This document shows positions 1 through 55,844 of a DNA stretch of 55,844 nt, piece after piece. The notes beneath the pieces are model-generated. The model made no database searches, had not been told where the DNA came from, and saw nothing but the letters and a program-made list of their open reading frames with translations. A program made the position numbers and the translations under genes. The DNA is from Acidimicrobiia bacterium (lineage in GTDB: Bacteria > Actinomycetota > Acidimicrobiia > IMCC26256 > DASPTH01), in the NCBI GenBank assembly GCA_040880805.1, contig JBBDHW010000056.1:1-55844 (forward strand). The letters run 5' to 3'. Each line of letters opens with the position of its first letter. The stretch's first letter is position 1.

Positions 1-3835
<3,835 letters not shown>

Positions 3836-3983
3836 TCCTTCGTTGAGGAGGCGCGCGCGGACCAGGAGAACGAGGTCAGCGTGGGCACGGCCGGGCAGAC
3901 ACGACTGAGTGCATGTTAGCGCGCTACCGCAGGCGCTGCAAGGACGCCAAAAAGCAGACCCCGAGGGGCCTGGCCTGCGGGAA

Positions 3984-4013
3984 AGAATACGCCACGACCC
4001 CCCCGCGGGTCAA
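3984..4013 (-). promoter_or_regulatory. rpoBC promoter (housekeeping sigma type)
   Basis: On the minus strand a -35 box TTGACC (4013-4008) is followed by an 18-base spacer and a -10 box TATTCT (3989-3984), close to the consensus for the primary sigma factor. Transcription would start near 3977, giving rpoB a leader of about 140 bases. The position between the inserted kelch gene and rpoB explains how rpoBC can be expressed although it is separated from the ribosomal protein genes. Apart from this promoter I see no gene in 3836-4217. Confidence 0.75.
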
Positions 4014-4217
4014 GGTTTGAGGTGTCCTCACTCCTCATCTCCGCGGGCCGCGGGTGGCCCGATGCCCGGCTGTTCTCGTCAGCGCCCTACCTCGGCCGAG
4101 CCCCTGCCGGTCCTCCTCCGTCGGACCGGGCTCTCCGAGCCGGGTCTCGACCGACGCCCGCAGCCGCCTCGAACAGGGGCATCGGCCCCACCCGCTCGGC
4201 TCTCCTTCTGTGTTTGG

Positions 4218-5570
4218 CTACTTGGGAGGCGCGTATTCGAAGACTCCGCTCGTTGCGATCTGTTCCCTCGGGGGATCGGGACGGCTATCAGGTAGGCCGT
4301 GGGAGAGGTCGGGAAGCTCCACAATTAGGAGCGGTTCGCCGTACCCGACGATCGTCGAACCTGACCACACAGCCATGCGAGTGACGGGTGGGAGGTCGGT
4401 GAGCGTGCGCCAGGTGTCGGTTGACGGGGCGTAGGCCACTGCGCTCGCACCGATCTCCTCTGTCGGGAGGAACACCAGTTCCTTCCCGGTCCAGACGCGG
4501 CTACCCATCGGCGGTATCGGCGGGAAGCTATTGGCGCCGGGAGGAACCGAGGGTGCACGCCAGTGCCCTGTTTGCAGGTCGTACAAGTGCATGTTCGTCG
4601 TTGCGACGGCATCAGACACGAGGACCGAGTTATTGAGGCACGCGAGACTCGGAGGTGCACTGTCGTCGAAAAGGTCATCGGTCAGCGCTTCGCCGGTTGT
4701 CCATTCCTTAGCCGCCCTCAAATCGAGCACGGCGATACGCGGAAGGACGAAACCATCATCTGGTCCGAAGCTGAGGCTCTCGCCCGGCTTCTGGGCCGTT
4801 GAGGGGTCGTCTGCTTGAACCGCGCCGTGGTATTGGTACTGCGAATTGAGGACGACGAGATTGTCCCCGGCGAGGCATTGAGCGTCGGAGCGAACACCAG
4901 GCGCTGGGAGTTGTGTCCAAGTGTCCGAGCCGGAGCTATAGGTCCAATACTCCTCTGCGCCGAGGGCGCCCAGCGCGAACACCGCGTTGCCATCCGGTGC
5001 GAGGCCAAGCGCCTGTGTCCGTCGGTAGTCGCCGGGCCACCACGAGCGATAGCGGTCTTGGAGTCGGGCGGGCACGGCGACGCTGCGCCAGTCGTCGCTG
5101 CTCAGGTCGAACAACGCCGCTCGATACGTGCCGGGCTTGCATCCCCCCGTCTCCCCGCCCTCCGGCTGGAGAATCTCGTCGCAGGCTGGGCCCACAACCA
5201 GCATTTGGTTGCCCACGCGGATCGCGTCCGGCTCGAAGAGTGGCCCAAGACCGGAATCAGGCAGCATCTGCACGTCGCCTGAGCCAGGCGTCAACACCGC
5301 AGCGTCGCTCAACAACGAGACGTCGGTTGTGTCGGCGGCCTGGCCGCCGAAGACGAAGACACCCTTCCCAGTCCAGGCAACGGCCGGATAGAACCGTCCG
5401 GCAAAGTCCGGCGTTGGTGTGAGGCCGTCGGCCGCGCGGACACTCTGGGTGCCATCCCCCGTCCGATCCCGCTGCACAATCGCAAGCGCCGACGCAGCGA
5501 TCACGAGGACGATGGCGGCTGCGATGCCCAGTCTGGCCCAGGTCGAGCGCCGCTCGGGACGAAAGGACAT
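4218..5570 (-). CDS. membrane-anchored kelch/beta-propeller-like protein
   Basis: A 450-residue protein of unknown function. The chosen ATG at 5570 has a strong ribosome binding site (GGAGG, six bases upstream); a longer reading would run into the neighbouring gene. After a short basic stretch there is one membrane segment (about residues 13-33, LGIAAAIVLVIAASALAIV), then an extracytoplasmic domain with recurring short motifs such as GKGVFVFGGQ, YSSGSDTWTQLPAPG, LYDLQTGHWRAP and YAPSTDTWRTLTDLPP. These are typical of kelch-type propeller blades. It starts 67 bases after the AbiEii-like gene and may be cotranscribed with it. By eye it is less GC-biased than the flanking ribosomal genes, consistent with acquisition. 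A role in binding at the cell surface is possible but not shown. Confidence 0.75.
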   Translation of the reverse strand: MSFRPERRSTWARLGIAAAIVLVIAASALAIVQRDRTGDGTQSVRAADGLTPTPDFAGRFYPAVAWTGKGVFVFGGQAADTTDVSLLSDAAVLTPGSGDVQMLPDSGLGPLFEPDAIRVGNQMLVVGPACDEILQPEGGETGGCKPGTYRAALFDLSSDDWRSVAVPARLQDRYRSWWPGDYRRTQALGLAPDGNAVFALGALGAEEYWTYSSGSDTWTQLPAPGVRSDAQCLAGDNLVVLNSQYQYHGAVQADDPSTAQKPGESLSFGPDDGFVLPRIAVLDLRAAKEWTTGEALTDDLFDDSAPPSLACLNNSVLVSDAVATTNMHLYDLQTGHWRAPSVPPGANSFPPIPPMGSRVWTGKELVFLPTEEIGASAVAYAPSTDTWRTLTDLPPVTRMAVWSGSTIVGYGEPLLIVELPDLSHGLPDSRPDPPREQIATSGVFEYAPPK

Positions 5571-5637
5571 CGTCAACCTCCTGCCGCTTCGCGGCGAGGT
5601 ACGTGAACTCGACGAGGGTACCGACAGGCGGCGCTTT

Positions 5638-6549
5638 CTACGGCCCGGGAACGACTCCCTGAGCAACGAGTTCGTCATACAACGCGGTGATCGTTCCCAT
5701 CGCGTGGCGTTTCAACGCTGGGTTCGTCCCATCTCCGAGGAAGTCAGCGTAGGCCTGCGGCCCAATCGATTCGATGTTGTGAAATTGATCGCGGGCGAGG
5801 CGGGTGAGCTGTGCTCGGACGTCCTCAGCGTTGTCACCACTCAGGAGTGGACTCGCCTTGATCACTTGAGCCGCGCCCGCCGGACCCAACGCGTCCGCTA
5901 GCCACACGATGTCGTACGCGTCCTTGGGCTTGTCTCGGCGCATCATCGCGTCGGTCTTCAGGCACACCCACGACGCGACTCCGGCGATCGGGAACTCGTA
6001 GGACAGCAGTCCCCGGCTGGTCTCGACTCGCCGCTCGACCGTAATGGTGTCCTCAAGCACAAGATGCCCGTAACCGACTGCGAGAGCTGTGATCTCACCG
6101 CTGCGACCGATGTTCGCCTCCGCAGGCGTACCCGCGGCTGGGTCCTCCGCCTTTCCGGACCGTTGCCGCACCGGGCACAGGAACTCCACCTGGACCCTGA
6201 TCTCGCGGTGTCGCCCCACCCACCGCCACTTGATGTCACGTCCGTTCTGCCGATCAGGACGAAGACCGAGTCGCCGAAGACCGTCGACGATCGCTTGGTA
6301 GTAGTCCGCCGTTTCGCCGTCCATCAGATGCAGCGAGAGATGCAAGTCGAGATCACCGGTTCCCGCGTGGCGCTCGATGCCACGAGGTGGTTCCGGCACG
6401 AGGAGGCTTGGCACCGCGCCGCCCACGATTGCCAGGTGCTTTCCGCCAAACGCGCTGCCGAACGAGCGCAGCACGTCGGCTGCGATTCCGAGGAGCCGCT
6501 CTGTCGTTGCATCGTCGTAGTCGTGGATGTCGGCTCTGTCACCAAGCAT
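5638..6549 (-). CDS. AbiEii-like nucleotidyltransferase (candidate type IV toxin)
   Basis: A 303-residue protein with the layout of AbiEii/AbiGii-type nucleotidyltransferases, the toxin half of type IV toxin-antitoxin systems. Visible motifs in order: GGAVPS at 43-48, the metal-binding pair in TGDLDLHL (Asp66 and Asp68), a later acidic strand VQVEFL, and the family block KTDAMMRRDKPKDAYDIVWL. The start is the ATG at 6549, which lies inside the end of the upstream regulator gene; the two overlap by 11 bases, so translation is probably coupled. By homology it would transfer nucleotides to RNA or another acceptor; the target cannot be read from sequence. Family assignment is fairly sure, toxicity is inference. 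Confidence 0.75.
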   Translation of the reverse strand: MLGDRADIHDYDDATTERLLGIAADVLRSFGSAFGGKHLAIVGGAVPSLLVPEPPRGIERHAGTGDLDLHLSLHLMDGETADYYQAIVDGLRRLGLRPDRQNGRDIKWRWVGRHREIRVQVEFLCPVRQRSGKAEDPAAGTPAEANIGRSGEITALAVGYGHLVLEDTITVERRVETSRGLLSYEFPIAGVASWVCLKTDAMMRRDKPKDAYDIVWLADALGPAGAAQVIKASPLLSGDNAEDVRAQLTRLARDQFHNIESIGPQAYADFLGDGTNPALKRHAMGTITALYDELVAQGVVPGP

Positions 6550-7585
6550 GGCTGATTGCCCCCCACACCTGCGCGGCGAATTCGGAGCCTCGTTGCTCGG
6601 TGTGAAGGTCACACCAGACGCGCACGGGGTGTGCAACCTTGGCGCTCCACTCATCGAGCGTTGCAAGCTCAGCTCGATGCACTCCGACGCGCCAGGCATC
6701 AACCGCGACGCCAACATTGGCGTCTGCCTTCGGCACTTCGTCGAGATCGAGCGCGTCGGCAATCTGGAGCGCGGACAAGGACGGCCTCGCATTGACCCAA
6801 CACCGAACTGCTGACGGCGAAGCCGTACCCAACACGCCGAGGAAGGTCGCGCCGGTCCGGCCGGTAATCGCGACCTCGAACTCAGCGGCGTCGGCTCTCG
6901 CCGAGAGCCGTGCCGCGACATCTAGATGGTTGCGCCCCCAGAGATATCCCCAGACGACCTCACGTCGACCCCACGGAGTGCGCTGTGCGAGGTGCTCGGC
7001 GAGCTGGACTGGGTCGACCACCGACACCAGCACTTCTCGACCATGGCGATGCCTAGTCACGAGCCCGTGACCGGCGAGTTGAGAGACCGTGCGAGAAGCG
7101 CTCGACAGGCTGACCCCCGCACCTTCGGCAATTCCACCGATCGTGAGTTGGACACCTCCGGAGGCAACGATAAGAAGCTCCTGCGCGACGAGTGCGTGGC
7201 TCTTCTGAAGCGGCACCGCCGTCGTGCGACGCTGAGTAGTCGTTCCGAACCGACGTGCACGGACACGAAGCCTTGGCCACTCGATCTCGGCGACTCCCGA
7301 TGCATCGATGAACGAAGCTGCGCCGTCGCGCAACCTGCCCCGCCACTCGACCGGTACGGCGCCAGCGACAAGGACCACCCGGCCGGCGCCTTGCTGCCTC
7401 GCGATTTCATCGAGCAGCGACTCGACGGTCGACGAGCGAACAGGGTCGACGATCCGCACATCGAGAGTGATGCCGTCGTCATATGAGAGCAAGTTCTCCC
7501 GACCTCGATGAACTACGAGATCACCGATCTCCTCGGGTTCTCCCGCGATCCACGGCAGGTTCAGGGTCAGCTTGGGGCCCGGCAC
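6539..7585 (-). CDS. AbiEi-like winged-helix regulator (candidate type IV antitoxin)
   Basis: A 348-residue DNA-binding protein. The middle (about residues 145-190) is a winged helix-turn-helix, including GGIAEGAGVSLSSASRTVSQ followed by a basic wing. The N-terminal part contains a GVAEIEWPRLRVRARR segment resembling AbiEi-like proteins, and the C-terminal part is a domain I do not recognise. It overlaps the nucleotidyltransferase gene by 11 bases, the usual antitoxin-then-toxin order of AbiE modules. The start is a GTG at 7585 placed exactly six bases after a TAGACT -10 box, so the message is probably leaderless. AbiEi proteins repress their own promoters by binding inverted repeats, and a long inverted repeat overlaps this promoter. 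Antitoxin function is inferred. Confidence 0.6.
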   Translation of the reverse strand: MPGPKLTLNLPWIAGEPEEIGDLVVHRGRENLLSYDDGITLDVRIVDPVRSSTVESLLDEIARQQGAGRVVLVAGAVPVEWRGRLRDGAASFIDASGVAEIEWPRLRVRARRFGTTTQRRTTAVPLQKSHALVAQELLIVASGGVQLTIGGIAEGAGVSLSSASRTVSQLAGHGLVTRHRHGREVLVSVVDPVQLAEHLAQRTPWGRREVVWGYLWGRNHLDVAARLSARADAAEFEVAITGRTGATFLGVLGTASPSAVRCWVNARPSLSALQIADALDLDEVPKADANVGVAVDAWRVGVHRAELATLDEWSAKVAHPVRVWCDLHTEQRGSEFAAQVWGAISHAW

Positions 7586-7591
7586 GCTTGC

Positions 7592-7621
7592 AGTCTAGTC
7601 AATCCCGTCACTAAACAGCAA
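7592..7621 (-). promoter_or_regulatory. leaderless promoter of the AbiE-like operon
   Basis: Minus-strand -35 TTGCTG (7621-7616), 18-base spacer, -10 TAGACT (7597-7592), then six bases to the GTG start at 7585. Transcription would begin at or next to the start codon. The -35 box lies inside the left arm of the inverted repeat at 7608-7670. Confidence 0.5.
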
Positions 7622-7670
7622 GTGTGGGGCCAGAAGACGGCCTAAGTCCCGCTCACTTGCTGTCTAATGA
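7608..7670. repeat. long inverted repeat, candidate AbiEi operator
   Basis: Two 17-base arms (7608-7624 and 7654-7670) are inverted copies with two mismatches; on the minus strand the upstream arm reads TCATTAGACAGCAAGTG. They are separated by 29 bases containing a second small GGCC inverted pair. The repeat sits 23-85 bases upstream of the AbiEi-like start and covers its -35 box. That suits an autorepression site better than a terminator, because no T-run follows. Confidence 0.55.
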
Positions 7671-7921
7671 CTCCAAGAGTAAAAGCGCAAGTCTTTACCC
7701 ATGCGGTCAGCGACGCAGGAAACCGCACAGCGTCGAGCGTGCGAGCAGGTTGGTCGGTTCCCGATGGTTGCGCCCGTCGGCCGAGACCCGGCTCGAAGAG
7801 CCGACTTTTCGCCGTCAGGCGGAAAGTCGCAGGGGCTCGGACGAGGCCGGGCGCTGTCGGGAACCGCGAGCCGGCTGCTCGCACGCGGCCCGCTCGTGGT
7901 TCGAGTAAGGACTCGCTCCGA
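7671..7921. other. non-coding interval after rplL with two hairpins
   Basis: I see no gene here. Downstream of rplL on the minus strand there is a stem formed by 7803-7813 and 7818-7828 (11 pairs with one mismatch, four-base loop). Beside it is a small stem of 7790-7794 with 7798-7802. No T-rich tract follows, so these are at best weak terminators or 3'-end stabilisers. A CGAGCC-rich stretch near 7870-7890 resembles part of the dispersed palindromic element but is not a full copy. Confidence 0.4.
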
Positions 7922-8311
7922 CTACTTGACCTCGACCTGGGCGCCGGCTTCTTCGAGTTTGGCCTTGGCCTTCTCGGCGTCTTCCTTGGCGACCTTCTCG
8001 AGGACGGGCTTCGGCGCGCTGTCGACGAGGTCCTTGGCCTCCTTGAGGCCGAGGCCCGACACGAGCGTGCGGACCTCTTTGATGACCTGGATCTTCTTGT
8101 CGCCCGCCGCGAGCAGGATGACGTCGAACTCGTCCTGCTCCTCCGCAGCCGCGGCCTCGCCGGCGCCGGCACCGGCAACCGCGGCAACCGCCACGGGCGC
8201 GGCGGCGGTGACGCCGAACTCCTCTTCGAACGCCCTGAGGAAGCCGTTCAACTCGAGCACCGTCATGTTCTTGAAGACGTCGAGCAGCTCTTCGGTTGTC
8301 ATGGTGGCCAT
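7922..8311 (-). CDS. rplL: 50S ribosomal protein L7/L12
   Basis: Stalk protein of the large ribosomal subunit, 129 residues. It has an N-terminal dimerisation region ([20 protein letters not shown]), an Ala/Gly-rich hinge at about residues 38-58 and a C-terminal factor-binding domain with [10 protein letters not shown] and [20 protein letters not shown]. The ATG at 8311 (MATMTTEE) is chosen because AGGAGA lies nine bases upstream; ATG 8302 is the alternative. It follows rplJ after 16 bases, the universal rplJL pair, and is presumably translated in excess so that several L7/L12 dimers load on each L10. Confidence 0.97.
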
Positions 8312-8327
8312 GTCGCTGGTTCTCCTG

Positions 8328-8936
8328 TTACTCGGACTCTGTCGGTTCGGGTTCGGGTTCAAACGTTTCGGCTTCGGCTGCGGGCACTTCGGCTTCCACC
8401 GGCACTTCCTCGGCGGGAACACCCCCGCGCTGATCGATGAGAGCCTTCACCCCGTAGGCGAAGTTCCTCGTGAACGCCTGGAAGAGGCCCGCGGCCTTGA
8501 CGAGCGGCGCCTGGAACACGCCGGCGACCTGGGCGAGGAGCACGTCGCGGGACGGCAGCTCGGCGAGCGCCTCGATCTCGACCGGCGTGATGATGCGCGG
8601 TCCGAGGAGCCCGCCCTTCACAACGAGCGCGGGGTTCGTGCGCCCGAAGTCGCGGAGGGCCTTGGCCGCACCGGCCGCGTCGCCGCGAACGAACGCGATC
8701 GCGACCGGGCCCTCGAACAGCGACGCGACATCGTCGAGACCGGCCTCGGCGACGGCGAGGCGTGCGAGCGTGTTCTTGAAAACCTTGTACTCAGTACCCG
8801 AGACGCGGAGCGTTGCGCGCAGTTCGGCGAGCTCGGGAACGGTGAGGCCGCGGTACTCGGTGAGGACGGCCGCGTCAGCTTCCGCGAGCTTCGTGCGGAT
8901 CTCCTCGACGACCGCGACCTTCTCGGGTCTTGCCAC
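8328..8936 (-). CDS. rplJ: 50S ribosomal protein L10
   Basis: Base of the ribosomal stalk, 202 residues, longer than the usual 170-180 because of an acidic Glu/Pro tail (about residues 175-202, ending [10 protein letters not shown]). Family motifs are [28 protein letters not shown] and [16 protein letters not shown]. The start is a GTG at 8936 with AGGAG eight bases upstream. A 186-base leader with hairpins separates it from rplA and probably carries the autoregulatory L10 site. Confidence 0.97.
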
Positions 8937-9122
8937 CTGTGCTGCTCCTACACCATCGGTCGCTCGACGAAAAACGGGACGCCGCAGGTTCGCGAAACGT
9001 CCCGTGGAACAGGGCGCCTCGTCCGGCGGATCCCAATCCTGGTGGGACCGGGATCCATTACCTCGAGAGAGACCGGAGGTCTGTGGCGGATTCAGTTGTG
9101 GGGCGACACCTTAGCGCGCGGG
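8937..9122 (-). promoter_or_regulatory. rplJL leader, candidate L10-binding leader
   Basis: The 186-base gap between rplA and rplJ is rich in structure on the minus strand. A stem of GGATCCC with GGGATCC lies around 9035-9060. A short CACAGACCTCCGGTC segment precedes it, and a terminator-like hairpin lies near rplJ (listed separately). L10 leaders, in which the L10-L7/L12 complex represses rplJL, are established in many bacteria. Assigning this one is inference from position and structure. Confidence 0.45.
8970..9003 (-). terminator. terminator-like hairpin (possible attenuator) ahead of rplJ
   Basis: GGGACG (9003-8998) pairs with CGTCCC (8981-8976) on the minus strand, with a possible inner CGC/GCG pairing. 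It is followed at once by G and five T (8974-8970). It lies inside the rplJ leader, about 30 bases before the start codon, so it would act as an attenuator rather than an end-of-operon terminator. Confidence 0.45.
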
Positions 9123-9839
9123 TCAACCCGAGGACTTGGCGAGCTCGTCGCGGGCGACCGACGGGTCGACCCGCACACCCGGGCCCATGCTCGACGACAG
9201 CGCGACACCCTTCAGGTAACGGCCCTTCGCCGACGCGGGCTTGGCGCGGAGCACCTCGTCGAGCACTGCCTGGTAGTTGCTCATGAGATCGTCGGCGTCG
9301 AAGCTCGCCTTGCCGATCGGCACGTGCACGTTCCCGTAGCGATCGGTGCGGTACTCGACCTTGCCGGCCTTGAACTCGCCGACGGTCTTGCCCACCTCGC
9401 TCGTGACGGTGCCGGCCTTGGGGTTCGGCATGAGGTTGCGAGGCCCGAGCGTGCGGCCGAGCTTGCCGACCTTCGGCATCATGTCGGGAGTGGCGATCGC
9501 AACGTCGAAGTCGAGGAAGCCTTTTTCGATCTGCGAGACGAGGTCGTCGCTCCCGACGACGTCGGCACCCGCCTCCTCGGCCTCGCGTGCGGCATCGCCC
9601 TCCGCGAAGACCGCCACGCGCACGTCCTTGCCGGTGCCCTTGGGCAGCGACACGGTGCCGCGGATCATCTGGTCGGCTTTGCGGGGATCCACGCCGAGCC
9701 GGAACGCGGCCTCGACGGTCTCGTCGAAGTTGCGCGTGGCGAGCGACTTCACGAGATCGACTGCCTCGGTGGGCGGGTAGACGCGCTCACGATCGAATTG
9801 CAGGGCCGCGTCGGTGAACTTCTTGCCGTGCTTGCTCAT
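9123..9839 (-). CDS. rplA: 50S ribosomal protein L1
   Basis: L1 stalk protein, 238 residues, usual length. Signatures are [20 protein letters not shown], the L1 block [20 protein letters not shown] and [16 protein letters not shown]. Its ATG at 9839 overlaps the TGA of rplK in an ATGA arrangement, so the L11-L1 pair is translationally coupled. In many bacteria L1 represses its own messenger; no leader element specific to rplK was identified here. Confidence 0.98.
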
Positions 9840-10285
9840 TCCTCAGCCTTCACTTGCTCGTCGCCGATTTCGATTCCCATGGAACGCGCGGTGCCGGCGA
9901 CCTGCGCCATCGCACCCTCGAGGTCGATGGCGTTGAGGTCGGGCATCTTGGTCTCGGCGATCTGGCGCACCTGAGCGTGCGTGACACGCCCGACCTTCTC
10001 CGTGCGCGGGTTCTGCGCGCCCTTCTCGACACCCGCGGCCTGGCGGAGCAGGAACGGCGTGGGCGGCGTCTTGGTGATGAACGTGAACGACCGGTCTTCG
10101 TAGATCGAGATCTCGGCGGGGATCACGAGCCCGCGCTGGCTCTCGGTGACCGCGTTGTAAGCCTTGCAGAAGTCCATGATGTTGATCCCGTGCGGACCGA
10201 GCGCGGTGCCGACGGGCGGCGCGGGCGTTGCCTGCCCGGCCGGGATCTGGATCTTCACGGTCGCAGCGAGTCTCTTCTTTGCCAT
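9836..10285 (-). CDS. rplK: 50S ribosomal protein L11
   Basis: L11 of the GTPase-associated centre, 149 residues. The N-terminal domain contains [20 protein letters not shown] and the C-terminal rRNA-binding domain includes [18 protein letters not shown]. The start is ATG ([11 protein letters not shown]). It follows nusG after 112 bases occupied by a copy of the dispersed palindromic element and overlaps rplA by four bases. Confidence 0.98.
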
Positions 10286-10289
10286 CTCT

Positions 10290-10370
10290 ATTCGCTCGCT
10301 CTCTGCGAGCCGGGATACCCGGCTCGCGGTCGTTCGCTCGCTGGCGAGCGTCCTTCGCTCGCTCCGCTCG
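10290..10370 (+). repeat. dispersed intergenic palindromic element, copy A
   Basis: About 80 bases between nusG and rplK. The core 10305-10327 is a palindrome (GAGCCGGGATACCCGGCTC plus two flanking pairs, interrupted only at the central base). It is flanked on the left by ATTCGCTCGCT and on the right by TCGTTCGCTCGCTGGCGAGC and CTTCGCTCGCTCCGCTCG. The same order of blocks recurs at 14293-14379 (inverted), 17741-17830 and 30313-30410, so it is a repeat family and not a single terminator. Confidence 0.8.
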
Positions 10371-10397
10371 TCTCCGGGCGCCGCGTCCGCATCATCT

Positions 10398-11282
10398 CTA
10401 CAGCTTCGCGACTTGGCCGAGCTCGAGCTCGACGGGCGTCTCGCGACCGAAGATGTTCACGAGCACGGTGAGCTTGGACCGGGCGACGTCGATGTCGGAG
10501 ATCGCGCCGTTGAAGTCGGCGAAGGGACCGGTGACGACGCGCACCTGTTCGCCCACCTCGAACTCGAGGCGCGGGCGCACCTTGCGCTCCTGCCCGGGTT
10601 CTTCCTTGCCGACACCGAGGATCGACTCGACCTCTTTCCGCGACAGCGGAGTGGGGCGTGACGCGTTGCCGACGAAGGCGGTGACACCCGGCGTGTTGCG
10701 CACGACGTACCAGGAGTCGTCGTCGAGCGCCATGCGCACGAGCAGGTAACCGGGAAATACCTTCTTCTGCACGACGACCTTGCGGCCGCCCTTGAACTCG
10801 ATGACGTCTTCCATCGGGATAGCGACTTCGTAGATCTGTTCCTCGACGTTCATCGACTTCACGCGGCTCGCGAGGTTCTGCTTGACCTTGTTCTCGTAGC
10901 CCGCGTACGTGTGCACGACGAACCAGTCGCCGGGTCGGTCGTAAGGGCTGGGCTCGGGTGGCTCGGCGTCGGCGTCGCCTTCGAGCTCTCCGTCGAGTCC
11001 TTCCTCGACGACCTCGAGGAGCTCCGCGCTCGCGAGCTCGAGGGATCCGGCCGGTTCCACGATCTCGACGATCTCGACGATCTCCTCTGCGTCGTCGCCG
11101 GCTTCGGGCCGCGTGGAGAGCGTCGCCCAGTCGGGGAGCGAGGACTCCTGCTCCGTCACGTCGGTCGCATCGCCCGTGGTCGAATCGCCGGGGCGCGCGT
11201 CGTCGGTGGGCGCGTCGACCGATCCGCCGGCGGGAGCGTCGCTCGAGGAGAGATTGTCCGAAGATGTCTCGATGTCGTCCAT
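10398..11282 (-). CDS. nusG: transcription termination/antitermination protein NusG
   Basis: Elongation factor that binds RNA polymerase, 294 residues. Residues 119 onward form the NGN domain ([49 protein letters not shown]). The end is the KOW domain ([20 protein letters not shown]). The first ~115 residues are an acidic low-complexity extension with a small repeat ([12 protein letters not shown]), longer than in most actinobacterial NusG. The ATG at 11282 lies five bases after the secE stop; no clear Shine-Dalgarno is seen, so translation probably couples to secE. A longer reading into secE in another frame is not credible. Confidence 0.95.
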
Positions 11283-11287
11283 GGCGA

Positions 11288-11569
11288 TCAGTCGAAGAGG
11301 AAGAGCACGAACTTGGACGACACGTAGTCGAACCCGAAGATGAGCGTGGTCATGACGATCACCGCGATGAGCACGACGATCGTGGAGTTGATGACTTCCT
11401 TCCGGGTGGGCCAGGCGACCTTGCGGAGCTCGCCCTTCACCTCCGAGAAGTACTCGCGGGGCCCCACCTTGTCGCGCTGAACCGGCACCGGTTGCGGCCG
11501 GCGCTGCTGTGGCTGGCCCGGTTTGTCCGAGCCTTGCTTCTGCATCAAACGCTTGGTCTGACGATTCAT
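11288..11569 (-). CDS. secE: preprotein translocase subunit SecE
   Basis: Small essential subunit of the SecYEG channel, 93 residues. A basic, Gln/Pro-rich N-terminus is followed by the amphipathic family motif YFSEVKGELRKVAWPTRKEV and one membrane helix (IVVLIAVIVMTTLIFGFDYV). The ATG at 11569 (MNRQTKRLMQ) is chosen; a longer open frame upstream reads through the tRNA-Trp gene and is rejected. It lies 34 bases after tRNA-Trp and five before nusG, the classic trnW-secE-nusG order. Confidence 0.95.
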   Translation of the reverse strand: MNRQTKRLMQKQGSDKPGQPQQRRPQPVPVQRDKVGPREYFSEVKGELRKVAWPTRKEVINSTIVVLIAVIVMTTLIFGFDYVSSKFVLFLFD

Positions 11570-11603
11570 CGACACGGCGCAGCCGTCCTGTTCGTGTTCT
11601 CTG

Positions 11604-11676
11604 CAGGGCAGGAGGGACTCGAACCCGCAACCGCCGGTTTTGGAGACCGGTGCTCTACCAATTGAGCTACTGCCCT
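11604..11676 (-). tRNA. tRNA-Trp (CCA anticodon)
   Basis: A 73-base cloverleaf on the minus strand: acceptor AGGGCAG/CTGCCCT, D-arm GCTCAATTGGTAGAGC, anticodon stem CCGGT/ACCGG with loop CTCCAAA (anticodon CCA), and T-arm GCGGGTTCGAGTCCCTC. The discriminator is G and the 3' CCA is not encoded. It sits just upstream of secE, as in other actinobacteria. Confidence 0.95.
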
Positions 11677-11743
11677 CCGGCCGTTTGGTCGGGCCGAACA
11701 CATTGAGGATAGCAGCGGCGCTCCGAGCCGCCCGAGGCGGCTG

Positions 11744-12286
11744 CTACGCAGGGATCGCTTCGGAGCGCCGGCGGCGGTCGAGGGCCCACAGCGATGTGAG
11801 CACGATCGAGCCGACGAACCAAGCGAAGACCGGCGGTTCGCGGAGGACACCCACGACCGATCCGGCGTAGGGAATCCGCAACGCGACGCTGCCGATCACG
11901 TCTCGGGAGGTGGGGTGCCACGGGTCGGCGGCGGCGCGGTTGTCGCCGCGGGTGATGTAGCCGGTCTCGGCCGAGCCGCCGATGATGCGGTGGATCACGC
12001 GCAGACCCGCGCGTTCGAACCCGTCCGGCACGCGGTACGCGATCACTTCACCCACGTGGTACGAGTCGTGACCGCGCGTGATCACGAAGTCGCCGTCGAC
12101 GAGGGTCGACTCCATCGACGTGCCCGCCACCATCGCGTACGCGGCCGGGCCACCGATGAGCTGCGGGCGGTAGAGGTTCCACCAGAAAACGGCGAGCACC
12201 AGCGTGACCGCGATGTTCAGCGCCCGCAGCCAGGGTCGACGGACGTGTCGCCACGCGCCAACCGCCGCTGCTTCGTCGCCTGCCAC
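11744..12286 (-). CDS. S26 signal peptidase, SipW/ER-like type
   Basis: A 180-residue membrane signal peptidase of the Ser-His (SipW-like) kind. One N-terminal membrane helix (about 22-40) is followed by the catalytic serine in MVAGTSMEST (Ser57), then the HRIIGG box with His99 and the YITRGDNR box with Asp115. A second hydrophobic helix lies near the C-terminus. The lysine general base of classical bacterial LepB is absent, as expected for this class. The start is a GTG at 12286, 32 bases after the anti-sigma gene, so it is the third gene of a sigma/anti-sigma/peptidase operon. It may process an exported target of that regulon; this is inference from position. Confidence 0.8.
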   Translation of the reverse strand: MAGDEAAAVGAWRHVRRPWLRALNIAVTLVLAVFWWNLYRPQLIGGPAAYAMVAGTSMESTLVDGDFVITRGHDSYHVGEVIAYRVPDGFERAGLRVIHRIIGGSAETGYITRGDNRAAADPWHPTSRDVIGSVALRIPYAGSVVGVLREPPVFAWFVGSIVLTSLWALDRRRRSEAIPA

Positions 12287-12318
12287 GAGACCAGTGTCGC
12301 CCAGAACGGAATGACCGT

Positions 12319-12687
12319 CTAGCTGGCGACCGGTAACCCGCGCCGGCGGGAGCGGTGCACGAGCATCGCCGCCGTCGCGGCAGTCGCGGCGACCGCCGCG
12401 CCTCCGATGGCGCCCGCGTACGCGAGGCGACGACCCGAGAGGATCGAGTGGACGGCCTGGCGCTCCCCGGCTTCCTCGATCGCGGCGAGTGTCTGCGCGA
12501 GCAGCCCCGGCGAGGGCTCGAGGTAGCGGGTGCGCAGCATCTGGAGCCCGCGCAACATGCGTCGATACCGGGCGAGCTCGGCCTGGCACCGCAGGCAGCT
12601 CTCGATGTGCCGCTGCACGGAGAGCTCGACTGCAGCGCCGTGCTCGACCGCCGCGGGCAGCAGCTTGGCGACGTCGTCACACTGCAT
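12319..12687 (-). CDS. zinc-finger transmembrane anti-sigma factor
   Basis: A 122-residue protein with the zinc-associated anti-sigma motif: His followed by CxxC (HIESCLRCQAEL, about residues 27-38). One membrane helix lies near the end (LAYAGAIGGAAVAATAATAA), with a short basic tail outside. The ATG at 12687 has a good GGGAGGTG site and overlaps the sigma-factor gene by 11 bases, the usual coupling of an ECF sigma with its inhibitor. It probably holds the adjacent sigma factor at the membrane until a signal releases it. The signal is unknown. Confidence 0.8.
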   Translation of the reverse strand: MQCDDVAKLLPAAVEHGAAVELSVQRHIESCLRCQAELARYRRMLRGLQMLRTRYLEPSPGLLAQTLAAIEEAGERQAVHSILSGRRLAYAGAIGGAAVAATAATAAMLVHRSRRRGLPVAS

Positions 12688-13300
12688 GGGCCCACCTCCC
12701 GCCGTTCTCCGGGCCCTCGTTCGCGGACTCGTCGTCGTAGAGAAGGTCGCGCAGGCGCCTGCGTCCGCGGTGGAGACGCACTTTGGCCGCGGGCACCGAG
12801 ATGCCGAGCTCAACGGCTACCTCCTCGTGCGAGAGCCCGTACACGTCCTTCAGCACCACGAGGACGCGCAGCTTGGGAGGGAGCTCCTGGAGCGCGCCCG
12901 ACAGACGAACGAGTAACGCAGCCGACTCCGCGGCGCCTTCTGGTTGCGCGTCGGACCGGAGCTCGATCGGCTCTTCCACCATCGCATCGAGTGCTTCGGT
13001 GCGGTGACGGTGACGGCGCTTCACAAGGGTGTACGCAGCGTTCGCGGTGATGCGATACATCCAGGTGCTGAACTGCGCGTCGCCGCGAAAGCGCGGCAGC
13101 CCCTTCCAGGCACGAAGGTACGCCTCTTGCACCACGTCGCGTGCATCCTCCTCGTGGGCCGTGAGGCGGAGAGCGAGCGTGTAGGTGTCGACGTAGGTCC
13201 GGCGGACCAACTCGTCGAAAGCCGGGCGGTCGCCCTCCCGGGCGGCCACGACCAAGCGGTCGAGCTCGTCTCGTTCTCGCGGCAGTTCGTGCGTGGTCAT
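12677..13300 (-). CDS. ECF-family RNA polymerase sigma factor
   Basis: A 207-residue extracytoplasmic-function sigma factor. Region 2 spans about residues 24-95 (AFDELVRRTYVDTYTLALRL, DARDVVQEAYLRAWKGLPRF, FSTWMYRITANAAY). Region 4 follows an acidic linker (LQELPPKLRVLVVLKDVYGL, SHEEVAVELGISVPAAKVRL). The C-terminal tail overlaps the anti-sigma gene. It lies 52 bases after rpmG, inside the tRNA-Thr to tRNA-Trp interval; in mycobacteria this interval holds hadABC instead. I do not see a clear autoregulated ECF promoter upstream. Confidence 0.9.
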   Translation of the reverse strand: MTTHELPRERDELDRLVVAAREGDRPAFDELVRRTYVDTYTLALRLTAHEEDARDVVQEAYLRAWKGLPRFRGDAQFSTWMYRITANAAYTLVKRRHRHRTEALDAMVEEPIELRSDAQPEGAAESAALLVRLSGALQELPPKLRVLVVLKDVYGLSHEEVAVELGISVPAAKVRLHRGRRRLRDLLYDDESANEGPENGGRWAHAV

Positions 13301-13352
13301 GTGAGACTCACGCCCGTGCCCGCGGGTTACGCGGCCCGACGTTGCCCAATGT

Positions 13353-13514
13353 TCAGCGGGTTTCCCGGTGGAGGGTGTGCTGACGCTCGAAGCGGCAGTA
13401 CTTCTTCATCTCGATGCGCTCTCGGTTGTTGGTCTTGTTCTTGACCGTGATGTAGTTGCGCCGCTTGCACTGCTCGCACGCCAGCGTCACCTTGACCCGC
13501 TTGTCACTTGCCAT
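13353..13514 (-). CDS. rpmG: 50S ribosomal protein L33
   Basis: A 53-residue ribosomal protein: [20 protein letters not shown], then [20 protein letters not shown], ending in [14 protein letters not shown]. It begins at ATG 13514 and ends at TGA 13355-13353. The first zinc pair CEQC is present, but the second pair is incomplete: KKYC is followed by RFE instead of the usual second cysteine, leaving three Cys and a nearby His. It follows tRNA-Met by 24 bases, the order seen in Mycobacterium (thrT-metT-rpmG). Confidence 0.93.
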
Positions 13515-13538
13515 CTGTCGTCTGCTCCCGGTCTTTCC

Positions 13539-13614
13539 TGGTAGCGGTGGCGGGACTCGAACCCGCGACGCCGCGATTATGAGCCGCGTGCTCTGCCAAC
13601 TGAGCTACACCGCC
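13539..13614 (-). tRNA. tRNA-Met (CAU anticodon)
   Basis: A 76-base tRNA on the minus strand including an encoded CCA (13541-13539). Acceptor GGCGGTG/CACCGCT, D-arm GCTCAGTTGGCAGAGC, anticodon loop CTCATAA (CAT), and T-arm GCGGGTTCGAGTCCCGC. The position after tRNA-Thr and before rpmG supports an elongator methionine tRNA. Confidence 0.95.
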
Positions 13615-13631
13615 AAACTATGGCCTCGCTG

Positions 13632-13704
<73 letters not shown>

Positions 13705-13714
13705 GGGACCGGCA

Positions 13715-13720
13715 AGGCTA
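13715..13720 (-). promoter_or_regulatory. candidate -10 box for the tRNA-Thr operon
   Basis: TAGCCT on the minus strand ends ten bases before the tRNA-Thr 5' end, which would place the transcription start only a few bases ahead of the tRNA. A clear -35 is not visible, so this is a weak call. Confidence 0.35.
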
Positions 13721-13763
13721 GTGCCGCGGCTCCGTGCCCGAACAGCCGGAAACGGGTCCGCGC

Positions 13764-13769
13764 TACCGT
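13764..13769 (+). promoter_or_regulatory. candidate -10 box of a leaderless acetyltransferase message
   Basis: TACCGT followed by exactly six bases and the ATG at 13776. The spacing would place the transcription start on the start codon. No Shine-Dalgarno is present. The same geometry recurs at three other genes in the window. Confidence 0.45.
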
Positions 13770-13775
13770 GCGACG

Positions 13776-14282
13776 ATGAGCGTCCTGATCCGTCTCGCCG
13801 AACGGCGTGACGCGGCGGGGATTCGGGCCATCTACAACCACTACGTCACCGAGTCGACCGCGCTCTTCGACATGGTGCCGCGCACCCTCGACGAACAAGT
13901 GCAGTGGATCGACGAGCACTCGGGAGGCCATCCGGCCTTGGTGGCCGTCGCTCGCGGTGAGGACGGCACCAACCGCGTGGTGGGCTTCGGGTCACTGTCG
14001 CCGTTCCGGTCGCGGCCGGCGTACACCACCACGGTGGAGAACTCGGTGTACCTGCTCGAGGAGTACCAAGGTCGCGGTGTCGGGCGCATGGTCCTCGAGG
14101 AGCTGATCCGGCTCGCCGAGTTGCACGGGTTCCATTCCGTGATCGCGCGCATCGCCGGTAGCAACGACGCGTCGATCGCGCTGCACGCCGCGTGCGGGTT
14201 CGAGCTCGTGGGGACCGAGCGCGAGGTCGGTCGCAAGTTCGGCCGTTGGCTCGACGTGGTGGAGATGCAGCGACTTCTGTAG
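13776..14282 (+). CDS. GNAT family N-acetyltransferase (PAT/MnaT-like)
   Basis: A 168-residue acetyltransferase resembling phosphinothricin/L-methionine-sulfoximine acetyltransferases. The N-terminal motif IRLAERRDAAGIRAIYNHYV is followed by the acetyl-CoA loop QGRGVGRMVLEELIRLAE and a C-terminal GSNDASIALHAACGFELVG. The ATG at 13776 is chosen over an upstream GTG at 13734 because it lies six bases after a TACCGT box and matches where family members begin. It is a single gene, convergent with the FtsH-like gene. The substrate cannot be read from sequence; small amine or methionine analogues are typical. Confidence 0.82.
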   Translation: MSVLIRLAERRDAAGIRAIYNHYVTESTALFDMVPRTLDEQVQWIDEHSGGHPALVAVARGEDGTNRVVGFGSLSPFRSRPAYTTTVENSVYLLEEYQGRGVGRMVLEELIRLAELHGFHSVIARIAGSNDASIALHAACGFELVGTEREVGRKFGRWLDVVEMQRLL

Positions 14283-14292
14283 GCGGACGCGG

Positions 14293-14379
14293 CGACCAGA
14301 GCGACGGAGGAGCGGAGGTCGCTCGCCAGCGAGCAAACGGCCGCGAGCCGGGTATCCCGGCTCGCAGAGAGCGAGCGAA
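14293..14379 (-). repeat. dispersed intergenic palindromic element, copy B
   Basis: An inverted copy of the element at 10290-10370. The core palindrome lies at 14343-14365, followed on the minus strand by CGTTTGCTCGCTGGCGAGCG. It fills the gap between two convergent genes, so it could terminate or buffer transcription from both sides. Confidence 0.8.
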
Positions 14380-16884
14380 TTATGCAGGCTCGTCGTCTTC
14401 GGAACCGTTGTTGGCCTTGAGCAACTGGCTCGTGCCCGGGCCGATGATCGCCTCTCCCTCGTGGTCGACGAACGCCGGCTGCTTGGAACCGTTCTCCGCG
14501 TCGACGACGGGAACATCGGGTGTCTGACCGTTCCCGCTCCCGTTCGCAGAAACCGGCTCGACGGCACTTCGGAGCGTCTGACGCTCGGGCGGCTCGAACT
14601 CCACGCGCTGCGTGCCCTCCTGGTGCGCGAGGAGCATCCGCTCGTGGTACTGGTCGATCTCGCCGACGAACTCAGGGTCGAGGTAAACGGTGCCGTCGAC
14701 GACCGTGCCCATCCGCTGCTCGATCACCGCGACCACGTCTTCGCCGGCCAGTGTCTTCTGCTCCTCGAGCGCGTGGGCAACCCGGAGGATCGTGTCGCGC
14801 TCGCGCTCGATGAGCGTGTGCGTGCGACGCAGCAGACGGTTGAGGTTGTCCTCGACGCGCTGTCCCATGCTCCCGCTGAGGAGCTCCTTGTTGAGATCGC
14901 CCGGCTTCTGCGTGGGGCCGCCGCCACCGACGCCGGCGCGCTGGATGATCGCGTGCGACGCGATCGTGGAGCCCATGCCCCAGAAACCCTCCATGAGGAT
15001 CGCGATCTCGGTTGCCTGCTCGAGGTCGCCGGACACACCGGACGCGCTGTCGCCGGCGAAGAAGATGCGCTCGCCGGCGAGCGACGCGAGGCACACCATG
15101 ATGTCGGACTCGAACTCCGTCTTGAAGAGCTTCTGGCGGTCCTCGATCGGGACCGACGCGACGAGCCCGAGGTAGTCGGTGCCGGGGTGGATGGTGGCCA
15201 TGTCGATCTCGAGGTGCTTGCGGACGCGGTACGCAACCACTGCGTGACAGGCCTCGTGCACCGCGACCCCGTGGCGGTCGACGGCGATCAGCTCCTGGTC
15301 GCGCGTGAGCCCGAGGGTCTTGAGGTGCTTTGCGTCGAGCACGTCGGTCCAGGTGATCATGTCGCGGTTGTCCTGGATCGCGTTGATGAGCGCCTCGTTG
15401 ACGAGGTCCTTGATCGACGCGCCGGTCGCGTACGGGGTCATGTGGGACAGCCGGTCGACCTGTTCCGCGGTGAGGTCGTGCTCGACCTTGGCGAGGTAGC
15501 CCTCGTAGGTGCGGACACGACCCTGGTTGGTGGGGTATCCCACGCGATAGATGCGGTCGATGCGGCCCGGACGCAGCAACGCCTGGTCGAGCGACTGCGG
15601 CATGTTGGTAGCCATCATGATGAGCATGCGGTACTTCGGGGGCGGCTTCGACTTCAGCCCGAACAGCTTCCGGACGTAGCGGTTGATGATCCCACGCGGC
15701 TTGTTGAGGCCTGACAGCTCGGTGAGGAGCACGGGGAGGACCGACCCACCCATCCCGCCGCCCATGCCCATCATGAAACGCGAGCGCGTGGTGTCGGGAC
15801 CAGTCGGCGGGTCGTGGTGGTGATGCGCGCCGATCGCGCCGTCCATGAGGTGCTGGCGCGTGACGTCGGACAGATATCCGAATCCTCCGCACGAGCACAT
15901 CCCGGAGAACAACGAGTCCTGCGCGCGCGGCGCCTGGCCCGCGAGCTCACCTCGGCTGCCGAGCGCGTCGGCCTCGTCGAAGAAGGCGACCACGCCCCCG
16001 TAGCGGAGCGCGAGGCGGCGAAGACGGCGGAAGAGCATCTTCACCTTGATCACGCCCATGCCCATCGTGTTGAGCTGGCTGGCGTCGATGTTCACGAACG
16101 GCTTGCCGGTCTCGCCCGCCATCGCCTCGGCCATGAGCGTCTTGCCGGTACCGGGCGGACCCCACAGGAGCAGGCCGCTCGGCACGTAGCCGCCCTTCTC
16201 CTCGATCATCTTGGGGTTGTCGAGGAAGATGAGATTCTCCTTCACCTTCTCGAGGACGGGATCCTGACCCCACACGTCGGAGAACCGAGTGTTGATGTCG
16301 TCGGGGTAGAACGTCTCGACGCCGCCCCTCGTCGCGAACCAGATCATGAGACCGAACTGGAACCCGATCCAGAACGTGAGGAACAGCACCAACTGGAGCG
16401 CCGTCGGTGTGACGCCGATGACGAAGTCGAGCAACTCGTAGGGCGCACGAAAGAAGTTGGTGTCGAAGAGCCGCGCCAACACGAGGTTGAGGACCACGAG
16501 GACCGTGACGATCTTGATCGTGCGCGCGGCCTGGTGGCGCTTCCACGGGTCGAACCTCGAGATGCTCTCGTTCCAACCCGCGAAGACCTTGTCGCGCCAG
16601 AGCTGGTAGTAGGAGGCGCTGTGCTCGCAGATCAGGTAGTGGATCTGGCGGATGAGCTCCAGGCCCATCAGGGCGAGGATCCACCACTTCCCGCGCGCCG
16701 TCATGTTGAACGCCTCGGACGCCGGAAGGAGCGGGTCGTCGGCCATCTCGGCCGCGAAGAAGAACGCGAAGAGCGCACCACCCCAGAACAGGAACTTGAT
16801 GCGGTTCCAGAACGACATCGGCTTGCGCGTCGCGCGTTCGCTCTCGCGCGGACGGCTCTCGAACTCGGTCGCGACTTGTGTCAT
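14380..16884 (-). CDS. divergent FtsH-type membrane AAA+ zinc metalloprotease
   Basis: An 834-residue protein combining an AAA+ ATPase with an M41 peptidase. Four hydrophobic segments (about 29-46, 66-80, 121-140, 160-184) replace the two of canonical FtsH. Walker A GPPGTGKT is at 242-249, pore loop LNTMGMGV at 271-278, Walker B FFDEADA near 301-307, and arginine fingers in RPGRIDR at 438-444. The zinc site HEACH is at 543-547. Between Walker B and the second region of homology is an unusual insert (about 311-380) with CSCGG, four consecutive His and a MGMGGGMGG stretch. The C-terminus is a long low-complexity tail. The ATG lies one base after the lipoprotein stop, so the two are coupled. Confidence 0.85.
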   Translation of the reverse strand: MTQVATEFESRPRESERATRKPMSFWNRIKFLFWGGALFAFFFAAEMADDPLLPASEAFNMTARGKWWILALMGLELIRQIHYLICEHSASYYQLWRDKVFAGWNESISRFDPWKRHQAARTIKIVTVLVVLNLVLARLFDTNFFRAPYELLDFVIGVTPTALQLVLFLTFWIGFQFGLMIWFATRGGVETFYPDDINTRFSDVWGQDPVLEKVKENLIFLDNPKMIEEKGGYVPSGLLLWGPPGTGKTLMAEAMAGETGKPFVNIDASQLNTMGMGVIKVKMLFRRLRRLALRYGGVVAFFDEADALGSRGELAGQAPRAQDSLFSGMCSCGGFGYLSDVTRQHLMDGAIGAHHHHDPPTGPDTTRSRFMMGMGGGMGGSVLPVLLTELSGLNKPRGIINRYVRKLFGLKSKPPPKYRMLIMMATNMPQSLDQALLRPGRIDRIYRVGYPTNQGRVRTYEGYLAKVEHDLTAEQVDRLSHMTPYATGASIKDLVNEALINAIQDNRDMITWTDVLDAKHLKTLGLTRDQELIAVDRHGVAVHEACHAVVAYRVRKHLEIDMATIHPGTDYLGLVASVPIEDRQKLFKTEFESDIMVCLASLAGERIFFAGDSASGVSGDLEQATEIAILMEGFWGMGSTIASHAIIQRAGVGGGGPTQKPGDLNKELLSGSMGQRVEDNLNRLLRRTHTLIERERDTILRVAHALEEQKTLAGEDVVAVIEQRMGTVVDGTVYLDPEFVGEIDQYHERMLLAHQEGTQRVEFEPPERQTLRSAVEPVSANGSGNGQTPDVPVVDAENGSKQPAFVDHEGEAIIGPGTSQLLKANNGSEDDEPA

Positions 16885-16885
16885 G

Positions 16886-17533
16886 TCACTTGTCCTTCAC
16901 CGTCCACGAGTTGATGACGCTGTCGATCTTCGACTCGTACTTGTCGTAACACTCGGTTGTGCAGTAGATGCTGATCGCGTACACCTTCGACGTCGACTGG
17001 TCGAAGAGCGCGATCTGATTGAAGGTGATGGAGCTGGTCTTGCCCTCGACGCGGGCAACCAGGTGTGAGCCGTGGAAGCCGCCGCCGAGCTCCACGAGGT
17101 CGTAGGCCGACACGTGCGCGTTCCCGGCCTCCAGGGCGTCGTCGACGTCGAAGAAGATGTTGCGCAGCGACTGGAGCGACGCGGCGTCGGAAGCATCGGG
17201 CGAGAGGGGCCGGACGACTGCCTGGCCGAGCGGATAGTTCGGGCGGTTGCCCGCGAGATGGTTGAGCGACGGGTCGGGGTTGGCGTCGAAGACCGTGGTC
17301 CACATGGTGTCTCGGCGCTGGTCGATCTCGTCCTTGGAGAGCGCCCCCTTCAGGGCGTCGAGCACGGAGTCCTGGTCGTAGAGCTTCCAGCTGTCGGGCA
17401 CCTTGAAGTAGGTCTTGTTCTCGGAGCTCTTGACGTAGTGATACCCGGTGCCGGCGCAGGCCGCGAAGGCGAGTGGCGCCGCGAGGAGAAGCAGTGCAGT
17501 CGCGGAGCGCGCCCTCCCCAGGCCTCCCGTCAT
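16886..17533 (-). CDS. secreted lipoprotein coupled to the FtsH-like protease
   Basis: A 215-residue lipoprotein of unknown function. The signal peptide ends in a lipobox (LAFAAC), and the mature part starts CAGTGYHYVKSSENKTYF. The rest is a compact soluble domain with a C-terminal pair of Cys (IYCTTECYDKYE), loosely resembling LpqN-like or PsbP-like folds. The ATG at 17533 is preferred over GTG 17539 because a GATACT box ends seven bases upstream, suggesting a leaderless or nearly leaderless message. The TGA and the next ATG are separated by one base, so the lipoprotein may be a partner or substrate adaptor of the protease. That role is inference. Confidence 0.7.
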   Translation of the reverse strand: MTGGLGRARSATALLLLAAPLAFAACAGTGYHYVKSSENKTYFKVPDSWKLYDQDSVLDALKGALSKDEIDQRRDTMWTTVFDANPDPSLNHLAGNRPNYPLGQAVVRPLSPDASDAASLQSLRNIFFDVDDALEAGNAHVSAYDLVELGGGFHGSHLVARVEGKTSSITFNQIALFDQSTSKVYAISIYCTTECYDKYESKIDSVINSWTVKDK

Positions 17534-17596
17534 ACCCACCAGTATCGACCAGATCAGGGGTGGTCGGTAGTCCGAATGTGGTGTGGAGGCGTCACG

Positions 17597-17626
17597 GAAA
17601 AGAAAGGAGGCCCGCCGAGGCGGGCC
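17597..17626 (-). terminator. intrinsic terminator after tRNA-Tyr
   Basis: A perfect eight-pair stem (17626-17619 with 17616-17609, two-base loop) of GGCCCGCC/GGCGGGCC is followed on the minus strand by TCCTTTCTTTTCC. It begins three bases after the tRNA-Tyr 3' end and separates the tRNA from the lipoprotein/protease operon. Confidence 0.75.
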
Positions 17627-17628
17627 AG

Positions 17629-17709
17629 TGGGCCGGGTTGGATTCGAACCAACGTAGGTTTCCCAGCAGTTTTACAGACTGCTCCCTTTGGCCACTCGGG
17701 TACCGACCC
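17629..17709 (-). tRNA. tRNA-Tyr (GUA anticodon)
   Basis: An 81-base class II tRNA on the minus strand: acceptor GGGTCGG/CCGGCCC, anticodon stem GCAGT/ACTGC with loop CTGTAAA (GTA), a long variable arm, and T-arm GTTGGTTCGAATCCAAC. The discriminator is A and CCA is not encoded. A TACTGT box 11 bases upstream may be its -10. Confidence 0.95.
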
Positions 17710-17740
17710 AGGGGGGGCGTACAGTACCAGCCCCAAATAA

Positions 17741-17830
17741 TTCGTCGCTCACTGCGAGCGGGTATCCCCGGCTCGCGGTCGTTCGCTCCTGGCGAGCACT
17801 CGACTCGCTCCGCTCGCTCGTGCCGCAGGT
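17741..17830 (+). repeat. dispersed intergenic palindromic element, copy C
   Basis: A slightly decayed copy on the plus strand between the divergent tRNA-Tyr and YajQ genes. The core 17754-17776 reads GCGAGCGGGTATCCCCGGCT with mismatches. It is followed by CGGTCGTTCGCTCCTGGCGA and GACTCGCTCCGCTCGCTCG, the same order of blocks as copies A and B. Confidence 0.7.
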
Positions 17831-17870
17831 ACCCTCACTATGGTGCGCCGCAGCGAGAGAGCGAATCAGC

Positions 17871-18359
17871 ATGGCAACGTTTGACGTGGTGTCGGAGCTC
17901 GACATGCAGGAGGTGCGCAACGCCGTCGATCAGGCGAAGCGCGAGGTCGGCACCCGCTTCGACTTCAAGAACACCGGTAGCACCATCGAGCTCGGCGAGA
18001 AGTCGATCGAGCTCCACACCGAGAGCGACGCGCGCCTCAAGGCACTCACTCAGGTGCTCGAGGAGAAGCTCGTGCGCCGTCAGGTCTCGTTGAAGGCAAT
18101 CTCGTATGGGAAGGTCGAGGAAGCCGCGAAGGGGACCGTCCGCCAGACGGTCACCCTCAACATGGGGATCTCGTCCGACAAGGCACGCGAGATCGGAAAG
18201 TTCCTCAAGGGCCTCAACTTGAAGGGTGTCCAGCACCAGGTGCAGGGCGACCAGCTCCGCGTGAGCGGCAAGAAGCGTGACGACCTGCAGGCCGCCATCC
18301 AGGCCATGCGCGACCACGACTTCGAGATCGCCTTGCAGTTCACCAACTTCCGCGACTGA
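17871..18359 (+). CDS. YajQ family nucleotide-binding protein
   Basis: A 162-residue protein that matches the YajQ family throughout: MATFDVVSELDMQEVRNAVD, GTRFDFKNTGSTIELGEK, VQHQVQGDQLRVSGKKRDDL and the terminal FEIALQFTNFRD. YajQ proteins bind nucleotides; a Xanthomonas member is a cyclic di-GMP receptor that acts with a transcription factor. Whether this one binds c-di-GMP is not visible in the sequence. The ATG at 17871 is the conserved start. It is monocistronic and convergent with the next gene. Confidence 0.92.
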   Translation: MATFDVVSELDMQEVRNAVDQAKREVGTRFDFKNTGSTIELGEKSIELHTESDARLKALTQVLEEKLVRRQVSLKAISYGKVEEAAKGTVRQTVTLNMGISSDKAREIGKFLKGLNLKGVQHQVQGDQLRVSGKKRDDLQAAIQAMRDHDFEIALQFTNFRD

Positions 18360-18377
18360 TCCGCTCGAGGCCGGGCC

Positions 18378-19646
18378 CTACGGGCCGAGGACGGTGGCGA
18401 GCCCCCCGGCCATCGTCTCGAGGTTGGCAGACGGCGTATCGCCGAGGGGCAGGGTCACCCCGACCGGGAGCTGCATGAACGTGAACGCGCCGCGACTTCC
18501 CGCGGTGAGGGCCGCGATCGCGGTGGTCCCGATCTGCAGGCCGTCCGGACCGTTCAACGTCGAGATATAGAAGACGTCCCGAACTCCGAGCTTCTTCGCT
18601 CCGATCGTCGCCGAACCACGCTTGGGCACGCGCTCGACGTCAACGCTGGAACCGGCAGGAAGACTCGCGAGATAGAGGTCGTGGAGACAGGTCCCGAGGT
18701 TGCTGTAGTCGCCGAACCAGTGGCCGGCCGTCCCCTTCGTCGGGAACACGATGATCTCGGCACCGACGGTGGTCCGCGTCGCGGGGTCCTGTGCCCGGAA
18801 GCCCCTGATCACGCCGTTCGTGCCCGAGGAGAGGAACGCGTCGGTCGCGGCCCGGCAGGCCGCCGGGTTCGCGGGTACCACCGAACGCGGGGATGGTTGG
18901 AACACAAAGGGGTTCGCGGTCGGGGCCCATTCGATGAAGCGCTTCGCCCCTTCGTCGGCGTCCTTGGCGAGCTTCGGGTTCGACGCTTCGAACTTCCACG
19001 CCAGCAGGCGATAGCGCAAGCTCGCCCACGCCTGCCGCTCGAGCTCCTCCAGCTCGCCGGGCTTCGCGTTCGCGACGCGAGCCGTGGCCTCGGCGACAAG
19101 ATTGTCCCAGGTGAGCAAGGCAGCGGCACCGGCCAACGGGGCGGCAGCACTCGTGCTTTCGAACGTCGTGGCCCAGACGCCGTCGTCATTGGAGACCGCT
19201 GACGCGAAGGTCGGAGGTGGCGGCAGCTGCGCGTACTGCACGAACACACTGTTGATCGCGTCGCGCGCGCCGTAGCCGAGGCACGCGGCGGACGATCGCG
19301 CCGTCGTCACGAAGTTCCTGGCCGCCTTCGCGTTCGGGAACACGTGGATCCGCTCGTTCACGACGATCCGCCCGTCGCTCGTCCCGAGTAGCACGCCGTT
19401 CCCCGACGACGGGCCTTTCGCGAGCGCGGCGTCGACCTCGGCGGCACGAGGGCAGCTCCCCTTCAGCGCGTCCGTGTACAGGGGTTGCGCGTCGCGGGCC
19501 GTGAACGCCACGAACGGGGTGCGGGCGTACGTTCCCGCCGTCAAGTACGCGTCGGGCGGGACCGCTGCGCCGGGATCGACCGCGCCTGCCGGTACCGCGG
19601 CCGTCAGCGCAAGTGCGGTGGTCGCGACGACGAAGGGTCGAAGCAC
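18378..19646 (-). CDS. secreted protein of unknown function
   Basis: A 422-residue protein with a signal peptide (LRPFVVATTALALTAAVPAG, cleavage probably after AGA near residue 22). I do not recognise the mature domain. It shows two similar halves: each has a segment with paired cysteines and an IVVNERIHVFPNAKAARNF-like or EIIVFPTKGTAGHWFGDY-like motif. This suggests an internal duplication resembling sensor-like lipoproteins of actinobacteria. The GTG start at 19646 lies exactly six bases after a TAGGGT box, so the message is probably leaderless. It follows htpX by 21 bases on the same strand. Confidence 0.65.
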   Translation of the reverse strand: MLRPFVVATTALALTAAVPAGAVDPGAAVPPDAYLTAGTYARTPFVAFTARDAQPLYTDALKGSCPRAAEVDAALAKGPSSGNGVLLGTSDGRIVVNERIHVFPNAKAARNFVTTARSSAACLGYGARDAINSVFVQYAQLPPPPTFASAVSNDDGVWATTFESTSAAAPLAGAAALLTWDNLVAEATARVANAKPGELEELERQAWASLRYRLLAWKFEASNPKLAKDADEGAKRFIEWAPTANPFVFQPSPRSVVPANPAACRAATDAFLSSGTNGVIRGFRAQDPATRTTVGAEIIVFPTKGTAGHWFGDYSNLGTCLHDLYLASLPAGSSVDVERVPKRGSATIGAKKLGVRDVFYISTLNGPDGLQIGTTAIAALTAGSRGAFTFMQLPVGVTLPLGDTPSANLETMAGGLATVLGP

Positions 19647-19652
19647 CCTTCG

Positions 19653-19658
19653 ACCCTA
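19653..19658 (-). promoter_or_regulatory. candidate -10 box of the leaderless secreted-protein gene
   Basis: TAGGGT on the minus strand, six bases, then GTG at 19646. There is no Shine-Dalgarno and no convincing -35. Confidence 0.4.
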
Positions 19659-19667
19659 CTGACTGAG

Positions 19668-20489
19668 TCAATACTGGCCGCTGCGGAGGCGGGCGATGCG
19701 GTCGGCCGTGGGCGGGTGCGTGCTGAACAGGTTCTTGAACTGGACCTTGCGACCGGTGAGCGGGTTGATGATGTACGCAGTTGCTCGCTGCGGACTGACG
19801 TCCATCGGCACCTGGTTCGCGTAGGCCTCGATCTTCTCGAGCGCGCGGGCAAGGGGCTCGCCGTCGTGCACCAGGTGGGCGCCGCTGGCATCGGCTTCGT
19901 ACTCGCGGGAGCGGGTCAGCGCTCGCTGGAGGAGGAAGGCCGCGAGGGGCGCCAGGATCATCATGAGCAATGCGCCGATGATGTTGTCTTCATCGGAGAA
20001 CCAGAACGCCATGCGCGCCACGAACGTGATGGCCAGGGCCACGGCTGCCGCCACCGATCCGATCAGGATGTCGTAGTTCTTGACGTGCGAGAGCTCGTGG
20101 GCGAGCACGCCGCGGAGCTCGTCACGGTCGAGCACCCTCAGGATCCCTTGCGTGACACACACTGCCGCGTGCCTCGGGCTCCGCCCGGTGGCGAACGCGT
20201 TGGGTTGCGCCTCCGCGGACACGTAGATCTTCGGCATGGGCATGCCGGCCGCGCTCGTGAGCTCCTCGACGATCTCGTAGACCTCGGGCAGCTCCTCACG
20301 GGTGGCCGGCTGGGCGCGCGCCGCCTTGATCGCGAGCTTGTCGCTGAACCAGTAGGAGCCGCCGCAGAACAGGAGGCCGAACGCGAGCCCGATCAGGAGC
20401 CCGGTGGAACCGCCCAGGACAGCGCCGATGCCCATGAACAGGGCACCGAGGAGCGCCAGGAGGACGGCCGTCTTCGCTGCGTTTCTCAT
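19668..20489 (-). CDS. htpX: HtpX-type membrane zinc metalloprotease (M48)
   Basis: A 273-residue integral membrane peptidase involved in membrane-protein quality control. Two N-terminal helices are followed by the zinc site HELSH (131-135), a pair of membrane helices, and the third ligand region [12 protein letters not shown]. The C-terminal [20 protein letters not shown] is typical of HtpX. The ATG at 20489 is preferred because GAGGTGAGG precedes it; a GTG at 20498 is the alternative. With the FtsH-like gene it gives this region two membrane proteases. Confidence 0.93.
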
Positions 20490-20575
20490 TGTCCTCACCT
20501 CGTCGGGATCGGGAAGATCCCGGTTACCCCTGCAACGCTACGCGCTGCCCCTCGCGTTCCCGCCACGACCCCCAA

Positions 20576-21073
20576 TCAGTCGTAGTACCCCGAGTGGAAG
20601 TAGATACACGGGACGCCTTCGGCGCGGAACATCTCGACGTTGCGGCGGTCGTCCTCGATCGCGAGCCGGAGGTCGAACCCGTACCGGCGGAGGTCCCACA
20701 CCGAAGCCTGCTTGAAGTCGCGGGCGTAGTCGTAGTCGCCCCATGGCCGCATGACGAGCAGGTCCCACCGGATCCTGTAGCGGCGCAACCACGCCTCGGT
20801 GAGGTGGTGCACCCGCTCCGGGCGCGCGGTGAGCAGCAGGATCCGCAACTCGGGATCGAGCAGATCGAGGAGCACCTTGACCTCTTCGATGACCTCGTCG
20901 TCGCCGCAGGCTTCGAAGAACGCGTCCCAGTCTCGGCGCGGCCGCTCGAGGTAGTGCTGACGGCTCGCCGCGTCGGAGAGCACGCCGTCGAGGTCGACGA
21001 TCGCGCCCGGCCCGGGCTCGACGGCGCCGTCGTGCCACGTCCAGTGCTCAGGTGCGTAATTCGGAATCGTCAA
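20576..21073 (-). CDS. HAD-superfamily phosphatase, polynucleotide 3'-phosphatase-like
   Basis: A 165-residue single-domain HAD phosphatase. Motif I is [10 protein letters not shown] (nucleophile and acid Asp), motif [10 protein letters not shown], and motif III/IV has Lys in RDFKQASVW and [13 protein letters not shown]. The pattern resembles the phosphatase half of polynucleotide kinase/phosphatase proteins, so a DNA or RNA 3'-phosphate or another phosphoester may be the substrate. Its TTG start overlaps the acs stop codon (TTGA), so it is probably translated only by coupling to acs. The functional reason for the acs link is unknown. Confidence 0.7.
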
Positions 21074-23031
21074 TCTTCGTCGGCCGGTGCCGTCGCGAGG
21101 TAGCGCGACTTGATGCCTTCGACGACAGAAGGGTCGGCGAGTGTGGTGGTATCGCCGAGCGCTTGGTCTTCGGCCACGTCACGCAACAACCGACGCATGA
21201 TCTTGCCCGACCTGGTCTTCGGCAGATCCTCGGTGAAGAGGATCTTCTTCGGCTTCGCGATGGGGCCGATGGTGTTGCCCACGTGGTCGCGCAACTCGGC
21301 GACGAGCGCGTCGCTCGCCTCGCGGCCGCCGCGGAGGGTCACGAACGCGCTGATCGCCTGGCCGGTGGTGTCGTCCTTCGTGCCGACGACCGCGGCCTCG
21401 GCGACCGCGGGATGCCCCACGAGCGCGTGCTCGACCTCGGCGGTGGAGATGTTGTGCCCCGACACGAGCATCACGTCGTCGACCCGGCCGAGCAGCCAGA
21501 AGTAGCCGTCTTCGTCGCGCTTCGCGCCGTCGCCCGCGAAGTACCGACCCTCGAATCGACTCCAGTACGTGTCGCGGTAACGCTCCGGGTCGCCCCAGAT
21601 GCCGCGCAGCATCGCCGGCCACGGTCGCGTGAGCAGCAAGTAGCCGCCGCCGGGGATCGGCACCGATTCGCCCGCGTCGCTCACAACGTCGGCACCGATG
21701 CCCGGGAGCGGGAAGGTCGCGCTCCCGGGCTTCAACGTGGTCGCGCCGGGCAACGGGCTGATCATGATGGAGCCCGTTTCCGTTTGCCACCACGTGTCGA
21801 CCACGGGGCAGCGCCCACCACCGATGTACTGCCAGTACCAGACCCATGCCTCGGGGTTGATCGGTTCACCGACCGTGCCGAGCAGACGCAGCGAGGACAG
21901 ATCACGCGACTCCGGGTACTCCGATCCCCACTTCATGAACGTACGGATCGCGGTGGGCGCGGTGTAGAGGATCGTGACCTTGTACTGCTCGATGATCTGC
22001 CAGAGCCGGTCCTTCTCGGGGAAGTCGGGCGTGCCCTCGTAGATCACGCTCGTCGTGCGGTTCGCGAGCGGGCCGTACACGATGTACGAGTGGCCGGTGA
22101 CCCAACCGACATCAGCCGAACACCAGTAGACGTCGGTATCGGGGTGCAGGTCGAAGACGTGTTGGTGCGTCCACGCGACTTGCGTGAGGTAGCCGCCCGT
22201 CGTGTGCATGATGCCTTTGGGCTTCGCGGTGGTGCCGCTCGTGTAGAGGAGATAGAGGAGGTCTTCCGAGTCCATGTGCTCGGGGTCGCAGTCACTCGAC
22301 TGTTGCGGCACGAGGTCGTGCCACCACACGTCGCGCCCCTCTGTCATGGGAACGTCGTGTTCCGTGCGGCGCAGCACGAGCACCTTCTCGATCGACGGGC
22401 ACTCGCCCACCGCGGTGTCGGCCGTCTCCTTCAGCGGCACGATGCTCCCGCGCCGCCACGCGCCGTCGCCGGTGATGAGCACCTTGGCCTCGGCGTCCTG
22501 AATGCGGTCGCGCAGCGAGTCGGCCGAGAAGCCGCCGAACACCACCGAATGCGGCGCGCCGATCCGCGAGCACGCGAGCAGCGCCATCGGCAGCTCGGGC
22601 ACCATGCCGAGGTAGATGTTGACCCGCTCACCCTTGCGAACGCCGAGCTCCTTCAGCGCGTTGGCGAGACGGCAGACGTCGTCGAGCAGCTCTGCGTAGG
22701 TGATGGTGCGCGTGTCGCCCGGTTCGCCCACCCAGTGGTACGCGACCTGCTCGCCGTGACCGGCCATCACGTGGCGATCCAGGCAGTTATAGGACGCGTT
22801 GAGCTTCCCGCCGACGAACCACTTCGCGAACGGGAGATCCCACTCGAGGATCGTGTCCCACTCCTGATACCAGTCGAGGAGCTTCGCCGCCTGCTGCGCC
22901 CAGAACCCCTCGTAGTCGACGTTGGCCTCGTCGTAGATCTCGGCGTCGACGATGAGCGCGTCCTGCTTGAACGACTCGGACGGTCGGAACGTGCGTCCCT
23001 CCTCGAGCAAGGACTCGATCGTGTCGGACAT
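21070..23031 (-). CDS. acs: acetyl-CoA synthetase
   Basis: A 653-residue AMP-forming acetate-CoA ligase, usual length. The core motif [19 protein letters not shown] binds [16 protein letters not shown] is the acyl-adenylate region. [11 protein letters not shown] near the C-terminus carries the catalytic lysine that is reversibly acetylated in related enzymes. It converts acetate and CoA to acetyl-CoA. The start is ATG. A TATAGC box about 50 bases upstream (23087-23082) may be its -10. A HAD phosphatase is coupled downstream. Confidence 0.96.
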
Positions 23032-23119
23032 TGCGTTGACCCCCGGGATGCACAGCTCGCGAACCTGCGTCGACGACCGACGCTATACGACGGCTGTTGG
23101 CGAAAGTTCGGGAGTGGGG

Positions 23120-24271
23120 TCAGCCCGCCCGGAACACGAGGACGCGGTGGGCGCCGAGACCCGCCGGGTCGAGCAGCGCGGCAGCCTCGGTGACCCGGCT
23201 GCGGTGCCGGAGCGCCTCGAGGTCGCCGACGTGCGCGCGTGCGTCCCACTGCGCACGTGCATCCGCGACGAGCTCCTCCACGCCGAGCTCGCGCAACCAC
23301 TCCGCCTGCGTGCACTCTCGCTCCAACGTGAGGCCGGCGGCGCTCGCCGCATGCACGAGATACTCGAGCGGAACGTCGGCGGTGATGTCCTGTTCGCCGG
23401 GCGCGACGATCGGTGACGCGCCGCGCCGATGTTCCCGGTAGGTGCGCAGCCAACCCGCTTGGCCGCGCTCCATCAGCTCGGCCGCGGATGCGGCGTAGTC
23501 GACGATGAGCAACGTGCCACGCAGCACCGCCGCACATCCGAGCAACCAGTCCCGCGCGCCGGTGGGTACCGGCAACCGCGTCCCGACGGGCACGTCGCCC
23601 GACGCTACGTGATCGGCCTCGGTCGCGAGCGCGGGCGCGGCGGGAATCACGTCTTCCTCGAACGCGTCTTCCGTGATGCCGACGCGCACCTCCGACCAGC
23701 CGTCAGCGCTGCGTTCGACGACGCGGAACGGGAGATTGTCGAGCAGCTCGTTCGCCAGCACCACGCCGGTCAGCGGCACCGCGGGGAGCTCACCCAGCGA
23801 CGTGGCGATCGGCCCGACATCGGCAACGGGCGCGGGTGGGCCGTCGCCGTCGGGGATCACGGGCCCGAGCGCGTCCTCGAAGGGTTCGAGCACGAGCAGC
23901 TCGCGCTGCTCCGCGCGCAGCGCTTCGGAACGCTCGACGAGCACGTACCGCAGCGCCGGGCCGCACCTCGGCTGTGACGCGAGCACGTCGGCCGCGAGCC
24001 GTCCCCGACCTGCACCTGCTTCCACCACGAGATACGGGTCCGGTGCGTGCAGCTCGTCCCAGAACTCGTCGAGTGCACGCGCGACGAGTGCGCCGAACAG
24101 GGTGCCCACCTCGGGGCTGGTGACGAAGTCGAGGCCGCGGCGGCCCGCTCCCTTCGCACGGGTGAAGAAGCCGCCGTCGCCGTACAAGGCCTCTTCGACA
24201 AACGTGTCGAAGGGAATCGGCCCTTCCCGATGAATCCGCTCAGCGAGCCGCTTCGCGAGCGCAGACCTCAT
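23120..24271 (-). CDS. MidA/NDUFAF7-family SAM-dependent methyltransferase
   Basis: A 383-residue class I methyltransferase of the MidA (COG1565) family. Family motifs: EALYGDGGFFTRA, TSPEVGTLFG, the SAM loop VVEAGAGRGRLAADVL, and GVVLANELLDNLPFRVVE. The mitochondrial homologue NDUFAF7 symmetrically dimethylates an arginine of complex I subunit NDUFS2 and is needed for assembly. Here the gene lies 66 bases downstream of nuoN of the 11-gene nuo operon on the same strand, and NuoD of that operon has the equivalent arginine. The ATG at 24271 (MRSALAKRL) is used. A TAGCTT box eight bases upstream could give it an extra, nearly leaderless start. Confidence 0.88.
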   Translation of the reverse strand: MRSALAKRLAERIHREGPIPFDTFVEEALYGDGGFFTRAKGAGRRGLDFVTSPEVGTLFGALVARALDEFWDELHAPDPYLVVEAGAGRGRLAADVLASQPRCGPALRYVLVERSEALRAEQRELLVLEPFEDALGPVIPDGDGPPAPVADVGPIATSLGELPAVPLTGVVLANELLDNLPFRVVERSADGWSEVRVGITEDAFEEDVIPAAPALATEADHVASGDVPVGTRLPVPTGARDWLLGCAAVLRGTLLIVDYAASAAELMERGQAGWLRTYREHRRGASPIVAPGEQDITADVPLEYLVHAASAAGLTLERECTQAEWLRELGVEELVADARAQWDARAHVGDLEALRHRSRVTEAAALLDPAGLGAHRVLVFRAG

Positions 24272-24295
24272 CAGAGGACAAGCTACCGGCGCACG

Positions 24296-24335
24296 CGGCG
24301 ACGAGCGAAGCGAGTCGCTCGCCAGCCGAGCGAAC
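24296..24335 (-). repeat. fragment of the dispersed palindromic element
   Basis: Between nuoN1 and the methyltransferase gene, only the right-hand part of the repeat family is present: on the minus strand TTCGCTCGGCTGGCGAGCGA followed by CTCGCTTCGCTCGTCGC. The palindromic core is missing. Confidence 0.55.
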
Positions 24336-24337
24336 AA

Positions 24338-25825
24338 TCAGGTGACGGGGAACGCGAGCTCGCCGATGCGGGCGAAGAACTGCGGGTAGATGCCGACTAC
24401 CACCACAACCGCCGCGGTGAGCCCGATCGCGAGGGTGAGCGCGGCCGGGACCGTCCGGGAGGGCGTGACATCGGCGTACTCGGGCGCGGGATCATGGAAC
24501 CACATCTCGCGTGCCACCGCCGCGTAGTAGAAGAACGCGATCACCGAGGCGACCGCCGCGATCACGCCCAGCACGATCGCGCTCGGCGTGTTGGCGTCGA
24601 AGACGGCGCGGAACATCACGAACTTGGCGAACCACCCCGCGGTCGGTGGTATCCCGGCGAGGGAGAGGAGGAACAGCGTCATCGCGAGCGCGAGACCCGG
24701 AGAAGTCTGCCCAAGCCCGGCGTACGATTCGATCTCGCCCGAACGGGTACGGCGTGCCACGGCGATCACCACGGCGAACGCGCCAAGGTTCATCGCTCCG
24801 TAGATGAGGATGTAGATCACGACGGCTTCGAACGACGCCACCGCGGCCTGGTTGTCGCCGGCAACCGCGAGCGGTACGAGGATGAAGCCGCCCTGCGCGA
24901 TCGACGAGTACGCCAGCATGCGCACGATGTTGGTCTGGCGCAGCGCGACCAGGTTGCCGTAGATCATCGACGCCGCGGCGAGGATCCAGAGCGCAGGCTG
25001 CCACGAGTCGGGCGACGGGAAGAAGCCGAACGCGACGACGCTGAGCATCGCGACGAAGCCACCCGCCTTCGACGCCACCGACAGGAAGGCGGTGACCGGT
25101 GTGGGCGCGCCCTGGTACGTGTCGGGGACCCAGAAATGGAACGGGACCGCGCTCACCTTGAAGGCGAAGCCGCCCAGCGTGAGGAAGATCGCAACTGCGA
25201 ACAGCGGCGTGGTCTCGCGGCCGGGCGCACTGATGTAGTGGGAGATGTCGCTCAACAGCGTGGAGCCCGTCTCGCCGTAGACGAGAGACATGCCGTAGAG
25301 CATGATCGCCGTCGACAGCACACCGATCAGGAAGTACTTGATCGCCGCCTCGTTCGAGCCTTCGTCGTGCTTGCGCCACCCGGCGAGCACGAATGTGGGG
25401 ATCGTGATCGTCTCCAGCGCGACGAAGATCGACACCAGATCGCGCGATGAAGCCATGACGAGCATGCCGAGCACCGAGGTGAGCAGCAGGAAGTAGAACT
25501 CGCCCTGGTAGTAGTCGCCCTCGCTGATGTAGTCGGCTGACATGAGCAACGACACGTACGCAACGACGAGGAAGAAGCCTTCGAGCGCGAGCGCGTAGTT
25601 GTCGACGACGAACGCGCCGCCGAAGAGATCGCGTGGGAGCTGCGACCCGTCGGCGGCGAGCGTGATCACGGGCACCAGTGCCGCGAGCACGCCGATCGAC
25701 GCGATCCGCGACGACGTGAAGCGGGACCGTTCCGGCCAGATCAGGTCGGCCACGAGCACGACGAGGATCGCCGCCGTGAGGACGATCTCGGGCGCGATCG
25801 CGTGGAAGTCGACGGAAGGGTTCAC
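24338..25825 (-). CDS. nuoN: NADH-quinone oxidoreductase subunit N (operon 1)
   Basis: Antiporter-like proton-pumping subunit of complex I, 495 residues, about 14 membrane helices. The key residues are kept: Glu in FVALETITIPTFVLAG and Lys in GGFAFKVSAVPFHFWVPD, with the family block DTYQGAPTPVTAFLSVASK. The GTG start overlaps the nuoM stop (GTGA). It is the last nuo gene of operon 1; the methyltransferase gene follows after 66 bases. A much longer open frame reading into nuoM is rejected. Confidence 0.95.
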   Translation of the reverse strand: MNPSVDFHAIAPEIVLTAAILVVLVADLIWPERSRFTSSRIASIGVLAALVPVITLAADGSQLPRDLFGGAFVVDNYALALEGFFLVVAYVSLLMSADYISEGDYYQGEFYFLLLTSVLGMLVMASSRDLVSIFVALETITIPTFVLAGWRKHDEGSNEAAIKYFLIGVLSTAIMLYGMSLVYGETGSTLLSDISHYISAPGRETTPLFAVAIFLTLGGFAFKVSAVPFHFWVPDTYQGAPTPVTAFLSVASKAGGFVAMLSVVAFGFFPSPDSWQPALWILAAASMIYGNLVALRQTNIVRMLAYSSIAQGGFILVPLAVAGDNQAAVASFEAVVIYILIYGAMNLGAFAVVIAVARRTRSGEIESYAGLGQTSPGLALAMTLFLLSLAGIPPTAGWFAKFVMFRAVFDANTPSAIVLGVIAAVASVIAFFYYAAVAREMWFHDPAPEYADVTPSRTVPAALTLAIGLTAAVVVVVGIYPQFFARIGELAFPVT

Positions 25826-27375
25826 CCAAGTGCCCTGTTGATGCCGGCGACGATCTGCGTGACCGCGGGATCGCTGATCTTGAACAAGAGGTTCGGGTAG
25901 AACCCGAGCACGACGATGAGCGCGAGCAGCGGGATCCATGCGATCCACTCGGGCCCGTGCACGTCGTGCACATGGAGATCGGCGAACTCGGCGTGGACCT
26001 TGCCGAACGCGACGCGCTGGAACATCCAGAGCAGGTACCCCGCGGCGAGGATCGTCCCGATCGCCGCGATCACCATGTACACGCGGAACGTCCAGAGCGT
26101 GCCGCTGCTCCCGCCCCACAGACCATTCGGGTTCGCGGGGTCGTACGCGGAGAGGATCGCCGGGAACTCGCCCCAGAACCCGGCGAGCCCGGGAAGGCCG
26201 AGTGACGCCATCGCGCAGAACCCGAGTATCCAACCGAGGTGTGGCGCCTGCGTGAGCAGACCGCCCAGCCGGCTGAGCTCGCGCGTGTTGTAGCGCTCCT
26301 GGATCGATCCCGCGAGGAAGAACAACATGCCGGTGATGAGCCCGTGCGCAACCATCCCGAACACCGCGGCGTTGATGCCGAAGTCGGTGAGCGTCGCGAT
26401 GCCGAGCATCACGAAGCCCATGTGCGCGATCGAGGAGAACGCGATCAAGCGCTTCATATCTCGCTGCGCGAGGCAGCCCAGCGCGCCGTAGATGATCCCG
26501 ATCACGGCGAGGAGCCCGATCCAGGGTGCCCAGGTCTGCGCGGCTTCGGGGATAATGGGGAGCGCGATGCGGATGAACCCGTAGGCACCGAGCTTCAGGA
26601 GCACCGCGGCCAGGAGCACCGAACCCACGGTGGGCGCCTCGGTGTGGGCGTCGGGGAGCCACGTGTGGAACGGGAACATCGGCACTTTGATCGCGAAGCC
26701 GAGGAAGAGCCCCGCGAACAGCAGCACCTGCGTGCTGTGCACGATGCCGGCACCGTGCAGCTTCGTGAGCACGACCATGTCGAAGGTGTGGACCTCCGAC
26801 AAGAAGAACAGCGCCAGGAACGAGAGCAGCATCATCGCCGAGCCGAACAGCGTGAACAGGAAGAACTTGATCGAGGCGTACTCACGGTTCGGCCCGCCCC
26901 ACACTCCGATCATGAAGAACATCGGGAGCAGGACGATCTCGAAGAAGATGAAGAAGAGGATGAGATCCTCGGCCACGAACGTGCCGTTCATCCCGACCTC
27001 GAGCAACAGGACGAGGGCGAGGAAGGCCTTCGGGTTGTGCGGCTCCGGGAAGTGGTTCCAGGAGTAGACGACGCACACGACCGTGATGAACATCGACAGG
27101 AGGAGCAGCGGGAGCGAGATCCCGTCGATCCCGAGGTGGTAGCGGCTGTGGATCACGTCGATCCAGGGCTCGTTCACGTTGAACTGCAGACCCGGAGCGT
27201 CGAAGTCGAAGCGGGCCAGGATCGCGATGCCCACGCCGAGCGTGACGAGTGACGTGAACAGCGTGACGATCTTGATGAGCTCTTCCTGCGCACGCGGGAT
27301 GAGCAGGATGATCGCCATGCCGACGGCGGGGATGAAGACCGCCAGGGTCAGTGCCCAGTCGTCGAACCAGTCCAT
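25822..27375 (-). CDS. nuoM: NADH-quinone oxidoreductase subunit M (operon 1)
   Basis: Second antiporter-like subunit, 517 residues. Conserved Glu in FFIFFEIVLLPMFFMIGVWG and Lys in GFAIKVPMFPFHTWLPDAHT indicate a working proton channel. LKLGAYGFIRIALPIIPEAA and FSSIAHMGFVMLGI are typical NuoM blocks. The start is ATG (MDWFDDWALT). Upstream, a triple 16-base repeat separates it from nuoL; downstream it overlaps nuoN by four bases. Confidence 0.96.
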   Translation of the reverse strand: MDWFDDWALTLAVFIPAVGMAIILLIPRAQEELIKIVTLFTSLVTLGVGIAILARFDFDAPGLQFNVNEPWIDVIHSRYHLGIDGISLPLLLLSMFITVVCVVYSWNHFPEPHNPKAFLALVLLLEVGMNGTFVAEDLILFFIFFEIVLLPMFFMIGVWGGPNREYASIKFFLFTLFGSAMMLLSFLALFFLSEVHTFDMVVLTKLHGAGIVHSTQVLLFAGLFLGFAIKVPMFPFHTWLPDAHTEAPTVGSVLLAAVLLKLGAYGFIRIALPIIPEAAQTWAPWIGLLAVIGIIYGALGCLAQRDMKRLIAFSSIAHMGFVMLGIATLTDFGINAAVFGMVAHGLITGMLFFLAGSIQERYNTRELSRLGGLLTQAPHLGWILGFCAMASLGLPGLAGFWGEFPAILSAYDPANPNGLWGGSSGTLWTFRVYMVIAAIGTILAAGYLLWMFQRVAFGKVHAEFADLHVHDVHGPEWIAWIPLLALIVVLGFYPNLLFKISDPAVTQIVAGINRALG

Positions 27376-27393
27376 CGAATCGATTCCCCTAAT

Positions 27394-27441
27394 GAGCTAG
27401 ATATTGGGTGAGCTAGATATTGGGTGAGCTAGATATTGGCA
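27394..27441. repeat. three 16-base tandem repeats at the nuoL-nuoM junction
   Basis: Units start at 27394, 27410 and 27426; each begins GAGCTAGATATTGG. The third contains the nuoL stop codon and the other two lie in the spacer before nuoM. The first two units are identical, which suggests recent duplication or slippage. Confidence 0.85.
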
Positions 27442-29495
27442 ATGAGCAGGGCGAGGCTGAGCAGCCCCACCGCCACGAACAGGAGTAACGCGTAGCGCTG
27501 CACGCGGCCGGATTGGACGTACCGCAGGAGACCGCCGGTCTCGCCGGTGGCTTCGGCGATCTCGTTCACGGCGCCGTCGACCACCTTCTGGTCGACGACG
27601 TCGTACGTAAAGATTCCGAGACGACGCGCGCCGGAACCGAGTGCGTTGACGATCTTGTCGATGACGTGCTGGTCGAACCAGTACACGCCACGCGCGATCG
27701 GCCCCTTGATCCCGGCGACGATCACGTTCTCGTAGAGCACGTCGAGGTAATACTTCTTCTCGAGGAACGTGTACCCCGCCCGTGCGAGCGCGTTGCGCTG
27801 CGTGAGTCCCTCGAGGGGGCCGCGCTCCTCGCGCCGGAACCAGAAGTACGCGGCGATACCGATACCGAGTGCGGCGAGTGACACCGAGATAAGGGCCTTC
27901 GGATAATCGAACTCGGGATGGACGAGCGCCGGGAAGGTGACTGTGGGCTCGACCCAGTCCTTGAACTTCTCGAGGCCGAGCGGCGCGGCGTTGATGAGGC
28001 CCGCGACGATCGAGAAGAAGGAAAGGACGACGAGGGGCACCGTGATCAGCGGCTCCGACTCGTGCGGGTGCCCATGCCCGCGGTACTCGCCGAAGAAGGT
28101 GAGGTAGATGCAGCGCGTCATGTAGGCCGCGGTGAGGAACGCGCCGACGAGGCCGACCACCATGAACGCGTCGAAGCCGCTCGCCCCCGCAGTCACGAGG
28201 ATCTCGTCCTTCGACCAGAACCCGGCAAACGGGAAGATGCCGGCGAGCGCGAACGAGCCGATCATGAACGTCCAGAACGTGATGGGCATGGGCTTTCGCA
28301 GCCCGCCCATGTCGCTCTTCATGTCGAACGAGTGGTGCGAGCCCGAGAAGCTCACCGACCCTGCACCGAGGAACAGCAGCGCCTTGAAGAACGCGTGGGT
28401 AAAGAGGTGGAACACCGCGGCGGTCCAGGCACCCACACCGAGCGCCATCACCATGTAGCCGATCTGGCTGATCGTGGAGTACGCGAGCACCTTCTTGATG
28501 TCGCGTTGCACGAACGCGAGCAACGCGCCGATGATGATCGTGATCCCGCCGATGAGCGCCATGAAGTTCACGCCGCCCGCGGCGATCGAGAACCCCTCGA
28601 AGAAGACGGGATAGAGCCGCGCGCCGAGGTAGACGCCGGCCACCACCATCGTCGCGGCGTGGATGAGCGCGGAGACCGGCGTGGGTCCGGCCATCGCGTC
28701 GGGAAGCCAGGTGTGGAGCGGGAACTGTCCGCTCTTGCCGATGATCCCGATGAACAGACAGATCGCGCCGGCGAGCAAGAGCGAGTGGTCGGCGCCTCTG
28801 CTCAGCGCGTACGCGTTCGTGCCGCTGATGCTGAAGGTGCCCGCGGCGAAGAACATGATGATGATGCCGATCATCAGCCCGATGTCGCCGGTTCGGGTCG
28901 TGAAGAACGCCTTCAGCGCGGCGTTGGAGTTCTCCTGCTCCTCCCAGAAGTGCCCGATCAGCGCGAACGAGCAGAGGCCGACGCCTTCCCAGCCGACGAG
29001 CATCACGAGCGTGTTGTCGGCCACTACGAGCAGGAGCATCGACGCCGTGAAGAGACTGAGCATCGAGTAGTACTCGGTGAAGCGGACCTCTTCGCGCATG
29101 TAGGCGACCGAGTAGACGTACACGAGCAACGAGATGAGCGTGACGACGAACAGCATCATCACCACGAGGCCGTCGACTCGAGTGCCCACGGTGAACTTGG
29201 CGAGGCCGTTCTGCCACCAGGTGATCGAATTGACGACCGGTTGGACGGCAACCTCGCCGTGGCCCTGCGTCGCGAAGATCCCGCGCCCGAGCGCTCGGAG
29301 ACCCTCGCTGTGGCCGGTCGCGTTGTCGACCCGGTCGATCCACTGGAAGACCGCGACCACCGACAGCACGAACGACGCACCGACCGCGCCGATGCCGACC
29401 TCGGCGCCGCGCAACGGCATCCGCTTCCCGAAGAAGAGGATCAGGAGGAATGAGACCGCGGGAAGCGCGGGGATGATCCAGGCGTAGTCGAGCAC
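27429..29495 (-). CDS. nuoL: NADH-quinone oxidoreductase subunit L (operon 1)
   Basis: Distal antiporter-like subunit with the long lateral helix, 688 residues. The channel residues are intact: Glu in [17 protein letters not shown], Lys in IIGKSGQFPLHTWLPDAM and His in [18 protein letters not shown]. The C-terminal third is the amphipathic arm and final helix. The start is a GTG seven bases after nuoK. Its 3' end overlaps a tandem repeat. Confidence 0.96.
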   Translation of the reverse strand: MLDYAWIIPALPAVSFLLILFFGKRMPLRGAEVGIGAVGASFVLSVVAVFQWIDRVDNATGHSEGLRALGRGIFATQGHGEVAVQPVVNSITWWQNGLAKFTVGTRVDGLVVMMLFVVTLISLLVYVYSVAYMREEVRFTEYYSMLSLFTASMLLLVVADNTLVMLVGWEGVGLCSFALIGHFWEEQENSNAALKAFFTTRTGDIGLMIGIIIMFFAAGTFSISGTNAYALSRGADHSLLLAGAICLFIGIIGKSGQFPLHTWLPDAMAGPTPVSALIHAATMVVAGVYLGARLYPVFFEGFSIAAGGVNFMALIGGITIIIGALLAFVQRDIKKVLAYSTISQIGYMVMALGVGAWTAAVFHLFTHAFFKALLFLGAGSVSFSGSHHSFDMKSDMGGLRKPMPITFWTFMIGSFALAGIFPFAGFWSKDEILVTAGASGFDAFMVVGLVGAFLTAAYMTRCIYLTFFGEYRGHGHPHESEPLITVPLVVLSFFSIVAGLINAAPLGLEKFKDWVEPTVTFPALVHPEFDYPKALISVSLAALGIGIAAYFWFRREERGPLEGLTQRNALARAGYTFLEKKYYLDVLYENVIVAGIKGPIARGVYWFDQHVIDKIVNALGSGARRLGIFTYDVVDQKVVDGAVNEIAEATGETGGLLRYVQSGRVQRYALLLFVAVGLLSLALLIANI

Positions 29496-29502
29496 GGAGC
29501 GG

Positions 29503-29802
29503 TCAGCCCTTCAACTGGTCGACTTCGTCGAGATCGGATGTGTGAACGTTTCGGTAGATGAGCAGCACGATCGCCAGGCCCACGCCGACTTCGGCCGCCG
29601 CGATCGTGATCACGAACAACGCGAAGACCTGGCCGGACACGTTGGACCGATACGCCGAGAACGCGACCAGGTTGATGTTCACCGCGTTGAGCATCAACTC
29701 GATGCTCATGAGCACGAGCACCGCGTTCTTCCGTGCCAGCACCCCGTAGATACCGGTGCAGAACAGGAACGCGCTCAGGATCAGGAACTGGTTGAGGCCC
29801 AC
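29503..29802 (-). CDS. nuoK: NADH-quinone oxidoreductase subunit K (operon 1)
   Basis: Small three-helix membrane subunit, 99 residues. It keeps the buried glutamates in [20 protein letters not shown] and [17 protein letters not shown] that form part of the proton path. GTG start, three bases after the nuoJ stop. Confidence 0.95.
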
Positions 29803-29805
29803 CCC

Positions 29806-30309
29806 TCAGTCCCTCCGCGCGATCACGACGGCGCCCACCAGCGCGGCGAGGAGGAGCATCGACACGACCTCGAAGGGCACGAGGTAGTCGCGGAAGATGG
29901 ACGATCCGACCGTGTTGCTGTTCCCGATGACCACGAGGCTGTTCTTCAGCTTGATCTCCTTGCCGCCGTACGCGTCGACGAGGAGCGCCGTGAACACGCC
30001 GAAGACGAACAGAGAGACCACAGCCGACGCGATCCACTGCCCGTTGTCGAGGCTGCCCTGGCTGCGCATGGGTGCGCGCGTGAGCATGATCCCGAAAAGG
30101 AAGAGGATGACGATGGCGCCGATATAGATGAGCACCTGCACCCACGCCACGAACTCGGCGGCGACGAGGATGTACTGCGCGGCGGCGCCCGCCAGCACGA
30201 CGACGAGGTACAGCGCCGCGTGCACGACGTTCCGCGAACGAACCACCCCGATCGCGGCACCCGCCATCGCGACCGCGAGAATGTAGAACGCAACGTTCTG
30301 CGCCAGCAC
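29806..30309 (-). CDS. nuoJ: NADH-quinone oxidoreductase subunit J (operon 1)
   Basis: Five-helix membrane subunit, 167 residues. SRNVVHAALYLVVVLAGAAA and VQVLIYIGAIVILFLFGIML are the NuoJ signature; the second contains the pi-bulge helix. The GTG at 30309 (VLAQNVAFYI) is chosen because the longer open frame is the translated palindromic repeat. It is separated from nuoI by 130 bases containing repeat copy D. Confidence 0.94.
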   Translation of the reverse strand: MLAQNVAFYILAVAMAGAAIGVVRSRNVVHAALYLVVVLAGAAAQYILVAAEFVAWVQVLIYIGAIVILFLFGIMLTRAPMRSQGSLDNGQWIASAVVSLFVFGVFTALLVDAYGGKEIKLKNSLVVIGNSNTVGSSIFRDYLVPFEVVSMLLLAALVGAVVIARRD

Positions 30310-30312
30310 TAT

Positions 30313-30410
30313 GGCCTCACTCGCTGCGGACCGGGATACCCGGCCCGCCCCCGCTCGTTCGGCTGTGCGCGCTCGACTCCGCTCCGCTCCGCTCGCTCGC
30401 GGCGGCAAAT
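30313..30410 (+). repeat. dispersed intergenic palindromic element, copy D
   Basis: Inside nuo operon 1, between nuoI and nuoJ. The core is 30326-30348 (GGACCGGGATACCCGGCCCG and flanks, with two compensating or single changes). It is followed by CGCTCGTTCGGCTGTGCGCG and repeated CCGCTC blocks. In a transcript from the minus strand it would fold into a strong hairpin within the operon. Confidence 0.72.
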
Positions 30411-30439
30411 CTCCGTGAGCCGGCAGCCGATACGACTAC

Positions 30440-30919
30440 TCATCGTTTGACCTCGGCGCCGATCTCGAGCGGCTCGGGCTCGGGGACGGACTCCATCCAC
30501 TCACCGAGCGTCTTCTTGTCGTGGAGGAGCTTGGCGATGCTCCACTCGGAGTACTCGTACTCGGGGCTCCAGAACAGCGCGTCGAACGGGCAGACGTCGA
30601 CGCAGATCCCGCAGTACATGCAGAGTGCGTAGTCGATGTCGAAGCGGTCGAGCACGCTCACGCTGCGCTCACGTCCGCCCTCGCGGCGAGGTGGGCGCTT
30701 CTCCTTGTGCCCCTCGATGTAGATGCACCAGTCGGGGCACTGGCGCGCGCAGAGCATGCAGACCGTGCAGTTCTCTTCCTTGAGTGCGATGACTCCGCGC
30801 GCGCGCGTGGGTGGGTCTTCGCGCTCGTGCGGATACTGCACGGTGACTGCCGGCTTGAGCATCGTCTTGAGCGTGATCCCCAACCCACCGATCAACCCAG
30901 GGAGCTTGGGTTTCTTCAT
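30440..30919 (-). CDS. nuoI: NADH-quinone oxidoreductase subunit I (operon 1)
   Basis: Peripheral-arm ferredoxin-like subunit, 159 residues. It has two [4Fe-4S] motifs: [20 protein letters not shown] and [18 protein letters not shown]. It carries electrons toward the NuoB cluster. The ATG at 30919 shares one base with the nuoH TGA (TGATG). Confidence 0.95.
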
Positions 30920-31953
30920 CAGAAGGCGACCTTGAAGATGCCGGTGAGGAGGATGTTGGCCAGGCCGATGGGGATGAGGACCTTCCACGCGAGCGCCTGC
31001 AGCTGGTCTTCGCGCAGACGCGGGTATGTGAACCGCACCCAGAACATGAGAAACGCAACCGCCATGATCTTCGCGAAGAGCACTCCGGGGCCGAGGAAGC
31101 GCATCACCCCGACCGAGATGCCCCACGACGCGGGAAGCGCCCAGCCGCCGAGGAACAGCGTGGCCGAGATCGCGGCGAACGCGAACGCGGTGCCGAACTC
31201 CCCGATGAAGAAGAACAGGAACCGGAAGCCGGTGTACTCCACCATGTAGCCGGCGACGAGCTCGCTCTCTGCCACCGGCATGTCGAACGGCGTCTGGGTG
31301 AGCTCCGCCTGCGACGCGATGAGGAAGAGGCCGAACCCGACGAACTGGGTGAGGATGAACGGGGAACCCAACCCGTCCCAGCCGAAGATCGATCCCGTGC
31401 TCTGATCGAACACGATTCCTTGCAGGCTCATCGTGCTCGCCTGGATGACGACGCCTACCACGGCGAGCAACAGCGGAAGCTCGTAGGCGATGAGCTGCGC
31501 CGCGGCGCGCAGCGCACCGAGCAGCGCGAACTTGTTCGCGCTCGCCCAGCCGGCCATGAGCACGCCGATCACCGAGAGACTCGACACCGCGAGCGCGTAG
31601 AACACGCCGACGTTGAGGTCCTTGACGATGACGTCGGGACCGGCGGGGATCACGAGGAACACGAGGAACGTGGAGATCACGACGACCGCGGGCGCGAACG
31701 CGAACACGCGCCTGTCCGCCTGACCCGGAATGATGTCTTCCTTCTGGATGAACTTGATGCCGTCGCCGATCAGCTGAAACCAGCCGTGGAACCCGCCGGG
31801 GTCCATGGGCCCGAGCCGGCTCTGCATGTGACTCATCACCTTCAGCAGGAACGTGTAGCCGAGGATCAACGCGCCTGCCGGCACGAGCATGAGGATGATG
31901 ATCGTTTTGAGCGCGAGCGTGGTTCCCCAGCCGACGTCAAGAGCAAGAGTCAT
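30919..31953 (-). CDS. nuoH: NADH-quinone oxidoreductase subunit H (operon 1)
   Basis: Membrane subunit at the quinone-binding junction, 344 residues, about eight helices. Signatures: [20 protein letters not shown], the acidic quinone loop [20 protein letters not shown], and [23 protein letters not shown] at 31953, sharing one base with the nuoD stop. A longer frame into nuoD is rejected. Confidence 0.95.
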
Positions 31954-33149
31954 CACCGGTCGATGTCCCCGAGGATGAAGTAGAGCGAGCCGAGGATCGT
32001 GATGACGTCGGCGACGAACACGCCACGGAGGAGCCACGGCAGGATCGACACGTTGCTGAACGACGCGGAACGGATCTTCACGCGGAACGGGCCGGTCGCA
32101 CCTCGCGACACCACGTAGTAACCCATCTGGCCGAGCGGGTTCTCGGTCTCCACCCAGACCTCGCCCGCCGGCACCTTGATGATGAGCGGCACCTTGGTCA
32201 TGATCGGTCCGCTCGGCATCTTGTCGAGGAGCTGGAGCACCATGCGCGCCGCCTCGCGCGTCTCCTGGAGCCGCACCCAGTAGCGCGCGTAGGAATCGCC
32301 GTCGGGATGCGTCCAGACGCGAAAATCGAGCTCCGGGTACACGAGGTAGGGCTTGCCGTCGCGGCGAAGATCCCAGTTGACTCCCGACGCGCGCAGGTTG
32401 GAGCCCGACACGCCGTACGCCGCCCCGAGCTCGGCCGGAATGATGCCGATCGAGCGGGTGCGCGCTTCGAAGATCTCGTTCCCGGCCACGAGGTCCTCGA
32501 ACGTGTCGCACGCATCGAAGACGGTCTTCATCGCGGTGCGCGTGTCGTTGACCCAGCCCCAGGGGAGGTCGTCCTTCAGACCGCCGATTCGGTTGAAGTT
32601 GGGGTGGAAGCGCCCGCCCGTGGCCGCCTCGATGAGGTTGAGGATGTGCTCACGGTCGCGGAAGCCGTAGAAAGCCGGCGTGAGGGCGCCCACCTGGAGC
32701 CCCATCTCGCCGAGGAACAGCAGGAACGTGGCGATTCGGCTCAGTTCGGTGAGCGTGGTGCGGATGTATTGCGCGCGCGGCGGGGCCTGGATACCCATGA
32801 GCTGCTCGGCCGCGGCGATGAACGGGACCTCGTTGGCGAAGCTCGACAACCAGTCGATGCGGTTGATGAGCGTGGTGATCTGCGGGTACGTGCGGAACTC
32901 CGTGAGCTTCTCATAGCCGCGATGCATGTAGCCGATGATCGGGTCGGCCGAGATCACGCGCTCGCCGTCGAGCCGGACCACGATGCGCAGCGTGCCGTGC
33001 GTCGCAGGGTGCTGCGGTCCGAGGTTGAGGATCATGTCGCCCGTATCGAGCTCCACCGACACTCCCGGCTCGCTCACTGCGGGCTGGGGTACCCAGTCGG
33101 GAGTGTTGGTTCGCTCCCCCATGCTCGCCGGCGGATTCGTCGTGCTCAT
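31953..33149 (-). CDS. nuoD: NADH-quinone oxidoreductase subunit D (operon 1)
   Basis: 49-kDa-type quinone-site subunit, 398 residues. It has LNLGPQHPATHGTLRIVVRL, GLKDDLPWGWV and the terminal FILGDIDR. The segment IIGYMHRGYEKLTEFRTYPQ has Arg77 at the position of human NDUFS2 Arg118 (precursor numbering), the residue methylated by NDUFAF7; the NuoD of operon 2 has Thr there. The start ATG overlaps the nuoC stop (ATGA). The N-terminus carries a 30-residue Pro/Thr-rich extension. Confidence 0.95.
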   Translation of the reverse strand: MSTTNPPASMGERTNTPDWVPQPAVSEPGVSVELDTGDMILNLGPQHPATHGTLRIVVRLDGERVISADPIIGYMHRGYEKLTEFRTYPQITTLINRIDWLSSFANEVPFIAAAEQLMGIQAPPRAQYIRTTLTELSRIATFLLFLGEMGLQVGALTPAFYGFRDREHILNLIEAATGGRFHPNFNRIGGLKDDLPWGWVNDTRTAMKTVFDACDTFEDLVAGNEIFEARTRSIGIIPAELGAAYGVSGSNLRASGVNWDLRRDGKPYLVYPELDFRVWTHPDGDSYARYWVRLQETREAARMVLQLLDKMPSGPIMTKVPLIIKVPAGEVWVETENPLGQMGYYVVSRGATGPFRVKIRSASFSNVSILPWLLRGVFVADVITILGSLYFILGDIDR

Positions 33150-33886
33150 TCGGACTCATCCCCTGCTTCGGCCCCCTCGTCAGTGGTCTCCTCCTCGGGC
33201 ATCGGTTCCACGTCGACGAGGCCGGGCCATGGCTTCACCACACGCGCCAGGAGCGCGAAGTCTTTGCGAAGCGGGTGACCCTCGAACTCGAACGGGAGAT
33301 AGAGGTGCCGCAGGGCCGGATGGCCGTCGAAGGCAATCCCGAACATCTCCCAGCATTCACGCTCGTGCCAGTCGGCGCCCGGGTACACCGGCACCCACGA
33401 CTCGGCGAGCAGTCCCTGTTCGTCGATGTCGACCTTCAGCGTGAGACCCCAATGACGCGACGTGGACTGCACGTGCGCGAACACCTGGAAGCGCCCCTCG
33501 GACCCGGCCGCGCCGTACGTGACCTCCTGAGGCTGCACCGGGGACGACGTATCGCCGCTGTCCTCGTCGCCCTCCCTGGGCGCAGGGTTCCAGTCGATCG
33601 CGGAGATGAACGAGAGATAGTCGCAATCGAGCTTCGTCTTGGCGAACTCCGCGGCGCGGCGCCACGCGTCGCGGCGCACGCGCACAACCGGGTCGCCGAA
33701 GCGCGGCTCGTGCTCGACGATCGCGTCGCCGAGCTCGGCCTCGAGGCGCGCGAGCAAGTCGGCGTGGCCGGCGTCGAGCGCGTGCGGATCGACCGAATCT
33801 TCGACGGCCGAATCTTCGACGGCCGAATCTTCGACGGCTGGTGCATCGTCCTCGGCTTCGGGTTCGGTGCCGGTCACGTCAGTCAA
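33146..33886 (-). CDS. nuoC: NADH-quinone oxidoreductase subunit C (operon 1)
   Basis: 30-kDa-type subunit, 246 residues. The conserved core spans [13 protein letters not shown] to the family signature [20 protein letters not shown], followed by [18 protein letters not shown]. Both ends are long and acidic; the N-terminal extension contains a threefold AVEDS repeat encoded by 15-base units at 33795-33839. The start is uncertain: TTG at 33886 overlaps nuoB by eight bases and has GGGGAG upstream, while GTG at 33877 lies one base after the nuoB stop. Confidence 0.93.
33795..33839. repeat. three 15-base in-frame tandem repeats in nuoC1
   Basis: Three consecutive 15-base units (two identical, the third with one change) encode repeated AVEDS in the acidic N-terminal extension of NuoC1. 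The length is a multiple of three, so copy-number change would keep the frame. Confidence 0.85.
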
Positions 33887-34406
33887 CGACGATCGGCTCC
33901 CCGCGCCAGCGCTGCTCGAGCTCGTGGTTACCGATGCCCTCGTTCTGGATGCGCTCCTGGAGCAGCACGATCCCCTGCATGAGCGCCTCGGGCCGAGGAG
34001 GGCACCCGGGTACGTAGACGTCGACGGGGATGACCTGGTCGATCCCCTTGGTCACCGAGTACGAGTCCCAGTACGGACCGCCGCAGTTCGCGCACGACCC
34101 CATCGAGATGACGTACTTCGGGTCGGGCATCTGCTCGTATAGCCGCTTCACCGCGGGCGCCATCTTGTCGGTGACGGTGCCCGAGACGCAGATGAGGTCG
34201 GCCTGGCGCGGGCTCGCGGGGAACGGGATCACGCCGAGGCGCATCACGTCGTAGCGCGGACTCGCCAGCGCGGCGCCCATCTCGATGGCGCAGCAGGCAA
34301 GGCCCCACTGGAACATCCACAACGAGTACTTCCGGCTGTAGTTGAGGAGCCAGGTGAGGGGTTTGAGCGCGGGCTTCGAGAGGGTGCCCTTCTCGACTAG
34401 GCCCAC
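33879..34406 (-). CDS. nuoB: NADH-quinone oxidoreductase subunit B (operon 1)
   Basis: PSST-type subunit holding cluster N2, the electron donor to quinone, 175 residues. The four ligands are visible: the Cys pair in [12 protein letters not shown], Cys in [12 protein letters not shown] and Cys in [12 protein letters not shown]. The GTG at 34406 ([12 protein letters not shown]) overlaps the end of nuoA by ten bases. The C-terminus is extended by [13 protein letters not shown]. Confidence 0.95.
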
Positions 34407-34759
34407 CGCAGCACCCCCTTGCGCCACGCGTAGACGAGCCCGAGCGCGAGCACGATGATGAAGACGAACATCTCGATCAGGCCGAACACACCCAGGCTCT
34501 CGAGGCGCACGGCCCACGGGAAGATGAACACGGCCTCCACGTCGAACATCACGAAGAGCAGGGCGTACACGTAGTAGCGGACATTCGACTGGCCAAAGCC
34601 CATGACCGGGTCGGAGCCTGCCTCGTACGACAGGAGCTTCCCCGGTTGGGGGCGGGTCGGGCGGAGCAACCGGCCGACCCCGAGCATCGCTCCGACCATC
34701 AAGAGGGCGGCCCCGATGAAGACGGCCACCGCGAGATAATTCCGGTAGAACTCACTCAC
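34397..34759 (-). CDS. nuoA: NADH-quinone oxidoreductase subunit A (operon 1)
   Basis: First gene of nuo operon 1, 120 residues, three membrane helices. [36 protein letters not shown] and [17 protein letters not shown] are family signatures; the usual Cys of the quinone-side loop (YECG) is replaced by Ala (YEAG). GTG start at 34759 with GGGAGG seven bases upstream. It is divergent from the patatin-like gene. A TATGCT box at 34828-34823 is a possible -10. Confidence 0.93.
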
Positions 34760-34822
34760 GCGTGGGCCTCCCGCCCCCTCGCCGGAATGAGGTGTGGGTC
34801 GTGGGGGGTTGATTTCGGCCGC

Positions 34823-34828
34823 AGCATA
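34823..34828 (-). promoter_or_regulatory. candidate -10 box of nuo operon 1
   Basis: TATGCT on the minus strand, giving a leader of roughly 57 bases with a good ribosome binding site before nuoA. No convincing -35 is seen. The 166-base divergent region (34760-34925) holds nothing else that I can identify. Confidence 0.35.
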
Positions 34829-34925
34829 GCTCCGGCCTTTCCGCGTCGGACGAACCGTGCACGGCACGCGCGAGCATCGGGAGAGTGTCGAGCATCAACG
34901 TGCACAGAGAGGGACGAAGCGACCG

Positions 34926-35825
34926 GTGAGCACTCCGATCAGCCAGCTCCGGCGCCGCGCGGCGCGACCGCCGCGAACCGCCTTCGTGCTCGCCGGCGGT
35001 GGCAACCAGGCCGTCTGCCAGGTAGGGATGCTGAAGGCGCTCCTCGAGCGCGACATCGTTCCCGACGTGCTCGTCGGGACGTCGGCCGGGGCGTGCAATG
35101 CCGTGGTGATCGCGACGATGCCGAACCTCGCCGGGGTGGAGCGCCTCGCCGAGTCCTGGACGTCGCTCCGTGGCGACGAGGTGTTCCCAGGCGGGCGCCT
35201 GTCGCGGGCGTGGAACCTGCTCACCCGCGACGACCACCTCTTCGACAACGACGGGCTGCGGGCGATCATCGTGAAGGGCGGCACCCCCGCGACCTTCGAC
35301 GAGCTCCGCGTGCCGCTGCGCGTGGTGGCCTGCGACCTCGACTCCGGTGAGGAGGTGGTGTTCGCCGCCGGACCGCTCGAGCCCGCGCTGCTCGCGAGCG
35401 CGGCCCTCCCGGGCCTGTTCCCGCCGATCCGCCACGACGGCCGCTTGCTGGTCGACGGCGCAGTGGTCAACACGGTGCCGCTCTCTCACGCGTTGGCAGG
35501 GCCCGTCGACCGCGTGTACGTGCTCAACATCGCCGGTGAGCTCCTCCAACGTTCGTTGCGGTCGCCGATCGACGTCGCGATCCGCGCGTTCGCGATCAGT
35601 CGCAAGCAACGCTTCGAGGTCGAGCTCCGGAGTGTGCCCGAGAGCATCGAAGTCGTCGTGTTGGAGGGACCGCTCGACGACCGCGAGGTCACGGATTTCT
35701 CCGATCCACAGAAGCTGATCGATCAGTCCTACCGGATCGCCGAACGGACCCTCGACGAAGCCGAGATCGCGAAGCGCAAGCGGCTCACGTTCCGCCGCCC
35801 CTGGTGGCGCCGATACGCCGGCTAA
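34926..35825 (+). CDS. patatin-like phospholipase
   Basis: A 299-residue cytoplasmic-type patatin lipase. The oxyanion loop is AGGGNQAVCQVG, the nucleophile elbow GTSAG, and the catalytic Asp is in LLVDGAVVNT. No signal peptide is visible; the N-terminus is basic. The GTG at 34926 has a purine-rich AGAGGGACGAAG upstream. It hydrolyses acyl esters such as membrane phospholipids. It is the only gene between the two complex I operons and is divergent from operon 1, convergent with the end of operon 2. A membrane-lipid role linked to respiration is possible but unproven. Confidence 0.87.
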   Translation: MSTPISQLRRRAARPPRTAFVLAGGGNQAVCQVGMLKALLERDIVPDVLVGTSAGACNAVVIATMPNLAGVERLAESWTSLRGDEVFPGGRLSRAWNLLTRDDHLFDNDGLRAIIVKGGTPATFDELRVPLRVVACDLDSGEEVVFAAGPLEPALLASAALPGLFPPIRHDGRLLVDGAVVNTVPLSHALAGPVDRVYVLNIAGELLQRSLRSPIDVAIRAFAISRKQRFEVELRSVPESIEVVVLEGPLDDREVTDFSDPQKLIDQSYRIAERTLDEAEIAKRKRLTFRRPWWRRYAG

Positions 35826-35896
35826 TTCCCTTCATCAAACTGGCGTCGCTCAGCACGGATTATTCATGTCCTGCGACGCCGGTTCGTTCTTGGGTG

Positions 35897-37408
35897 CTAC
35901 AGCATCAGGCTGGCGTGGCGGGCCCAGTCGACGAACGTCGCGGGGACGACACCCAGAATGAGCGTCATCGCCGCGGTGACGGCGAGCACCACGCCGGTCC
36001 ACGTGTCGACCCGCCAGCCGAACGGCACCCGAGGCTTCTCTTCGGCGGCTTCTTGGTCGGTCTCGGGCCTGGCGACCGAGAGCGCGACCCGCAGATACGC
36101 GAACGCGGCGATCACCGTGGCCACCGCGCCGATGGTGACCAGCGCGTACTCACCGGCTCGGCTCGCGGCAGAGAAGACCTCCACCTTGGCGATGAAGCCT
36201 CCCGTGAGCGGGATACCTGCCTGCGCGAGCAGGAAGAAGATCAACAGGCTGCCGAGCACGGGACGGCGGAAGGCCAGGCCGCGGTAGCCGTCGATCGAGT
36301 GATCGTCGTCACCCCTCATCGAGAGCACCGTGACGATTGCGAACGACCCCACGACCATGAACGTGTAGACGAAGAGGTAGAAGAGCGCGGCTTCGACCCC
36401 GCGCGGCGTGGCCGCCTGGAATCCGATGAGCACGTAACCCGCGTGGGCGATCGAGGAGTACGCGAGCAGACGCTTCACATCGGTTTGGAGCGCGGCGCCG
36501 ACGCTGCCCACCAGCAACGTGAGCACGGCGAGCACCCAGACCGCGGGCCGCCAGTCGGTGCGATAGAGCGGGAAGGCGACGAGGAACACCCGCATCAGCG
36601 CGGCGAATCCGGCCACCTTCGTCGCCGACGCCATGAAGCTCGTGATGGGGGTGGGCGCGCCCTGGTACACGTCGGGCGTCCAGGTGTGGAACGGCACCGC
36701 CGCGACCTTGAACCCCAAGCCGACGAGCAGGAGCGCGAAGCCCGCAACCAGCGTTCCGGTCTCGAACAGTGTGTTCTCGGCGAGGAAGCGCGCGATCCCC
36801 GTGAGCGACGTGGTACCGGTCGCGCCGTACGTGAGCGCGATCCCGTAGAGGAAGATCGCGGACGAGAACGCGCCGAGCACGAAGTACTTGATGCCCGCTT
36901 CCTGTGAGCTCAGCCGGCGTCGATCGAATGCGGCGAGCACGTACAACGGAATCGACAGGATCTCGAGCGCCAGGAACACGACGACGAGGTTGTTGGCAGT
37001 GGTCATGACGACCATGCCGAGACTGGAGAAGAGCACCAGCGCGAGGTACTCGGGTGCTTCGAGCCCCTCGCGACGGAGATAGGCGACGGATACCAGGAGC
37101 GCGAGCGCCGTCGCGATGACGACGACGATCCCGAGATAGACACCGAAACCGTCGACGCGCACCATCCCCGACATGGTGCTGATCGGGCCGTCGTCACGAA
37201 CGTGGATCCACTGCCAGGCGAGCGTTCCTCCGGCGGCGAGGACACCCCCGCCCGCGAGGATCAACCCTGCGAGCGTGGCGCCGGGGCGCCGGCGGATGAC
37301 GGCGCGGAGGAGCACGATCAGAACCGCCGCGCCGGCAAGCGCGATCTCGGGCGCGATCGCGAGCCAGTCGACGTGCGGGGTGGTGATCGGTGTGACGACG
37401 GCGTTCAC
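35897..37408 (-). CDS. nuoN: NADH-quinone oxidoreductase subunit N (operon 2)
   Basis: Antiporter-like subunit, 503 residues. Channel residues are kept: Glu in VFLALEILSIPLYVLAAF and Lys in GLGFKVAAVPFHTWTPDVYQ. GAPTPITSFMASATK and LLAYSSIAHAGYVLIG are family blocks. The GTG start overlaps the nuoM stop (GTGA). It is the last gene of operon 2. It differs widely from NuoN of operon 1, so the two operons are not a recent duplication. Confidence 0.95.
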   Translation of the reverse strand: MNAVVTPITTPHVDWLAIAPEIALAGAAVLIVLLRAVIRRRPGATLAGLILAGGGVLAAGGTLAWQWIHVRDDGPISTMSGMVRVDGFGVYLGIVVVIATALALLVSVAYLRREGLEAPEYLALVLFSSLGMVVMTTANNLVVVFLALEILSIPLYVLAAFDRRRLSSQEAGIKYFVLGAFSSAIFLYGIALTYGATGTTSLTGIARFLAENTLFETGTLVAGFALLLVGLGFKVAAVPFHTWTPDVYQGAPTPITSFMASATKVAGFAALMRVFLVAFPLYRTDWRPAVWVLAVLTLLVGSVGAALQTDVKRLLAYSSIAHAGYVLIGFQAATPRGVEAALFYLFVYTFMVVGSFAIVTVLSMRGDDDHSIDGYRGLAFRRPVLGSLLIFFLLAQAGIPLTGGFIAKVEVFSAASRAGEYALVTIGAVATVIAAFAYLRVALSVARPETDQEAAEEKPRVPFGWRVDTWTGVVLAVTAAMTLILGVVPATFVDWARHASLML

Positions 37409-38958
37409 TTCTTCGGCTCGCCGTCTCCCGCCACGCGCAGGATGTCGTGCGGCTTGGGCTCGCGGTAGTCGCTCTTGCGCTCGAGGTTCGCAACCGCACG
37501 CTTGACCGAAGGCTGGATCCGGTCGAGCGCGGCCTTCGGGTACAGGCCGAGGAACAAGCTCAACGCGATCAGCGGCGCCACCACGACGACCTCACGCAGG
37601 TTGACATCGCGCATCTTGGCGTTCTCGCCCTGCGGCTTTCCGGTGAACACGCGTTGGAACGCCCACAGCGAGTACACCGCGGCGAGGATCACGCCGAACG
37701 TCGCGACGATCGCGTACGGACGATCGGAGACGAACGCGCCGAGCAACGACAAGAACTCACCGATGAAACCGGAGAACCCGGGCAAGCCGATACCGGCGAA
37801 CAGGGCGACGAGGAAGAACCCGCCGAGGATCGGCGCGGCCTTCCACACGCCGCGGAACTCACTGATCTCGCGCGTGTGTCGCCGCTCGTACAGCATGCCG
37901 ACGACGAGGAACAGCGCGCCGGTGGTGAGCGGGTGGCTCAACATCGTGAAGACCGCGCCGTTGATGCCGATGACCGTGAGCGAGAAGATCCCGAGCACGA
38001 CGAAGCCCATGTGCGCGACCGACGAGTAGGCGATCACCCGCTTCAGGTCGGTTTGCATCGTCGCGACGATCGCGCCGTAGATGATGCCGATCACCGCGAG
38101 CACGAGGAGCAAGGGCGCGAGGTCGACCGATGCCTGCGGGAACAGCTCGAACGAGAACCGGAGCAAGCCGTACGCGCCCATCTTCAGGATCACGCCGGCC
38201 AGCACGACCGAACCGGCGGTGGGCGCCTCGGTGTGCACGAGCGGCAGCCACGTGTGGAACGGGAACAGCGGCGCCTTGATCGCGAATGCGGCCAGGAAGC
38301 CCAGGAACAGCACCACCTCAGTGGTCCCGGACAGGCCGTTCCAGTCCGCGAGGACCCGGAAGTCGAAACTCAGGGATCCGGTGTCGGCCTCGTGGATGAA
38401 GCCGAGCGCGAGTGTCGCCGCGAGGAGGAACGCCGACCCGAAGGCTGTGTACAGGAAGAACTTCATCGCCGCGAAATCGCGGCGCTCGCTTCCCCAACCC
38501 TGGATGAGAAAGTACATGGGAACGAGCATCAGTTCCCAGAACACGAAGAACAGGATCAAGTCGAGGGACAGGAAGATGCCCATGATGGCGCCCTCGAGGA
38601 GCAGGAACCATGCGACGTAGGCCTTCACCCGGTGCGTGATGTATCGCTCCGACGAGAGCAGCCCGAGCGGGAACAACAACGCGGTCACCGCGATCATGAA
38701 GATGCTGATGCCGTCGACCCCGACGATGTACCGGACGCCGAGCGCGGGGATCCAGGGGCGGTCCTGGACGAACTGGAATTGCACCGTTTGCGTATTGAAG
38801 TTCCAGAGGAGCCACGCAGCGAAGCCGAAGGTGATCATCGTTGCCGCGTAACCGATCGCCTTCGCGATCTCCGGGCGGTGCGCGGGAACGAACATCGAGA
38901 CCAACGCGCCGGCAATCGGGACGGCGATGACCACCGACAAGATCGGGAAGTCGCCCAT
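37405..38958 (-). CDS. nuoM: NADH-quinone oxidoreductase subunit M (operon 2)
   Basis: Antiporter-like subunit, 517 residues. Conserved Glu in LFFVFWELMLVPMYFLIQGW and Lys in AFAIKAPLFPFHTWLPLVHT. The C-terminus carries a basic tail (KRAVANLERKSDYREPKPHD). ATG at 38958 (MGDFPILSVV), two bases after the nuoL stop. The longer open frame running into nuoL is rejected. Confidence 0.95.
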   Translation of the reverse strand: MGDFPILSVVIAVPIAGALVSMFVPAHRPEIAKAIGYAATMITFGFAAWLLWNFNTQTVQFQFVQDRPWIPALGVRYIVGVDGISIFMIAVTALLFPLGLLSSERYITHRVKAYVAWFLLLEGAIMGIFLSLDLILFFVFWELMLVPMYFLIQGWGSERRDFAAMKFFLYTAFGSAFLLAATLALGFIHEADTGSLSFDFRVLADWNGLSGTTEVVLFLGFLAAFAIKAPLFPFHTWLPLVHTEAPTAGSVVLAGVILKMGAYGLLRFSFELFPQASVDLAPLLLVLAVIGIIYGAIVATMQTDLKRVIAYSSVAHMGFVVLGIFSLTVIGINGAVFTMLSHPLTTGALFLVVGMLYERRHTREISEFRGVWKAAPILGGFFLVALFAGIGLPGFSGFIGEFLSLLGAFVSDRPYAIVATFGVILAAVYSLWAFQRVFTGKPQGENAKMRDVNLREVVVVAPLIALSLFLGLYPKAALDRIQPSVKRAVANLERKSDYREPKPHDILRVAGDGEPKK

Positions 38959-38960
38959 CG

Positions 38961-40982
38961 CTACCCGGCCCGCACGACGAGAAAGAGGAGGAGCGCAACC
39001 GCGCCGAACGCGATCCCGAGCGCGTAGCGACGGACGAGCCCGTCCTGCACGTGACGGAGCCCGAGGGCTGCGCGCTTCACGAGACCGCCCACACCGTCGA
39101 CCGTGCCGTCGATGATCTTCCGGTCGATCACACGGTCGAGCCAGTTCGCGAAGCCGCGGCCCGGGCCGTCGACGGCGCGGGAGACGGCGGCGTCGTAGTA
39201 GTACGCGTGTCCGAGCACGGGCGCGACGACGCGGAGCCGGGCGTCGAGCGGTTCCACCGCTGGGCGTTCCAGACCCCGGCGGTACAGCCGGTAGGCGATG
39301 AAGATGCCGACGAGTGCCAGTACCACCGATACCACTTCGAGAACGAGGCCCTGGACGAACGACGAGGGGTCGGCGACAGCGACCCCGCGGAACGACGGTT
39401 CGAGCCAGTCGTCGAACCACTCGGTGCTCTTGAACGGCGTGTTGAGAAAGCCCGCGACCGCAGCGAGGGTCGCGAGCGCCAGGATCGGGATCACCATGAT
39501 CCACGCCGACTCGTGGGGCGGGTGCTCGTTGTGGGGAGCGACCACCGGGGCGCCGTACGAGACCGTGGGTGAGGGATCGCTGTCGGCGCGGTCCTCACCC
39601 TGGACGGCTTCCTCGGCCGCCGTCGTGGGCTGCCAGCGCTCGTTGCCGTAGAAGGTCAGGAAGATGAGGCGCGTCATGTAGAAGCCCGTGAACACCGCGC
39701 CGAGGAGCGCCACGATCCAGAGCCCGTAGTCGTCTTCGAGGAAGGCCGTGCTGATGATCTCGTCCTTGGAGAAGAAGCCCGACAGCGGAGGGAGGCCGGC
39801 GATCGCGAGCCATGCCACGACCATTCCGAACGCGGTGTACGGGAGGAACTTTCGGAACCGGCCCATCACGCGCATGTCCTGGTTGTCGTGGTTCCCGTGG
39901 ATCACGGAGCCCGCGCCGAGAAACAAGCAACCCTTGTAGAAGGCGTGGCAGACCACCATGAAGACTGCCGCGCTGTACGCGCCGATGCCTACCGCGAGGA
40001 ACATGTAACCGAGTTGGCTGACCGTGGAGTACGCGAGCACGCGCTTGATGTCGGGCTGCATGATCGCGACCGTCCCCGCGAGCAACGCGGTGATGCCCCC
40101 AACCCACGCGACGACGGTCATCGCGTCGCTGCTGACGTCGAGGAACGCGTGCGCGCGGCACAGCAAGAAGACACCGGCGGTGACCATGGTGGCTGCGTGG
40201 ATCAGCGCCGAGACCGGCGTAGGGCCTTCCATCGCGTCCGGCAGCCAGAGGTGCAGCGGAATCTGCGCGCTCTTCCCGACTGCCGCGGCCAACAGCAACA
40301 GCGCGATCGCGGTGGCGGTTCCCGACGACACGAACTTCGCGCCGACGCCGAGCGCGGTGTAGTCCAGCGTGCGGTACGACGCGAAGATCAGGAACATTGC
40401 GAGCAAGAAGCCGACGTCGCCCACGCGGTTGGTGACGAAGGCCTTCTTGCCCGCGACTGCTGCGGAGTTGCGCTCGAACCAGAACGACACCAGGAGGTAC
40501 GAGCAGAGCCCGACCCCCTCCCAACCGAGGAACGTGACGAGGAAGCTCGATCCGAGGACGAGGATCAGCATCGACGCCGCAAAGAGATTCATGTAGGCGA
40601 AGAACCGGCTGAACCGTGGGTCGCCGTGCATGTAGCCGATCGAATACAGGTGGATCAGCAAGCCCACGCCGGTGACCAGCAGGATCCAGGTGACCGACAG
40701 CGGGTCTGCATAGAAGCCCATGTTCACGCGGAGCTGACCGGCCGGGAGCCACGACCAGAGGTTCACCACGTTCACGCGCGCGTCGGAGGGGAGCTGGATC
40801 ATGGCGAAGAACATGACGAGCGACCATGCGAACGCGAGCGCCATCAGACCGTTCGCGATCCAACCGCCGATCGGCTCGCGCATGCGCTTCCCGAACAGGA
40901 GCAGCAGGGCGGAGCCGAGCAACGGCAGCGCCGGGACGATCCAGACGAGGTCGAGGAGATTGCGCGCGTCGCGTGCGCTCAC
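38961..40982 (-). CDS. nuoL: NADH-quinone oxidoreductase subunit L (operon 2)
   Basis: Distal proton-pumping subunit, 673 residues. Glu in [17 protein letters not shown], Lys in [19 protein letters not shown] and His in [17 protein letters not shown] are intact. The C-terminal part contains the lateral helix. GTG start overlapping the nuoK stop (GTGA). An acidic loop ([16 protein letters not shown]) lies before the arm. Confidence 0.96.
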
Positions 40983-41293
40983 TGCGCGCCGTCCCGGAGG
41001 AGGTCGAGGTCGTCGGCCGTTGCGCCCCGGCGTCGCCGGAAGATCGCCACGATGATGCCGAGCCCCACCGCGACCTCGGCCGCGGCGACGACGAGGGTGA
41101 AGAAGACGATGGCCTGACCCCGGATGTCGTTCAGCTCACGGGCGAACGACACGAACGTGAGGTTGACGGCGTTGAGCATCAGCTCGACGCACATGAACAT
41201 CACGATCACGTTGCGCCTGATCAGCAACCCGACGGCACCGATGGTGAAGAGCATCGCCGCGAGCACCAGGTAATACGTGGACGTGATCGTCAT
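40979..41293 (-). CDS. nuoK: NADH-quinone oxidoreductase subunit K (operon 2)
   Basis: Three-helix subunit, 104 residues, with conserved glutamates in [20 protein letters not shown] and [22 protein letters not shown] at 41293 overlapping the nuoJ stop (ATGA). A longer open frame through nuoJ is rejected. Confidence 0.95.
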
Positions 41294-41862
41294 CGGGCAG
41301 GTGCTTCCTGCTCGTCGTCGGCCAACGAGTCGTCGGGTCGTTGGCCGCTGCGACGGGCGAGGACGACGCTGCCGACGACGGCGATGACGAGCAGGGCGGA
41401 GGTGATCTCGAACGGCCAGAGGAAATCGGTGAACAGCGCCCGCGCCACGCGCTCGACGTTGCCGCCGAGATCGCTCGCGCCACCCTGGATGTTGTGCAGC
41501 GCGTCGGCGTGCTTGCCCGTGGCCCATTCGTGTCCGGCCAGGAACAGCACCTCCGCGAGCAGGATCACACCGAGCGCGATCGCGGCCGGACGTTGGAACG
41601 GAATCGGATCGCGGAGCGACTCCTCGCGGTCGACGCCGAGGAGCATGATCACGAACAGGAACAGCACGACGATCGCGCCCGCGTACACGATGATCTGCAC
41701 CGCGGCGAGCAGGTGCGCCTGCTGCTGGACGAAGAAGATGGCGACACTCACGAGGGTGACGACGAGCGCCAGTGCGGAGTGCACGGGATTGCGCGCGAGC
41801 ACAACCCCGAGCGCGCCTCCGAGCGCCAGCGCCGCGAAGATGAAGAAGATCGCCTCGGTCAC
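41290..41862 (-). CDS. nuoJ: NADH-quinone oxidoreductase subunit J (operon 2)
   Basis: Five-helix membrane subunit, 190 residues. [20 protein letters not shown] and [20 protein letters not shown] are typical. The C-terminal tail is acidic ([16 protein letters not shown]). GTG start overlapping the nuoI stop (GTGA). Confidence 0.95.
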
Positions 41863-42497
41863 GACCCCTGACCACCTCTTTCGTCTTTGGCCTCTTCGTC
41901 TTTGGCTTCTTCAACTGACTGTCCGATCTCGGGTGCGCGCACACCGAACCCGAGCTCACCCGACCAACCCACGCGGCCTTCGTAGACCGCTTGCCCGGAC
42001 GGTGCCGTCGCGCGCATCCACGCGCTCGTGTCGTCGTCCTCGCCGCCCAACCAGAGCTCCCACGGTTGACGGCGCGCCCGGCCGTCGTCGTCCACCAGGA
42101 GCTCTTCCTTGGTGTAGATCGCGTCCTCTCGGTTGGAGAACGAGAACTCGAACAGCTTGGTCTCGGTGATGGCTTCGGTGGGGCACGCCTCGACGCAGAG
42201 ATCGCAGTGGATGCAACGCAGGTAGTTGATCTCGTAGACGAAGCCGTAACGCTCGCCCGGTGACACCGGCGCGTCGGGCGGGTTGTCGGCGCCGCGCACG
42301 TAGATGCACTGCGCCGGGCACACGCCCGCGCAGAGCTCGCACCCGATGCACTTCTCCATGCCGTCTTCGTAACGGTTGAGGACGTGCCGGCCGTGGAAGC
42401 GCGCCGGCTTCGGCCGCTTCTCGAAGGGGAAGCGTTCCGTGACCTTGCCGCGCCGGATCTGGCGCAGCGTGACCGCGAACCCGCTCAGCCAGCCCAC
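41859..42497 (-). CDS. nuoI: NADH-quinone oxidoreductase subunit I (operon 2)
   Basis: Two-[4Fe-4S] subunit, 212 residues. Motifs [20 protein letters not shown] and [20 protein letters not shown]. The body resembles mycobacterial NuoI ([20 protein letters not shown]). The tail is long and acidic and includes a short internal duplication ([12 protein letters not shown]). The GTG at 42497 shares one base with the nuoH stop (TAGTG). Confidence 0.95.
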
Positions 42498-43702
42498 TAC
42501 TTGATCTCCTCCAGCAACTCGGTTGTCTTCGGGACCGAGGCGTAGAGCACGGCGCCGATGGCGATCCCACCGGCGATGACCGCGGGCAGCACGATCCACA
42601 TCGACCAGTCCTGTTCCTTCGCCACCACGACGACGCCGGTGATCATCACCCAGATGAAGGCGAACTCGATCAGGAACTTCCAGCCGAGCGCCATGAGCTG
42701 GTCGTAGCGCAGCCGCGGCATCGTCGCGCGCAACCAGACCGTGAGGAACAACAGCACGATCACCTTCGACATGAACCAGAACACCGGCAGCACCCACACG
42801 TTGAACCAGCCGTTCGCGGCGAGAAAGCCCAGGCTCGGACCCGACGGACCGCCGAAGAAGAGCGTCACCGCGATCGCGCTCATCGTGATGAGGTTCATGA
42901 ACTCGGCGAGGTAGAAGATCGCGAAGCGGATGCCCGTGTACTCGGTGAAGAAGCCGCCGGTGAGCTCCTGCTCGGCCTCGACGAGGTCGAACGGCGGGTG
43001 GTTCGTCTCGGCGACGGCGGCGATCAGGAAGACGAACAGCGCGCCGATCGCGGGCAGCCAGTACCAGCCGTTCACGATCGACTCCACGCCGGTCCAACCC
43101 TGCTTGATGACGATCGCACGAGTGGAGAGGGTGTTCGACTGGATGAGCACACCGACGATCGCGAGCCCGAACGCCGCTTCGTAGCTGAGGAGCTGCGCCG
43201 ACGCGCGGACCGAGCCGAGCAGCGGGTACTTCGACCCCGATGCCCAGCCTGCCAGCATCACGCCGTAGATGCCGAGGCCCGACATCGCGAGGAGCAACAG
43301 GATCCCGAGTGGGATGTCGACGAGCTGGAGGAACGTCTGGTGTCCGGCGATCGTCACGAGACCGCCGATCGGCACGATGCTGAACGCGAGGAAGGCGGGC
43401 AGCAGCGACAGGTACGGCGCGAGGTAGAAGATTTTCCGGTCGGCCGTGGTGGGTACCGACTGCTCCTTGAAGAAGAGCTTGATGCCGTCGGCCAGTGTCT
43501 GGAGGAGACCGAACGGGCCCGCGCGGTCGGGACCGATGCGGTTCTGCATGCGCGCGATGACCTTGCGCAGGAACCAGATGTACATGAGCACGGACAGTAA
43601 GAGGAGCGCGAACACCGCGATCGTCTTGCCGATCACAATGAGCACGACCGTGAGATCGACGCCGTTCGAGAACAGCGGATCGGCGGTCGCGAAGCCGGTC
43701 AC
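42497..43702 (-). CDS. nuoH: NADH-quinone oxidoreductase subunit H (operon 2)
   Basis: Quinone-junction membrane subunit, 401 residues. QNRIGPDRAGPFGLLQTLAD, the acidic loop PPFDLVEAEQELTGGFFTEY and WLRATMPRLRYDQLMALGWK are signatures. The GTG at 43702 has AGGAG six bases upstream; it lies ten bases after the nuoG stop. It is longer than NuoH of operon 1, mainly at the C-terminus. Confidence 0.95.
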   Translation of the reverse strand: MTGFATADPLFSNGVDLTVVLIVIGKTIAVFALLLLSVLMYIWFLRKVIARMQNRIGPDRAGPFGLLQTLADGIKLFFKEQSVPTTADRKIFYLAPYLSLLPAFLAFSIVPIGGLVTIAGHQTFLQLVDIPLGILLLLAMSGLGIYGVMLAGWASGSKYPLLGSVRASAQLLSYEAAFGLAIVGVLIQSNTLSTRAIVIKQGWTGVESIVNGWYWLPAIGALFVFLIAAVAETNHPPFDLVEAEQELTGGFFTEYTGIRFAIFYLAEFMNLITMSAIAVTLFFGGPSGPSLGFLAANGWFNVWVLPVFWFMSKVIVLLFLTVWLRATMPRLRYDQLMALGWKFLIEFAFIWVMITGVVVVAKEQDWSMWIVLPAVIAGGIAIGAVLYASVPKTTELLEEIK

Positions 43703-43712
43703 CGTTTCTCCT

Positions 43713-46412
43713 TCATCGTGTCGTCTCGACGCGGAGCTCGGTGACGGAAGCGGCCACGTCGACCACGTCGTTCGGGCCGACGGCGGCGTCCTGCGCGAAG
43801 GCCATGAAGCACGTGCCGGGTGCGACCGCGGTGTCGGTCTGCACCGGCAATTCGATACTGCCGCGCGCGCTCGTGACGCGGACGGTGTCACCCTCGGCCG
43901 TGACACCGACGCGGGGTAGATCGTTCGGGTGCACCACCAGTGCGGGGCCGGGTGCGAGCGAGGAGAGCGACGGGCTCGACGCCACGGTGCGCCCGGCGTC
44001 GTAGAGCGTGCGGGCAGCCACGAGGCGGAGACTGTACGCGTCGGGCGGGACTGCGACCGGTGCCGTCGCGACCCGGTCCCAGCGGTAGAGCGCGGGCGCA
44101 GCGAGAGTCAGCGGCACCGCCACGAGCGACACGTCGGTCTCGGGGGCCGGGGCAGGCCGGATCGGCTCCCACGACACACCCGCCGACACCTGAGGTGTCG
44201 TGTGAAGGACGATCTCGTCGAGATGCTCCGCGATCGGCACGACCGCTCCGTCGCGCGCGTGGTTCAGCAGTGCCGCGTCGACACCGGCGTACGCAGGCGC
44301 CGCTCGCGCGATCTCGTCCTGCACCTCGTCGACGGTCTCGAGCCCGAAGTCGGTACCGAGCCGGAGCGCGAGCTCGGCGGCGATGCGCCAGTCCTCCATC
44401 GTGGTCCCCTCGGGGGTGACCAGACGCGCGAGCCGCATCACCCGACCCTCCAGGTTGGTGGTGCTGCCGGTCTTCTCACCCCACACCGACGTGGGCAGGA
44501 AGACGTTGGCGCGTTCCGAGACATCGGAAGCGAATGCGCCGACTGCGACCACGAAGCGCACCTCGTCGAACGCGCGGGCGACGAGCGCGCGATCAGGGAA
44601 ATCGGAGAGCAGATCGGTGCCGAGCAACACGAGCGTGTCGATCTGGCCGGCAGCCGCCGCCGCGAGGATGCCGGCCGCGTCGAGCCCGCGCGCGCCCTCG
44701 ATGGCGACGCGGCCGGGTCCGAAACCGGGGGTGAGGCCCATGTCGAGGGCGCCGTGGACGTTGCCGCGTCGCAGCGACGACAAGAACTTCACGTCGGGGA
44801 GCTCCGCGAGCGCGGCCGCGCCCGCGACCACGGCGTCGGGTGACTCCGCCAGCGACTGCCGGCCGAGCACCACGACGAGATCACCTTCGCGTCCGTCGAG
44901 TGCAGCGACCGCGCGTTCGATCTGGCCGTCGCCCGATGCGGTGCCGTCGCCGGCAAGGGCGCGAGCCAACGCGCGGGCGACCGTCGCAGCCTCACCCGGT
45001 GCGTGGCGCAGGACCGCCGACGCCTCGCGCGTGAGCCCGGTGGCGCGGGGCGCGATCTCGACGACCGGCACACCGAGGTCGATGGCGGCGCGACGCACGC
45101 GCAAGTGAAGCACCGGCAGCTCTTCCTTGAGGTCCGGGCCGAGGAGCACGATGCCGCGCGCGCGATCGAGATCTGAGATCACGGCACGCGGGAGGCCGAG
45201 CACGACCTCCGCGGGAAGGCCATCGCCGAGTTGCGCGTCGACGTTGTCGGTACCGAGCACGCCCTTCGCCAGGCGCGCCCACACGTACGCGTCCTCGTTG
45301 GTACCGCGTGCACCGCCGAGCACGCCGATCGACGACGGCCCGCCGCCCTTCCGTTCGGGCACGGAGCCGTCTTTCCGTTCGGGCACGGAGCCGTCTTTCC
45401 GTTCGGGCACGGAGCCGGCGTCGAGGGCGCGTCGCAGCCCCGCGGCCGCGGCGTCGAGTGCCTCGGGCCACGAGACCTCTTCGAGACCGCGAGGCGTTCG
45501 CACCATCGGTGCGCGCACGCGATCCGGCGAGTGCACCCACTCGTACCCGTAGCGGCCCTTGTCGCACAGCCAGCCCTGGTTCACCGGCTCCGAGTCGACG
45601 CCGAGCAGGCGCACGATCTGGTTCGAGGTGCTCTGGAGCGCGCCCCGGCAGCCGACCGCGCACGTCTGGCACGACGTCTCGACGGTCTGGAGATCCCACG
45701 GCCGGGCACGGAAGCGGTAGGCCGACGCGGTCAGTGCACCGACCGGACAGATCTGGACGGTGTTGCCGGAGAAGTACGACGAGAACTTCTCGCCGGGGTA
45801 CGTGATCACCTCGGTGTCCCCGCCGCGGCCACCGAAGTCGATCAGCGGGTCGCCGGCCACTTCCGCCGCGAAGCGCGTGCACCGACCGCACTGGATGCAC
45901 CGCTCGCGATCGAGCAGCACGAGATCGCTGATCGCGATCGGCTTCTCGAAGTGACGCTTCTCCTCGACGAAGCGCGACTCGCCGGGGCCGAATGCGAGGG
46001 TCTGATCCTGGAGCGGGCACTCACCGCCGCGATCGCACACGGGGCAGTCGAGCGGGTGGTTGACGAGGAGGAACTCGAGCACGCCGTCTTGCGCGTTCTT
46101 CACCACATCGCTCTGCGTGCGCACCACCATGCCGTCGGCAACGGGCGTCGCGCACGAGATCTGCAGGCCGCGCATCCCTTCGACCTCGACGAGACACATG
46201 CGACACATCCCGACCGGCTTCATGCGCTCGTGCCAGCAGAACCGCGGGATGTACGTGCCGTGCTGCTGCGCCGCTTTGATGAGGAGCTCACCGCGCGCAA
46301 CCTGGACCGCCACACCGTCGATGGTGACCGTCACCACATCGGGTCCCGGCGCCACGGGGAGGGCGTACTCGTAGTCTGACGGCCACTGCGACATGGGAAC
46401 TGCCATCACCAT
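43713..46412 (-). CDS. nuoG: NADH-quinone oxidoreductase subunit G
   Basis: Large iron-sulfur subunit, 899 residues. It has an N-terminal [2Fe-2S] domain (FCWHERMKPVGMCRMCLVEV), the His/Cys motif HPLDCPVCDRGGECPLQDQT, a [4Fe-4S] motif CIQCGRCTRFAAEVAGDP, and the extra CxxCxxxC cluster (SCQTCAVGCRG, later CDKGRYGYEW). A molybdopterin-oxidoreductase-like domain follows. A low-complexity insert near residues 332-355 contains SVPERKDG repeated about three times. ATG at 46412 with GGGAG seven bases upstream; ATG 46406 or 46394 are alternatives. It exists only in operon 2. Confidence 0.95.
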   Translation of the reverse strand: MVMAVPMSQWPSDYEYALPVAPGPDVVTVTIDGVAVQVARGELLIKAAQQHGTYIPRFCWHERMKPVGMCRMCLVEVEGMRGLQISCATPVADGMVVRTQSDVVKNAQDGVLEFLLVNHPLDCPVCDRGGECPLQDQTLAFGPGESRFVEEKRHFEKPIAISDLVLLDRERCIQCGRCTRFAAEVAGDPLIDFGGRGGDTEVITYPGEKFSSYFSGNTVQICPVGALTASAYRFRARPWDLQTVETSCQTCAVGCRGALQSTSNQIVRLLGVDSEPVNQGWLCDKGRYGYEWVHSPDRVRAPMVRTPRGLEEVSWPEALDAAAAGLRRALDAGSVPERKDGSVPERKDGSVPERKGGGPSSIGVLGGARGTNEDAYVWARLAKGVLGTDNVDAQLGDGLPAEVVLGLPRAVISDLDRARGIVLLGPDLKEELPVLHLRVRRAAIDLGVPVVEIAPRATGLTREASAVLRHAPGEAATVARALARALAGDGTASGDGQIERAVAALDGREGDLVVVLGRQSLAESPDAVVAGAAALAELPDVKFLSSLRRGNVHGALDMGLTPGFGPGRVAIEGARGLDAAGILAAAAAGQIDTLVLLGTDLLSDFPDRALVARAFDEVRFVVAVGAFASDVSERANVFLPTSVWGEKTGSTTNLEGRVMRLARLVTPEGTTMEDWRIAAELALRLGTDFGLETVDEVQDEIARAAPAYAGVDAALLNHARDGAVVPIAEHLDEIVLHTTPQVSAGVSWEPIRPAPAPETDVSLVAVPLTLAAPALYRWDRVATAPVAVPPDAYSLRLVAARTLYDAGRTVASSPSLSSLAPGPALVVHPNDLPRVGVTAEGDTVRVTSARGSIELPVQTDTAVAPGTCFMAFAQDAAVGPNDVVDVAASVTELRVETTR
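45351..45417. repeat. 24-base in-frame tandem repeat in nuoG
   Basis: Two full 24-base units and a 19-base third copy, identical to each other over their length, encode repeated SVPERKDG between the iron-sulfur and molybdopterin-like domains. Perfect identity suggests recent expansion. Confidence 0.9.
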
Positions 46413-46527
46413 TGCGCTGCTCCCGCTCCGCTACTTCCGCTCGCTGCGCTCGCTCCATCCGCTCCACTCGCAGCGCGTGCTCCACTCCCTGCGGTCGCTC
46501 CGCCGCCCGTGCCGATCCTCGTCACAC
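46413..46527 (-). repeat. GAGCG-rich repeat region between nuoF and nuoG
   Basis: The only sizeable gap in nuo operon 2. It is filled by repeated GGAGCG and GCGAGCGCAGCGAGCGG blocks on the minus strand, similar to the right-hand part of the dispersed palindromic element but without its core. No gene is seen in it. Confidence 0.5.
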
Positions 46528-47859
46528 TCATACAGCGGCCGTCACTTTCAGGGAGTTGCGGCGCGCGGTGTCGGCACTCATGCGCTCGATGATCTCGTCG
46601 CGCCAGAAACGGTTCAGGCTCACGACCGGGGACATCGTGCTCGGACCGAGCTGGCAGATCGTGGTCATCCCCGGAGGCCAGCCGAGACCGGGCGCGAGGT
46701 TATTGCCGAACCCGAGCATCAGATCGAGGTCTTCGGGGCGGCCGTAGCCATGGAGCATCCGGTACAGCACCTTCTCCAGCCAACCGGACCCTTCACGGCA
46801 CGGGGTGCACTTGCCGCACGACTCGTGCGCGAAGAACTTCGCGATACGCCACGCGACGAGGAGCGGGTCGACCGTCTCGTCGTAGACCATCAACGCACCC
46901 GACCCCAGCATCGTGGTCGCGCTCAACTCGCTCTGGACATAGTCCATGTCGAGCGGTGCATCGAGGTGCTCCTCGAGCAACCACGGTGACGACGCGCCAC
47001 CCGGAATGAAAAACCCGAGTTTCTTGCCGCCTCGCACACCGCCGGCGAGACCCTCGATCAGATCGCGGAATGTGATGCCCAGCTCCACCTCGTAGTTACC
47101 CGGGCGCTCGACTTGGCCGGAGACCGAGAAGAGGCGCGTGCCCTTCGACCGGTTGACACCCATGGCCGCGTACCACTCCGCGCCGTTGCGCATGATGTGC
47201 GGGACCGTCGACAGCGTCTCGATGTTGTTCACGATCGTGGGCTTGGCGTAGACGCCCTGCACCGCCGGAAACGGGGGCTTGATCCGCGGCATCGCGCGTT
47301 CGCCCTCGAGGCTGGAGAGCAACCCGGTCTCGTCTCCCGCGATGTAGCAGCCCGCGCCGCGGTGCAGGATGATCTCGAGTTCGTAGCCCGACCCCTTGAC
47401 GCTCTTGCCAACGAAGCCACGCGCGTACGCGTCGGCGAGCGCCTGTCGGAGACGCTCGGCGCCGAGCGCGAACTCCCCCCGGAGATAGACGAATGCGTGG
47501 TGAGCCTGGATCGCGTACGACGTGATCACGATCCCTTCGATGAGCTGGTGAGGATCACCCTCGACGAGCATGCGGTCCTTGAACGTCGACGGCTCGCCCT
47601 CGTCGCCGTTGACCGCGAGGTAACGCGGGAACACGTCCTTCGGCAGGAACGACCACTTCTGGCCGGTGCCGAACCCCGCGCCGCCGCGTCCGCGCAGGCC
47701 GGAGTCGACGACTTGCTGGACGATGTCCTCGGGTGCGCGGTCGAACAGCGCGTCGAGCGTTGTGTACGTGCCGTTCGCGAGCGCGGCATCGATCGTCCAC
47801 GAATCCTCCGGATGGTCGCGGAGGAACTTCGTGACGACGCGTGTTTCTTGTGCTGCCAT
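46528..47859 (-). CDS. nuoF: NADH-quinone oxidoreductase subunit F
   Basis: NADH-binding flavoprotein, 443 residues. LRGRGGAGFGTGQKWSFLP is the FMN/NADH site, GAGCYIAGDETGLLSSLEG the nucleotide loop, and SCGKCTPCREGSGWL with a later Cys (TICQLG) ligates the [4Fe-4S] cluster. It accepts hydride from NADH. ATG shares one base with the nuoE stop. No copy exists in operon 1. Confidence 0.97.
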   Translation of the reverse strand: MAAQETRVVTKFLRDHPEDSWTIDAALANGTYTTLDALFDRAPEDIVQQVVDSGLRGRGGAGFGTGQKWSFLPKDVFPRYLAVNGDEGEPSTFKDRMLVEGDPHQLIEGIVITSYAIQAHHAFVYLRGEFALGAERLRQALADAYARGFVGKSVKGSGYELEIILHRGAGCYIAGDETGLLSSLEGERAMPRIKPPFPAVQGVYAKPTIVNNIETLSTVPHIMRNGAEWYAAMGVNRSKGTRLFSVSGQVERPGNYEVELGITFRDLIEGLAGGVRGGKKLGFFIPGGASSPWLLEEHLDAPLDMDYVQSELSATTMLGSGALMVYDETVDPLLVAWRIAKFFAHESCGKCTPCREGSGWLEKVLYRMLHGYGRPEDLDLMLGFGNNLAPGLGWPPGMTTICQLGPSTMSPVVSLNRFWRDEIIERMSADTARRNSLKVTAAV

Positions 47860-48347
47860 CAGCCGGGCGACCCCGAAATCGTGCGCGCGACTCGCGCGCC
47901 ACGCTTGTACTCGTCGATGATCGTGACTGCCGCGTCGGGTGTGAGCGGCCCGTGGAACTCGTAGTTCACCTGGATGACCGGGGCAAGATCACACGCCGCC
48001 ACGCACTCCACCTCTTCCACCATGACCTCGGGATCGTCCGCGTACCGGCGCTCGAGGTGGTCGAGGAGCTCGGGCCCGCGATTCACGAGGCAGCTCACGT
48101 TCGTGCAGACCGACACGATGAGCTTCCCGACCGGCTCGCGCTTGAACATCGTGTAGAAGGAGCATGTCCCGAGCACGACCGCGGGCGTGAGGTCGAGGAG
48201 GCCGGCCACCTCTTCCATGGCTTGCGGCGTGACCCAGCCGTCCTGGTCCTGCGCGAGGTGCAGCAGCGGGAGCGTCGCCGACTTCTTGTGCGGATAGCGG
48301 GCGATGATCTCGCGCGCCTTCTCGAGATTCGCCGGGTTGAACGACAT
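47859..48347 (-). CDS. nuoE: NADH-quinone oxidoreductase subunit E
   Basis: Thioredoxin-fold [2Fe-2S] subunit, 162 residues. The ligands are in VCTNVSC and ECVAACD. The N-terminal helical part contains LPLLHLAQDQDGWVTPQAME. It works with NuoF in NADH oxidation. Overlaps by one base at both ends (TGATG) with nuoD and nuoF. Confidence 0.97.
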   Translation of the reverse strand: MSFNPANLEKAREIIARYPHKKSATLPLLHLAQDQDGWVTPQAMEEVAGLLDLTPAVVLGTCSFYTMFKREPVGKLIVSVCTNVSCLVNRGPELLDHLERRYADDPEVMVEEVECVAACDLAPVIQVNYEFHGPLTPDAAVTIIDEYKRGARVARTISGSPG

Positions 48348-49651
48348 CAGCGATCGACCTCTCCCATGATCGGGTCGATGCTCGACACGATCGCCACCGC
48401 GTCGGCAAACATCCCGCCGGGGACCATCGCGTCCATGGACTGGAGGTTGTAGAAGGACGGCGCGCGAACGTGGAGGCGCACGGGCTTCGACGTGCCGTCG
48501 GACACCAGGTAGCAGCCGATTTCACCGCGCGGGGATTCGACCGCGACGTAGGTCTCCCCCGGCGGCACGCGGAATCCCTCCGTGAACAGTTTGAAGTGAT
48601 GGATGAGTGCTTCCATCGATTCGTCGATGCGCGCACGCGGCGGCGGCGTGATCTTGCGATCCTGCACGCGGTAGTCACCCGCGGGCATCCGGTCGATGCA
48701 CTGCTTCACGATCTTGATCGACTCGAGGATCTCGTAGAGACGGATCTGGTAGCGGTCGAAGACGTCGCCGTTCTCGGTGTAGATCACGTCGAAGTCGACG
48801 TCGTCGTACGCGAGGTAGGGCTGGGCTCGGCGCAGATCCCACGCGAAGCCGGTTGACCGCAGGATCGGCCCGGTCGCACAGAGTGCAAGGGCTTGCTCGG
48901 TGGTGATCACGCCGACGCCCACCGTGCGCTCGCGCCAGATCGGATTGTCGGTGAGCAGCTCGTTGTACTCGCTCACCCCGCGTTCGACGAGGTCGCACAC
49001 TTCGAGCGTTTCCTCTTGCCAGCCGTCGGGGAGATCGGCCGCGACACCACCGGGCCGGATGTAGTTGTGGTTCATCCGCAACCCGGTGATGGTCTCGAGC
49101 AACCGCAGCGTGAACTCGCGCTCGCGCCAGCCGTAGATCATCATCGACACCGCACCGAGGTCCATGCCGTTCGTCGCCTGGAACAGAAGGTGCGACGACA
49201 TGCGGTTGAGCTCGACCATCAGCATGCGGATCCATGTCGCGCGTGGTGGCACCTCGAGATCGAGGAGCCGTTCGACTGCCGTCGAGAACACGAGCTCGTT
49301 CGAGAGCGGCGCCGCATAGTCCATGCGCGTGACGTTGGTCGCCCCCTGCACGTAGGTGAGCTCCTCGCCGGTCTTCTCCATGCCCGTATGCAGGTAGCCG
49401 ACCACGGGTTTCGCGCGCAGCACGGTCTCGCCGTCGAGCTCCATCATGATTCGGAGCACGCCATGGGTCGACGGGTGCTGTGGACCCATGTTGATGATCA
49501 TCGTGTCGTCGACGTCGGGCCACGGCCCACCGGTCAGCACGACCTCGCGCGCACGCGCTTCACCCGTGAGCGGGCTGAGCTTCTGCGCGCCCTCGTCGGT
49601 CTGCGACTCGAGCCTTGCTTGCTCTGGCTCGTCGGCTGCGCGATCGCTCAT
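48347..49651 (-). CDS. nuoD: NADH-quinone oxidoreductase subunit D (operon 2)
   Basis: 49-kDa-type subunit, 434 residues, close to mycobacterial NuoD. INMGPQHPSTHGVLRIMMEL, RPGGVAADLPDGW and the terminal DPIMGEVDR are signatures. The segment VVGYLHTGMEKTGEELTYVQ has Thr89 where NuoD of operon 1 has Arg. The ATG at 49651 is chosen because AGGAGG lies six bases upstream; a GTG at 49666 overlapping nuoC is the alternative. Confidence 0.96.
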   Translation of the reverse strand: MSDRAADEPEQARLESQTDEGAQKLSPLTGEARAREVVLTGGPWPDVDDTMIINMGPQHPSTHGVLRIMMELDGETVLRAKPVVGYLHTGMEKTGEELTYVQGATNVTRMDYAAPLSNELVFSTAVERLLDLEVPPRATWIRMLMVELNRMSSHLLFQATNGMDLGAVSMMIYGWREREFTLRLLETITGLRMNHNYIRPGGVAADLPDGWQEETLEVCDLVERGVSEYNELLTDNPIWRERTVGVGVITTEQALALCATGPILRSTGFAWDLRRAQPYLAYDDVDFDVIYTENGDVFDRYQIRLYEILESIKIVKQCIDRMPAGDYRVQDRKITPPPRARIDESMEALIHHFKLFTEGFRVPPGETYVAVESPRGEIGCYLVSDGTSKPVRLHVRAPSFYNLQSMDAMVPGGMFADAVAIVSSIDPIMGEVDR

Positions 49652-49662
49652 GCGCTCCCTCC

Positions 49663-50232
49663 TCACCTTGGACCTGGATCTTCCTTGAAGGTCACGGGGA
49701 CGCGCGACGGCGAGTCGTCTTTGCGGAGGGGATGACCAATCCAGTCGTCGGGCATCAGGATGCGCGAGAGATCGTCATGGCCGGGAAAGTCGATCCCGAA
49801 AAGGTCGAAGATCTCGCGCTCCGCGAACGCGATGCCGGGGTACACGTCGACGATGCTCGCGATCTCGAGCTCGTCGGGAGACACTTCGCAGATCGCGCGG
49901 ATGCGCCGGTTGCGAGGATGGGAGAGGAAGTTCGCCACGACCTCGTAGCGTTCCGAAGAAACTCCCGCCGGCACCGTGCGCTCGGCGTCGACGAGGTGAT
50001 CCACGGCGGTCACGTCGACACACTGCGTGAACCGCTGCTCGTCCCGGAGGAGCAGCGCGAGGTCACGCCAGTGCTCGCGGCCGACGTAGACGACCGTCTG
50101 CCCGTGGGAGTCGACAACGGTGGTGCCGGGGAAGCGTTCGAGGACGGCTGCCGCCACCTCGTCGGGAAGCTCGTGAACTTCTTCACGAGGGCTGTCGCGG
50201 TCGTCAGCCACAGGCCGGTTGCCGTCACTCAC
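49663..50232 (-). CDS. nuoC: NADH-quinone oxidoreductase subunit C (operon 2)
   Basis: 30-kDa-type subunit, 189 residues. [32 protein letters not shown], the signature [20 protein letters not shown] and [17 protein letters not shown] are conserved. The GTG at 50232 overlaps the nuoB stop (GTGA). It lacks the long acidic ends of the operon 1 copy. Confidence 0.95.
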
Positions 50233-50771
50233 CGCGCGGCGGGGACGCCGTCGCGCTGGTCGACCTGGATGCGGGCGCCGCCACTCTCGGTTTCGTCGCG
50301 CCGCCGCATGATCTCGCCCGACTTGATCTGGTCGTACAGGGTGAGGATGCCGTGCATGAGCGTCTCCGGACCCGGCGGACATCCGGGCACGTAGACGTCG
50401 ACCGGGACGATCTGGTCGACGCCCTGCACGATCGCGTAGTTGTTGAACATGCCGCCGGTGCTCGCGCACACGCCCATCGAGATGACCCACTTGGGCTCCA
50501 CCATCTGGTCGTAGACCTGACGGAGCACCGGCGCCATCTTCTGGCTCACGCGCCCGGCGACGATCATGAGGTCGGCTTGACGCGGGCTCGCGCGGAAGAT
50601 CTCCATTCCCCAACGGGAGAGGTCGTAGTGCGCGGCGCCCGCACCCATCATCTCGATCGCGCAGCACGCGAGGCCGAACGTCGCGGGCCAGATCGAGTTG
50701 CGGCGCGCCCACTTGACGAGATCCTCGACCCGAACGGTCAGGAAGTTGGCTTCGATCGATTCGAGGCCCAT
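50229..50771 (-). CDS. nuoB: NADH-quinone oxidoreductase subunit B (operon 2)
   Basis: Cluster N2 subunit, 180 residues. The ligands are the Cys pair in [12 protein letters not shown], Cys in [13 protein letters not shown] and Cys in [15 protein letters not shown] directly abuts the nuoA stop. The N-terminus [20 protein letters not shown] is actinobacterial in type. Confidence 0.96.
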
Positions 50772-51242
50772 CTACGCGGCCCTCTCGGGTGCGTCGTGCG
50801 TCACGGATTCAGGATCGAGGCCGTCGCGACCGGGCATGCCCACTGCGCGCAGGATCGTGGTGCCGGCTCGGGCGGCGACCTGCTTCACCGGACCCCAGTC
50901 GAGCGCACCGGTGGAGAGAAGGTACGCGAACGGCACGAGGAGCACGAGGAGGAAGACACCCATCGCAACGAGGCCATAGGCGGCAAGACCGCGGAAGATC
51001 GTGGTGAAGGGGTAGAGGAAGATGATCTCGACGTCGAGGACGATGAACGCCATCGCCACCAGGTAGAACTTCACCGGGAACCGCTCGGCGGGCTCGAACT
51101 CGGGAACGATGCCGCACTCGTACGGCGCTTCCTTTGCGGACGTCGGGCGGCGGGGCCCGAGCATTTTCGACGCCGCGAACGACAGCGACGCGAAGAGCAC
51201 CACGAGAATGACCAACGTGAGGATCGGCAAGTAGTCGCGCAC
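50772..51242 (-). CDS. nuoA: NADH-quinone oxidoreductase subunit A (operon 2)
   Basis: First gene of nuo operon 2, 156 residues, three helices. APYECGIVPEFEPAERFPVK holds the conserved quinone-loop Cys, and YLVAMAFIVLDVEIIFLYPF is typical. A 30-residue soluble tail follows the last helix. GTG start at 51242. It is divergent from the M23 peptidase gene across a 246-base region with an inverted repeat; a TAGCCT box at 51313-51308 is a weak promoter candidate. Confidence 0.93.
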   Translation of the reverse strand: MRDYLPILTLVILVVLFASLSFAASKMLGPRRPTSAKEAPYECGIVPEFEPAERFPVKFYLVAMAFIVLDVEIIFLYPFTTIFRGLAAYGLVAMGVFLLVLLVPFAYLLSTGALDWGPVKQVAARAGTTILRAVGMPGRDGLDPESVTHDAPERAA

Positions 51243-51360
51243 GCCTTTTCCACACCCCTCGAACCGGGATACTCCGCTCGACTCGGCCGCGTTCGGCCGT
51301 CGGATCGCAGGCTATCCGAACCGTCCCAGGCGGTGCCGTTTGCGGGCTCGGCCACGCGCC

Positions 51361-51391
51361 GCAGTCGCGCGGCACCAGACCGCGCGACTGC
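51361..51391. repeat. perfect 12-base inverted repeat between nuoA2 and the M23 gene
   Basis: GCAGTCGCGCGG (51361-51372) and its exact complement CCGCGCGACTGC (51380-51391) flank a seven-base loop. There is no T-run on either side. It lies midway in the divergent promoter region, so an operator or RNA hairpin is more likely than a terminator. Nearer nuoA2, 51263-51280 contains a decayed GAACCGGGATACTCCGCTC piece of the dispersed palindrome. Confidence 0.6.
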
Positions 51392-51488
51392 AGGTCCGCG
51401 TACGGTCCTCGACACATCGGGCAGGCTCCGACCGCTCGCGAACGGTTCCTGCTAGCGTCATCGCAACTCCGGGCCACGCCTGCTGCAT

Positions 51489-52574
51489 ATGCCTGTCTTT
51501 CGCCGCTCGCTCACCCTCGTCGTTGCCGCGACCCTGGCACTGCTCCCCGCTTTTTCAGCCGCCGCGTCGACAGCCGACGACCTCGATGCTGCCAAGCAAC
51601 GACTCGCCGGCGCGCGTTCAGCCGCAAACGACGCGAGGGCTGCAGCGCACAACGCCGAGGTCAAGCTGGAGGAAACCGAGAGTCACATCGCGGATCTCGA
51701 GCTGGTGATCTCCGACCTGAAGGCGCGCGCGGCGGCGCTCCACGACATCGTCGTCAAGCGCGCGCAGTACGCCTACACGCACGCCGGGAACGACATCGAC
51801 GTCGTCGTGGGCACCGACGATCCCCTCTCGGCGGCACGGGGCAAGGCACTCATCGACCAGGCGAACCAGAAGGACAACACCGCGGCGAAGCGCTTGACTG
51901 CGATCAACAGCGATCTGCGCGACCAAACGTCAGCGTTGCACGACGAGGAGAGCAAGCAACGCACGGTCAAGGACCAACTCGACGCGCGCAACAACGAGTT
52001 CCAGGCAGCGTTCGACGACGCACAGCAGGCCGCAAACGCGCTTCAGAATCAGTACGACCGTGAGATCGCAGCAGCGCAGGCGGCGGCGCGGCAGGTCGAG
52101 CTCGAACGGCTCGAACGTGAGCGCGCCGAGCTGCTCGCGTCGCAGCCGGTCACCAACGCCAACCTCGGCCCGGGCCAGATCCTCGTGAACCCCGGCGGCG
52201 GGGCGTTCATGTGCCCGGTGTTCGGCGCCGCGTACACCGACGACTACGGCGGCGGGCACTACGGCATCGACATGTTCGCCCCGATCGGTGCTCAGGCGTT
52301 CGCGGTGAAGGCCGGCACCGTGCGGTACGTCGCGAGCGAAGGAGGCGGCGGCAACACGGCGTACGTCGCCGCGAACGACGGCAACACCTACTTCTATGCG
52401 CACCTCTCCCAGTTCGTCGGCGGTCCGCGCTCGGTGTCACAGGGCGAGGTGATCGGGCTCACGGGGATGACGGGCAACGCCAGAGGACCGCATCTCCACT
52501 TCGAGATCCGGCTCGGCGGAGTCAACGGCTCGCGTATCGACCCGTATCCCACGCTCAAAGCGGCAGGCTGCTGA
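51489..52574 (+). CDS. secreted M23 (LytM-type) peptidase with coiled coil, EnvC-like
   Basis: A 361-residue cell-wall hydrolase or hydrolase activator. A signal peptide (FRRSLTLVVAATLALLPAFS) is followed by a long Ala/Asp/Glu-rich coiled coil (about residues 28-225) and a C-terminal LytM domain. The zinc residues are present: HYGIDMF (HxxxD) and HLHFE (HxH), so it can be catalytically active, unlike E. coli EnvC. The ATG at 51489 is used. It probably acts on peptidoglycan at division. It is divergent from nuo operon 2 and followed by the RsiG-like gene. Confidence 0.9.
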   Translation: MPVFRRSLTLVVAATLALLPAFSAAASTADDLDAAKQRLAGARSAANDARAAAHNAEVKLEETESHIADLELVISDLKARAAALHDIVVKRAQYAYTHAGNDIDVVVGTDDPLSAARGKALIDQANQKDNTAAKRLTAINSDLRDQTSALHDEESKQRTVKDQLDARNNEFQAAFDDAQQAANALQNQYDREIAAAQAAARQVELERLERERAELLASQPVTNANLGPGQILVNPGGGAFMCPVFGAAYTDDYGGGHYGIDMFAPIGAQAFAVKAGTVRYVASEGGGGNTAYVAANDGNTYFYAHLSQFVGGPRSVSQGEVIGLTGMTGNARGPHLHFEIRLGGVNGSRIDPYPTLKAAGC

Positions 52575-52588
52575 GCCGACAACGTCAG

Positions 52589-52632
52589 CAGCGACCGACG
52601 ACGAGGTCGCTGACACCGTTGCCGTAAGGAGG
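52589..52632 (+). promoter_or_regulatory. hairpin and strong ribosome binding site ahead of the RsiG-like gene
   Basis: An eight-pair stem (52589-52596 with 52605-52612, eight-base loop) lies between the M23 stop and AAGGAGG at 52626-52632, the best Shine-Dalgarno sequence in the window, nine bases before the ATG. The hairpin lacks a T-run, so it may stabilise or regulate the message rather than end it. Confidence 0.5.
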
Positions 52633-52641
52633 CACCGTCAC

Positions 52642-53145
52642 ATGACTCAACCGCACGTGCGTACCGCGAAGGTTCTCGACCCGAGCTACGTCGAGGATCT
52701 CGACGCGCGCTCCGTGGACGAGCTGCGGCTCATGCACGCGGAGTGCCTCGAGCTCGAGACGGAGGTGTCGTACGTGCGGCGCCTCACCCAGGCTCGCATC
52801 GACATCCTCGAGGCGGAGATCGGGCGTCGCGAGCGAGGCGAGTCGATGGAAGACCTCATCCGCGCACTGCCGGAGATCCTCGCTGACACCGGCCCGCGTG
52901 CCACACCGGCGGCCAGCCACCTCCCGCTCCAGATGGCCCCGGCGCAAGACAGCGAGTGGGCACCCGAGCTCGAGGAGTTCGACGGGCTGCTCGCCAACCT
53001 GCCGATCCTCTCGGACGACGGACTCGTCGACGCCATCGACCGCCTCCGTGCGCTCGAGCGTGACGTGTCGTCGGAACGCCGCGGATTGCACACGGTCATC
53101 GACCGCATCGACCTCCGCCTCGGAGTACTGCTCAACACGCAATAG
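52642..53145 (+). CDS. rsiG: RsiG-like c-di-GMP-responsive anti-sigma factor
   Basis: A 167-residue helical protein. It contains the RsiG signature E(X)3S(X)2R(X)3Q(X)3D exactly: Glu39, Ser43, Arg46, Gln50, Asp54. A second copy is Glu139, Ser143, Arg146, His150, Asp154, with His replacing Gln. In Streptomyces, RsiG uses two such motifs on antiparallel helices to hold a c-di-GMP dimer and then sequester the sigma factor WhiG. The helices here flank a Pro/Ala-rich linker. No WhiG-like sigma gene is nearby, so the partner must be encoded elsewhere or differ. Many actinobacterial relatives are labelled aerial mycelium formation protein. Confidence 0.75.
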   Translation: MTQPHVRTAKVLDPSYVEDLDARSVDELRLMHAECLELETEVSYVRRLTQARIDILEAEIGRRERGESMEDLIRALPEILADTGPRATPAASHLPLQMAPAQDSEWAPELEEFDGLLANLPILSDDGLVDAIDRLRALERDVSSERRGLHTVIDRIDLRLGVLLNTQ

Positions 53146-53178
53146 GCCTGACCATTCGCCAGTAGGATTGTCGGCGTT

Positions 53179-54393
53179 ATGCAGCGGGTGGCCATGCTGA
53201 GCGTCCACACGTCGCCGCTGGCGCAGCCGGGAAGCGGCGACGCCGGCGGTATGAACGTGTATGTGCACGCACTTGCTTCGGCGCTCGCGCGCGCCGGTGT
53301 CGCGGTCGACGTGTTGACACGCCTCGAACACCCCGAGCAGCCACCGGTCGTGGTCGTCGAGCCGGGCTACCGCGTGATGCACATCGAGGCCGGACCGTGC
53401 GCGCCGGTTCCTCGGCACGCGTTCCCCGAGCTCGTCGCACCTTTTGGCGAAGCCGCGCGCGCAACGCTCGAACGGTGCGGCACCGACTACGACGTGCTGC
53501 ACGCGAACTACTGGGTCTCGGGCGCGGTGGGACACCGGCTCAAGCACGAGCTCGACCTTCCGCTCGTCACCACGTTCCACTCGCTCGATCGCGTGCGCGC
53601 GTCGGTCGGACTCGGCGACGAGATCACGTTGCGACCGCGCGTCGAGGCCGAGGTCGTGCGCTGCGCCGATCTCGTGATCGCGGCTACTAGCGATGAACGC
53701 GACCAGCTCGTGCGCTACTACGGCGCCGATCCCGAGCGCGTCGAGATCGTCCCCCAAGGTGTCGACCCACGGTTGTTCTCGCCCGGCGACCAGGCGGCTG
53801 CCCGCCGTGCGCTCCGGCTCGACGACGGGCCCGTGCTGTTGTTCGTGGGGCGGATCCAGCCGCTGAAGGGCGTCGACCTCGCGGTCGAGGCACTCGCCCG
53901 GCTCGAGACACGCCGAGCCACGCTCCTCGTTGTCGGCGGGCCGAGTGGTCTCGAAGGCGAGGCCGAGCTCGAGCGTGTGCACCGCCGGGTCGAAGACCTC
54001 GGGCTCGAGGCGCGGGTGCGGTTCGTCGCGCCGCAGCCGCACGCGAAGCTCGCGACCTATTACCGCGCCGCCGACGTCTGCATCGTGCCATCGCGCTCGG
54101 AGTCGTTCGGTCTTGTCGCGCTCGAGGCCGCCGCGTGCGGCACACCGGTCGTCGCCACGAACGTCGGAGGTCTCCGCTTCGTCGTCGACCACGGCTCCAC
54201 CGGCTATCTCGTCGACGGGCGAGATCCCGACGACTTCGCGGTGCCGATCGACCGGATCCTGCGCGGCGATGCGGGCCCGATGGCCGAACGCGCGGTCGAA
54301 CGCGCGGCCGGCTACCGATGGAACATCGCCGCCGCTCGGCTTCGGCGTCACTACGACGACCTCGCGCTCCGCGCCCTCGTGCAGTGCACCTGA
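53179..54393 (+). CDS. mshA: MshA-like D-inositol-3-phosphate glycosyltransferase
   Basis: A 404-residue GT4 retaining glycosyltransferase. The N-terminal block LSVHTSPLAQPGSGDAGGMN is the MshA signature. The donor site is seen in LLFVGRIQPLKGVDLAVEAL and PSRSESFGLVALEAAACGTP. MshA joins UDP-GlcNAc to inositol-3-phosphate as the first step of mycothiol, the actinobacterial thiol. It is followed by a YbjN-domain gene, as in Mycobacterium. Other GT4 enzymes share some motifs, but the N-terminal match is specific. Confidence 0.88.
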   Translation: MQRVAMLSVHTSPLAQPGSGDAGGMNVYVHALASALARAGVAVDVLTRLEHPEQPPVVVVEPGYRVMHIEAGPCAPVPRHAFPELVAPFGEAARATLERCGTDYDVLHANYWVSGAVGHRLKHELDLPLVTTFHSLDRVRASVGLGDEITLRPRVEAEVVRCADLVIAATSDERDQLVRYYGADPERVEIVPQGVDPRLFSPGDQAAARRALRLDDGPVLLFVGRIQPLKGVDLAVEALARLETRRATLLVVGGPSGLEGEAELERVHRRVEDLGLEARVRFVAPQPHAKLATYYRAADVCIVPSRSESFGLVALEAAACGTPVVATNVGGLRFVVDHGSTGYLVDGRDPDDFAVPIDRILRGDAGPMAERAVERAAGYRWNIAAARLRRHYDDLALRALVQCT

Positions 54394-54884
54394 ACATTGT
54401 GGAGGCTGAGCGACTCACCGTCGACCCAATGGGCATCGACAGAGCGCACGCGTTGATCGCCGCGCACCTCGAGGGCCCGGTCGCGGCCGAGTCGTACATC
54501 CAGCACGTCGAGTACGACCCCGAGCTCCGGCGTTGGTACGTGCGTTTCACCTGCGACGGTCGTGACGCGACGACGATCTACTTCGACCTTCACGAGCGCA
54601 CGTTGCGCTACGAGGTGTACTTCCTTCCCGACCCGCCCGCGAACCATCTCGAGCTCTACGAGTACCTGCTGCGCCGCAACCACACCATGTACGGCGCGCG
54701 TTTCTCCATCGGGCCCGACGGCGACTTCTATCTCGTGGGCCGCGTCGCACTCGAACACCTGACCGTGACCGAGCTCGACCGCGTCATCGGCGTGCTGTAC
54801 GAGCTCGTCGAGCGCTGGTTCCAGCCGGTGGTGCGCCTTGCCTACGGTCCCCGGATCGCGCCCCTTGCAGGAAACGGCAAGTAG
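54384..54884 (+). CDS. YbjN-domain protein
   Basis: A 166-residue protein of the YbjN/type III chaperone-like fold, equivalent in place and sequence to the gene after mshA in Mycobacterium. Recognisable: RWYVRFTCDGRDATTIYFDL, RTLRYEVYFLPDPPANHLEL and YLLRRNHTMYGARFSIGPDG. The start is uncertain: GTG at 54384 overlaps mshA by ten bases, GTG at 54399 and ATG at 54429 are alternatives. No biochemical function is known to me; coupling suggests a link to mycothiol synthesis. Confidence 0.8.
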   Translation: MHLNIVEAERLTVDPMGIDRAHALIAAHLEGPVAAESYIQHVEYDPELRRWYVRFTCDGRDATTIYFDLHERTLRYEVYFLPDPPANHLELYEYLLRRNHTMYGARFSIGPDGDFYLVGRVALEHLTVTELDRVIGVLYELVERWFQPVVRLAYGPRIAPLAGNGK

Positions 54885-54901
54885 CGTTAGATTGCCTGAA
54901 G

Positions 54902-54919
54902 CGGCGCTGACAGGCGCCG
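54902..54919 (+). terminator. hairpin after the YbjN-domain gene
   Basis: CGGCGC and GCGCCG form a six-pair stem with a six-base loop 17 bases after the stop codon; a CCCC/GGGG mini-hairpin follows further on. There is no T-tract, so termination is uncertain. Confidence 0.35.
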
Positions 54920-55030
54920 AAGTGTGCTGGGTCCGAGGTGCAGGAGCGTCACCCCGTTCGGGGAAGTGCGGGGCGACTCGAGCGTTCCTCGGGCCCTCGC
55001 ACGTTCCTCCTCCGTCCCGCCCGCCCCGTT

Positions 55031-55090
55031 GCGATGTTTGGTGCGATGTGTGGTGCGATGTGTGGTGCGATGTTTGGTGCGATCACTGGT
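55031..55090. repeat. five 12-base tandem repeats upstream of proC
   Basis: Units of GCGATGTTTGGT and GCGATGTGTGGT alternate from 55031, with a fifth, diverged unit GCGATCACTGGT ending at 55090; another TGCGATCAC follows. The array lies 35-106 bases upstream of the proC promoter box in an otherwise empty 250-base region. Confidence 0.85.
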
Positions 55091-55124
55091 TGCGATCACA
55101 CCATGCGTGCACGTCATGGCGGTT

Positions 55125-55130
55125 TACCCT
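55125..55130 (+). promoter_or_regulatory. candidate -10 box of a leaderless proC message
   Basis: TACCCT, six bases, then the ATG at 55137. No Shine-Dalgarno is present and no consensus -35 is seen. Confidence 0.4.
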
Positions 55131-55136
55131 GATCCG

Positions 55137-55844
55137 ATGAACCTTGCTCTGCTCGGTGGCGGCAGAATGGGCGAGGCGTTGGCGCGGGGTTTGCTCGCCT
55201 CCGGTTGGGACGGCGAAGCCATCGCGATCGCCGAGATCGACGGCGATCGGCGACGCGTCCTCGAGGAGCAACTCCCCGGCGTGCGCGTCGTTCCGAGCCC
55301 CGCCTGGGCGGCCGCCGACGTCGACATCATCGTGATCGCGGTGAAGCCGGGCGATGTCGCCGGCGTCCTCGAAGCGTGTACGCCCACTCTTCCCGAGCAC
55401 GCGCTCGTGCTGTCGATCGCGGCCGGGGTGACGCTCAGTGAGCTCGAGGCCGCAGCCGGCAACCGTCCTGTCGTGCGCGCGATGCCCAACACGGGTGCGC
55501 TCGTCAGAAAGGGGGCGGCCGCGATCGCCGCGGGGACGCGAGCCGAAGAGCAACACCTCGAGCTCGCGGAGCGGGTGCTGGGCGCAGTCGGCACCGTCGT
55601 TCGCGTGCCGGAGGCTCACCTCGACGCGGTCACCGGACTCTCCGGCTCCGGACCCGCCTATGTGTTCCTTCTCGCGGAGGCGATGACCGAGGCCGGTGTG
55701 CTCGTTGGCTTGCCGCGTTCCACCGCTGCAGCACTTGTCCGGCAGACGTTGCTGGGTGCAGCGACGCTCCTCGAAGAGACCGGCGAGAGTCCGGAGTCGC
55801 TGCGCGCCCCGGTGACCTCCCCCGGGGGCACCACCCCCGCCGGC
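55137..55844 (+). CDS. proC: pyrroline-5-carboxylate reductase, N-terminal part
   Basis: The first 236 codons of proC; the gene leaves the window at the right edge. NLALLGGGRMGEALARGLLA is the NAD(P)H-binding Rossmann loop. The family signature TGLSGSGPAYVFLLAEAMTE and the later VTSPGGTTPAG are present. It makes proline from pyrroline-5-carboxylate. The conserved MPNTPA motif reads MPNTGA here. The ATG at 55137 lies six bases after a TACCCT box. Confidence 0.95.
   Translation, partial: MNLALLGGGRMGEALARGLLASGWDGEAIAIAEIDGDRRRVLEEQLPGVRVVPSPAWAAADVDIIVIAVKPGDVAGVLEACTPTLPEHALVLSIAAGVTLSELEAAAGNRPVVRAMPNTGALVRKGAAAIAAGTRAEEQHLELAERVLGAVGTVVRVPEAHLDAVTGLSGSGPAYVFLLAEAMTEAGVLVGLPRSTAAALVRQTLLGAATLLEETGESPESLRAPVTSPGGTTPAG

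Follow-up and report, generated by a model that had tools for sequence, protein, structure and literature searches.

A gene for an FtsH-like protease that lies directly behind a lipoprotein gene raises the question of whether the two products work together across the membrane, and of how far the protease itself has departed from FtsH. Such a pair is present on contig JBBDHW010000056.1 of an Acidimicrobiia bacterium, within the window of 55,844 nucleotides that forms the whole stretch of DNA analyzed here. The protease is an FtsH-like AAA+/M41 membrane protein of 834 residues (14380..16884), identified from its open reading frame and Pfam domains. The lipoprotein gene (16886..17539 from a GTG start, with an in-frame ATG at 17533) was recognized from its open reading frame, its lipobox and the predicted fold of its product, which is that of PsbP, Mog1 and LpqN. 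Both genes are on the minus strand, as are all protein features given below. The lipoprotein gene is the upstream one, and a single base (C) separates its TGA from the ATG of the protease, so that the open reading frame coordinates bear out the spacing given in a first-pass annotation of this DNA. A tRNA-Tyr gene (17628-17709) and a terminator-like stem (17609-17626) are positioned upstream of the lipoprotein gene, and no match to a sigma-70-type promoter was found within 14200-17800.

Catalytic core of the protease

The protease matches the Pfam families AAA (3.3e-22), Peptidase_M41 (4e-23) and AAA_lid_3 (9.5e-07), and FtsH chains are the nearest proteins of solved structure. Its score against the M41 family (PF01434) is 82.7 bits, above the gathering score of 29.9, and its score against the FtsH equivalog model TIGR01241 is 234 bits, below the curated cut-off of 600. 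Residues invariant across 37 aligned relatives include the Walker A motif GPPGTGKT (residues 242-249, 16138..16161); D303, E304 and D306 of the Walker B motif, which ends in FFDEAD (residues 299-306, 15967..15990); sensor-1 N427; R441 and R444; and H543, E544 and H547 of the zinc-site motif HEACH (residues 543-547, 15244..15258). D620 (15025..15027) is likewise invariant and aligns with the Asp of the FtsH ‘NDL’ motif, which we take to be the third zinc ligand, a role that D620 would putatively share. The Cys within the zinc motif is a mark of the family, with HE[AG]CH found in 91 of 92 members (87 of them distinct) and HEASH, in L142, as the sole departure. The full AAA+ and HEXXH core read from the sequence at first pass is confirmed by these matches. 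Because the catalytic motifs are invariant in the 37 sequences, an active ATP-dependent zinc protease would be the default reading.

As judged from the alignment, every ATPase and zinc-protease motif examined is retained in the window protein except the Phe of pore loop 1. This loop (residues 271-278, 16051..16074) is shorter by two residues than that of most relatives, and the aromatic form MF[VM]GVG is missing from the window protein and from its two nearest relatives (L008 and L009). Nearly all other family members keep MF.GVG, with one further altered pore loop 1 in the set, and loss of the loop as a family trait was rejected on this alignment. For the window protein itself, the absence of a Phe that most relatives keep counts against an active protease.

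Two insertions around pore loop 2

Walker B and sensor 1 are separated by 28 residues in Aquifex FtsH and by 105 in the window protein. The 77 additional residues form two insertions, one of about 56 residues at the base of pore loop 2 and one of about 21 residues after the inter-subunit signaling motif. The extra sequence of about 70 residues described earlier is thus present, in two pieces rather than as the single block proposed.

The first insertion (residues 313-370, 15775..15948) contains CSCGG and HHHH. It varies in length, most of all in Frankia, and is predicted to be disordered, with pLDDT below 50 at residues 314-336 and 351-378 of the model. Conservation of at least 95% over 76 aligned sequences is reached within it at three positions only, C332, G334 and Y337; C332 (15889..15891), set in the motif C[HN]G.SYLS, is the one near-invariant Cys of the insert and is kept in 75 of the 76. 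At position 330, Cys does not rank with the five most frequent residues, and the same holds for His at 345, 355 and 356; His occurs in 3 of 57 sequences at 354 and in 1 of 5 at 357. A match was found at 89 loci, from which 12 were set aside: the window’s own copy (L001), the two canonical FtsH of the genome (L002-L005), L091, L087, the fragment L089, the split matches L070, L078 and L084, and the duplicate L077. Two more loci, containing X, were also left out. The CSCGG, the four His and the Met/Gly-rich run reported for the insert all exist in the window protein, and within the family only C332 of the CSCGG and His set is kept.

The Met/Gly run constitutes pore loop 2 (residues 371-381, 15742..15774), the canonical counterpart of which is GGGHDEREQ, and it is Met-rich both in the relatives and in a Chloroflexota family described below. 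The 22 residues preceding the signaling motif hold on average 2.5 Met and 8 Gly in the family and no Met in the parsed canonical rows; the window protein combines SGL with the Met/Gly run where the canonical rows displayed combine DGF with HDEREQ. The second insertion (residues 394-419, 15628..15705) is basic and constant in length, reads SGLKKPRG followed by NR..RR.LGM.PKPPPKYR, and ranks with the most conserved segments of the protease. All 80 actinobacterial relatives that parsed have 30 residues from the signaling motif to sensor 1, and all 13 canonical proteins that parsed have 9. Another 10 actinobacterial rows (of 90) and 5 canonical rows (of 18) were unparsed, and the long maxima (433 and 250) are mis-parses. 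On this alignment, the conserved novelty of the protease is the second, basic insertion, which the first-pass annotation had merged into its insert.

Membrane domain and canonical FtsH copies

The four N-terminal membrane segments proposed from the sequence correspond to four long helices in the model (residues 25-49, 67-88, 113-139 and 147-186), which together make up a predicted membrane domain of residues 25-186 (16327..16812). In this model, with a mean pLDDT of 73.6, only the short connections between helices could face the outside. W68, E76, Q80, H82 and E87 of the membrane domain are invariant in the 37 sequences. The extracellular domain of FtsH (FtsH_ext, PF06480) was not detected in the window protease by Pfam search at E<=0.1. 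Two canonical FtsH proteins are encoded elsewhere in the same genome, on contigs C49 and C59, as a search suggested at first pass has now established, and both carry FtsH_ext (2.7e-12 and 6.7e-12). This difference between the protease and the canonical copies favors an adaptor role for the lipoprotein. All 41 genomes sampled from the phylum contain canonical FtsH, and housekeeping proteolysis probably remains the task of the canonical copies.

The linker between the membrane and the AAA domain departs from the canonical sequence in examples from both the actinobacterial and the Chloroflexota groups. Regular expressions for TM2 (76 of 92) and for the linker (58 of 92) undercount, partly because some rows are incomplete or off by one residue, and their results are not usable as counts of absence.

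Signal peptide and fold of the lipoprotein

A predicted helix (residues 9-26) precedes the lipobox Cys (residue 28 from the GTG, 17456..17458), forming a predicted lipoprotein signal peptide. In an alignment that leaves out the window’s own copy and the duplicate L077, this position is Cys in 77 of 77 sequences and the residue before it (-1) is G, A or S in all 77; a CxxxC pair is also largely kept, with Cys 193 in 73 and Cys 197 in 72 of the 77. No Pfam or NCBIfam family matched above its cut-off, PsbP_2 (PF18933) scoring 13.3 bits under a gathering score of 27, and the assignment is based on fold for this reason.

The lipoprotein model is a compact, high-confidence domain (pLDDT 92.6) that matches CyanoP/PsbP (Foldseek 4e-7; 2xb3, Z 14.6, rmsd 4.0, 150 residues aligned) and LpqN (6e5d, Z 11.6, rmsd 3.6, 144 residues aligned), with further matches to DcrB, Mog1 and the Eag chaperones. 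The lipoprotein shares the fold of these proteins at approximately 6-17% identity over the aligned parts, and to our knowledge none of them is paired with an AAA+ protease. The fold serves many functions and does not by itself tell that of the lipoprotein. Eag proteins are described, in the available portions of two reports, as stabilizing or recognizing the transmembrane domains of effectors (PMC7773334, PMC12881460). That the fold includes chaperones which hold transmembrane segments is in favor of an adaptor role.

Pairing and distribution in Actinomycetota

A profile search places the lipoprotein next to the protease at 84 of 91 actinobacterial loci. Five of the other seven end before the upstream region, L089 is a fragment of 184 residues, and L096 is an intact exception in which the upstream gene encodes a different lipoprotein-like protein of 388 residues, an observation that goes against a dedicated adaptor. 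With the window lipoprotein alone as query, phmmer (E<=0.01) recovered a homolog at 78 loci, its own included. In the 69 cases, out of 76, for which the protease start was assignable, the gap between the two genes runs from -25 to +224 nt, often as a 4-nt overlap; in L046 it is 573 nt and is occupied by a second copy of the lipoprotein.

Among 41 genomes of the same order, two pairs of which share a family or genus and are not independent, the protease is found in 5, its own included, and the lipoprotein in the same 5 and in none of the remaining 36. This absence is an informative control because the lipoprotein profile includes several of the tested loci. Across a sample of the phylum, 11 of 296 genomes, the window genome included, carry the protease; leaving out the window genome, the lipoprotein accompanies it in 8 of 10 (7 by profile and one otherwise), and the last two are L094, cut by a contig end, and the exception L096. 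Clustering of neighboring open reading frames gave a group of 69 loci that holds the lipoprotein. The next group spans 21, and a wider conserved gene cluster was rejected on this basis. The other neighbors change between lineages, and the pair is maintained in Acidimicrobiia records, Frankia, Pseudonocardia, Micromonosporaceae and Streptosporangiaceae. The protease is an accessory paralog of patchy distribution and, to judge from gene arrangement, it is inherited with the lipoprotein as a two-gene unit. The coupling to a lipoprotein put forward at first pass holds up across homologs, where the lipoprotein is nearly always kept and the CSCGG and His residues of the insert, apart from C332, are not.

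A related family in Chloroflexota

A second family was reached through a genome scan match in Kouleothrix (L087), of the Chloroflexota. The scan used peptide patterns including MMGMGGGM, which L087 contains, so its pore loop was probably selected by the scan; its other features were not. Relatives of L087 occur in 57 of 151 genomes searched around it, and 20 loci were examined, made up of the 19 best fetched and L087. Hydropathy indicates two closely spaced N-terminal helices at most of these loci, and no FtsH_ext was found by Pfam in L087, the one Chloroflexota protein checked. Pore loop 2 is of the Met/Gly type in these proteins, with a mean of 4.0 Met, and the distance from the signaling motif to sensor 1 is 28-29 residues in all 20; the family has no long Cys insert comparable to the actinobacterial one. 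At 7 of the 20 loci the upstream gene encodes a single-pass protein whose outer domain is small, and no such partner gene is present within about 1.4 kb at the other 13, the former observation being in favor of an adaptor and the latter against it.

Actinobacterial, Chloroflexota and canonical groups separate in an unrooted tree of 61 core sequences, where support is 100/99 or 100/100 for each of the three. The Walker A pattern cost this set six canonical rows, and the sole outgroup candidate parsed was too distant for rooting. The shared insertion after the signaling motif suggests, within the limits of an unrooted tree, a common origin of the actinobacterial and Chloroflexota groups.

Discussion

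Each component of the pair falls in a known superfamily. The protease shares with FtsH (TIGR01241) the AAA+ ring motifs, the lid, the M41 domain, the HEXXH with its aligned Asp, and a membrane anchor; it differs in its lack of FtsH_ext, its equivalog score (234 against 600 bits), its four predicted helices, its two insertions, the replacement of DGF by SGL in the signaling motif, and its membrane-to-AAA linker, a segment reported to set FtsH activity in Pseudomonas (PMC10850787, available in part). We favor, at a probability of about 0.5, an active, specialized membrane protease that leaves the extracytoplasmic adaptor function to a separate lipoprotein. From sequence, distribution and predicted folds we infer contact between the two proteins, the direction of regulation and the substrates.

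The hexameric ring of FtsH passes both membrane and soluble proteins on to a chamber with zinc-protease activity, and in E. coli HflK is contacted by the periplasmic domain of FtsH (PMC12067869). The FtsH-HflKC complex resembles the proposed pair in that a separate membrane partner acts with FtsH from outside the membrane, and differs in that HflK docks on a periplasmic domain that is missing here, where the partner is a PsbP-fold lipoprotein (PMC12067869). Adaptors of FtsH are represented also by the rhomboid YqgP, as reported in the available part of PMC7231995. In the proposed mechanism, the lipoprotein would be anchored on the outside of the membrane, where it would touch the hexamer at its membrane helices or its short outer loops and act as an adaptor or sensor that presents membrane or exported proteins, supplying in trans the part that is built into FtsH and bound in E. 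coli by HflK, which like HflC is an SPFH protein. The changes in pore loop 2 and the signaling motif sit where the ring grips substrate and relays the nucleotide state between subunits; a Met/Gly pore loop 2 on a long flexible base, together with the fixed basic insertion, may tune grip and subunit communication and thereby narrow the substrate set. The mitochondrial m-AAA protease AFG3L2 also carries an insertion in pore loop 2, of four residues with a central Phe as opposed to about 56 residues with a Met/Gly tip here; that insertion is reported to engage substrate, and it alters substrate engagement (PMC12994072, in the part available).

Gene coupling is no proof of contact, and the lipoprotein could equally be a substrate. 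Pairing as strict as that observed is equally expected for a cognate substrate or inhibitor, and several immunity (inhibitor) proteins have the fold of the lipoprotein, yet a membrane protease kept for one neighbor alone would presumably be unusual, and the lipoprotein is a compact domain with no obvious cytosolic tail; we find it unlikely that the lipoprotein is a dedicated substrate or regulator, degraded for instance as a surplus or mislocalized precursor, rather than an adaptor. Simple co-transcription of two members of one envelope pathway, with no contact between them, is made rather improbable by the persistence of the pair from Acidimicrobiia to Frankia, Pseudonocardia, Micromonosporaceae and Streptosporangiaceae amid changing neighbors.

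Two further alternatives concern the protease itself. Chloroplast FtsHi chains are non-proteolytic relatives, and the presence of such motor chains among the best fold matches, together with the altered pore, would fit an ATP-driven extractor or chaperone of membrane proteins with little proteolysis; retention of the HEXXH and the aligned Asp across the family makes this quite improbable. The first-pass proposal of a metal-binding Cys/His insert that gates the ATPase was rejected: CSCGG and HHHH are truly there and C332 is nearly invariant, but the remaining Cys and all the His are unconserved, the segment is predicted to be disordered, and the Chloroflexota family does without a comparable Cys insert, so that we give the idea very little credence.

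A broader reading, which we offer tentatively, is that of a deep M41 branch in Actinomycetota and Chloroflexota that may have given up the extracytoplasmic domain of FtsH for exchangeable anchored partners supplied in trans, and that would drive its substrates by means of a pore loop 2 rebuilt with Met and Gly and an element added beside the inter-subunit signaling motif. The partners concerned would be the PsbP-fold lipoprotein, the different lipoprotein-like protein of the one exception, and the single-pass, small-domain protein that some of the Chloroflexota have. Neither the protease subfamily nor its pairing with a lipoprotein is described in any title or abstract opening found in the open-access literature, and a review of Streptomyces AAA+ proteases presents FtsH with two transmembrane regions and, in its available portion, does not mention a lipoprotein (PMC9775585).

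Little is understood of how FtsH chooses substrates outside the membrane, in part because its sensing domain is fused to the motor. If the proposed division is true, the natural split of the outer part as a lipoprotein would make it possible to test adaptor and protease separately, and the pore changes common to two phyla would be a natural experiment on pore loop 2, inter-subunit signaling and unfolding power.

Conservation of the second membrane helix and pore loop 1

The second membrane helix of the FtsH-like protease carries a charged and polar pattern, E..RQ.H....E (window 16624-16659, residues 76-87), in which E76, Q80, H82 and E87 are unchanged across the 37 aligned sequences. These residues are more strongly conserved than the Cys/His insert at the base of pore loop 2. 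In the window protein, pore loop 1 (16051-16074) is missing the MF of the MF.GVG motif, a residue pair that nearly all relatives in the family alignment retain. The same MF is also absent from L008 and L009, two records belonging to the same order as the window protein, and its loss is therefore not a sequencing error confined to a single genome.

Genes adjacent to the protease and additional copies

In the Acidimicrobiia record L046, two tandem lipoprotein copies (800-1441 and 1294-2013) precede the protease. In genome G060 (L096) the PsbP-fold lipoprotein is replaced upstream of the protease by a different, 388-aa lipoprotein-like protein (L141, 4264-5430), judged by eye to be PDZ-like and TPR-like. 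Close to the protease/lipoprotein module in the window lies a 422-aa ORF (18378-19646) with a weak match to PknH_C (18.2 bits, under the cut-off of 27). PknH is also represented, by its outer domain, among the lower-ranking fold matches to the lipoprotein (Z 6.0).

A search of the plasmid collection returned a sole match, the 11.85-Mb Nonomuraea record NZ_LT559118.1 (hit H1), whose size suggests a chromosome placed among the plasmids. A second copy in the Chloroflexota family (G423:C107:11376-13130) contains three in-frame stops and is probably a decaying duplicate.
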